34,824 nt of DNA from a virus. Of the stretch, positions 1 to 34,824 are shown piece by piece. Below the pieces are notes generated by a model, which was not told the DNA's origin, did not search any database, and worked only from the letters and a program-made list of their open reading frames with translations. Made by a program: the position numbers and the translations under genes. The stretch covers positions 1 to 34,824 of IMG/VR virus record IMGVR_UViG_3300003702_000009. One strand, written 5' to 3'. Within the stretch, counting starts at the first letter, position 1, and every line of letters begins with the position of its first letter.

Positions 1-682
1 AATAGACACGATTGTTCGCCGTGGTTAATAAGAATTCGCGAGTAGCGATAATATTAGGAATAGGCAACCACTCTTCAGTTAATGCCACATATGCCACTTG
101 GCGCACATCATCAAACAGCATTTCACGCTTGTTGTTGGGTGAATATGTTGGAATATTCACTGTCTTTTTCAGTGTTGGGTAGTCACTCAAAATATGAGTT
201 AGACTTTGATTTTGGCGAACCGGAGGGCTCATCGCCTGAGTTTTTTTGTTGTCTGTGTCAATATCGTCTGGCAGTTGCTCTTTCGATATTTTACCAGCCA
301 ACTCAGAAAAGTTTGGCCATCTAAGCGAAGTTTGTGGAGGGTTGGTTATATCCTCCCATTCAACTTCACCACTCCCCGCGTTCTCTAAAAATGCGGCATA
401 AGCAGCTCTGTTATTTTCTAACGCTTGAAGAAGTACCCCCACCGCCCCTATTGGCACTACTTGAGCTGCCACGTTACTTAAATCACCTTGCTGCCAGTTA
501 TATTTAAGCGTTAGCGTGTTGGCGGTAGTGTCATGATTAATAATTGTTGCAGGTAATTTGCCAGCGATGAATAACTGGCTACCCTCGATCAACCCAAAGA
601 ACGAATCTGAGTTATTTACAGACACTACAGGGCTACCGTCTTCAACACTGATGTCGTTGAGACTAAAAACGTAGGTACTCAT
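1..682 (-). CDS. Putative tail fibre/virion protein, 3' end beyond window
   Basis: An open frame runs without a stop from an ATG at 682 to the left edge (about 227 residues visible, starting MSTYVFSLNDISVEDG). A GGAA-type ribosome binding site sits 7 bases before the ATG. It lies directly downstream of the J-like tail tip gene, where lambda-like phages place tail fibre or accessory tip genes. The N-terminal 80 residues are polar and beta-prone with a segment about a 'slice' value (GLIEGSQLFIAGKLPA), then a linker rich in Asn, Pro and Gln. I do not recognise a named domain; the fibre role is inferred from position. The C-terminus, which would bind receptor, is outside the window. Confidence 0.7.
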   Translation of the reverse strand, partial: MSTYVFSLNDISVEDGSPVVSVNNSDSFFGLIEGSQLFIAGKLPATIINHDTTANTLTLKYNWQQGDLSNVAAQVVPIGAVGVLLQALENNRAAYAAFLENAGSGEVEWEDITNPPQTSLRWPNFSELAGKISKEQLPDDIDTDNKKTQAMSPPVRQNQSLTHILSDYPTLKKTVNIPTYSPNNKREMLFDDVRQVAYVALTEEWLPIPNIIATREFLLTTANNRVY

Positions 683-728
683 TATTTTTCCGATATCTGA
701 GAAGAAATGACTTTATTTAGAACCGTTT

Positions 729-3620
729 TTATTGGACAGGTTGGCCCTGCTGAAGCTGTTGTATGCCAAATGCCTGTTTGAATACTTGAACGAAAACATC
801 ACCATCGATGATGCATGTTCCGTTGTTACTGTTACCTTGAATTTTGATATTCACCGCAACATCGATATTTGAAGGCACTCTCACAACAACACCGGAAACA
901 CTGTCACCTTTAAATGTGTCGCCAGGCGTCGAGATAACATGCACCGAACTACCATTTGCATCTGCAGTGATAAGCAAGCTATCCAAGCTGCCCCACTGAA
1001 TTGGAATAGGGTGTACGTAAGCCACACGCTCGAATGGTTGCGCTTGGATAAGAAAATTAACAAGTACGTGCTCTTGCGTTGGCGTGCCAGAACCATCGAA
1101 CGTTATAGGACGCATATCTAGCACAGCACCGTCTGTTATATCCCCTTCGATATTTTCCGCATATATCGTGGCATAGGACCTAACGGTGCCTGATACACTG
1201 TCCCACTCTTGCCAAACGACACCATCTTGACTGGTGACCTTAACGTTTTCAGCAGCCAGAATAATTGAACTGGCGCTTTCACTACCTTCAATGAACATAC
1301 CAGTTAAGCGGCCGTTCACATCGATAGCGAATTGAATCTGCCCCCTTACTTCACCGATTGCATTTTCCAGTGCTTCGAAGTATGAAAAAACGCTAACCTG
1401 ATCACCATCCAGGTTGTTTATTTTTATCTCTTGAAAAGCTTGAGCGAAAGCAGCGCCTTCTATCCATTCACCGTTTTCATCTTCATAGCCTATCTGAGCA
1501 TTTTTGAAATCTGCAATTTGAGCTTGAACGCTCTTATTCCCTATCTTTTGCTTGACGCCAAGCACATCCAAGCTGATCACTTGGTTTTCTTGTGCTACTT
1601 CAGTCACGCTGTAGAGCAACGTCGAGTACTCTTCGCCTAGCTCATTAGTCTGCTGTGACCAGTTGGCCACATCACTGACCACACTGTTTATAGTGTCACC
1701 AAGATTTTCAGGTAAGCCTGGTAACATAACCGTTCTAACGATATTGCCCCAGAATTCATCAACTGCAGAAGTCCGTGCAACCACGAACGTCCATTGCGAT
1801 TCACCTAGAGCATTGGAAGAGCAAACCCATATTTTGAAATCACGTTCTGGTGCTAAGCCAGGGAACGTATAAGCATGAGCTGGCCCACGATATGGCATAG
1901 GCGGCTCTTCATCTGTTAGGTCGTGACTAATGGAATACAAAAACGCGGTTGAGCTATCAGAACCGGCCAAGTATGGGATAACTTCCAACTCTGTAGCTGT
2001 GGGGTTTATCGTAATGTCAGTTGGAACGCCAGGCTTTTGCATTATCAACGGTATTTCTGCCCATCCACTTCGTGCAGAAAGCCCACCTAACGCCATCACT
2101 CTAAAACGGTAGGTACCAAGCGCGTAGCCTGAAAGGTTTACGTGATAACGCGCTATTGAGTCAGTTTCTATTAGCAATCCTTGTTCATCTAACACCTGAT
2201 ATAGAAAACGTGATGCTTCAGAATACCAAGAGATTTTAACTTGAACGAACGCTGAATATACGTGCTCAATCGTTATATCGCTTGGCTCATCGGGATTAGT
2301 AAAGCTGTATGTGGTATCAGGTATTTCGGGTTTATTCCCCTCCCCAAAGAAGTCATATATATAAGGCTGGTGCTCTCGAACTGTTAGTGTTACCCGTTTT
2401 TTATTAGAGGAAATTCGCTCTATCCGAAATAGCTTTCCTTCCCAGCCTAAAAACGACTCGTAAACAGGCACGATGTCACCCACATCATAGATAAGCGCCC
2501 ACTTAGGCAAATGTATGCGGGTTTTCGTTTGCTCACGTGAAATTTCAAGCCACGTTTTACCGAACTCAATAGCTTCGTAATAATTATTACAAGTAATTAG
2601 GTCTACCGTACCTTCATTAATGAAGCCGTTATCTTCTTCTAATAGCTGAGCTTCTAACGCACTACCTTTCGGTGGGTAAACAGCTTCCTGAGCAGTACCA
2701 TCTGCTGCAGGCTCATAGTACGTTACAGCAACACGGTTATACCGCTTGTTTTTGCTACCTTCAGAAACACCATCCATCTCGATAATATCTTTTTCGAGAA
2801 TTGGTATGTTGACGGGGTCATCATCTTGCTCAATAACTAAAGTTAACTGGCCATCTATAATAGGTAGCCAGCCCCGCATTGGCTTTAACAGTACATTGAC
2901 GTTTTCCAATATATCTTTACTGGTGTCTAGCTTGCAGTTGCAGCTAAATAGCGGCCTTTGATTGGGCTGACCAACAACTTCATCGACTAAAGAATCACAA
3001 AGGTCCCTACCTTTGTAGAAAGAGTTTGTATTGATTAGATGAGAAGATAGTCCCTTTCCGTATAGCGGATCTTTGAGGTAGTCAAGTAACGCTAAAGCAG
3101 GATTTGAATGAGTTGTACCCGTTATATCAGCGGTAATCTTTGGCTCTGAAGAGATAGCAAATTCACCGCCATGATATTCAAGTCGAATATAGCTACACGC
3201 TTTACCTGAAAGCTTGTCTGACGCACGCCAACCTGCGGCTGTAAGTAGCGGATCATCATAATTATCCATCCCTTCGGGAAAATTACGCATGTGCACTACG
3301 CGCCCTCCATCATCATGAAAGAACGCAGGGTTGTCAGAAGAAACGGGGATATCGTCTACATACACTTCATCAATTGATTTTACCTTTTCAGCCCACACGA
3401 CAATGATATGAAGCAAGTCATTTTTAATATCGTCAGAGTCACCATCATTAGTCTCTTTAAATATAATATTGCCTGTTATTTTGTGGACCTTACCAATCAC
3501 CTTGCCAATATGCGCATCAGTCTGCGCTGACGTAAGCTCAGTACCAGGTGGCAACGGCTCCGGCGCTTCAGGTGCTAACCACCCAAGTACAGCTCCGCCT
3601 AAATCTTCTAAAAAGCCCAT
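729..3620 (-). CDS. Phage tail tip / host specificity protein (gpJ-like)
   Basis: A 963-residue protein at the distal end of the tail operon, matching the lambda J position and size class. The N-terminal 430 residues resemble the tail-tip hub part of J-family proteins (receptor-binding tip assembly). From about residue 445 to 620 there are two fibronectin type III-like segments beginning near DEPSDITIEH and KPGVPTDITI. The region from about 620 to 830 looks like the DUF1983-type central domain seen in J proteins, and the last 130 residues are beta-rich with Gly/Asn and may form the tip. An AGGT motif precedes the ATG. It is 3 bases from the upstream gene, so the two are co-translated. In the family this protein sits at the tail end, contacts the outer-membrane receptor and fixes host range. 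Identification is by family resemblance and synteny. Confidence 0.85.
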   Translation of the reverse strand: MGFLEDLGGAVLGWLAPEAPEPLPPGTELTSAQTDAHIGKVIGKVHKITGNIIFKETNDGDSDDIKNDLLHIIVVWAEKVKSIDEVYVDDIPVSSDNPAFFHDDGGRVVHMRNFPEGMDNYDDPLLTAAGWRASDKLSGKACSYIRLEYHGGEFAISSEPKITADITGTTHSNPALALLDYLKDPLYGKGLSSHLINTNSFYKGRDLCDSLVDEVVGQPNQRPLFSCNCKLDTSKDILENVNVLLKPMRGWLPIIDGQLTLVIEQDDDPVNIPILEKDIIEMDGVSEGSKNKRYNRVAVTYYEPAADGTAQEAVYPPKGSALEAQLLEEDNGFINEGTVDLITCNNYYEAIEFGKTWLEISREQTKTRIHLPKWALIYDVGDIVPVYESFLGWEGKLFRIERISSNKKRVTLTVREHQPYIYDFFGEGNKPEIPDTTYSFTNPDEPSDITIEHVYSAFVQVKISWYSEASRFLYQVLDEQGLLIETDSIARYHVNLSGYALGTYRFRVMALGGLSARSGWAEIPLIMQKPGVPTDITINPTATELEVIPYLAGSDSSTAFLYSISHDLTDEEPPMPYRGPAHAYTFPGLAPERDFKIWVCSSNALGESQWTFVVARTSAVDEFWGNIVRTVMLPGLPENLGDTINSVVSDVANWSQQTNELGEEYSTLLYSVTEVAQENQVISLDVLGVKQKIGNKSVQAQIADFKNAQIGYEDENGEWIEGAAFAQAFQEIKINNLDGDQVSVFSYFEALENAIGEVRGQIQFAIDVNGRLTGMFIEGSESASSIILAAENVKVTSQDGVVWQEWDSVSGTVRSYATIYAENIEGDITDGAVLDMRPITFDGSGTPTQEHVLVNFLIQAQPFERVAYVHPIPIQWGSLDSLLITADANGSSVHVISTPGDTFKGDSVSGVVVRVPSNIDVAVNIKIQGNSNNGTCIIDGDVFVQVFKQAFGIQQLQQGQPVQ

Positions 3621-3623
3621 TTT

Positions 3624-4250
3624 TTAAACCTGATGTGTTATACCTGGCGGATTGAAGCGGCCGCTTCCAGAGGAACCGCCACTGCTTGACGCAACGGGCG
3701 CATTTTTGCCCCAATAAATCTTTCGTTTGGCTCTGGCCACATGCTCAAAAGCCGTATCATCTGGGTAGTATTTTTGATGTGACCCTGAATTGGTTTTGGT
3801 ACCGGCTTGCTTTTCGAAGTCAGCCCAGACTGACGCTAAAACCGCGTCGATTTTCCTAGTTTTTTTCAGAATATCGCGAGAATCTATGAACCCTTCGAAG
3901 ACATTAAGGGTAATGATTACGCCTAATTTATCGCCGTGCTGTTCATAAACTGTTACCTCAGAGTTATTCCAGCCTTTATTTAGAAAATAAGGGATAAACG
4001 AGCCGTCGCGCGCATCTAACGTAGTATTAAATTCATTTGTAGATGGTTCAGACGTAACCTCAATTTCATCAATACTGTCAGACGTTATGTAACCCGGTTG
4101 ATAGTAAACGCCTCCATAGAAAACAGGGGCATCCCTATCCGTCAGATAAAGCATATTTCCGTTTATATTCATCTTGACCAGGTATGTTTGGTAGCGAGTC
4201 GGGTTATAACCTCTTAAACGTTCAATCTCTGACGCTGACAAATTCTTCAC
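3624..4250 (-). CDS. Tail tip assembly protein, lambda gpL-position
   Basis: A 208-residue protein that starts 4 bases inside the upstream gene and ends just before the J-like gene. The N-terminal half (residues 15-120) is a beta-rich domain with a Tyr/Asp pattern like hub proteins of the DUF2163 type; the second half has a motif ending RTKIYWGK-like residues (KRKIYWGK near 176-183) and a Gly/Ser-rich tail from about 188. Position corresponds to lambda L, which forms part of the tail tip complex. No iron-sulphur Cys cluster is visible, unlike lambda gpL, so equivalence is positional. Its likely role is to join the tape-measure end of the tail to the J hub. Confidence 0.6.
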   Translation of the reverse strand: MKNLSASEIERLRGYNPTRYQTYLVKMNINGNMLYLTDRDAPVFYGGVYYQPGYITSDSIDEIEVTSEPSTNEFNTTLDARDGSFIPYFLNKGWNNSEVTVYEQHGDKLGVIITLNVFEGFIDSRDILKKTRKIDAVLASVWADFEKQAGTKTNSGSHQKYYPDDTAFEHVARAKRKIYWGKNAPVASSSGGSSGSGRFNPPGITHQV

Positions 4251-4840
4251 AGCTGCTCCATTAACTCTAAATCGAAGATGGTTTTTCCCGCATCTTTAAC
4301 GCCAAACTCACCACCATTACGGTTCTTTACACACACCTGAAAGCTGACATCATCGCCGTAGCGAATCTGTGTACCCGCAGGAATATTGTGTAAAAGTGGT
4401 TGAGTAAGCGTTATTGTGGCGCGGCCTGTTGCGTCTGAGTTAGCACTAAAAGCAATTCGATAGCCTTTAGTGTTTATGTCGGGTTGTACAAAATCCCCAC
4501 CCCATACCGCCTTTTCACGTGATGGCGGCAAGCCTGCAACATGTAAAACTTGGCTACCAACGAATCCACTTGTTGTTAAATAAAGACCGTTTAGCTTTCG
4601 AACCGACTTTAGTGGATTTGGCAGAAGGAAGTTCCTAATTGAATCGTTGTACCAGTCAAGAATACCGCTGATTTCCATAGCATCATCGTGATTAACAGGC
4701 GTCGAGGTAAGCGCGAAGAGGTAATAAGGATCTTCACTCCCCAATGACTTGTTTTCGTACAGTCGTTCTTCTGGCTTGATAATGTCGAGGATTAACGTAA
4801 CTTCGACTTGTCTAAAAAACTGAATAGGAAAAGCAGACAT
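4247..4840 (-). CDS. Minor tail protein, lambda gpM-position
   Basis: A 197-residue protein between the tape measure gene and the gpL-position gene, overlapping the latter by 4 bases. The C-terminal half has a beta-sandwich-like pattern with a GDFVQPDINTKGYRI segment (about 115-130), a stretch of alternating hydrophobics (ATITLTQPLL), and a final FQVCVKNRNGGEFGVKDAG segment, as seen in distal-tail or tail-tip proteins of siphoviruses. It is preceded directly by the tape measure stop codon. Function is inferred: tail tip initiation complex. I cannot assign it to a specific Pfam family from sequence reading alone. Confidence 0.55.
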   Translation of the reverse strand: MSAFPIQFFRQVEVTLILDIIKPEERLYENKSLGSEDPYYLFALTSTPVNHDDAMEISGILDWYNDSIRNFLLPNPLKSVRKLNGLYLTTSGFVGSQVLHVAGLPPSREKAVWGGDFVQPDINTKGYRIAFSANSDATGRATITLTQPLLHNIPAGTQIRYGDDVSFQVCVKNRNGGEFGVKDAGKTIFDLELMEQL

Positions 4841-7240
4841 TTATACTGGCCTCTCAAGACGTGCTTTGAACAAGCGAATGAAACGCTTGTCGCGCAATGC
4901 CACCTCTCGCCAGTCGCGGTTTGATGCATCGCCGTGAATATGTGTTTCGTTTTTAAAGCTCATACTCTGAGAATTATTGGTTTCTGATGAACTTAAGAAG
5001 CGTGTGAGATCACGGTTTTGTTCTGGTTGAACAACCCGTTCACCGCCGTCTAGTAGGTAGGTACCTTCGGAAGGAATGTTTGTCATACCGCTGTGCGCCA
5101 TACCCGTTAACTTTGCCGCTGCTGCCGCACCTGTTACGACTACGCCCGCATAAGCAGCACCACCTAACACTGGCCCAATATAGGGAATACTGGCCAAGGC
5201 GTTATAAGCACCCATTGCCGCATCCATGGTGTTAGTCCATATAGACTGCAGGCTTTTTCGCTTCTTCTCGTTGAGTAACGTTTCACCGATTGATAAAGCC
5301 ATGCGTGCGTAACCGGCTTCACGCCCTTCCATACCATCGAAAAAGCTGTTTGCCGTATCAAAGAGAACTCCGTAACCTTCTTGCTGACGAGCTTGCTTCT
5401 CTTCTTCCTTCTTGCGTTCTTCTTCTCTTGCTTCATCGCGAATTTCAGCAAGCTTTCCTTGGTGAGTGGCTTCCAGGTCTTCCATTGCCTGCTTATGTGC
5501 GGCCTCAATTTCCTGTGTCGCTAAGCCTTTTTCGCGTAGCATGTCGAGCTCAGCTTCAATTTCCTCTACACGCTTGTCATGCCTAAACTGGGCTAATTCT
5601 TCATCTTTTCCGCCAGCTTCAAGCGCAGCTTCACGTATTGCAGCATACTTCTCCGTTGCCGCATCTATTTCGCGCTGGTTCAGTTCTGCAACCTTCTCCT
5701 CTTTCGTTAGTAGAAGATTATTCAGTGCTTCTTGATGTTCCTTTTCAAGCTCTTGGGTCAGCAGTCCCTTTTCACGCATAAGCTCAAGCTCTGCGTTCAT
5801 CTCTTCAACCTTGCGCTCGTAGCGCAAGTTAGTTAACTCTACCTCTCTACCGTCAGCTGCCAGTGCCTCGTCGTAAATTCGCTGATACTGCGCACGAAGG
5901 CTTGAAGCCATTTTCTCAGTTTCTTCTTCGCGCTTAACTTGTGCAGTCTGATCTGCTTCTTCTTTGATAGCGGCTTGCGTTTCTACGTGCGCTTGGTTAG
6001 CTGCTTCAAGTTGCTTTTTCTGCCGCTTAAACTCTTGAAGTTCTGCAGCCGCTTTCCTTTGCTGCTTCTGCAACTCTTCTTTTTCTGACTCACCACTCCC
6101 GAACCAGCCGGTACCTTCCGAACTCGCATTTGGTAGGCGCTGGCGTAAATTGCCAAGTTCACTGGTTCGTTGTTCTATCAGCTGATCTAACGCCTGCAGG
6201 TCGCCCTGTTCTGCTTTCATCTGCAGAATTTGGTCTCTGAGCTCATCGGCTTCCGCTGAACGAATAGCATTAGCTGCTTTTGCCGCGTTGGCACCGCGTT
6301 TAGTCGCTGATTTCTGCTGGGTGTTTTCGAGGTACTGAAGCTCTATTTGTAACTCTTCAATAGTTGGCGCAATTTTGCCGCGCAACTTATCAAGTGAATA
6401 CGAGATACCATCTAGCCACTTCTTAACGCCACCACCTAAAGATGAGCTTTCAGAAAAACTGAGTAATAATTCATCCCAACGCTGGCCAAGCGTGTCTACT
6501 GAACCTGCTAACCCGCCAGCTTCGGCAGAACCAGCCCCGCCTACTTGCCCCGCAAGCTGTTCAAGAATGACCTTTTGAGCGCCTGCAGTATCGCCCATTT
6601 CTACCATTGAGCGAATCATGTCTTTCTGCGCAGAAGTGAAACTAACACCACTGCGCTTAAGTGCATTAATACCCGCTACAGGATCTTCTAATGCTTTACC
6701 CAATTGCAGGGCTTTATCTTTAGCGGTACCGCCAAAAACAGCGGCCATATCCTGAGAAAGTTCCACTGCCTGGGTGAAGGTTTCTCCGCTTACAGACTTA
6801 AACGTCTGAAGAACGTTCTGCGCTTCGGTTATTCCCTGCACACTCGCCAGAGTGCTTAACGCAACTTGGTTTGCTTGTTGTTGTAGTTGCTCAGCAGTGA
6901 AACCAGCCGCATTACCAGTAGCCCTAACTAGTGCTTCGGTTCTTAATTGGCTTTTTTCGTATTCATTGAACACCTGCAGCGACTTATAGCCAACCGCAAC
7001 TAGGCCAGCTAATGCCGCAGCTAATCCGCTAGTGACTGCAGCACCAGAAGAAAACAATGAATTAACGACAGATACCCTACTGGCCACGCCGCCCATTGGG
7101 CCTTGAATAGCTTGTGCGCCCTGTGATAATCCACGCATTGAGTTGTTAAAGCGCTCATTACTGGTGATTGCACGCCCTAACTCGCTGCGATAAGACCGGG
7201 TATTGCCTCGCAGTTCAACTTCGTAGTTCTTTTTGTTCAT
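4841..7240 (-). CDS. Tail tape measure protein
   Basis: A 799-residue protein immediately after the GT chaperone frame, the standard place for the tape measure. Residues 1-300 match the prophage tail length tape measure family in style: a hydrophobic Ala/Gly segment at about 65-85, then conserved helices around LQLGKALEDPVAGINALKRSG (about 178-198). Residues 300-625 are almost entirely charged coiled coil (Glu/Lys/Gln-rich). A hydrophobic region at about 675-715 (ALASIPYIGPVLGGAAYAGV) resembles the membrane-active segment of such proteins. Residues 452-531 and 532-611 form two imperfect copies of an 80-residue unit. The protein sets tail length and is ejected into the cell envelope during infection. 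Confidence 0.93.
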   Translation of the reverse strand: MNKKNYEVELRGNTRSYRSELGRAITSNERFNNSMRGLSQGAQAIQGPMGGVASRVSVVNSLFSSGAAVTSGLAAALAGLVAVGYKSLQVFNEYEKSQLRTEALVRATGNAAGFTAEQLQQQANQVALSTLASVQGITEAQNVLQTFKSVSGETFTQAVELSQDMAAVFGGTAKDKALQLGKALEDPVAGINALKRSGVSFTSAQKDMIRSMVEMGDTAGAQKVILEQLAGQVGGAGSAEAGGLAGSVDTLGQRWDELLLSFSESSSLGGGVKKWLDGISYSLDKLRGKIAPTIEELQIELQYLENTQQKSATKRGANAAKAANAIRSAEADELRDQILQMKAEQGDLQALDQLIEQRTSELGNLRQRLPNASSEGTGWFGSGESEKEELQKQQRKAAAELQEFKRQKKQLEAANQAHVETQAAIKEEADQTAQVKREEETEKMASSLRAQYQRIYDEALAADGREVELTNLRYERKVEEMNAELELMREKGLLTQELEKEHQEALNNLLLTKEEKVAELNQREIDAATEKYAAIREAALEAGGKDEELAQFRHDKRVEEIEAELDMLREKGLATQEIEAAHKQAMEDLEATHQGKLAEIRDEAREEERKKEEEKQARQQEGYGVLFDTANSFFDGMEGREAGYARMALSIGETLLNEKKRKSLQSIWTNTMDAAMGAYNALASIPYIGPVLGGAAYAGVVVTGAAAAAKLTGMAHSGMTNIPSEGTYLLDGGERVVQPEQNRDLTRFLSSSETNNSQSMSFKNETHIHGDASNRDWREVALRDKRFIRLFKARLERPV

Positions 7241-8015
7241 TATCTTCTCGTAAAGCGCTTATAAAGCTCTTCTACAGACATAGGTTTGATTTGCATTTTG
7301 GGGCGATATCCAACGATAAAATCGCTAGATTCGAAGGGTTTATCACCCTTTTTGCTTAAGTAATTTGCCACTTGAGCACGTAAACCAGCCACTTGGAACT
7401 GGTCAATTTTGCCGCCGTAGGGCTCGATTTCACCGAATCGCAACCATTCGAGAAGCTTTGACGCACTGAGTCTATCTAGGAGGGAGTCTGCATCTTCGCA
7501 GCCTAGCTTTAAGGCCAGCCTAAGTGTGGCTGTTCGATAGGGCTGGCCTACGAGGGGTTTCTTGCTAAATCCTCGTCACTTAGTGGTTCGGGCTCTTCTG
7601 ATTGAGAGTCATTTTCACTTTTTGGAGGCTGATAAAGAGGGTCTATCCAAGGCATATCAGAAACACTGGCAATTTCTGCAAGCACTAAGGAAATTTTCGA
7701 CTGTGGGAATGATGCAAGAAACAAAAGGTCAGTTTCACTATCCCACTTTAAAGGTATGCGCCCAGACTTTGTACGTAACGACATTGCAATAGCCTGGTAT
7801 CTTAGCGCCATTACATTACGCCCTTTCTCTTCTAAGTCAGCATGGGAACGCTGAATAAGATTGAGTTGGTCCATGATCACTACAGCATCTGCTGCAGAAA
7901 GCTCAACAATAAGCCAGCGCCCTAATTTAGCTGCTGCACTTTGCGCGCGATGCGCGAAGGTTTTATCCTTCGGCATCTTACGCTCAGCGATAAAACGCTT
8001 AAAGAAGCCAAGCAT
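7240..8015 (-). CDS. Tail assembly chaperone GT fusion (programmed -1 frameshift)
   Basis: The G frame (8015 to 7548) continues after a -1 shift into an open frame that starts at 7575 and ends at 7240. The predicted product is about 258 residues: 154 from G, then LVGQPYRTATLRLALKLGC and onward to KRFTRR. The extension has no ATG and no ribosome binding site of its own (a TTG at 7443 lies in its middle), so frameshifting is the sensible route. In lambda and most long-tailed phages the T part binds the tail tube subunit while the G part coats the tape measure. Synteny (between tail tube and tape measure) fits exactly. The slip signal is described separately. Confidence 0.88.
7512..7560 (-). promoter_or_regulatory. 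-1 ribosomal frameshift signal: slippery heptamer plus stem-loop
   Basis: On the minus strand the zero frame reads A AAC CCC at 7560-7554, a perfect X XXY YYZ heptamer, followed by TCG TAG. Four bases later a perfect 9-bp stem begins: AGGCCAGCC (7549-7541) pairs with GGCTGGCCT (7520-7512) around a 20-base loop. The -1 frame is open only from 7575, so the shift must occur between there and the G stop codon at 7550-7548; this heptamer is the only good slippery site in that span. The spacer is slightly shorter than usual. Confidence 0.85.
7548..8015 (-). CDS. Tail assembly chaperone G
   Basis: A 155-residue protein encoded between the tail tube gene and the tape measure gene. Residues 1-25 are basic, followed by helices with an AADAVVIMDQLNLIQRSHAD segment and an acidic, Pro/Ser/Glu-rich end (about 125-150) ahead of the slip site. 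This acidic C-terminus just before the frameshift is typical of gpG-type chaperones. The unshifted product is made in excess over GT and keeps the tape measure soluble during tail assembly. The ATG overlaps the stop of the tail tube gene. Confidence 0.8.
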   Translation of the reverse strand: MLGFFKRFIAERKMPKDKTFAHRAQSAAAKLGRWLIVELSAADAVVIMDQLNLIQRSHADLEEKGRNVMALRYQAIAMSLRTKSGRIPLKWDSETDLLFLASFPQSKISLVLAEIASVSDMPWIDPLYQPPKSENDSQSEEPEPLSDEDLARNPS

Positions 8016-8434
8016 TAAACTAGATCTTCTTCAAGAATTGGACCGTCGACTTTTAGCGTTAAGCTTCTGTCTACTTGTCCCTCTTTTGGGATTGCATAAC
8101 CAACTTTTGTAGTTAGGCATCGGAATGACAACGTTTTAGCAATTGGCGCGGGGAATTGCACCTGTACGTGGTTTTTCGTGCCGTTATGGAAAGCATCAAT
8201 AATACTTTCAATATCAGTCTGCGTTTCGCGATAACGAACCGTGACATTCCATTCACCGCCATCACGTAAACCGTAATCCGACTCTCTCCAGTCATGTTCG
8301 GTACCATACTGGGTTGCATCAACCACTTCACTGGTCATTTCACCAGGCTCCATGGTCATAATATTTGCTATTGATTCACCGAAAGAAGTGCCACCATCCG
8401 GCGATAAGTGCAATGAGACTAATTTACCCTTCAT
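8015..8434 (-). CDS. Major tail tube protein (gpV-like)
   Basis: A 139-residue protein in the lambda V position. It has the tail tube subunit pattern: an N-terminal strand, a loop with conserved acidic and Gly residues, a central segment VDATQYGTEHDWRESDYGLRDGG-like (about 37-58, the usual 'proline/aspartate loop' of tube proteins such as DWRE), a motif on even strands GEWNVTVRYRETQTD and a C-terminal strand SLTLKVDGPI. Hexameric rings of this protein stack around the tape measure to form the tube. Length agrees with tube proteins that lack an added Ig-like domain. Confidence 0.82.
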   Translation of the reverse strand: MKGKLVSLHLSPDGGTSFGESIANIMTMEPGEMTSEVVDATQYGTEHDWRESDYGLRDGGEWNVTVRYRETQTDIESIIDAFHNGTKNHVQVQFPAPIAKTLSFRCLTTKVGYAIPKEGQVDRSLTLKVDGPILEEDLV

Positions 8435-8436
8435 GA

Positions 8437-8835
8437 TTAATCCTCGTCTAGGTATTGTATTGTGTAAGTAAGCTGCAATTCACCGATAGTCGTTTCACTG
8501 TCACGGTCGTATGCAAAGTTGGTTCTATTCATGCCTTCAATCAGGCCGTCTAACTGGGGGTTTTCGCGCAGCAGCTGCTGCACTGCAGTGGCTTTTTGGT
8601 CTAATGCATCATCAATATTGCCCGGATCACGAAGCATGATTTCAACAATGACTTGTGCCTCTGTAATTCCGGTATCATCGAAGTCATATTCAGTTTCACC
8701 AGAATTAAAGAACACCTTTAACGCAGGTAGTTCGTCTTCGAATATCTGTGCTGGGGAGTAATTAAAAGTAGTGGAGAAGCCAGCAGGCTCCGCTATCGCG
8801 CGGATTGCTTCTCGTATCTGCGAACGTGTGGCCAT
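8437..8835 (-). CDS. Tail terminator protein (gpU-like)
   Basis: A 132-residue acidic protein between the Z-like and V-like genes, the lambda U position. N-terminal helix (REAIRAIAEPAG) is followed by alternating strands with a PALKVFFNSGETEYDFDD segment and a long helix (DDALDQKATAVQQLLREN), then strands ending IGELQLTYTIQYLDED. This alpha/beta layout is that of gpU-type terminators, which cap the tail tube and dock to the head. It starts 1 base from the overlap with gene Z and is followed 2 bases later by V. Confidence 0.75.
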   Translation of the reverse strand: MATRSQIREAIRAIAEPAGFSTTFNYSPAQIFEDELPALKVFFNSGETEYDFDDTGITEAQVIVEIMLRDPGNIDDALDQKATAVQQLLRENPQLDGLIEGMNRTNFAYDRDSETTIGELQLTYTIQYLDED

Positions 8836-9386
8836 TACTTAATTCCTAGCGCTTTATCTAACCGCCAGGTCAACTGACGAAATAGCTCTAAAGGAAAGTC
8901 TTTAGCAAGTGAAGCTTCTGTCTCTTGGTTTACAGCGTTCTTAAGCGTTTGCTCTGTGAACTTTGCACCAAAGCCAGCGACTTCAATGTTTCCTCTTCCC
9001 TGACCTTTTCGAATATAAATATTGCGTAAGCCTTTATTGGTAAATGTGTTTGGCCACTCGTAAGGACCAACCGCATGACCATCACCTCGCGGCTTAGCGC
9101 CTGCCGTTCTTGCAGACAGCCTATTGGTACCAGCCCACACTTTTCCGTGAAGACTAGTCGCTTTAGCTCGTGTAATTTTCACACGTTGTCTTATAGGTGC
9201 TTGCTTAACTTGCATGGCCTTAGAAGCACGGCGAACAATTTTCGTCCGTGACTTTTTAAGGCTGTCGTTGATGGTTGCCGCCATTGCACGGTTAACCTCA
9301 CCTTTTCTATGAGTATCTAGCGCACGACTCATTCGCTTCATTTCAGCTAAGGCTTGTTTTGAGTTAACAGATACAATTTTTGACAT
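8835..9386 (-). CDS. Minor tail protein Z (gpZ-like)
   Basis: A 183-residue basic protein corresponding to the prophage minor tail protein Z family. It begins with a helix (KQALAEMKRMSRALDTHRKG) and the family-style AMAATINDSLKKSRTKIVR segment (about 34-52), continues through basic strands, and has a YEWPNTFTNKGLRNIYIRKG motif near 110-129. In lambda Z is needed for correct joining of tails and DNA positioning at the connector. Neighbours U and the FII-like gene support this. Overlaps the next gene's start by one base. Confidence 0.82.
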   Translation of the reverse strand: MSKIVSVNSKQALAEMKRMSRALDTHRKGEVNRAMAATINDSLKKSRTKIVRRASKAMQVKQAPIRQRVKITRAKATSLHGKVWAGTNRLSARTAGAKPRGDGHAVGPYEWPNTFTNKGLRNIYIRKGQGRGNIEVAGFGAKFTEQTLKNAVNQETEASLAKDFPLELFRQLTWRLDKALGIK

Positions 9387-9388
9387 TA

Positions 9389-9670
9389 CTAAACACGCTC
9401 AAGGATCAAGCTGGTGACTTCGCCGGACTCTTGCTTTGTCACGAAAAGGTATTTAACGCCATTTACCGTGATAGGTTCCCTGCGTTTTATGGCTGGTAGC
9501 GATGTTTTCGGTGTGTCGAACTGAACCTGATTAGTGTCCAGTTCACCGAACTCATGCGCTCTGGTGTACAGATATCCATTCACCTCTACACCAGAGATAA
9601 CCGCCACATGTTTAAAGTCAGCAAAAAAAACTGACTCCATATCTGCGGCAAGATCATCTTGAAAGCTCAT
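9389..9670 (-). CDS. Head-tail joining protein (gpFII-like)
   Basis: A 93-residue protein in the lambda FII position. Short N-terminal helix (FQDDLAADMESVFF), then a run of beta strands with a typical SGVEVNGYLYTRAHEFGE loop and ending EVTSLILERV, as in small beta-barrel head-tail joining proteins that bind the connector after DNA packaging. It is slightly shorter than lambda gpFII (117 residues). Assignment rests on fold-like pattern plus synteny. Confidence 0.7.
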   Translation of the reverse strand: MSFQDDLAADMESVFFADFKHVAVISGVEVNGYLYTRAHEFGELDTNQVQFDTPKTSLPAIKRREPITVNGVKYLFVTKQESGEVTSLILERV

Positions 9671-9672
9671 AG

Positions 9673-9927
9673 CTATTCGCTTTCACCATCGTTCTCTGGA
9701 CCAAACGCCGCGTCTAAACCGTCATCGATTTTTGGCACTTCGATTTCAGTGTTAGCTTTTGCGTCGACAATTTTACCTTTCGACGCTGCCTGCAGTTCCT
9801 TTGCCATCGAAGCATCAATCGAGATGATTGTTTTTTTGCCTTTAGTTTTGTTAGGGAAGTAGCTTTTACCCATAAGGCGCACACCGCGTGTAAGCTCGAA
9901 GCTTACTTTTTTACTATCTCTAGCCAT
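9673..9927 (-). CDS. Small basic/acidic protein in gpFI position
   Basis: An 84-residue protein between the capsid terminator and the FII-like gene. The N-terminal half is basic (KKVSFELTRGVRLMGKSYFP), the C-terminal third acidic (EVPKIDDGLDAAFGPENDGE). I do not recognise the family. Lambda has FI, a packaging accessory, in this position, but sequence similarity to FI is not evident. It could also be a small capsid-associated or head-completion factor. It is the first gene after an intrinsic terminator, so its expression depends on read-through or on a promoter I did not find. Confidence 0.6.
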   Translation of the reverse strand: MARDSKKVSFELTRGVRLMGKSYFPNKTKGKKTIISIDASMAKELQAASKGKIVDAKANTEIEVPKIDDGLDAAFGPENDGESE

Positions 9928-9940
9928 TTTCTTTTACCTT

Positions 9941-9964
9941 AAAAAAAAGCACCCGAAGGTGCTT
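9941..9964 (-). terminator. Intrinsic terminator after capsid gene
   Basis: Minus-strand stem AAGCACC, loop TTCG, stem GGTGCTT, followed by a run of eight T. It lies 23 bases after the capsid stop codon and before the tail genes, so it would lower tail gene transcription relative to capsid unless antitermination is complete. Confidence 0.88.
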
Positions 9965-9986
9965 TGCTAGTTAAAAATTATGTGAA

Positions 9987-11876
9987 TTACTCACCCAAGC
10001 AGAATGCTTGAGGGTGACGAACCGCAACGTCTGCGTCTTGGAATAAACGCATAACAAGACCACCGCTAGCAACTTTGGTTGCGCGATCAGGTACCACGTC
10101 AAGCGCACCCCACAAGCCAATTAGCGCTTGCGAGAAGTCACCAAACAACATCTGGCCAGCGTTCATTTGTGTTGTTACTGCAGCGTTGTAATCGTTAACG
10201 CGGCCATTCTGCCAAATAAACTGACCTGTACCTGAAGCTTTCTCAGTTGTTTTAAGCTTGCCACGTAAAGACGGGCGCATTAGATAAGCCATAGTGTTAG
10301 CGTCTGCGTTGGCTTCTGCCACGTCAGTTTCAAATGCAACAGTTTCAGCCCATGTAGGGCTATTTGGTGTAGCGAACGCAATTGCACCGATACCGCTGGT
10401 GTTAGCGATACCTGTAGGCTCATTGCCAATGCCCGAACCGTAAAGCGCGCCCTGGTCTAAACCTAAGCTTTGACCACGCATGATGTCAGCCATAACCAGC
10501 GCTTCAATATCTGGCGTAGACTGGTTCATGATACGGCGAGTGATAGGAACTGCAGTAGCTAGCGTTTTAGGTCGTAGCTGTACAGTAGTGAAAGACAGGT
10601 CGCTATCTGTAGCCGCACCATCTTCTTCTACCCAGTAGAAGGTTGCCGAACCATTCTGTTTAGGAATATCAACATCACCCACAAGGCCAGACACCATGCG
10701 CGCACCTAATTGACCCACCACTGCTTGTGCGCGAAGCGCTTCAATGTACATTTCAGCATGAAGCTCGGTAGCTACAAGCTCAGCACCTTTACCTGCACCG
10801 CCTGCTGACTGCATACGTGCAAGTTGCATTTGGCGCAAACCGTAGCCCATTGCCTCATAACTAAGATAAATACCGTCAGCATCGCGGCCAACACGCTTAG
10901 CAATAGCTTCTGATACTTCACGCTCAAGGCCTGCTTTCTTAAAGTTGCCCGTAGCAACCGCGCGAAGCGCATTAATAACGCTGTACTTGCGAAGCTCGTT
11001 TTCACCGATATCCAAATTAATCATTGTGGACTCAGCTTCAGGATCTTTTCGCTTGCCGTGAAGTTCACGAATAAGCGCACTGTTAAACTCTTCGTAGCTA
11101 CGGCCTTTAGCAATAAAGTTATTGCCTAAATCAGTGGCACCGTACTGACGTGCAGTTTCAGCAATACGTTGAGCATCGCTTGCTTCAGGTGAAGTTTTAA
11201 CTTTACGTGGCTCTGCGAATTCACGCTTAGTTTGGTTAGTCGTTTCCGGTGATTCCGAACGTTCGGCCGTTTCATCCGGGGCGTTGTTGTCTTGGATTTT
11301 GGTATCATCCATTTTACGTACCTCAGTGGTGGTTATTTTTACGGGGTTGTCGTTTGTTTCAGCGTTTCGACCAACACCTACGGTAGGGTCTGCCGGTACT
11401 GATACAGAAGATATTTCCAGCGGTTCCCAGTGGGTAACGCGGTAGTAATCTAAATCGTTTTCTTCGCGGGTTAATTTGGCGGCGTGGATACGGTAGCCAA
11501 CAGATACATTCACGCGAATCTCATCTTGCATATCGATAAGAAGCTGCTGGCCAAGCGGATTGCGGCTCATCTTTATTTCAGCGTAGCCGCGGCCTTTCTC
11601 AATCCATGCTTTTTGAATAACGCCGCGTTGGTCGTTCCAATTGTGATCACTAAGGAACGGACCTTTATTGTTGATGCGTGCCAGGTCACATTCACCTTCT
11701 TCGTGACCAAGGGTTTCTACCCATCCCCAGCGCTCAACTTCATATTCACTGGAAAAGCTAAGGGTGACGATACGGCTTTCTTCGTCTACCTTTTCAATTT
11801 GCGCTTCCATGTCGCGCTGCATGACAGGACATTGCCCTTTGCGCAACATGGCTGCAGTAACTTTATTTACGTTCAC
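9987..11876 (-). CDS. Fused prohead protease and HK97-type major capsid protein
   Basis: A 629-residue protein with two parts. Residues 1-170 resemble HK97-type (U35-like) prohead serine proteases: a candidate catalytic His78 in GPFLSDHNW and Ser125 in RVNVSVGYRI, followed by the typical PLEISSVSVPADPT segment (about 152-164). Residues 171-285 are a charged, Pro/Thr-rich and helical linker like a scaffold or delta domain. Residues 290-629 are an HK97-fold capsid protein, with features such as LRPKTLATAVPITRRIMNQS and a C-terminal MRLFQDADVAVRHPQAF. The protease presumably removes itself and the delta domain after prohead assembly. An internal ATG at Met189 has its own Shine-Dalgarno, see the separate entry. 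It overlaps portal by 4 bases. Confidence 0.9.
   Translation of the reverse strand: MNVNKVTAAMLRKGQCPVMQRDMEAQIEKVDEESRIVTLSFSSEYEVERWGWVETLGHEEGECDLARINNKGPFLSDHNWNDQRGVIQKAWIEKGRGYAEIKMSRNPLGQQLLIDMQDEIRVNVSVGYRIHAAKLTREENDLDYYRVTHWEPLEISSVSVPADPTVGVGRNAETNDNPVKITTTEVRKMDDTKIQDNNAPDETAERSESPETTNQTKREFAEPRKVKTSPEASDAQRIAETARQYGATDLGNNFIAKGRSYEEFNSALIRELHGKRKDPEAESTMINLDIGENELRKYSVINALRAVATGNFKKAGLEREVSEAIAKRVGRDADGIYLSYEAMGYGLRQMQLARMQSAGGAGKGAELVATELHAEMYIEALRAQAVVGQLGARMVSGLVGDVDIPKQNGSATFYWVEEDGAATDSDLSFTTVQLRPKTLATAVPITRRIMNQSTPDIEALVMADIMRGQSLGLDQGALYGSGIGNEPTGIANTSGIGAIAFATPNSPTWAETVAFETDVAEANADANTMAYLMRPSLRGKLKTTEKASGTGQFIWQNGRVNDYNAAVTTQMNAGQMLFGDFSQALIGLWGALDVVPDRATKVASGGLVMRLFQDADVAVRHPQAFCLGE
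11310..11324 (-). promoter_or_regulatory. Internal Shine-Dalgarno and ATG inside protease-capsid gene
   Basis: GAGGT at 11324-11320, a 7-base spacer, then ATG at 11312-11310, in frame with the capsid and encoding Met189 (MDDTKIQDN). It falls exactly where the protease domain ends, so translation from here would give a scaffold-capsid protein of 441 residues without protease. Confidence 0.6.
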
Positions 11877-13432
11877 TGTTCGCCCTCTTCTTCGTCATTT
11901 TTAGGGGCGTTCTTATTGGCTGCAGCTGCAACTTTTGCCCCTTTGCCAATACCAAAACCTTTAGCCAGTTCCATCGCTGGACCTAGTATCTGAAGATATT
12001 GCTGCCAGCCTTCAGCCATTTCGTCGACATCAACACCTTTTTCATTCAGAACATCCATCGGGTTAACGGTGAAGTTATCCATGGCAGCGCCAATGGCCTG
12101 TTCATCTTTTAATGGGTCAACCCATTGCCATCTGCGGCCTTTGAAAGAAAATGCATCAACGCTGCGCTCTAAGTCATAACCTCTCAGGTTATCTATGGCG
12201 CCATTCAAAAGCGCATGTTTAAGCCAGCGTTGGTATATCGCGCCAACCACTTGGCTTATTAACCAACCTTGAAGGCGTTTCCAGTGCTCTCTATCTTCGA
12301 GTACTGCTTGACGAAGGCTTGACCATGAGACGCCTTCATAATCGTTCGCGCCTGTGTTGTAGTTCACATCAACGCCAGCAAACGCCCCTTTAAGCGAGGC
12401 CTTTTGAAATCCTTCAACTGAATCACCGTGATGTTGAAAGTTTGTTTCTTTTGCGCGATAACCCTCTGGGGTAATTGCTGCGCCGCCTGGCTCAAGTTCA
12501 AAAATGAAATCACCTTCGTCCTCTTCTTCAGGGGCTTCTTGCTCTGGGTCGCGTTCGTAAATAACCATGTTGCTAGCTGCAACCCTACTACCCACTAGCG
12601 CTGATTCGCGGTAACCACCTATATCGTGAAAATCTAAGAGTGATGCGTGAGCCCATGGAACACCGCGAGTTTGACCAGGGCGGAACATTGGAAAAGGAAG
12701 AATGATTTCCTCTGCAGGAATACGAACGTAGCGTTTGCCAGTATTGTCATGACGCCACGTATGTTCACCAGGGTGATTAGTTAATAAGTGGTAAGCTACA
12801 TGCCTGCCCCACTTATCTATCTCAACGCCCATTTTAATGCGAACGCCGTTTCCTAAATCTTTGTTTAAAGTGGCGTCCAACAGGTCAGCTTCAATAAGCT
12901 GAATGGCATACCCAAACTTATTGGGTGCGCCGTGAATGTGACGAATGATAATGTCACCGTCTTGGCATACGGTTTTTGCAATGAGCTGCATGGCCCCAAT
13001 GAAGTCCATGCGCCCACTAATTTCACACACGCCAATTTTGCACCACTTAGCGAACGCTTTTTCAATAGATTGATTAGCTACGCGGTCTAAATTCCCATCG
13101 TTTCCGCGAACTTCAGCGTGTAAGCGCGGCCCCTTATCACCAACAACGTGAGTCTGAACCATGGAAAAGAAGCGTTTCATATAACCAACGTCTTCACCGG
13201 CTTTACGACTTGCTGCTTTTATCCTTGATAAATCACGTCTTAACGTTTCATCAATACTCAGCCCAGAACCAAAGAAATTGTTTGAACTGATACGTGGGCT
13301 TTTTGCTGCAGCAAAGCGTTCCTGCGCATGCAATTTATGACGCTGACGATCACGGCTAGAACCAGCGCCTTTACCAAGAACTGGTTCAACTCGCTCAGTT
13401 TCGCCTTTCGACTTTTTAAAGAGATTAAACAT
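11873..13432 (-). CDS. Portal protein (lambda gpB family)
   Basis: A 519-residue protein of the lambda-type portal family. It shows family-like stretches: DLSRIKAASRKAGEDVGYMKRFF (about 65-87), a segment on DGDIIIRHIHG, ETHW-like HVAYHLLTNHPGEHT, PAEEIILPFPMFRPGQTRGVPWAHASL (about 235-262), and YEGVSWSSLRQAVLEDREHWKRLQGWL (about 360-386). The C-terminus ends in an acidic tail (DEEEGEQ) that may guide packaging or scaffold binding. Twelve copies form the DNA entry ring at one capsid vertex and dock terminase. It is translationally coupled to the protease-capsid gene (4-base overlap). Confidence 0.93.
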   Translation of the reverse strand: MFNLFKKSKGETERVEPVLGKGAGSSRDRQRHKLHAQERFAAAKSPRISSNNFFGSGLSIDETLRRDLSRIKAASRKAGEDVGYMKRFFSMVQTHVVGDKGPRLHAEVRGNDGNLDRVANQSIEKAFAKWCKIGVCEISGRMDFIGAMQLIAKTVCQDGDIIIRHIHGAPNKFGYAIQLIEADLLDATLNKDLGNGVRIKMGVEIDKWGRHVAYHLLTNHPGEHTWRHDNTGKRYVRIPAEEIILPFPMFRPGQTRGVPWAHASLLDFHDIGGYRESALVGSRVAASNMVIYERDPEQEAPEEEDEGDFIFELEPGGAAITPEGYRAKETNFQHHGDSVEGFQKASLKGAFAGVDVNYNTGANDYEGVSWSSLRQAVLEDREHWKRLQGWLISQVVGAIYQRWLKHALLNGAIDNLRGYDLERSVDAFSFKGRRWQWVDPLKDEQAIGAAMDNFTVNPMDVLNEKGVDVDEMAEGWQQYLQILGPAMELAKGFGIGKGAKVAAAANKNAPKNDEEEGEQ

Positions 13433-13435
13433 ACA

Positions 13436-13948
13436 CTACCTGTAGTAAGCTCGACGTGGGGGTTTAGTTAGGCCTTTCTTCTGCCTAACACTGCGAACGC
13501 GCCAGCTATATTTGCGCTTTAACTTTTCAAGCTGCTCAATAGGTATGCGAGTTAAGCTGCGGCCATCAACTGTGTAGTTTTCGTGATCAGAAAGAATGCG
13601 GCCTTCAATTCGCTTTTCTATGGCTTTCAAAACGCGTTCGGCATGACTGGTAGTGTCGCAATACTCTAAATCATGCGGGTTCGCGTCGATAATGATGTAA
13701 CCATGGGCTACTGTTTTGCGGCCTGTGCCATCATCGCTAAAAAGATGCCAACGGTATTCGCCAGACTGATAGGTCTTTGTTTCTTCAGAAGCCAGGTCAA
13801 CATGAAGCGCCCCATCAACCACAGTCGTGTCGATGGTAAATTTGCTTTCGGGGCCAACCAGAATGTACTGATAAGTGTGTGATGCGTTCGCCACTTTACG
13901 TGACCACTTTGCGTAGTCACCTTTTACTAAACGTTTTGGTTCGTTCAT
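13436..13948 (-). CDS. Head-tail connector with gpW-like C-terminus
   Basis: A 170-residue protein in the lambda W position, between large terminase and portal. Residues 1-90 look beta-rich (YQYILVGPESKFTIDTTVV, then DLASEETKTYQSGEYRWHLF), like a small Ig-type fold. Residues 100-170 are helical and basic and carry TVDGRSLTRIPIEQLEKLKRK, which resembles the gpW-type helix motif (DGRS..R....L..LR). gpW binds the portal after packaging to stabilise DNA and create the tail site. The extra N-terminal domain is not in lambda gpW (68 residues). Function inferred from position and C-terminal motif. Confidence 0.6.
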   Translation of the reverse strand: MNEPKRLVKGDYAKWSRKVANASHTYQYILVGPESKFTIDTTVVDGALHVDLASEETKTYQSGEYRWHLFSDDGTGRKTVAHGYIIIDANPHDLEYCDTTSHAERVLKAIEKRIEGRILSDHENYTVDGRSLTRIPIEQLEKLKRKYSWRVRSVRQKKGLTKPPRRAYYR

Positions 13949-16014
13949 TATCTAACCTGAGTGCTAAAGCCACGCTTTCGCCGTGGGCGAGTGGCAGATG
14001 ATTGGCGTTTTCGCTTGGTAGCTTTCTGTTCAACTTCGCTTTCTAATTCAGCGCTGAACATGTCTTTCTGACTTAAGCTGCTCTCTAATGCATCCCATTG
14101 GGCGCTAGTTTTGGCGTGAACCTTTTGAGACATTGCAGCGTGAAGCGCATAAACTTCGCAGTCGGTACCTTCGTTTCGTCTACCGCTTCGACACTGCCAA
14201 GTCATTTGGCCGCGAAGCTTTTTACTTGGCGCTTTGACCTCTGCAGTTACTTGTTCCCAGTAGTCAGCTCGCGCATCTTTGTAGCTATGCATGAAAGCCG
14301 CGGTACCTTGAAGGCGCTTTGATAGAAGATCTTTAGCCTTGTGAGTACCGACGAGGTAAACAAGAACGCCGTGTTTATCTGCTTTTGTTGAACGTTTGGC
14401 GTTGTTGTGGTCAAGTTTTGCAGAAGGTAAGCGGAAAATTTCACGCTTACCGTTGTCGTTACTGTCACCTTTGATAGCCATAAGGTGAACGCGTCTATGT
14501 TTCTTACTTCTCGTTCTAACGTAGTGATAAACCGCGTGGTTGGTACCACCATCTGAACTATCAATACTGGCCGCTGACAAGTAAATTCGACCTAGCGTTT
14601 CGTGCTCAAAACCGTTGAAAAGTAGCTGGTCTAACTCATCCCATACTGGATCAGCTTTATCAACACAGTCACCGGCTATCTCTTTCCAGAGAACCAGCCA
14701 ACTTTCTTCGTTTCTACCGTATGCCCGAATGATGATAGCCAGCCTATCGTGCTGAACATCGACGCCGGCGGTAACAATTAAGCCGCCTTTAGGTACCGTT
14801 AGCTCTGGGTAGTCATCAGCAAGCGCCTGCAGCTGCTCGTGATTCAGGTTATCTTTACTGCGGTATGCGTAAGGCTTACCCAGTTTAGAGTTCTGAAAAA
14901 TTATCCTACCGGCTTCATCACCAGCTGCTGCTTCATGCTCTGCTTCAAGAAAGTCCTTAACCAAACTTGAAAGCGAGGTGCCAGGAATACAAACGTAAAG
15001 TTCAGACAGCCCTTTGAAGGTTTCAATTACGCCATCAGTGTTAACCGTTGGTACCCAACCGCAGAACTTATCACCTTCTTCCTCTGCAACTCTGCAGGTA
15101 TTGAAAATATTTTGCTGACGCTGCCAGTCATTCCACGCGCTACCACAGTGAGGGCAGGCATAAACCGCCGTTTCAGGTAAATTTCTACCGTAAACAGGGT
15201 GAACGGGGCCTTCATCTTGCTCTACCCAGCTGACATTTTCCCAGTCTAAAACGTGCTTTTCGCCACAATCGTGGCAGGCCACTGGCAGAGTTCGCTGGGT
15301 ACCGAGGTTGATGTAATGCTCAACTTCGCTTAAATCCTCGACGGAAGGGGTGCCACCAAGAACAAACTTACGTTTTCGAAAGCGCTTAATGCGTTCACGC
15401 GCTAAGCGTATCGCATCACCCTGATCACCAACGTTACCGTTTGTGTCGTCGGGTTCTTCAACCAGTACCACTGGCGATGGCGTCGACTTAACGTTACTGA
15501 CTGAGTTGGAGCCGAAAACTTTAAGAGAGCCCCCAGGGAAATTCTTTTTGTTGCTTCGGTTACCCGCCTTTCTACTACTGCTAACATCAACTTTTTTAGC
15601 AAGTTCTGGCGTGGCCCTGATGACAGGTTCGAACTTCTCTTCAATGAAGTCGCGCGCTTTGTCATCTTTAGGGAACAACCCAAGAATTCGACTGGGTTCA
15701 CAGCAAATACGCTTTGCTATCCAGCCAGTTTCAAGCAGTGTCCAGCCGATTTGGGCAGCTTTCATCAAGCCGACCATTTCAACAAAGTCGTCATCTAGGG
15801 CATGCATTACACCCCAGAAGTACGGCACGTAATCCGCGTTGTACAGACCAGCAAAGTCTGCATCTTCAGCGGGTAGTCGAAAGTATTTTTCAAGCCATTC
15901 GCGCGTTGGAATGTTTTCAGGTGGCAACCACCCAGCGCGGCATTCGTCAATCAGAGTCTGTAGATTGGAACTGGAAGTCTGCAATAACTCGCATGGCAGC
16001 AGCTGTGGTTCCAT
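13948..16014 (-). CDS. terL: Terminase large subunit (lambda gpA family)
   Basis: A protein of about 688 residues of the GpA terminase family. MKAAQIGWT (about residues 85-93) stands in the place of the non-canonical P-loop seen in gpA; VVLVEEPDD (about 183-191) looks like the Walker B site. A zinc-ribbon pair CHDC and CPHC lies near 245-290. The nuclease part includes VTAGVDVQHDRLAIIIRAYG and an acidic SIDSSDGGTNHAVYHYV segment. I choose the ATG at 16014 over the TTG one codon earlier. It overlaps the small terminase gene by about 68 bases. The C-terminus is Lys/Arg-rich (KRKRQSSATRPRRKRG), a possible portal or DNA contact. It powers DNA packaging and cuts cos. Confidence 0.94.
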   Translation of the reverse strand: MEPQLLPCELLQTSSSNLQTLIDECRAGWLPPENIPTREWLEKYFRLPAEDADFAGLYNADYVPYFWGVMHALDDDFVEMVGLMKAAQIGWTLLETGWIAKRICCEPSRILGLFPKDDKARDFIEEKFEPVIRATPELAKKVDVSSSRKAGNRSNKKNFPGGSLKVFGSNSVSNVKSTPSPVVLVEEPDDTNGNVGDQGDAIRLARERIKRFRKRKFVLGGTPSVEDLSEVEHYINLGTQRTLPVACHDCGEKHVLDWENVSWVEQDEGPVHPVYGRNLPETAVYACPHCGSAWNDWQRQQNIFNTCRVAEEEGDKFCGWVPTVNTDGVIETFKGLSELYVCIPGTSLSSLVKDFLEAEHEAAAGDEAGRIIFQNSKLGKPYAYRSKDNLNHEQLQALADDYPELTVPKGGLIVTAGVDVQHDRLAIIIRAYGRNEESWLVLWKEIAGDCVDKADPVWDELDQLLFNGFEHETLGRIYLSAASIDSSDGGTNHAVYHYVRTRSKKHRRVHLMAIKGDSNDNGKREIFRLPSAKLDHNNAKRSTKADKHGVLVYLVGTHKAKDLLSKRLQGTAAFMHSYKDARADYWEQVTAEVKAPSKKLRGQMTWQCRSGRRNEGTDCEVYALHAAMSQKVHAKTSAQWDALESSLSQKDMFSAELESEVEQKATKRKRQSSATRPRRKRGFSTQVR

Positions 16015-16426
16015 CAATTGATTCTCTGTCTATGGTGATACCATGCTGGCTTTCCAGCATAGCTAAGATTTTTTCTATCGAGTTTGTGTACTCAGATTTC
16101 GCCAGGGCAATCCAACCGTCGATAGCCTCACGAACTTGTGCCTTGTCGAGAATTAGCTGTTCCTCTTTGAATAGCATTAGCTCTTTCATTCTCGCGTTGG
16201 CAGAAGCTTCGCGCGTTCGCGCTTCGTCTAACTTCAAGCGCTGGTCGCTTGCGGTTCTTCCGCTGGCTTCGTCGCGTAGTTTTTCGCAATAAGCACGTAA
16301 CCACTGGCGGTAGGTACCGCCACGAACTAAGGTTCCGTTATCGAGATGTTTGTGAATGGCCGGTTGTGAAGCACCAACCAAAGAAGCGAATTCTGTTTGT
16401 TTAGCTTTATCATCTAAATCAAACAA
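15947..16426 (-). CDS. terS: Terminase small subunit (Nu1-like)
   Basis: A 159-residue protein directly upstream of terL. Residues 1-40 hold a winged-helix DNA-binding pattern (QTEFASLVGASQPAIHKHLDNGTL), and residues 65-100 a charged helix (LKLDEARTREASANARMKEL) that serves for oligomerisation in Nu1-type proteins. It is expected to bind the cos region just upstream. The start is a TTG at 16426 with an AGGGGGG Shine-Dalgarno 8 bases away; there is no closer ATG. In this family the first domain binds cosB and the C-terminal end binds the large subunit. Confidence 0.87.
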   Translation of the reverse strand: MFDLDDKAKQTEFASLVGASQPAIHKHLDNGTLVRGGTYRQWLRAYCEKLRDEASGRTASDQRLKLDEARTREASANARMKELMLFKEEQLILDKAQVREAIDGWIALAKSEYTNSIEKILAMLESQHGITIDRESIDGTTAAAMRVIADFQFQSTDSD

Positions 16427-16459
16427 AATATAACCCCCCTATGGGATTTTATAGCTGTT

Positions 16460-16513
16460 AAAAAAACGCGGGTCTATGCGCCGTGTGAGGGGGTGCCTCC
16501 AAAAGGACCCGCG
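16460..16513 (-). other. Inverted repeat/terminator in presumed cos region
   Basis: Between the lysis genes and small terminase (16427-16531) an 8-bp perfect inverted repeat CGCGGGTC ... GACCCGCG spans 16467-16513 and is followed, on the minus strand, by seven T. It can act as a long-loop terminator. Because lambda-order phages carry cos exactly here, upstream of the small terminase gene, the GC-rich loop (GGGTCTATGCGCCGTGTGAG, part) is also the best cos candidate. I cannot place the cut points. Confidence 0.5.
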
Positions 16514-16531
16514 AAAATATTTTTATGAAAG

Positions 16532-16780
16532 TTATTTAGGAATGCATTCGTTGTTAGGTGATGCTTCCATAAGTTTGGCATGAAGTTCTTCTTGTCGTCT
16601 GTCTTCTTTGCGCTTGAAGTAGACGTTAACGCCGAAGGTGGCTATGGCTATGATAATACCTATCACTGCTACTAGATGGTCGATGTTTACCATTCCCCAT
16701 AAAGCCGTAAGGCCACTGGCTGTGTAGTTAGTAGCTGTGGTCTTATCACTCATTTTAAATCTGTCGCTATATGCTGACAT
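16532..16780 (-). CDS. Holin (single membrane segment)
   Basis: An 82-residue protein with a membrane helix at about residues 35-53 (HLVAVIGIIIAIATFGVNVY) followed by a basic, charged C-terminus (KRKEDRRQEELHAK). This organisation, and the N-terminal TTATNYTASGLTALWGMV motif, is that of phage holins such as the HP1 or 2-3 type. I start at the ATG at 16780, which has AGGAGT 7 bases upstream; a longer frame from 16831 lacks a ribosome site. The product makes membrane holes that let endolysin act or depolarise the membrane. It ends the lysis cluster ahead of cos. Confidence 0.72.
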   Translation of the reverse strand: MSAYSDRFKMSDKTTATNYTASGLTALWGMVNIDHLVAVIGIIIAIATFGVNVYFKRKEDRRQEELHAKLMEASPNNECIPK

Positions 16781-16852
16781 GCTATGCACTCCTGTAGGGC
16801 CCATAACATGATTATTCAATTGTTGTTCCATTGTGTATTAGACGTAAGGTTA

Positions 16853-17257
16853 TTACTTACCACGCCATACCTTCAGGCCAATAGCAGATAACACTACAGC
16901 CTTGAACAGAAAGTCTAAATCAACACCGGCTTTCTCAAGATTACTGATGGCCAGTACTGCTGCATCCAACATGCGAGAGTCATTGAATACAGCTAACAAT
17001 ATCGCACCTAATACCAACAAAGCGTAAGGTGAGGTAATGAGAACGGTAACGTACTCATCTTTCCAGCTGCTCTCTAAGCCCTGGGCTAATAGCGCTTCTC
17101 CCTCTGCGTCAGTAAGTGTGACCTCATGCTCACCTTGTAATTTAGTTTGCTTAAGCTTTGCCTTAGCCTGTTCAGCGTTTGCCTTTTGCTCTTGCTTACT
17201 CTTGAAGATACCAACAACACCATCAATAGCGCTGCTTAGAGGTTTTAACCAATTCAT
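16853..17257 (-). CDS. 3TM-type holin-like membrane protein
   Basis: A 134-residue protein with an N-terminal charged region (KSKQEQKANAEQAKAKLKQTK, about 19-39, coiled-coil like) and hydrophobic segments at about 74-92 (TSPYALLVLGAILLAVF) and 110-128 (LDFLFKAVVLSAIGLKVW). The pattern resembles the 'holin of 3TMs' (GTA-holin) family found with endolysins in prophages. It lies between the endolysin and the second holin gene. Whether it is the holin and the smaller gene an antiholin, or the reverse, cannot be told from sequence. No spanin pair is visible nearby. Confidence 0.68.
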   Translation of the reverse strand: MNWLKPLSSAIDGVVGIFKSKQEQKANAEQAKAKLKQTKLQGEHEVTLTDAEGEALLAQGLESSWKDEYVTVLITSPYALLVLGAILLAVFNDSRMLDAAVLAISNLEKAGVDLDFLFKAVVLSAIGLKVWRGK

Positions 17258-17266
17258 TATTTCACC

Positions 17267-17695
17267 TTATGGCTTATATAACTCAAAGTGTGGTAAGTCG
17301 CGGAAACGCTCATCACGGCTTCTACCGTCCATATCCCAATCACCACCCCAGCGAAGCAAGTGGGTTGTTTTACCCTCAGCGTATAACTGACGGGCAATAC
17401 ACATGACATGACCTGCGAATACAGCGAAAGCCAATTCGTCTTTCCAGTCTGTGTTACTTAATTCTACGAAGTAAGGGCCAGCATCAATGGCCATGGAAGG
17501 AAAAGTGTTGTGCTTTGAGTTAGGCCACTCCAATTGACTCAAACCATCGGCAAAGGCTTTGTTCTGCTCATCTTTACCGCGATAGCCGCAAAAGATCGAC
17601 GCGTTAATGAACTTCTTCACCTCGTTGAATATCGTTTGAATATCAACATGGCACGTATCAAGACGGGCTTGTGAAGTTTTGCCGTAGGGAAACAT
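17267..17695 (-). CDS. Endolysin, M15 L-Ala-D-Glu/D-Ala peptidase type
   Basis: About 142 residues from the ATG at 17695 (MFPYGKTSQARL). It shows the M15 peptidase metal-site pattern: SKHNTFPSMAIDAGPY gives His and Asp ligands (about 61-72), and the end carries LRWGGDWDMDG and DLPHFELYKP with the second His. The opening resembles endolysins of the T5 type. The reading frame extends upstream to 17779, giving a hydrophobic leader, but that part is made from an intrinsic terminator at 17709-17734, so I reject it. The enzyme cuts cell-wall peptides. Expressed late under the Q-like regulator; no signal peptide in the chosen form, so holin is required. Confidence 0.82.
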   Translation of the reverse strand: MFPYGKTSQARLDTCHVDIQTIFNEVKKFINASIFCGYRGKDEQNKAFADGLSQLEWPNSKHNTFPSMAIDAGPYFVELSNTDWKDELAFAVFAGHVMCIARQLYAEGKTTHLLRWGGDWDMDGRSRDERFRDLPHFELYKP

Positions 17696-17708
17696 AATCT
17701 TCATCCAT

Positions 17709-17734
17709 AAAAAAGCCCCACCAAATGGTGAGGC
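17709..17734 (-). terminator. Intrinsic terminator upstream of endolysin
   Basis: Minus-strand stem GCCTCACC, loop ATTT, stem GGTGGGGC (one G-T pair), then six T. It is 14 bases before the chosen endolysin start and would block late transcription unless antiterminated. Confidence 0.85.
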
Positions 17735-17779
17735 AAGGTTGGGATAAACAAGACACAACAAGCAGAGAAAAGCAGGCAC

Positions 17780-17806
17780 AAAAAAAGGCCACTCAATGAG
17801 TGACCT
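17780..17806 (-). terminator. Intrinsic terminator just after Q-like gene
   Basis: Minus-strand 9-bp stem AGGTCACTC / GAGTGGCCT (one G-T pair), three-base loop ATT, followed by seven T. It lies about 35 bases downstream of the candidate late promoter start and 80 bases after the Q-like gene, the place of lambda tR'. Confidence 0.87.
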
Positions 17807-17843
17807 TTGTGTCGAGTGCAGCTTCGCTTAGCTTACGTGAAGT

Positions 17844-17872
17844 AAAGTAGATGATCCGCGCGCGCAGATCAA
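17844..17872 (-). promoter_or_regulatory. Candidate late promoter (pR'-like) with GC palindrome spacer
   Basis: Minus-strand TTGATC (17872-17867), 17-base spacer, TACTTT (17849-17844). The spacer and -35 overlap an almost perfect 18-bp palindrome, GATCTGCGCGCGCGGATC (17870-17853). Lambda Q binds between -35 and -10 of its late promoter, so the palindrome is a candidate Q recognition site. The -10 is a weak match. Confidence 0.45.
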
Positions 17873-17886
17873 CAAGTTTTTTCAAA

Positions 17887-18237
17887 TTATGCCAATTTAA
17901 CGTCTAGGGTGAACCCAATTAAAGCCCCATCAACCCAACAAATAGCTGATTTATGTAGACTTCTTGCTTTTGTCTCACCAATATTTAAAGCGTTAGAAAT
18001 CATTGGATAATTGTAATCGCTTCGATAGTACATGATGACTATGTTGGCTAACAAAGGTCGCTCTCGCTTCAGTTCTGCAACAAGACGGTCTACCAATAGC
18101 GCCATATCGTCATTGATGAAATACACGTTGTTGTTATCGCTTTTACCGATATTGAGCCCTAATCCCATTCGGCTCCATTTGCCCCACTCATTGAGCAAAG
18201 TTTCGGTTTCGCTTGTATCGTGCTGAACGTCTGTCAC
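17887..18237 (-). CDS. Late antiterminator, Q-like
   Basis: A 116-residue protein located after the P-like gene and directly before two terminators and the lysis genes, the position of lambda Q. It opens with a LLNEWGKWSRMGLGLNIGKS segment, like the antitermination protein Q family, which has LL..WG.W.R near its start. The second half has a helix-turn-helix-like part (MISNALNIGETKARSLHKSA). It should load on RNA polymerase at the late promoter and let it pass the terminators. Only the short form of the family is present, no zinc motif. Start ATG lies 2 bases after the P stop codon. Confidence 0.7.
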   Translation of the reverse strand: MTDVQHDTSETETLLNEWGKWSRMGLGLNIGKSDNNNVYFINDDMALLVDRLVAELKRERPLLANIVIMYYRSDYNYPMISNALNIGETKARSLHKSAICWVDGALIGFTLDVKLA

Positions 18238-18239
18238 TA

Positions 18240-19019
18240 CTACGCTACCTTATCGTCTGGTGTGCTTATGTGCGCCTGGCGTTTTCTAGAAACTAGCATG
18301 CCAAGCTCTTTAATTTTCTGACTAACCAAATCATCGCCAAGCATAGGTTTGCCGTGCTTAGCCACGTAACTGTCGATAACCGGCTTTTTCGGTGTTGAGT
18401 ATTCAAGCGCTTTTTTCGCTTCAGGCAAATCCCCTGTCATAGCTCTGCCTACCCAGTACTCATACTCACCTTTGAACAGTTCCATGAAGTCAGCGTCTCG
18501 CATTTGATAAACACGATGACCAACACGTTCGTCTACCAGCTCAACCGCGCGATGGCTAAATTCAAAGTCTTTACCTTTGAATCTTCCGCGTCTGGCGATC
18601 ACTTCATCGTAAGCTTCACGCAGTGAGGGTATTCCAAGTTCCTCAGGTGTAGGCTTACAAAGTTTCGCAAACTCTGTAGGCCGTGGGCGATATTGCTGCT
18701 TACACGCTTTTTCGATACCAGCTTGAATTTGTCGACTGCTAGAAATTCCCTCGTCAACCATCTGCTTAGCGTATTCACGAATGGCCCATTGCTGCATGTG
18801 CAACTCTGGGTACTTGTTAACGAATTCAGTCCAGTACTCTATCAACACAGGTCTCAGGTTTGTTAGGCAAAACTGGTAAACAGTTTCAAGCCTGGTCGTT
18901 AGAGAAGTCGAAGGCTTCGACCCCTTCGCCACGTTGCGCTCGTTCATAACAGTCTCGCCATGCGGTTGCGGTTGCATTGCGATACCCACTTTGTTGACTA
19001 GATTGCTGCTTGAGTGCAT
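18240..19019 (-). CDS. Replication protein P-like (helicase loader)
   Basis: A 259-residue protein of the lambda P type. The N-terminal half contains the family-like motif YQFCLTNLRPVLIEYWTEF (about 48-66), then HMQQWAIREYAKQMVDEGIS and YRPRPTEFAKLC. It lies directly after the O-like gene and before the Q-like gene. P recruits the host replicative helicase DnaB to the O-bound origin. An AAAGGGGG ribosome site precedes the ATG at 19019; this start overlaps the O-like gene by 134 bases. A shorter start at MNERNVAKG (about 18947) would remove most of the overlap and cannot be excluded. Confidence 0.8.
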   Translation of the reverse strand: MHSSSNLVNKVGIAMQPQPHGETVMNERNVAKGSKPSTSLTTRLETVYQFCLTNLRPVLIEYWTEFVNKYPELHMQQWAIREYAKQMVDEGISSSRQIQAGIEKACKQQYRPRPTEFAKLCKPTPEELGIPSLREAYDEVIARRGRFKGKDFEFSHRAVELVDERVGHRVYQMRDADFMELFKGEYEYWVGRAMTGDLPEAKKALEYSTPKKPVIDSYVAKHGKPMLGDDLVSQKIKELGMLVSRKRQAHISTPDDKVA

Positions 19020-19716
19020 GACTGCCCCCTTTGACTTGGTTGTGCTTGATGGTTGCGCAATAACGCATCCAGTACTTTCGATGTGTGGCTATGTGGCGAT
19101 AGGTTTTACCCGTATCGCTAAACTTCCACTTGTTGAAAATCGCGTGTAGCTCATCCGTGGTGACTGTAAGACCAACTTGCTTGGCCAAACCTACCCAGTC
19201 GTTACAGAAGTTCAGATTTTCGCGCGCGCACGCGCTATCTTCTTCTTCTATATCGGGTATAACGGGTATGTGTTGTTCATCGGATTTTTGAAATTTTAAG
19301 ACATTTCCGCCGTAGCGCTTATGTGGTGCGGGCTGTGGCGTTTTTTTGTTGCGTGTTGTTCCCGTGTTGCTCTCGTGTTGTTCCTCATTTAAACCTGATA
19401 AGTCTGTTGAGGCTAAAGAGCAGTGATAACAGGCTGCTTTTTGTTCTTTAATGGAGCCTTTTCTAACCAGTTCGATTAGGTTTGCGCGCTCTAATTGCCG
19501 AACTGCTGTTCGTATTTTCTCAGTGGTAGGCTTGGGCTCAACCGTGTTAGAGCCACGAGGGGGTGTGTGCTCCATTTCCTCTTTCATAGAACGTAGGGAA
19601 ACATGCACTAAGCCGTCACTATACTCCATATTCTTTCGAAAGCAACGTATGTATAGCGTAACTGCGAATGGAGGTAAGCAGTTATCGCTTAGCGCTTCAT
19701 ACTCGGCCTGATTCAC
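18886..19716 (-). CDS. Replication initiator O-like, with origin inside gene
   Basis: A 276-residue protein. Residues 1-100 form a winged-helix style domain (CLPPFAVTLYIRCFRKN, HVSLRSMKEEM, then RTAVRQLERANLIELVRKG), typical of O N-terminal origin-binding domains. A low-complexity hinge (about 115-150, Glu/Asn/Thr/Lys) contains the iterons, exactly as lambda ori sits inside O. The C-terminal half (LNFCNDWVGLAKQVGLTVTT, then YRHIATHRKYWMRYC) probably binds P. It starts with GTG overlapping the previous stop codon (GTGA), preceded by GAGGG. It ends within the P-like gene. Confidence 0.8.
   Translation of the reverse strand: MNQAEYEALSDNCLPPFAVTLYIRCFRKNMEYSDGLVHVSLRSMKEEMEHTPPRGSNTVEPKPTTEKIRTAVRQLERANLIELVRKGSIKEQKAACYHCSLASTDLSGLNEEQHESNTGTTRNKKTPQPAPHKRYGGNVLKFQKSDEQHIPVIPDIEEEDSACARENLNFCNDWVGLAKQVGLTVTTDELHAIFNKWKFSDTGKTYRHIATHRKYWMRYCATIKHNQVKGGSHALKQQSSQQSGYRNATATAWRDCYERAQRGEGVEAFDFSNDQA
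19269..19384. repeat. Tandem 11-bp iterons: candidate replication origin
   Basis: Plus-strand CGTGTTGTTCC (19352-19362), CGTGTTGCTCT (19363-19373) and CGTGTTGTTCC (19374-19384) are contiguous; a fourth, TGTGTTGTTCA, lies at 19269-19279. The unit is 11 bases, not a multiple of three, so the repetition is a DNA feature and not a protein repeat. Between the fourth copy and the trio lie AT-rich tracts including a T7 run. Confidence 0.7.
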
Positions 19717-20207
19717 TGCATGCCCTCGCCCAGCTTGGTTATCGCTTCCAGCTGCAGCAGGTCGTCTGCTATTTCAACTAGCTTACTTGATATGGTTGGA
19801 TCCATGAATCTGGCTAACGCATTTAGTGTTTCGCGCTTAATGCCAAGGTCTTGCGGTTTACGTCTAATTGCGATGAACAATGCTTCCAAGCTTTTAATGG
19901 ATGTGTGAACCGGGTCTTCCTGCTTTTGGTCTTTAGCAGTTCGTGCTGCGCTGATATCTTTCACTTTGTCGTTAAGTGAAGCCACAGTACCGCCAATCGG
20001 CTCGAAGTAAGTAGCTGCTTTACCTTTGGCCGTGAGCGTCCATGTCTTCTCAGCAAGATCTTTTACGATAAGGCCCTGCCCGCTTAGCCTGCCCAATGCC
20101 GCAGAAAGTGGTGGCAATTCAACAGCACCAATTGCTTCAGCGAGAGCGTCGCGGCTATATGTGCAGTTAGGCTTAAAACAATTCAGTAAATCAGTATCAG
20201 TAAACAT
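19713..20207 (-). CDS. Winged-helix-like phage protein, function unknown
   Basis: A 164-residue protein preceding the O-like gene. Residues 5-60 look like a winged helix (NCTYSRDALAEAIGAVELPP, then SAALGRLSGQGLIVKD); residues 60-75 give a beta hairpin wing. The C-terminal half is helical (SIKSLEALFIAIRRKPQDLG, then LVEIADDLLQLEAIT). I do not recognise the family. It is coupled to both neighbours by start-stop overlaps (one shared base at 20207 and GTGA at 19713-19716), so it is probably a replication or early regulatory partner. Confidence 0.75.
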   Translation of the reverse strand: MFTDTDLLNCFKPNCTYSRDALAEAIGAVELPPLSAALGRLSGQGLIVKDLAEKTWTLTAKGKAATYFEPIGGTVASLNDKVKDISAARTAKDQKQEDPVHTSIKSLEALFIAIRRKPQDLGIKRETLNALARFMDPTISSKLVEIADDLLQLEAITKLGEGMQ

Positions 20208-20461
20208 TACTGGTCCTCAGCGGCAGTGATCAGAATTAGGTCTTCAGGCGCTAAATGAATACGCCCGTTCAAGTCGTCATCAACGTGTATGATGCGTTCA
20301 AAAACAATGGCTACCTTTCCGTAGCTCTTACCATCAAGAATGGTGGATTCAGTTAATGTGCGTGCGCCTGGCATTGGCCGAACTGCATCACCAACCTTAA
20401 AAATTTTCTTTCGGGTTGGTGGTAAGCCCATGTACTTCATCATTCGGCCTTGTGCGCTCAT
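20207..20461 (-). CDS. Small phage protein, unknown
   Basis: An 84-residue protein with a beta-rich middle (KIFKVGDAVRPMPGART, then VAIVFERIIHVDDD and IHLAPEDLILITAAEDQ). This looks like a small SH3/KOW-like barrel and might bind nucleic acid or regulate a partner. No named family recognised. It overlaps the upstream 51-residue gene (ATGA) and ends at the start of the next gene, so the three are one translational unit. Confidence 0.7.
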   Translation of the reverse strand: MSAQGRMMKYMGLPPTRKKIFKVGDAVRPMPGARTLTESTILDGKSYGKVAIVFERIIHVDDDLNGRIHLAPEDLILITAAEDQ

Positions 20462-20613
20462 AAGGTCACCAAAGCGTAAGCGGCAATAGCGAACGGCATA
20501 GCGACTACAAAAAGCGAAATGGTGAGCAAAGCTGCTCTAACCAAGCGCACAGAAAGTGGTGGCTGGTGCCACATATGGTGGTGACCTTTAACTGCTTTAT
20601 TTTTTGTAGACAT
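20458..20613 (-). CDS. Small single-TM membrane protein, 51 residues
   Basis: ATG at 20613, stop TGA at 20458, sharing ATGA with the next gene. The product begins MSTKNKAVKGHHHMWHQPPL and has one strong hydrophobic helix (LLTISLFVVAMPFAIAAYAL, about 30-49). The N-terminus is His-rich. Function unknown; such small membrane proteins in early phage operons may act on the cell envelope or host signalling. The tight overlap and an AGGTAATGG motif upstream support that it is translated. Confidence 0.6.
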   Translation of the reverse strand: MSTKNKAVKGHHHMWHQPPLSVRLVRAALLTISLFVVAMPFAIAAYALVTL

Positions 20614-20697
20614 AACCATTACCTATTAAAAGTCATTCCAAAGGCTGCTAAGCTGCAAATCGGACAAAAAACAGCCCGCAACCAAAGGAATGAAACT

Positions 20698-20898
20698 ATG
20701 AAAAAACAATTACCGCTAATAACAGTCGGTGAATTCAAAGAGCAGCTAAAAGGTATCGATGACAATATGAAGCTCGACTTCTCTTCACTTGATTTCTACC
20801 GATTAAAACGTCGCTCTGACACCCTTATCCAAGTTGAGTTTAATCAGATGGTTTATCGAGATGACGAGGGAAACGTACAGGTTGATAACCTTGAATGA
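20698..20898 (+). CDS. Small conserved-looking phage protein, opposite orientation
   Basis: A 66-residue protein on the plus strand inside the minus-strand early operon. AAAGGAA sits 8 bases before the ATG. It begins MKKQLPLITVGEFKEQLKGI, continues DFSSLDFYRLKRRSDTLIQV and ends EGNVQVDNLE. This looks like a small phage protein family often seen in prophages; I cannot name a function. An upstream frame from 20566 is not supported by a ribosome site. It converges with and overlaps the 70-residue minus-strand frame by 59 bases. Confidence 0.65.
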   Translation: MKKQLPLITVGEFKEQLKGIDDNMKLDFSSLDFYRLKRRSDTLIQVEFNQMVYRDDEGNVQVDNLE

Positions 20899-21052
20899 TT
20901 AATCCCAAGTTTGTTAACGCCATCAATTTATCGGTATGGCGGTAGCTTTCTACCGTCTTGCCGTTCTCAAGTCTCTTTAGTAGAACTTTCTCGTCGCAAA
21001 TATTGATTTGCCATACTTCTTGGTCTTGCTGGGCTTTTTCTTTAATGCACAT
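20840..21052 (-). CDS. Possible small early protein, 70 residues
   Basis: A 70-residue frame in the early operon after the Acb2-like gene. Composition is protein-like (KVLLKRLENGKTVESYRHTD, then ALTNLGLIIQGYQPVRFPRH). No ribosome site of note precedes the ATG at 21052. Its 3' end overlaps the plus-strand 66-residue gene by 59 bases, so one of the two may be shorter or unused. No family recognised. Confidence 0.42.
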   Translation of the reverse strand: MCIKEKAQQDQEVWQINICDEKVLLKRLENGKTVESYRHTDKLMALTNLGLIIQGYQPVRFPRHLDKPSD

Positions 21053-21071
21053 GAATATTGAACGCTTTGAG

Positions 21072-21296
21072 TTAAAAACTAGTTGGCTGAGCGATACTTC
21101 TAATGGCAGACATAAACCCTTTTTGCAGGTCTGTTTTCCCTATTGCGACCCATCGCTTATCCAGTTTTTCGTTTGCTTCTAATTTTGAAATGAAGTCCCC
21201 CACTTTTTGTGAAAGTTCTTTCCCCTCATTCATTAAGTCGATTTCTTCCTGAGAGAGGTCTCTATACCCCTTAATTTTCTTATGCTGATTGTCCAT
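21072..21296 (-). CDS. acb2: Acb2-type anti-CBASS cyclic nucleotide sponge
   Basis: A 74-residue protein with the hallmark sequence of the Acb2/Tad1-hairpin family in siphoviruses: [20 protein letters not shown] at the N-terminus and [20 protein letters not shown] followed by IAQP at the C-terminus. Tyr11 and Lys26, reported as ligand-contacting residues in phage PaMx33 Acb2, fall at the same numbers here. Acb2 forms hexamers of helical hairpins that sequester cyclic di- and trinucleotides, so CBASS effectors stay off. AGAGGA precedes the ATG; the gene overlaps the upstream 121-residue gene by 17 bases and is transcribed early from the Cro-side promoter, as an anti-defence protein should be. 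Family assignment is from motif memory, not a search. Confidence 0.82.
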
Positions 21297-21645
21297 TATT
21301 GTTCCTCTTGGTTTTTTCGGCTTGGTGCCGATTTTTTAAATAATCGCCATTTTCCCCAAGGGGATAAGCGAACATTCTTCCATCTGGGAAGTAACCTTCT
21401 TCAATGGAAAAGCTTTCATTGCGTTTCTCGTAACCTGTTCCATCTGGAATAAAGCAGATTGGATTTTCTCCCCAATCAATTCCCATCCACCCAGACTCCG
21501 GAACGTCTGACGAATCTATTGTTTTGTCTAAAGCAGACTGCATTACCTTAGGGTGAAACGGATCACAGGACCTCTCAAAATAGGCGCACCCACCAAAAGG
21601 CGGCGGCAAGTCTTTTGATGTTTTAAATAGAATGGCTGCACTCAC
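21280..21645 (-). CDS. Unknown phage protein adjacent to Acb2-like gene
   Basis: A 121-residue protein starting with GTG at 21645 (AAGGAG 8 bases upstream), in the early operon. It has a Cys/Phe-rich start ([20 protein letters not shown]), a [20 protein letters not shown] block, and a charged C-terminus. I do not recognise the family. GTGA overlap with the preceding frame and 17-base overlap with the Acb2-like gene indicate one transcript. Because it is next to an anti-defence gene and unknown, it is a candidate for another counter-defence factor (inference). Confidence 0.6.
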
Positions 21646-21905
21646 GATTTCCGCTCCTTAGTACAGTTATAGGTTTGCAGCGCTTCAGTTATGCTTTCGA
21701 GTGAAACACTGTTTAAAAGGTATTGTGATGAAACAACAAAAAAACCTAGAAGCGGCTTTTGTTCTGTTAAAAGAAGCTGTTGAAGCGTTGCGGCCACTTT
21801 CGCTGAATGGCTGTGACGACGATTTAGCGTTATTCGTGCAATGTTTGAAGTGCGAGTTAAGCATTCATAAAGCGCTTCTTGATGAGAGGCCATAGCTAAA
21901 GTCAT
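21642..21905 (-). CDS. Possible early protein, coupled to both neighbours
   Basis: An 87-residue minus-strand frame. Its ATG at 21905 overlaps the Cro-like stop (ATGA) and its stop overlaps the GTG of the next gene (GTGA), a pattern typical of translational coupling. The product (QEALYECLTRTSNIARITLN and SQYLLNSVSLESITEALQTY) resembles no family I know. A plus-strand frame at 21728-21895 overlaps it completely and also has a ribosome site; both cannot be equally used, though both might exist. Confidence 0.45.
   Translation of the reverse strand: MTLAMASHQEALYECLTRTSNIARITLNRRHSHSAKVAATLQQLLLTEQKPLLGFFVVSSQYLLNSVSLESITEALQTYNCTKERKS
21728..21895 (+). CDS. Possible small protein antisense to early operon
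   Basis: A 55-residue plus-strand frame (MKQQKNLEAAFVLLKEAVEA and CDDDLALFVQCLKCELSIHK). AAAGG lies 7 bases before the ATG. The composition is that of an acidic, helical small protein. It lies opposite the 87-residue minus-strand frame. No family recognised. Confidence 0.42.
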   Translation: MKQQKNLEAAFVLLKEAVEALRPLSLNGCDDDLALFVQCLKCELSIHKALLDERP

Positions 21906-22165
21906 GCTGCCTTGCTCTCTTCTTCGTGCTGCTGCTTTGTGCTAAATACTTCCGCAATATCGGGTCTTTCGTCTTCTGGAAAGATTACTTCTCCAGGTGT
22001 TAATTCCACCGATGCCGAATACAATGCGGCGCACATAGACACGCTGGCCTTTTTTGGGGTGTATGCAAGCTGATTGAGATAACCAACTGTGCTATCCGCT
22101 TTTTCAGCCAACTTCATTCTCATATCTAGCGATTTGTGCTTTTGAAACCATTCTTTGAGTGTCAT
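21902..22165 (-). CDS. Cro-like regulator
   Basis: An 87-residue protein, first gene of the minus-strand early operon, divergent from the CI-like repressor across the operator region. Residues 15-45 form a helix-turn-helix (RMKLAEKADSTVGYLNQLAY), and a later LTPGEVIFPEDERP stretch is characteristic of Cro-type proteins (recognition of T/G-rich sites, then a short arm). The promoter at 22196-22224 drives it. It should repress the repressor gene and tune early transcription in the lytic choice. Confidence 0.78.
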   Translation of the reverse strand: MTLKEWFQKHKSLDMRMKLAEKADSTVGYLNQLAYTPKKASVSMCAALYSASVELTPGEVIFPEDERPDIAEVFSTKQQHEEESKAA

Positions 22166-22178
22166 AAGTCACCTTAAC

Positions 22179-22246
22179 CTTACCGTTTAAGTAAGATTCT
22201 AGTATTGACAAATCTTACCGTCAAGCTAATTTACCATTTAGGTAAG
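22179..22246. promoter_or_regulatory. Operator cluster between repressor and Cro-like gene
   Basis: Three 17-bp sites with half-sites TTACC/GGTAA: CTTACCGTTTAAGTAAG (22179-22195), CTTACCGTCAAGCTAAT (22214-22230), and TTTACCATTTAGGTAAG (22230-22246), the last with perfect arms. The second covers the -35 of the Cro-side promoter, the first lies just after its -10. Confidence 0.72.
22196..22224 (-). promoter_or_regulatory. Early promoter (pR-like) for Cro-like operon
   Basis: Minus-strand TTGACG (22224-22219), 17-base spacer, TAGAAT (22201-22196), 5/6 matches at both boxes. Transcription would start near 22189, inside the first operator site, and enter the Cro-like gene at 22165. Confidence 0.75.
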
Positions 22247-22269
22247 ATATGGTTTGATTGAGAGACTAA

Positions 22270-22725
22270 ATGAATAAGCGACTGGAATTTATAATGGATG
22301 TAAAAGAGGTTAGGCGATTAAACCTTGAATATCTTATAGCTGTGATCGGTTCAATAAAGGCGTTGTCGGACCTTGTAGACACTGATGCAAACTACATAAG
22401 CCAACTGAAAAATGGCAACAGTAATAAGAAAATGGGTGATAAGTTCGCAAGGAAGCTAGAAAAGGCCTTCGAAAAGCCTGTAGGCTGGATGGATAAACTA
22501 CAGGTTTCGAAAGATGATAATGTTGGTCACTTGAATGATGAGGACCTACTTACACTGGCCGTTAAAAACGTAATAAACCAGTTAATAGCTGCGGGTATTT
22601 ATGAGCCAAAGAAATCGATAGACTCAGAAGCTGTCACAAGCTTAATTATTACGGAGTATAAAAACCTAATTAATAGCAAAGATGCTAAGCGCTCTGGCGG
22701 GAACGAAAGTCATCAAGCTTTATAA
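22270..22725 (+). CDS. CI-like repressor without autocleavage domain
   Basis: A 151-residue protein divergent from the Cro-like gene. Residues 20-70 hold an XRE-type helix-turn-helix (IGSIKALSDLVDTDANYISQ, then KMGDKFARKLEKAFEKPVGW), with the K..GWMD ending common in phage repressors. The rest is about 75 residues of helical sequence. No LexA/S24 peptidase motif is present, so control by RecA-stimulated cleavage is not possible by this protein itself; induction must use another route such as an antirepressor. GAGAG lies 6 bases before the ATG. Its 3' end overlaps the convergent gene at 22685 by 41 bases. Confidence 0.78.
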   Translation: MNKRLEFIMDVKEVRRLNLEYLIAVIGSIKALSDLVDTDANYISQLKNGNSNKKMGDKFARKLEKAFEKPVGWMDKLQVSKDDNVGHLNDEDLLTLAVKNVINQLIAAGIYEPKKSIDSEAVTSLIITEYKNLINSKDAKRSGGNESHQAL

Positions 22726-22996
22726 TATCAGCCGATTTGACTGCATCACAGTCAGTTAGTTTGTGTTTCTCAATGTAACTTAGGAGCTCTTCTATCAGGG
22801 CTTCTCTTCTCTTCGAATATTCAAGCGTTTGCAGTCCATCACTGCACTCTTCAGCACACTTCTTAAGGTATCTTACATTGGCAATATATATGGCTAATTG
22901 CTTTTGCTTTACCTGATGGTTTGGTTTTGAAAATGTCACAAAGACGATTGCTGAAACAACTAAACCAAACACTAATACTAAGAAAAACGTGAACAT
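22685..22996 (-). CDS. Single-TM protein of immunity-region cassette
   Basis: A 103-residue protein with an N-terminal membrane helix (TFFLVLVFGLVVSAIVFVTF) and a basic to mixed cytoplasmic part with helical heptad-like pattern (YLKKCAEECSDGLQTLEYSK, then EALIEELLSYIEKHK). Third gene of a minus-strand set running toward the repressor. It overlaps its upstream neighbour by 19 bases and the repressor end by 41. No family recognised; a role in superinfection exclusion or lysogenic conversion is inferred from position only. Confidence 0.6.
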   Translation of the reverse strand: MFTFFLVLVFGLVVSAIVFVTFSKPNHQVKQKQLAIYIANVRYLKKCAEECSDGLQTLEYSKRREALIEELLSYIEKHKLTDCDAVKSADIIKLDDFRSRQSA

Positions 22997-23529
22997 AGAT
23001 ACTCCTTTATATCCTCACCAACGAACAAATATATAAATAAAAAACAACCGGTAACATTCAGACTTACCGTGTAAAAATCCCATAAGAACCAATATCCAGA
23101 TGGAAAACCTTTATTGACGATGGCGTTACCCAGCTCAATAGATTCACTTATTTTATTTAGTCCAATCACATTTCTATCAATGTGAAGCAGCAGCTGCATG
23201 ATCATTGAAAAAATCATGACTGAAAAAACTGTGGTAGTGGTGAAGTTGGGGCCGAGCTTAAATATAAGCGCTGCCATAAAGAACCCGGCAATAGCATAAA
23301 GAAGAAACCTCGAAGAGTACCGAAAGTACACCTGCTCATCGAATGGTAACTCGTTAATCCAAGCTAATAAGAAATGCCCGAATGCATACATTAAAGCCAC
23401 AGTAAGAGAAGAGGCTATAAGCCTACTGTTTTGTGAGTTGAAGAGCATGTTGTAGACAAATGCCAGGGCGGCAACTACTACCGCCCACTGGTCTACCGCC
23501 CATTCAAAAGCTATTGATATGAGCGCCAT
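22978..23529 (-). CDS. Five-TM membrane protein, unknown
   Basis: A 183-residue hydrophobic protein with five predicted membrane helices near residues 14-32, 36-58, 69-92, 96-116 and 147-170 (the last, DFYTVSLNVTGCFLFIYLFV). Loops are short; a hydrophilic loop with NVIGLNKISESIELGNAIVN separates helices four and five. An AGGT motif lies 9 bases before the ATG. It is the middle gene of the cassette, 9 bases after the secreted peptide gene. I see no enzyme motif. It could be an exclusion protein or a receptor-blocking channel-like component. Confidence 0.65.
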   Translation of the reverse strand: MALISIAFEWAVDQWAVVVAALAFVYNMLFNSQNSRLIASSLTVALMYAFGHFLLAWINELPFDEQVYFRYSSRFLLYAIAGFFMAALIFKLGPNFTTTTVFSVMIFSMIMQLLLHIDRNVIGLNKISESIELGNAIVNKGFPSGYWFLWDFYTVSLNVTGCFLFIYLFVGEDIKEYLCSRFS

Positions 23530-23538
23530 TTATTATAC

Positions 23539-23781
23539 CTATTCGTTACTTTTCGCATTATTTACACCGTTTGTGATTTCCGTTTTCGTACCAGTGTTAC
23601 CGCCATTACTACCGCCGGTACCACCATGGCCTGTACCCCCAGCCCCAAGCGTTGATGAGCATGAAGAAGGGTTTAAGGCGCAAGTAAGCTTGCTAACGGG
23701 GTCAGCGTTAGCAGAGGTAGAGGCATAGCAAGCAAAGATTGCGATTGAAATTAGAGAGGCGTTTTTAAGCAGTTTTTTCAT
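23539..23781 (-). CDS. Secreted glycine-rich small protein
   Basis: An 80-residue protein with a clear signal peptide (MKKLLKNASLISIAIFACYA, then STSANA|DP as the cleavage site near residue 27). The mature part of about 53 residues has two Cys close together (LTCALNPSSCSS) and a low-complexity GGTGHGGTGGSNGGNTGT tract. No lipobox. AGGA is 8 bases before the ATG. First gene of the cassette next to the right operator cluster. Secretion to the periplasm suggests an envelope role; function unknown. Confidence 0.6.
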   Translation of the reverse strand: MKKLLKNASLISIAIFACYASTSANADPVSKLTCALNPSSCSSTLGAGGTGHGGTGGSNGGNTGTKTEITNGVNNAKSNE

Positions 23782-23898
23782 GATTATTCCTGTGTATGTT
23801 GTTGTACGGATGTACAGCCAAACTTTAACAGAAATCTTACTGCTTCAATGAAAATCCCTTACTTCAAACCCCAACTATCTGGTCTTACCAGTTAATTT

Positions 23899-23992
23899 CT
23901 TACCGTTTTGGTATTGCATAACCTTACCTTTTTACTAATATTAGTATTATCTTTTTGGTAAGTAAAGGCAAGATTCTTACCTTTAAGCATAT
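23899..23992. promoter_or_regulatory. Second operator cluster (OL-like)
   Basis: Four sites with the same half-site as the first cluster: CTTACCGTTTTGGTATT (23899-23915), CTTACCTTTTTACTAAT (23923-23939), ATTATCTTTTTGGTAAG (23946-23962) and a weaker one starting CTTACCTTTAAG (23976-23992). Centres are spaced about 24, 23 and 30 bases. The 23782-24084 gap holds no gene; apart from these sites and two promoters I see only AT-rich sequence. Confidence 0.65.
23914..23941 (+). promoter_or_regulatory. Early promoter (pL-like) for plus-strand operon
   Basis: Plus-strand TTGCAT (23914-23919), 16-base spacer, TAATAT (23936-23941). One operator (23923-23939) covers the spacer and -10, so repressor would shut it. 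On the opposite strand TTGCCT (23971-23966), 16 bases, TAATAC (23949-23944) could serve the membrane/secreted cassette. Confidence 0.6.
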
Positions 23993-24084
23993 TCCCTGTG
24001 GGGTGTCGGTTTAATAAATAACCGCGCCTTAATATATAACGGACGTTCAAAAAAGCAATAGCTTTGAACTGGAGATGCGACAAA

Positions 24085-24960
24085 ATGCAAACAAATTCAA
24101 TACTTAAAGAATCAATCGCAGCTGGCAAAGATGAAATGCTGCTTCTTACAAATGCTATCGCTGATGATGTTCGCTTTAGTGTTCAGCACCAAATAGCCCT
24201 AGATAAAGGTTATTTCTTTATCGATGTTTGGAAAGATGGTCTCAACCATTGTTATTTAAGCAATGCAAACTCATGGCCTGGTGAAAACTATCTGTTTGAG
24301 AAGATTCAAGAGACAGTAAGCAAGCTTCGCGAAATCTGTAAAGAGTTCGACATCACAGTCACCAGCACCCCGGCAAAGCCGAATAATGTGGTACCTCTAT
24401 CAAACGCTCACGTTCCTCCGAAGGTTCAGCTGCGCTCCGGTACCATGTTTGATTACACAAACATAAAGCACATGCTTTTTGATATTGAAGACATTGCACA
24501 CGCGCTTTCTAACATGTGCCGCTTCAATGGTCACACCAACAAGTTCTATTCAGTCGCGCAACATTCCGTTCTTGTTAGTGAGTTGGTACCAGAAGAACAT
24601 GCGCTAGCTGCCCTACTTCATGATGCTGCAGAAGCTTACTGTGGTGACATGGTTTCCCCTTTAAAGCAGTTGCTACCTGTTTATCAAAGTATTCACACCA
24701 CTATTGAACAGAACCTTTACAGAAGTGTCGGCGTTGAATGGCCAGTTCATGCATGCGTAAAAGACGCTGACGTAAAAATGCTAGCTACCGAGGTGCGCGA
24801 CCTAATGACACCTCACCCTGCTCACTGGGCATTCATTAGTGATCAAGTGCCTTGTGAAGAAATCATTCATCCGCTTCCGCCAATGGGCGCCAAAGAACTA
24901 TTCCTAGACCGCTACTTCAGTTTGCAAGCTAAAGCTGCAGCGCTAGCTGCTAATGCTTAA
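24085..24960 (+). CDS. HD-domain 5'-nucleotidase-like protein with N-terminal extension
   Basis: About 291 residues from the ATG at 24085, which has GGAG 9 bases upstream; the TTG at 24064 has none. Residues about 120-285 form an HD phosphohydrolase: FDIEDIAHALSNMCRFNGHT, SVAQHSVLVSELVP, LLHDAAEAYCGDM and KDADVKML supply His and Asp metal ligands, like YfbR/YfdR-type nucleotidases. The first 100 residues are an added domain (SVQHQIALDKGYFFIDVWKD, and SKLREICKEFDITVTST) not usual in the family. In phages this enzyme may dephosphorylate dNMPs and adjust nucleotide pools. First gene of the plus-strand early operon. Confidence 0.8.
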   Translation: MQTNSILKESIAAGKDEMLLLTNAIADDVRFSVQHQIALDKGYFFIDVWKDGLNHCYLSNANSWPGENYLFEKIQETVSKLREICKEFDITVTSTPAKPNNVVPLSNAHVPPKVQLRSGTMFDYTNIKHMLFDIEDIAHALSNMCRFNGHTNKFYSVAQHSVLVSELVPEEHALAALLHDAAEAYCGDMVSPLKQLLPVYQSIHTTIEQNLYRSVGVEWPVHACVKDADVKMLATEVRDLMTPHPAHWAFISDQVPCEEIIHPLPPMGAKELFLDRYFSLQAKAAALAANA

Positions 24961-25163
24961 TGAAGCGCGAAGACGAGTTAAACATTGACCTTGGCTTGGC
25001 AGTGCTAAGTGTACTTATCGAGCCAGGGCAAATAATTACTCGTGACGCTATTGCAGAAGTATGCGGCTGCAACGTTTACCGCATAGACAAACTAGAAAAA
25101 ACCGCGCTTGAGAAGTTCAAGCGAAGAGCACAGCAACACGGTTTAGACGATTTTATTGAATAG
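24960..25163 (+). CDS. Small sigma-region-4-like HTH protein
   Basis: A 67-residue protein beginning one base inside the HD gene stop. Residues 20-60 (GQIITRDAIAEVCGCNVYRI, then DKLEKTALEKFKRRA) resemble region 4 of sigma factors or similar tetrahelical HTH domains: entry, turn with Gly-Cys, recognition helix, and basic tail. No sigma region 2 is present. Possibly a small transcription regulator. Translational coupling to HD gene suggests co-control. Confidence 0.6.
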   Translation: MKREDELNIDLGLAVLSVLIEPGQIITRDAIAEVCGCNVYRIDKLEKTALEKFKRRAQQHGLDDFIE

Positions 25164-25192
25164 CTGCTAGCAGCTTAACCAAAGGAAAAACA

Positions 25193-25561
25193 ATGAGCGA
25201 ACAAGGCCCATTAAATGAATTTCTCGCTGAAGTAGATAGCGGTGCATTTGAGCGTCAGCTAACTGCCTTTCTTACAGAGGTGAGCAAATCAATCTTTCGA
25301 TTCAATAAGGGTGGCAAGTTAGACGTTACCTTCAAAATTGAACCGGCTGCAACGTCTGCCCAAAACGGCGCAGGCATTAAAGTGAAGGTGGTTTCTACTG
25401 CCAAATATTCACGTCCTACCCCAACGGGCAAGATTAACGAAGAGACCACCACTGAAACCCCAATGTGGGTGAACAAGGATGGTTCTATTAGTTTGCTTGC
25501 TAAAAGCCACGACGACCTGTTCGCGGGTCAAGCCAATGTAACTAAGATGACTAAGGAATAA
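25193..25561 (+). CDS. Phage protein upstream of DUF2303 gene, unknown
   Basis: A 122-residue protein with an AAAGGAAA ribosome site. N-terminal helix (LAEVDSGAFERQLTAFLTEV) followed by beta strands (GGKLDVTFKIEPA, GIKVKVVSTAKYS) and a Thr-rich region. It lies 2 bases before the DUF2303 gene and looks like a protein commonly paired with it in lambda-like prophages (compare the yfdQ/yfdR/yfdS set of the E. coli CPS-53 prophage). Function unknown. Confidence 0.7.
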   Translation: MSEQGPLNEFLAEVDSGAFERQLTAFLTEVSKSIFRFNKGGKLDVTFKIEPAATSAQNGAGIKVKVVSTAKYSRPTPTGKINEETTTETPMWVNKDGSISLLAKSHDDLFAGQANVTKMTKE

Positions 25562-25563
25562 TT

Positions 25564-26421
25564 ATGTTCGATCGAGACACACTTTTAGAGCTTCAAAAAA
25601 GCGAACTGAACAAGCAATTAAATGCGCAGCTGGCTGACACTACTTGCTTGATTCAGGAAAGAGAAGCGCCGGCCATGATGGTACCGGATAATTTTTCTTT
25701 GCTTAACTTTGAAAACCAACTGCAGAACCGAACACGTTTTCGTGGCTCCTTTACTACGGAAGACATTAAAAGCTTTGTTGCATACGTGAGTGAGTACGTT
25801 GGCGAAGAAACGCCGCTTTACCCTAACGCGCAAGTATTTATCGACGGTGAAGACATGAAAGCCGCAGCCGTTTTAAACGTAGGTGATTTGGTTGTACCTG
25901 GTCACTGTGATCACAAGGCTACACTTAGCATTCCTAAAACAGCCGCTTATAAGGCGTTGATTTCTGCATGCGGTGGACGTTCTGGTCAACAAGACCTTAG
26001 TGATTTCATTGAAGACTGGAAAGACCGCATCACAGTAGACGGTATTTCAGGTGAACAAATGAATCTATCTGTGGCCATTAACGCAGTAAGAACGGTAACC
26101 GTTGAGCGTGTACGAGAAATTGAAAGCTCAATAGATCAGTTCGAGAACAGCGCCAGCGTGACAGAACGTGAAGCGGCCAAGAACAAGAAAGACCTGCCAG
26201 CCTACATTAATTTTACCTGCGTGCCCTATGCAGGCCTATCAGAAGTTACGTTCAGAATCCGCGTTTCAATGCTCACTGGTGATGCGCGCATTACCTTCAC
26301 GCTGCGCATAGTGGGTGAAGAAGAGCATAACGAACAAATCTCTGAAGAGTTCAAAGAGAAGATTTCAGACAACCTTAACGAGTTGCCTGTTGAAGTCTTT
26401 ATCGGCGGCTTTCGCGCTTAA
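25564..26421 (+). CDS. DUF2303 family protein (YfdQ-like)
   Basis: A 285-residue protein of the DUF2303 type: start MFDRDTLLELQKSELNKQLN, then FENQLQNRTRFRGSFTTEDI, a strand-rich core with NAQVFIDGEDMKAAAVLNVG, GHCDHKATLSIPKTAAYKAL and RTVTVERVREIESSIDQFEN. Family members are found in early regions of tailed phages next to HD nucleotidases. Biochemical role is not established. It is the largest early protein here and the operon neighbour of the HD gene, in agreement with the CPS-53 order of similar genes. Confidence 0.8.
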   Translation: MFDRDTLLELQKSELNKQLNAQLADTTCLIQEREAPAMMVPDNFSLLNFENQLQNRTRFRGSFTTEDIKSFVAYVSEYVGEETPLYPNAQVFIDGEDMKAAAVLNVGDLVVPGHCDHKATLSIPKTAAYKALISACGGRSGQQDLSDFIEDWKDRITVDGISGEQMNLSVAINAVRTVTVERVREIESSIDQFENSASVTEREAAKNKKDLPAYINFTCVPYAGLSEVTFRIRVSMLTGDARITFTLRIVGEEEHNEQISEEFKEKISDNLNELPVEVFIGGFRA

Positions 26422-26434
26422 CCATCAATAAGGT

Positions 26435-26451
26435 GTGGGGCACTGCCCCAC
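26435..26451 (+). other. GC-rich hairpin after DUF2303 gene
   Basis: Perfect 7-bp stem GTGGGGC / GCCCCAC with a three-base loop, 14 bases after the stop codon. No T-run follows, so it is not a standard terminator; it may protect or punctuate the mRNA. Confidence 0.55.
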
Positions 26452-26460
26452 TCAGTAACT

Positions 26461-26643
26461 ATGAAACACATATTTCAATTGAACGGTACCGGAGTAAGCG
26501 CGTTGGCCAAGGTGATTGGTTCGAACCTGCCGGTTCAGTTTAGCGTTGATGAGGTTCGCCAGTTAGAGAACCTTGCCATTCAGTTAGAACGCGCTGAAGC
26601 GCTAGAAGAGACAAGTAAAAAGGATTGGGCGAATGCCATTTAA
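26461..26643 (+). CDS. Small phage protein, unknown
   Basis: A 60-residue protein (MKHIFQLNGTGVSALAKVIG, LPVQFSVDEVRQLENLAIQL). Basic start, helical second half. It overlaps the next gene by 11 bases. Little Shine-Dalgarno sequence precedes it; it begins 9 bases after a hairpin. No family recognised. Confidence 0.55.
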   Translation: MKHIFQLNGTGVSALAKVIGSNLPVQFSVDEVRQLENLAIQLERAEALEETSKKDWANAI

Positions 26644-26965
26644 AAGAAACATGACTGAAAAAAGTGAGTTCATGAAGGTCGTTAGACCTTTACAAACGCT
26701 CGTTGCGAATTGCAAAAATCCGTTATTTGAGAGTGTTGCTTTTACGCTCAAATCACACATTGAAGATGGTGATCTTGCTGCAGCTATTATCATTTTCTGG
26801 CAGGGCGATAGCGAAAGCATTAATCGCTATAAAAACCGCACTATCGATATCTATCAATTTTATGACATGTCGGAAATTAAAAAGCTTACAGCAAAAGTGA
26901 CTCGCCTATTGAAGGTGAAAACAATCGAAAATTTAGAAAAGGAATTCGCAAATGAGACCGCATAA
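26633..26965 (+). CDS. Small phage protein, unknown
   Basis: A 110-residue basic protein (MPFKRNMTEKSEFMKVVRPL). AAGGATTGGGCG precedes the ATG. Helical throughout, with LFESVAFTLKSHIEDGDLAA and TIDIYQFYDMSEIKKLTAKV. It begins within the upstream gene and its end overlaps the next one, so it is part of one coupled operon. No known family. Confidence 0.6.
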   Translation: MPFKRNMTEKSEFMKVVRPLQTLVANCKNPLFESVAFTLKSHIEDGDLAAAIIIFWQGDSESINRYKNRTIDIYQFYDMSEIKKLTAKVTRLLKVKTIENLEKEFANETA

Positions 26966-27134
26966 CGATGTATTTCAACAATTCACAGATTCATGCTTTC
27001 GCGGCAAAGGAACGACTGAGAAGCGCCGCACCAAGCAAGAGTCACTTGAAGCCTGTCGCGTTCGTCGTCGCATCGAAGCACATGAAATGGCAAAGGAGCT
27101 AGGTGTAACACTTGAAGATTTGGGGATGCAGTAA
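26952..27134 (+). CDS. Small basic phage protein, unknown
   Basis: A 60-residue basic protein (KGTTEKRRTKQESLEACRVR, then RRIEAHEMAKELGVTLEDLG) with a helical Arg/Glu-rich centre, possibly nucleic-acid binding. AAAGGAA sits 7 bases before the ATG. Ends on the start of the next gene (shared A). Confidence 0.55.
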   Translation: MRPHNDVFQQFTDSCFRGKGTTEKRRTKQESLEACRVRRRIEAHEMAKELGVTLEDLGMQ

Positions 27135-27529
27135 TGATTAAACTTGATTTTAAGGTCTTAGGCCACTGCCCTGTTAATGGCGCCCTAATTTCAGCTAATG
27201 AGGTTAGAGAGGCATTCGCCCCAATCGTTGAAGCTGCCACGCGTAATGAGCAACAGCTTGAAATGCTGCTCGAACATTGCCTTCGTATCAACGTGGTAGA
27301 TGAAGGTGAATGTGTAGCTGATGCAATTATTCAGGAGCTGGCGCGCGTTAATGCAGAAAATGAGCGCTTAAAGCGTTTGGCCATGTCTGAACTGCAGCAG
27401 CATGCAGAAACCATTAATGACGGAAACGTCGAATGCGGCCTATTGCAAAAACAGTGTGAGCAGCTGCAGGAACAAATTAACCAGGTCACTCGTGAACGTG
27501 ATCAATGGAAAGAGGTGGCCAGCGCATGA
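27134..27529 (+). CDS. Coiled-coil phage protein
   Basis: A 131-residue protein. The first 35 residues (LDFKVLGHCPVNGALISANE) may form a small domain; residues 60-130 are coiled coil (LARVNAENERLKRLAMSELQ, LLQKQCEQLQEQINQVTRER). Similar proteins are common in marine prophages, function unknown. It shares its stop with the next gene's start (ATGA). Confidence 0.6.
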   Translation: MIKLDFKVLGHCPVNGALISANEVREAFAPIVEAATRNEQQLEMLLEHCLRINVVDEGECVADAIIQELARVNAENERLKRLAMSELQQHAETINDGNVECGLLQKQCEQLQEQINQVTRERDQWKEVASA

Positions 27530-27897
27530 GTGATGTAAAAACAAGTAAATTTGGGGGTGCGCTTCTCTTTATCCTTGGTGAGTTCGCTGCTGCTGAAGAG
27601 GAAATGATTGAAGATGGGGGCATGGAGGTTTTTGGCGAGGACGACCAAGGCCGCGAGGGTTCGTGTGAAGTCAGTATTAATGAACTGGCACAAGCTGCGT
27701 CTGATGAAATAAAGCATCTCACAGAACAACTAGCAAAGGCTAATGAGCGTGTTGAGGGGCTGGAGGATTATGTGGATAGGGCTAATGAACTACTAGAGGA
27801 GGTGAGGGCTAGCGGAGACTTAGGTTTATATATGGATAACAAAGTAACTGCTTTCTTGGTTGGAGACTCCGAACAACTACGCAAGGAGCAAGAGTGA
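27526..27897 (+). CDS. Acidic phage protein, unknown
   Basis: A 123-residue acidic protein starting at MSDVKTSKFGGALLFILGEF; GAGGT is 9 bases upstream of this ATG. A second, in-frame start 21 bases earlier has no ribosome site. Residues 60-105 are coiled coil-like (ELAQAASDEIKHLTEQLAKA, NERVEGLEDYVDRANELLEE). Overlaps both neighbours by the ATGA type of junction. Possibly a structural partner or an early anti-host factor; not recognised. Confidence 0.6.
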   Translation: MSDVKTSKFGGALLFILGEFAAAEEEMIEDGGMEVFGEDDQGREGSCEVSINELAQAASDEIKHLTEQLAKANERVEGLEDYVDRANELLEEVRASGDLGLYMDNKVTAFLVGDSEQLRKEQE

Positions 27898-28112
27898 TGA
27901 ACTACGAAAACCTTTTTAACATCAGCTGGGCGCTTTTGATTTGTTCTTCACTTCTCTGTGTTTTCGGTTTGATTGTCAGCTTCAAATATTATGGCGGCGA
28001 TTGCCGAATGGAACCAAGGCTTTTTCATTACTTTATGAAGGTTGTGAGTTGGATTTGGCTTAACTCCATTGTTGCAGCTTTTGGTTTTGGTGCAATGGTA
28101 TTAGGTAGCTAG
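27897..28112 (+). CDS. Two-TM small membrane protein
   Basis: A 71-residue protein with hydrophobic helices at about 8-28 (ISWALLICSSLLCVFGLIVS) and 47-69 (VSWIWLNSIVAAFGFGAMVL) and a short polar loop. AAGGAG lies 8 bases before the ATG at 27897. Function unknown. Confidence 0.6.
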   Translation: MNYENLFNISWALLICSSLLCVFGLIVSFKYYGGDCRMEPRLFHYFMKVVSWIWLNSIVAAFGFGAMVLGS

Positions 28113-28113
28113 A

Positions 28114-28389
28114 ATGATGCAGATGACGCTACCTAAAGCATGCATAGCCTGTAATCACTTTTCAGTTGAAGGGTATAAGCAGGATAAACACTGCCCTTAC
28201 GTTGAAAAGTATACAGGCCGTGCGAAAGACAGAACCCAGTTCGGTACCTGCGAAGCGCACGGTAAAAAAGTATTCTGCACTGAAATCTGCAGCAGCTTCG
28301 TTCACGACTCGTTAATTGAGGTATTCGAAGTTACAAACAGGCCAGAACCGCTAGAGCCGCACCAGGCTAAAATGTTTGAGGTACTATGA
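28114..28389 (+). CDS. Cys-rich phage protein, possible zinc binder
   Basis: A 91-residue protein with Cys10-x2-Cys13, Cys27, Cys46, Cys55 and Cys59 and nearby His15, His26 and His49, a pattern that could bind one or two zinc ions. Sequence around them: ACIACNHFSVEG, KHCPYVEKYTG, GTCEAHGKKVFCTEIC. The C-terminus is helical and lacks Cys. I cannot assign a fold. It is upstream of the DUF4224 and integrase genes. Confidence 0.6.
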   Translation: MMQMTLPKACIACNHFSVEGYKQDKHCPYVEKYTGRAKDRTQFGTCEAHGKKVFCTEICSSFVHDSLIEVFEVTNRPEPLEPHQAKMFEVL

Positions 28390-28390
28390 A

Positions 28391-28597
28391 ATGCAAATTG
28401 TAATAGGCTCAGATATAACGACAATGACCGGGTACGAGAAGCGAAGCTCTCAAGTACGCTGGTTCGAAGAGAACGGTATTACCTACCGTGTAAATGCTAA
28501 AGGAGAGGTGTGGACAACTGATGACTGGCTAAATGGCCGCGATAAGGCGTCAGCTGCAGCAAATGATGACGGTTTCAACCCTAACTTTTTGAAATAG
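28391..28597 (+). CDS. DUF4224-type protein, excision/integration partner
   Basis: A 68-residue protein. The TGYEKRSSQVRWFEENGITY segment, followed by NAKGEVWTTDDW, matches the DUF4224 pattern (TGY..R..Q..W....GI.......G). These proteins are small and lie directly upstream of tyrosine integrases, where excisionases often sit. The ATG at 28391 has GAGGT 8 bases upstream. Its stop codon is 3 bases from integrase. Directionality control of integrase is the likely role, not shown. Confidence 0.75.
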   Translation: MQIVIGSDITTMTGYEKRSSQVRWFEENGITYRVNAKGEVWTTDDWLNGRDKASAAANDDGFNPNFLK

Positions 28598-28600
28598 ACT

Positions 28601-29602
28601 ATGCCACGTAAACGTAAAGTAGAAGATCAATGGATGCCTCAGCGAGTGTACAAGGGGCGCAGCGCTTACGAGTTTAAACCCGTAGGTGGTGGAACCGTGC
28701 GCCTTTGTGATGTCGACGCCAAGCAATCGGAAGTATGGGCTGCTTACGAAAAATATATGGCCATAGCCAATAACAAGCACACTGTTCAACACCTAGTTGA
28801 AACGTTCTTTGATAGTGCTGATTTCCGCGATTTATCGTTACACACGCGCAAAGACTATCAGAAGTACAGCAAGAAAGTACTCAGTGCATTTGGCAAAATG
28901 GACCCGAACACGGTTACCCCCGTTCATGTTAGAAAGTTCATGGACATTCTTGGCCAAAAGTCACCAGTGCAAGCGAATAGACACAAAGCGTTCTTATCTC
29001 GTGTGTTTCGCTGGGCATACGAACGCGGCAAAGTGCAGCGCAACCCATGCCAAGGCGTTAAGCAGTTCAAAGAGAAAGCAAGAGACCGCTATATTGAAGA
29101 CTATGAATATGACGCGGTTTATCAGAGAGCTTGCCCAGTAGTTAAAGCAGCAATGGAAATTAGCTATTTGTGCATGGCCCGTAAAGCTGACGTGGTTAAA
29201 TTGCATCAAAGCCAGCTACTTAAAGACGGTATTTTCATACAGCAAGGTAAAACGGGTAAGAAACAAATTAAGGAATGGGGCCCACGACTACGCAAGGCTG
29301 TAAGCACAGCAAATGAAATAAACCCAGACGTATTCAGCATGTTTGTACTTCACCAGAAGAACGGTCACCCGTTCGCAGTAGCGAGTTTCGATCAGCGCTG
29401 GCGCAAAGCTATCATCAAGGCGCGCGAAGAAACCCAGCTACCTTTAGACTTCACCTTCCACGACATTAAAGCGAAAGGCATTAGTGACTTTGAAGGAACA
29501 GTTAGCGAGAAACAACAAGCCAGTGGCCACAAGACAGAAAGCCAGGTTCGTGTGTATGACAGAAAGGTCGCAGTGGTACCAACAGTGGAGAGTAAGAAGT
29601 GA
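28601..29602 (+). CDS. int: Tyrosine integrase
   Basis: A 333-residue phage integrase. The N-terminal part (residues 1-60) is a basic arm-type binding domain; residues 60-150 form a SAM-like core-binding domain (HTVQHLVETFF, MDILGQKSPVQANRHKAFLS). The catalytic domain carries Arg194 (CMARKADVV), Lys217 (KTGKK), His287 (FHDIK, with Lys290 at the usual Arg place), His310 (SGHKTESQ) and the nucleophile Tyr319 (RVYDRK). It lies near the tRNA-Leu 3' end, its probable target. It integrates and, with a partner, excises the prophage. Confidence 0.95.
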   Translation: MPRKRKVEDQWMPQRVYKGRSAYEFKPVGGGTVRLCDVDAKQSEVWAAYEKYMAIANNKHTVQHLVETFFDSADFRDLSLHTRKDYQKYSKKVLSAFGKMDPNTVTPVHVRKFMDILGQKSPVQANRHKAFLSRVFRWAYERGKVQRNPCQGVKQFKEKARDRYIEDYEYDAVYQRACPVVKAAMEISYLCMARKADVVKLHQSQLLKDGIFIQQGKTGKKQIKEWGPRLRKAVSTANEINPDVFSMFVLHQKNGHPFAVASFDQRWRKAIIKAREETQLPLDFTFHDIKAKGISDFEGTVSEKQQASGHKTESQVRVYDRKVAVVPTVESKK

Positions 29603-29811
29603 TATTTGGTGATACGAGTATTATAGAAGTTATTATTGGAGTGTTCATCGGCTTGTGCGCAGTTACCGTTGTAGTTTCGGTTACATGGATAGCATTTGCC
29701 GTCAGAAGGGAACTCACACTCTATGAATTAGCTCACAAAGAGAGGATGAAAGCGCACGAGTATTATGTGAAAACTTTAGAGGAATTACGTAAGGGTAACC
29801 ATTATGAATAA
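29599..29811 (+). CDS. Small single-TM protein downstream of integrase
   Basis: A 70-residue protein starting with GTG overlapping the integrase stop. One membrane helix (IIEVIIGVFIGLCAVTVVVS, about 8-28), then a charged helix (AHKERMKAHEYYVKTLEELR). GGAG lies about 8 bases before. It overlaps the following gene by 8 bases. A lysogenic-conversion or defence role is conceivable; not recognised. Confidence 0.55.
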   Translation: MIFGDTSIIEVIIGVFIGLCAVTVVVSVTWIAFAVRRELTLYELAHKERMKAHEYYVKTLEELRKGNHYE

Positions 29812-30145
29812 AAAGCTAAATATGAAATTTAAGAAAGGTGAATTGATAGCTTTATCATCTGGCGAATATTCGGACTACTGTGTGAATTCACTAGTGAGAG
29901 CCTTGAAAGACTTCGATGCACAAGAAATTTTTGAAGAATGGGCGCAAGACAATGGCGAAGAAATTGAGCGCACATTATTTTTGAAACCTACCATCAAAAT
30001 GTTCAAAAGGAAAAAAGAAGGTCTAAGTTTTATAGGGTGGCTGAACAAGAATGGCTTCACTGAAGATGTAACATACAGAGAATTGAACGTCGGAGATAGT
30101 CACGATTGTTACTGCTGCCTTGAAGAAAGGGAGCCTGGATTTTGA
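29804..30145 (+). CDS. Unknown protein next to attachment site
   Basis: A 113-residue protein coupled to the small TM gene (ATG inside its end). Mixed charge, helical middle (LVRALKDFDAQEIFEEWAQD), and a Cys-containing end (SHDCYCCLEEREPGF). It is the last prophage gene before a terminator and the attachment site, a place where morons are often found. No family recognised. Confidence 0.6.
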   Translation: MNKKLNMKFKKGELIALSSGEYSDYCVNSLVRALKDFDAQEIFEEWAQDNGEEIERTLFLKPTIKMFKRKKEGLSFIGWLNKNGFTEDVTYRELNVGDSHDCYCCLEEREPGF

Positions 30146-30177
30146 GTTCTGAACTATCCGGAATTTCCGGTAAGTTG

Positions 30178-30203
30178 AAAAGCCGCTTAATTGCGGTTTT
30201 TTT
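30178..30203 (+). terminator. Intrinsic terminator at prophage right end
   Basis: Stem AAAGCCGC, loop TTAATT, stem GCGGTTTT with one G-T pair, followed by T-rich TTTTTT. It ends the plus-strand operon before the tRNA-Leu gene. Confidence 0.8.
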
Positions 30204-30220
30204 GTGCCTGAAGAGTGATA

Positions 30221-30255
30221 ATATTCTGAAATTATATTCTGAAATATTATGAAAT
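30221..30255. repeat. Short direct repeats near attachment site
   Basis: ATATTCTGAAAT occurs at 30221-30232 and 30234-30245, and a third, related ATTATGAAAT follows directly. Between int and tRNA-Leu such repeats can be arm-type integrase sites (inference). Confidence 0.45.
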
Positions 30256-30323
30256 GGGTTTTTGCTGCGTTTTAATTGAAGTGAACAAGCTTCGTAAGCC
30301 GCTGTATTTAAAAGGAATTTGAT

Positions 30324-30370
30324 TGGTGCCCGGGGCCGGACTTGAACCGGCACGCTGTTACCAGCGAGGG
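30324..30370. other. Presumed attachment site within tRNA-Leu 3' half
   Basis: Integrases of this kind use tRNA 3' ends and restore the gene. The integrase gene lies 0.7 kb away and prophage sequence begins right after the CCA. The matching copy must be beyond the left edge; the exact core length cannot be set here. Confidence 0.55.
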
Positions 30371-30410
30371 ATTTTAAATCCCTTGTGTCTACCAATTTCA
30401 CCACCCGGGC
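30324..30410 (-). tRNA. tRNA-Leu (UAA)
   Basis: Minus-strand acceptor GCCCGGG/CCCGGGC, D-arm with AATTGGTAGACAC, anticodon stem AGGGA/TCCCT with loop TTTAAAA (anticodon TAA), long variable arm CGCTGG..ACAGCG, T-arm GCCGG TTCAAGT CCGGC, encoded CCA. Intact. Its 3' end, facing the prophage, is the likely attachment site. Confidence 0.95.
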
Positions 30411-30414
30411 ATCG

Positions 30415-30474
30415 GGAGTCGAACCGAGATAGACGGATTTGCAATCCGCTGCATAGCCATTCTGCCATTCCGCC
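30415..30474 (-). pseudogene. tRNA-Cys (GCA) lacking its 3' end
   Basis: From 30474 the strand reads GGCGGAA (acceptor), D-arm, anticodon arm GCGGA TTGCAAA TCCGT (anticodon GCA), then CTCGG TTCGACT. The 3' T-stem half (expected CCGAG) and acceptor strand (expected TTCCGCC, then TCCA) are absent: the sequence goes from ACTCC directly into CGATGCCCGGG, the start of tRNA-Leu. Confidence 0.8.
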
Positions 30475-30515
30475 AGATGCGTCTGGCGCGTGATTAAAAC
30501 TCATCTCTAAGAGAT

Positions 30516-30591
<76 letters not shown>

Positions 30592-30760
30592 ATGTCTTAA
30601 TCGACCATTTCGTTTGGTTGATGTCCTCTCGAAATGTGGGGTGCATTCTACCTACCCATTCAAAACTGTCAACACAAAAAAGCGTTTAAATTGAGATAAA
30701 TGCGGTTTTTTATGATCGTTTGCTATTTTTTTATTCACTTTGATTAATGTACGATCAATT

Positions 30761-31333
30761 TCACTTTACTGCGCCACTTCGAAGGTGTGGCCAGGCCGCT
30801 TTTGTATAAACAAACATTGACCAAATTGACAGCACTGCTGAGAAATATAAAAGAATATAACCTAAAGAAACCCAATAAATAGTTATGCCCATAAAGGTTT
30901 CTAATCCCGACAACAAGCCAATTAAGGCTAACATTTGCGCAGTGGTTTTTGCTTTACCTATAAAAGACACTTTAACCGCATCCCTTACACCATTCGAACC
31001 CATCCATTCACGTAACGCCGACACATAAATTTCACGAACCAATAGCGCAATAGATGGCAACGTGATCCACAGGTTTGCATAACTATGAGTAATCATAAGA
31101 AGAGCAGCGCCCACAATGAGCTTGTCTGCTACAGGATCTAAGAATGCACCAAAGGGTGTAGACTGCTGTAGTTTTCTTGCTAGATAGCCGTCAAACCAGT
31201 CCGTTATTGCCGCAAGCCAAAAAATAAATGCGCCTGCCTCGTGCGCCCAGCGCCAATCAAGAAAATAAACAACTACAAATACAGGAATAAGGATTACTCG
31301 GAATAAAGTAATACAGTTTGGAACAGTCCACAT
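30761..31333 (-). CDS. pgsA: CDP-diacylglycerol-glycerol-3-phosphate 3-phosphatidyltransferase
   Basis: A 190-residue inner-membrane enzyme. It makes phosphatidylglycerol-phosphate from CDP-diacylglycerol and glycerol-3-phosphate, the first committed step to phosphatidylglycerol and cardiolipin. The CDP-alcohol phosphotransferase motif is complete: ITDWFDGYLARKLQQSTPFG followed by AFLDPVADK supplies DG..AR........G...D...D. Several membrane helices flank it. Position after uvrC and before tRNA-Gly/Cys/Leu is the usual gammaproteobacterial order. No lesion in this gene. Confidence 0.97.
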   Translation of the reverse strand: MWTVPNCITLFRVILIPVFVVVYFLDWRWAHEAGAFIFWLAAITDWFDGYLARKLQQSTPFGAFLDPVADKLIVGAALLMITHSYANLWITLPSIALLVREIYVSALREWMGSNGVRDAVKVSFIGKAKTTAQMLALIGLLSGLETFMGITIYWVSLGYILLYFSAVLSIWSMFVYTKAAWPHLRSGAVK

Positions 31334-31456
31334 AAAAAGTACGTCTCGGTGTTATGCCTCTATGGGCGTTTTAGCGCGGTAGCGTATAAGCTCTGCATCT
31401 TTCATTTTTGTAACACATTACCTTAATTTGTAATGCATTGCTTGTTACTCATTCAT

Positions 31457-33339
31457 TTATTGATGAAGGTGGTCGTAAATAGTTTCCGCCAGTTCAGGGC
31501 TTATACCAGGTACATTTGAAATTTCATCTTTGCTGGCTTTCTTAAGACCCTGCAAGCCCCCCATGAATTTAAGCAGTGTTTGTCTGCGTTTTGCACCAAT
31601 ACCAGGTATGCTTTCCAAACTCGACGTGGTTTTAACTTTCTGGCGTCGGTTGCGGTGCCCAGTAATGGCAAATCGGTGAGACTCGTCGCGAATATGCTGA
31701 ATAAGGTGAAGCCCTGGCGAATGGCTATCCATCGGCAGAACCTGATGGCTACCTGCCAGTATTAGTGTTTCTAAGCCAGGCTTACGGGTGGTGCCTTTTG
31801 CCACGCCTAACAGCATAGGCTTTTTATCATGGGGCCAATCTTCAAAAAACGCTTCTGCTTGGGCAAGCTGTCCTTTACCACCGTCTATTAATAGAAGGTC
31901 AGGTATTTTTTGCACTTCTTTCACTGACTTGTAGCGACGTTTTAACGCCTGTGCCATGGCCGCGTAGTCATCACCTGGGGTAATGCCTTCTATATTGTAT
32001 CGGCGATAGTCACTTTTGTGCGGACCTTCACGATTAAATACCACACACGAAGCCACCGTTTGCTGGCCAGACGTGTGTGATATATCAAAACACTCCATGC
32101 GTTGAATAGGCGTATCAACTTCCAGTGCCGCTTCTAAGTCGAGATAGCGTGCAAACACAGACTTTTGCTGACTGTATTGAGCATCTAACGCAGTTTGCGC
32201 ATTTGACTGCGCGAGCTGCAGGTACTTGCGCTTCTCTTCCCTCGCCCCTTTAAAGAACTGAACCTTGTGCCCAGCTTCACTAGCTAGTACATCTGCTATA
32301 GCGTCTTCGTCAGTTAATGTATTGCCAAGTACTATCTGCTTTGGAATAACTTTGTTTCCCGCCAGATAGAACTGTAGGAAGAAAGATTCAAAAACTTCTT
32401 GTTCATCGGCAGTGTTGGGTACTTTGGGAAAATAGGCCTTGCTGCCTAACAACTGCCCTTCGCGAATAAACATTACCTGAATACACGCCATATTGCCTTT
32501 AAACGCAAACCCAAACACATCCATTTCGTCTTGAGTACCGGCAACCCACTGTCGTTCTTGCACTTTTCTTAGTGCATTAATCTGATCGCGGTAACGGGCA
32601 GCGGCTTCAAAGTTTAGTGCCTCGCTGGCTGCTTCCATCTTTTCCACCAGCCCACCAATGACCTGCTGGTTTTTACCTTTCAAGAACAAGCGTGCAAAAT
32701 TGACCTGCTCTTTATATTCTTCATCGCTTACATAGCCTTCTACACACGGCGCACTGCAGCGCTGCATCTGATACTGAAGACAAGGTCTACTGCGTGCTCG
32801 GTAATAGCTATCTTCACACTGACGTACGGGGAAAATTCGCTGCATTGAACGCAAGCTTTCTCGCACCGACCACGCACTGGGGTATGGGCCAAAGTATTCG
32901 CCCTTTTTCTTTTGAGGGCCGCGATGGAAAGAAAGTCTTGGATGTTCGTGATCGGATAAGAAGATAAAGGGATAAGACTTGTCGTCACGCATGACCACGT
33001 TGTAACGCGGTTTGTATTTCTTGATGAGATAAAGGGATAAGACTTGTCGTCACGCATGACCACGTTGTAACGCGGTTTGTATTTCTTGATGAAGTTGTTC
33101 TCAAGCAAAAACGCTTCAGTTTCGCTGTTTACAACTGTGACATCCATGTTCGCAATCTGACTAACTAGCGAACGCGTTTTGGCGTTATCAAGATTACTAC
33201 GAAAATAGCTTGATACGCGCTTTTTAAGGTTTTTGGCTTTTCCTACGTAAATAACCTCTTCCTGACTATTGTACATGCGGTACACGCCAGGTTGAGAGGT
33301 TAGATTCTTAAGAAATGCTGCTGAATCAAATGCAGACAT
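31457..33339 (-). pseudogene. uvrC: uvrC, excinuclease subunit C, frameshifted by 65-bp duplication
   Basis: Two overlapping frames together cover UvrC: the first (from ATG 33339) has the GIY-YIG nuclease ([20 protein letters not shown]) and runs to KSYPFI; the second (to 31457) has the rest, including the UVR coiled-coil (EALNFEAAARYRDQINALR), the C-terminal RNase H-like nuclease (ECFDISHTSGQQTVASCVVF), and tandem helix-hairpin-helix motifs (SIPGIGAKRRQTLLKFMGG). The shift occurs at a perfect 65-bp tandem repeat (32963-33092). Without one copy the frame is restored. UvrC makes both incisions in nucleotide excision repair, so the sequence as given would lack that repair. Confidence 0.9.
32963..33092. 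repeat. Perfect 65-bp tandem duplication in uvrC
   Basis: The 65 bases from GATAAAGGG at 32963 to 33027 are repeated exactly at 33028-33092. As 65 is not divisible by three, the second copy shifts the reading frame. Confidence 0.97.
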
Positions 33340-33370
33340 AATCACTTTGACGTTGCGCGTCTAGTGACGC

Positions 33371-33947
33371 TTAAAAGGTGTTAGGATTGATAAGCTTATG
33401 ACGATAGGCCAAGTGCGTTAGCTCTACATCAGAATTTACGCCTATCCGGCACTTTGTGACCTTCGGTTAATCGCATTGCTATTGTAAGTTCTCTACTCGA
33501 TAGCTCGTCAAACGGATTATCCGAACTAGGCAATAACTTACCGATGGCGATGCTATTGGCCACTTCTTGATCAACATACTTTTGTCCTGCCGCAACTTTA
33601 TGGATAGCGCGTATTACTTCGTCTGGCTCTGCATCTTTTGTCAGAAAACCGTATGCGCCTGCGTCCATAACTTGCATTGGAATAGGACTTTCCTTGTGCA
33701 TTGAAACACAAATAACACGCGTATTTTCAGACATACGAACAATTTTCTTTGTCGCCTCCAGTCCACCAATACCGGGCATATTCACGTCCATGAGTACCAC
33801 ATCTGGCGCGTTTTTTCGGCACAAAAGTACCGCGTCTTCACCGTTCTTCGCTTCTGCGAGAATAGTAAAATCGTCTACGTCTTCCAGAATCCGGCGTATC
33901 CCTGTTCTGACCAAATCATGGTCATCTGCTAGGATTATTTTTATCAC
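33371..33947 (-). pseudogene. uvrY: uvrY/gacA-type response regulator with HTH deleted
   Basis: The N-terminal receiver domain is intact (phospho-acceptor Asp54 in VLMDVNMPGIGG; Asp8/Asp9, Lys104-like TKDAEP). The frame reads to GHKVPDRRKF and stops at 33429. In the +1-shifted frame the genuine C-terminus follows at once: VNSDVELTHLAYRHKL, ending at 33371. About 23 residues, including the LuxR-type recognition helix (usually ...LSPKTVN.YRYR...), are missing, with an estimated 68-bp deletion between GTGCCGGATA and GGCGTAAATTC. In the family it is activated by BarA and drives small RNA genes. Located upstream of uvrC, as usual. Confidence 0.85.
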
Positions 33948-34127
33948 TCTAGTATCTCACTGACTTCAGTTTTACATACAACTGGAATAAAGACTGATAA
34001 TGCTCATTAATGAGAAGTATTACCAGCCTTTAACCTTATCCAAGTCATCATACCACGAGATAAGAATTCGTGAAGTAGAGATACACAATTTGAAACTAAA
34101 TTATTGATCTAGATTACTTTTAGGCAG

Positions 34128-34824
34128 CTATTTAGGTAATTCAAACCACAAGGCCACACTTTCCTCTGAGGCTTTCAGACGAATGATGTCTTGCTCGTAA
34201 ATACCCAAAGCATCGCCTGCCTCTATTTCAACTGCATTCGTTTCACTGTCTACCACATAATCATATGAAGGTAACCCTTTTGGTCTTCAGTGCCATGCTC
34301 CCATGTTTCGCCAGCTTTCAAAGTTAAACGGCTGATTGCCGCATTTTGCTTAATGCGTAATGACCCTTCCCTACCGTCATCACTTACTAATAATTCAAGC
34401 TTTGAATCATGGTTATTTCCACCTGCCTGTGTGCCAAAGGTTTTTTGCGCATAGCTGGGCGTACCGCCTTTTTCACTGGGCACAATCCAAATTTGCAGAA
34501 AGTTAACAGGCTCTTCAGTAGAAGGGTTAAACTCTGAATGCATAATACCCTTACCTGCACTCATTACTTGCACGTCACCCGCAGGCACTACGTACTCATT
34601 ACCGGTATTATCCTTGTGCTTTAAAGCACCGCTCACAACATATGAAATTATCTCCATATCTCTGTGACCATGGGTTTCAAAACCTCTACCGGCCTGAACA
34701 ACATCGTCATTGATAACCCGTAGCGCTGAAAACCCCATATGTTTTGCGTCATAATAATGTCCAAACGAAAAGCTATGTTGGCTTTTTAGCCAGCCAAAGT
34801 TCACTTTTCCTCTTTCATTCGCTT
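34128..34824 (-). pseudogene. Pirin family protein, frameshifted, 5' end beyond window
   Basis: The frame from the right edge reads ANERGKVNFGWLKSQHSF and contains pirin metal ligands in GFETHGHRDMEIISYVVSG and GIMHSEFNP (His and Glu). It stops after GYLHMIMW at 34250, but another frame continues with VVDSETNAVEIEAGDALGIY and ends VALWFELPK at 34128, matching the family C-terminus. So a short indel near 34255 breaks the gene. The start lies beyond the window; the GTG at 34804 is internal. Pirin (cupin) proteins have quercetin-oxidase-like or regulatory activities. Confidence 0.8.

Follow-up and report, generated by a model that had tools for sequence, protein, structure and literature searches.

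To our knowledge, accounts of phages communicating by peptides are confined to phages of Gram-positive bacteria, in the form of arbitrium (AimR–AimP–AimX) of Bacillus phages. There, a pro-peptide gene lies beside the gene of its receptor, AimR, a cytosolic TPR protein that binds DNA. Two published accounts likewise describe phage peptide communication for Gram-positive hosts (PMC10075063, PMC12768286). Accessory genes of another kind are carried in or near the immunity region, among them rexAB of lambda, co-transcribed with cI, and sieB of lambda and P22, which opposes its surrounding operon. Small peptides encoded beside multi-TM proteins are also found among double-glycine pheromones and among class II bacteriocins and microcins with their immunity proteins.

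We analyzed a cassette of three minus-strand open reading frames at 22685–23781 of IMG/VR record IMGVR_UViG_3300003702_000009 (positions 1–34,824; the whole stretch of 34,824 nucleotides is called the window below). The window is a prophage of a marine bacterial virus, with tRNA genes and genes reading as host pgsA and uvrC on its right side; the tRNA-Leu and tRNA-Gly genes at 30324–30591, at the border between prophage and host and downstream of the integrase, are the likely attachment site. The cassette is flanked on one side by a repressor-type HTH gene and on the other by clustered TTACC..GGTAA sites (about 23879–23990), and is convergent with the repressor gene, the 3' ends of the 1-TM and repressor genes sharing 41 bp (Table 1). 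The genes are tightly packed, with 9 nt between the peptide and 5-TM genes and an overlap of 19 nt between the 5-TM and 1-TM genes. After a signal peptide ending in ..SANA, the peptide ORF continues with a C-x6-C element followed by STLGAGGTGHGGTGG, and the stretch of the proposed core reads STLGAGGTGHGG. Beyond the operator cluster, the first gene of the left operon (24064–24960) encodes a YfbR/HD-type deoxynucleoside monophosphatase (phrog_318, E 4e-67).

Table 1. Features of the cassette and its surroundings in the window, and of the module in Pseudoalteromonas phage HS6 (locus L003)
Feature	Coordinates	Strand	Basis or remark
Exported peptide precursor, 80 aa	23539..23781	-	ORF encoding a Sec-type signal peptide, a C-x6-C element and a Gly-rich core; related genes in G003, G004 and A. 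portus
Predicted Sec signal peptide, residues 1-26 (..STSANA/DPVS)	23704..23781	-	by eye: MKK start, hydrophobic stretch, AxA-type end
Two-cysteine element C34..C41 (CALNPSSC)	23659..23682	-	Cys pair and Pro unchanged across three phages
Proposed mature core GAGGTGHGG, residues 46-54	23620..23646	-	near-invariant in three phages
5-TM protein, 183 aa, motif HIDRN..LN..YW.LWD; receptor candidate	22978..23529	-	ORF, family profile; five hydrophobic segments
1-TM protein, 103 aa; one N-terminal TM, C-terminal domain predicted cytoplasmic	22685..22996	-	KPNHQVKQK immediately past the TM
Repressor-type HTH protein, 151 aa, convergent with the cassette	22270..22725	+	phrog_12107, E 2e-12; no S24 peptidase domain in Pfam scan
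Cro-like gene, first of the opposite (lytic-direction) operon	21902..22165	-	position; weak PHROG repressor match, E 0.015
OR-like operator cluster (TTACCnTTnnGGTAA)	22179..22250		
OL-like operator cluster, between cassette and left operon	23879..23990		highly conserved among window, A. portus, G003 and G004
Candidate cassette promoter TTTACT-17-TAATAT, operator half-site in spacer	23938..23966	-	position conserved in four phages
HS6 peptide gene	L003:7645-7821		'hypothetical protein' in RefSeq
HS6 5-TM gene	L003:7821-8393		full gene missing from RefSeq annotation; only a 66-bp ORF inside
HS6 1-TM gene	L003:8345-8719		'hypothetical protein' in RefSeq

Compared with the Alteromonas portus prophage, the peptide, 5-TM and 1-TM genes show pN/pS of 0.27, 0.11 and 0.02, ratios by which all three are judged to be maintained under purifying selection. 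Because these values are low and two diverged phages carry all three genes in the same order, we regard the ORFs as real genes. Relatives of the repressor, the 5-TM protein and the 1-TM protein are all found in three IMG/VR contigs (G002, at 99%, G003 and G004) and in the A. portus prophage, with 5-TM identities to the window of 61% in G003 and 47% in G004. Where the arrangement was read (G003, G004 and A. portus), the order is peptide, 5-TM, 1-TM and convergent repressor, and every full-length relative found of the window phage type has the three cassette genes together. Among 397 genomes of the family, only A. portus has a repressor relative of full length, and there the cassette is present; two further relatives share the HTH only (G200, locus L121, and G295, locus L120), and the repressor in L121 is of the S24 type and lacks the cassette.

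The second of these loci, in a prophage, records an exchange of the whole immunity block. L120 is co-linear with the window and 86–92% identical over most of the flanking early region (18242–20461 and 24084–29598), with several short unmatched stretches; identity is 72% at the left edge of the block (20455–20613 and 21660–21925) and 81–82% in the host flank. Positions 21926–24083 of the window are replaced in L120 by 2.5 kb with no significant nucleotide similarity (best E 0.056), and the three module proteins of the two phages show no significant similarity in BLASTP. The layout of the block is nevertheless as in the window, with an unrelated repressor on the plus strand and the 1-TM, 5-TM and exported-peptide genes on the minus strand; the 1-TM gene overlaps the 3' end of the repressor by 38 bp, and the peptide carries two SGNGGG(E/D)EPP units and CSFLPFVC. 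An extra HTH gene in the block (L120:7898–8320), on the lytic-direction strand, encodes a protein similar to the window repressor in its HTH (46% identity across 67 aa). As repressor and module were swapped alike, the module travels with immunity specificity. The preliminary description of this DNA, which had named a signal-peptide protein with a glycine-rich tract, a five-TM protein and a single-TM protein as a coupled, repressor-linked set between the repressor and the OL-like cluster, and had proposed co-occurrence across prophages as a check, agrees with the ORFs, their layout and selection, their co-conservation and the joint swap.

The same gene set extends well beyond this phage type. 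It consists of an exported Gly-rich peptide precursor, a 5-TM protein and a 1-TM protein, the last either encoded by its own gene, usually downstream of the 5-TM gene, or fused as a C-terminal domain to the 5-TM protein. Diverged members were found with a 5-TM profile, and one prophage member matched phrog_31674 (function unknown); a 5-TM gene of the phrog_31674 type is present in 28 of the 247 genomes searched. The 5-TM proteins of a second subfamily, including those of prophages L103, L047 and L112, match this family, and the window protein alone does not, its relation lying at the profile level only: the two subfamilies align with the DR motif in register at moderate strength (hhalign 74%, E 2.7e-5), and the 1-TM groups are linked weakly (hhalign 40%). 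The module is carried by lambdoid, P2-like, Mu-like and other (pro)viruses and by stand-alone chromosomal loci, nearly all of them from the family searched around Alteromonas. A class-wide search of 321 genomes gave no strong member beyond the A. portus prophage and one weak match (G919, E 3e-4), and tblastn against plasmids, and for the other subfamilies against phages, gave no matches. At almost every locus inspected, a small ORF for an exported-type or Gly-rich precursor lies upstream of the 5-TM gene; 35 of 54 upstream ORFs contain a Gly-dense stretch (at least 4 G in 10 aa) vs. 9 of 255 control ORFs, a comparison among phylogenetically nonindependent loci.

Among isolated phages, the Mu-like Pseudoalteromonas phage HS6 (NC_070820.1) carries the module distal to its tail genes (Table 1), with the candidate peptide core around NNGGGGHPLNP, and a second contig of this kind (L123) contains the peptide and 5-TM genes up to the point where its sequence ends. 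HS6 has been suggested to alternate between lytic and lysogenic life (PMC5498523) and has been employed as a virulent phage in community experiments (PMC13077301). In several genomes, an interval between argH-like and coaD-like genes (L045:9389–13638, L053, L054 and L055) contains a single small ORF of the exported type together with between one and seven diverged 5-TM genes in tandem, which may form a polymorphic recognition locus. At another locus (L046:9725–9967), a double-glycine-leader peptide and a 5-TM gene adjoin a gene for a PAAR-like protein.

A convergent HTH regulator recognized by Pfam or PHROG follows the module at ten loci (window, L036, L047, L088, L097, L103, L106, L112, L115 and L120), in L112 with one gene in between; a weak eleventh case is L099. 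The module adjoins genes for phage replication or recombination in L103, L112 and L088, a tail gene of the P2 gpD type is near that of L047, and an integrase, an origin-nicking protein and a packaging ATPase are near that of L036. L106 and L115, by contrast, lie among host-type genes and appear to be stand-alone chromosomal loci, and for this reason the HTH partner is not simply due to prophage location. Many chromosomal copies lack an adjacent HTH gene. Small neighbors of 82–104 aa at fused-type loci look HTH-like and were left uncounted, as two that were scanned gave no Pfam confirmation; a second small XRE gene (..GVKTRKTYENWEK..) occurs near the chromosomal copies L041, L048, L099 and L106. 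The SOS-cleavable Peptidase_S24 domain is absent from every module-linked regulator scanned and present in the related repressor of the one module-less phage compared, L121.

The precursors have leaders of at least three types, Sec, double-glycine and a third, unnamed one, and across these types the short cores are similar (GAGGTGHGG, GNGAGIEPPK and NGGGLKPDP), sharing a Gly-x-Gly..P pattern. In precursors with NGGGxEPP cores, the CALNPSSC of the window has a counterpart in CSFLPFVC (L120) and similar elements. Several precursors contain a unit of 9–10 residues two to eight times. Pairwise codon differences among these units are predominantly synonymous (synonymous:nonsynonymous 21:0 for GNGAGIEPPK in L096, 89:7 in L099, 24:4 in L089 and 5:1 for the duplicated core GAGG(S/T)GHGG of G003), the units having been chosen by a pattern that favors similar residues and lowers the nonsynonymous counts. 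The synonymous divergence shows that the amino acid unit is held constant, and such constancy is the signature expected of a precursor releasing a short peptide.

We consider it probable that the cassette is the phage form of a peptide-signaling module that has not been described before. The gene set and its order, the co-conservation, the precursor features, the predicted topology, the convergent HTH regulator and the block swap are the features of the sequences that suggest this reading. We infer export and processing, peptide binding, a membrane-to-repressor step and the direction of the effect on lysogeny: the 80-aa precursor would be exported, releasing a short Gly-rich peptide (core GAGGTGHGG), the peptide would be sensed at the periplasmic face by the 5-TM protein with the 1-TM protein as its partner, and the signal would pass to the convergent HTH lysogeny repressor, which lacks an SOS-cleavable domain, thereby tuning lysogeny. 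That the peptide both signals from cell to cell and controls lysogeny is a more tentative proposition, to which we give slightly less than an even chance. The broader model is a possibility of much the same standing, a little short of an even bet: in marine bacteria that are Gram-negative, several unrelated kinds of temperate phage would control lysogeny through a new class of secreted peptide, with a 5-TM/1-TM receptor acting on a non-SOS repressor; the repressor and the peptide–receptor pair would be swapped as one block of immunity and language; and bacteria would use the same module for signaling of their own.

The absence of an exporter or protease gene beside the module and of an obvious export route for the third leader type counts against signaling, and the tandem 5-TM arrays behind one small ORF (L045) also suit arrays of immunity genes. 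These arrays, the small exported peptide beside a multi-TM protein and the double-glycine leaders of some precursors would fit a peptide bacteriocin or kin-recognition toxin with a membrane immunity protein, carried as a cassette of benefit to the lysogen. We find this unlikely, given that the cores are hydrophilic Gly/Pro-rich units of 9–10 residues, often repeated, that phage-type HTH regulators recur beside the module, that the two-partner membrane architecture is conserved and that no dedicated transporter was recognized by eye among the neighbors at the loci inspected.

The peptide-signaling reading also has to be weighed against that of the preliminary description, an envelope-acting superinfection exclusion or abortive system. 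In such a system, membrane proteins of the lysogen would block entry or DNA injection of other phages with the help of the exported protein. The cassette occupies the place of rex in lambda, between repressor and OL, its products are membrane-targeted, and it is exchanged with immunity, as exclusion genes often are. Its expression in lysogens may be doubtful, however, since the candidate promoter overlaps the operators. The promoter proposed earlier, TTGCCT-16-TAATAC at 23944–23971 (minus strand), is present in sequence and its position is conserved, the best-scoring hexamers, TTTACT-17-TAATAT, being displaced by 5–6 nt and kept, as such or as an equivalent, in related phages. That best-scoring site, at 7.67, is no better than shuffled sequence (median of best scores 7.70), and a cassette promoter is thus not established. 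A palindrome, ACTGGTAAGACCAG (minus strand), at 23879–23891 and its neighbors adjoin the TTACC operators; they are nearly invariant in four phages and unlike the repressor consensus. Just upstream of the peptide gene, an inverted repeat, TGTACGGATGTACA (23803–23816), is kept in G003 and degenerate in G004 and is a possible site for a further regulator.

The cassette proteins gave only subthreshold matches in scans of Pfam, NCBIfam, PHROGs and PADLOC, and the lack of any Pfam, PHROG or PADLOC match to an exclusion family agrees with the earlier remark that none of them resembles a known exclusion system. This lack, the module's presence in phage-free chromosomes and distal to tail genes in HS6, and the peptide repeats of the precursor all argue against exclusion, which we consider improbable. 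Peptide signaling fits better, because it accommodates the chromosomal copies outside prophages, the repeat-bearing precursor and the phage-type HTH regulators that accompany the module outside prophages too. Among the subthreshold matches, those of the 1-TM protein to PADLOC PycTM (E 0.02) and a PHROG holin (E 0.09) and that of the peptide to a 'major coat protein' (E 0.016) were dismissed as compositional. Lysis cassettes lie among the late lysis genes, with the C terminus of the i-spanin periplasmic and a lipobox in the o-spanin; a spanin or lysis reading was rejected here, as a separate lysis-like region lies at 16532–17779, no lipobox is present and the positive residues past the TM predict the C terminus to be inside.

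The topology predicted for the family is compatible with peptide sensing. Five TMs are predicted in 51 of 57 family members, and across the 5-TM family the K/R counts favor an N-out/C-in orientation (341 vs. 116); the window protein alone, with 3 vs. 3, is undecided by charge. With the family orientation, the conserved DRN..LN / LWD region would face the periplasm, the expected location of an exported peptide. No known sensory domain was recognized in the module proteins, and a PDB sequence search with both 5-TM profiles gave no relative. An AlphaFold2 model built from a four-sequence alignment was poor (pLDDT 60.6), and the empty result of Foldseek with this low-confidence model is uninformative for that reason. 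The peptide could also act as a cell-autonomous envelope sensor, reporting secretion or proteolysis stress to the repressor from the periplasm with no exchange between cells, and the identical anatomy, the near-constant pairing of peptide and 5-TM genes and a two-Cys element that could respond to periplasmic redox state are all consistent with this, but the repeated cores, and the swapping of peptide/receptor types along with immunity, are more suggestive of a specificity system and make it a very improbable account.

Compared with the described systems, the cassette resembles rexAB and sieB in its placement as accessory genes in the immunity region and, like sieB, opposes the direction of its surroundings. 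It differs from both in its lack of Pfam or PHROG matches, in its exported repeat peptide and in its chromosomal homologs outside phages, and from rex in being convergent with the repressor. With double-glycine pheromones and class II bacteriocins or microcins, it shares the leader of some precursors and the small peptide beside a multi-TM protein; unlike them, it has no ABC transporter or histidine kinase alongside, its other precursors have Sec or third-type leaders, and its neighbor is an HTH regulator. A description of the module was not found in the literature searched. If it signals, it would point to an unrecognized peptide-signaling family in Alteromonas-related bacteria and would suggest how prophages with S24-less repressors choose the time of exit; dormant viruses could then sense each other or their surroundings. 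The module is directly testable, as HS6, which carries it, is in culture (PMC5498523, PMC13077301).

The closest parallel in organization is arbitrium and, with it, the RRNPP systems. Here, too, the phage gene for an exported-type precursor adjoins a receptor candidate and is linked to lysogeny control: the 80-aa Sec precursor gene lies 9 nt from the 5-TM gene, and this pairing recurs at nearly all loci. No sequence relation between the cassette and arbitrium was detected. In place of a cytosolic TPR protein of the AimR kind, the candidate receptor is a membrane pair of 5-TM and 1-TM proteins; regulation would fall to an HTH repressor encoded separately by a convergent gene, and the host is Gram-negative. 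The role of the cassette would thus resemble that of arbitrium by analogy and without homology and, if the module does signal, phages of marine Gram-negative hosts would have a second, nonhomologous peptide solution, built around a membrane receptor.
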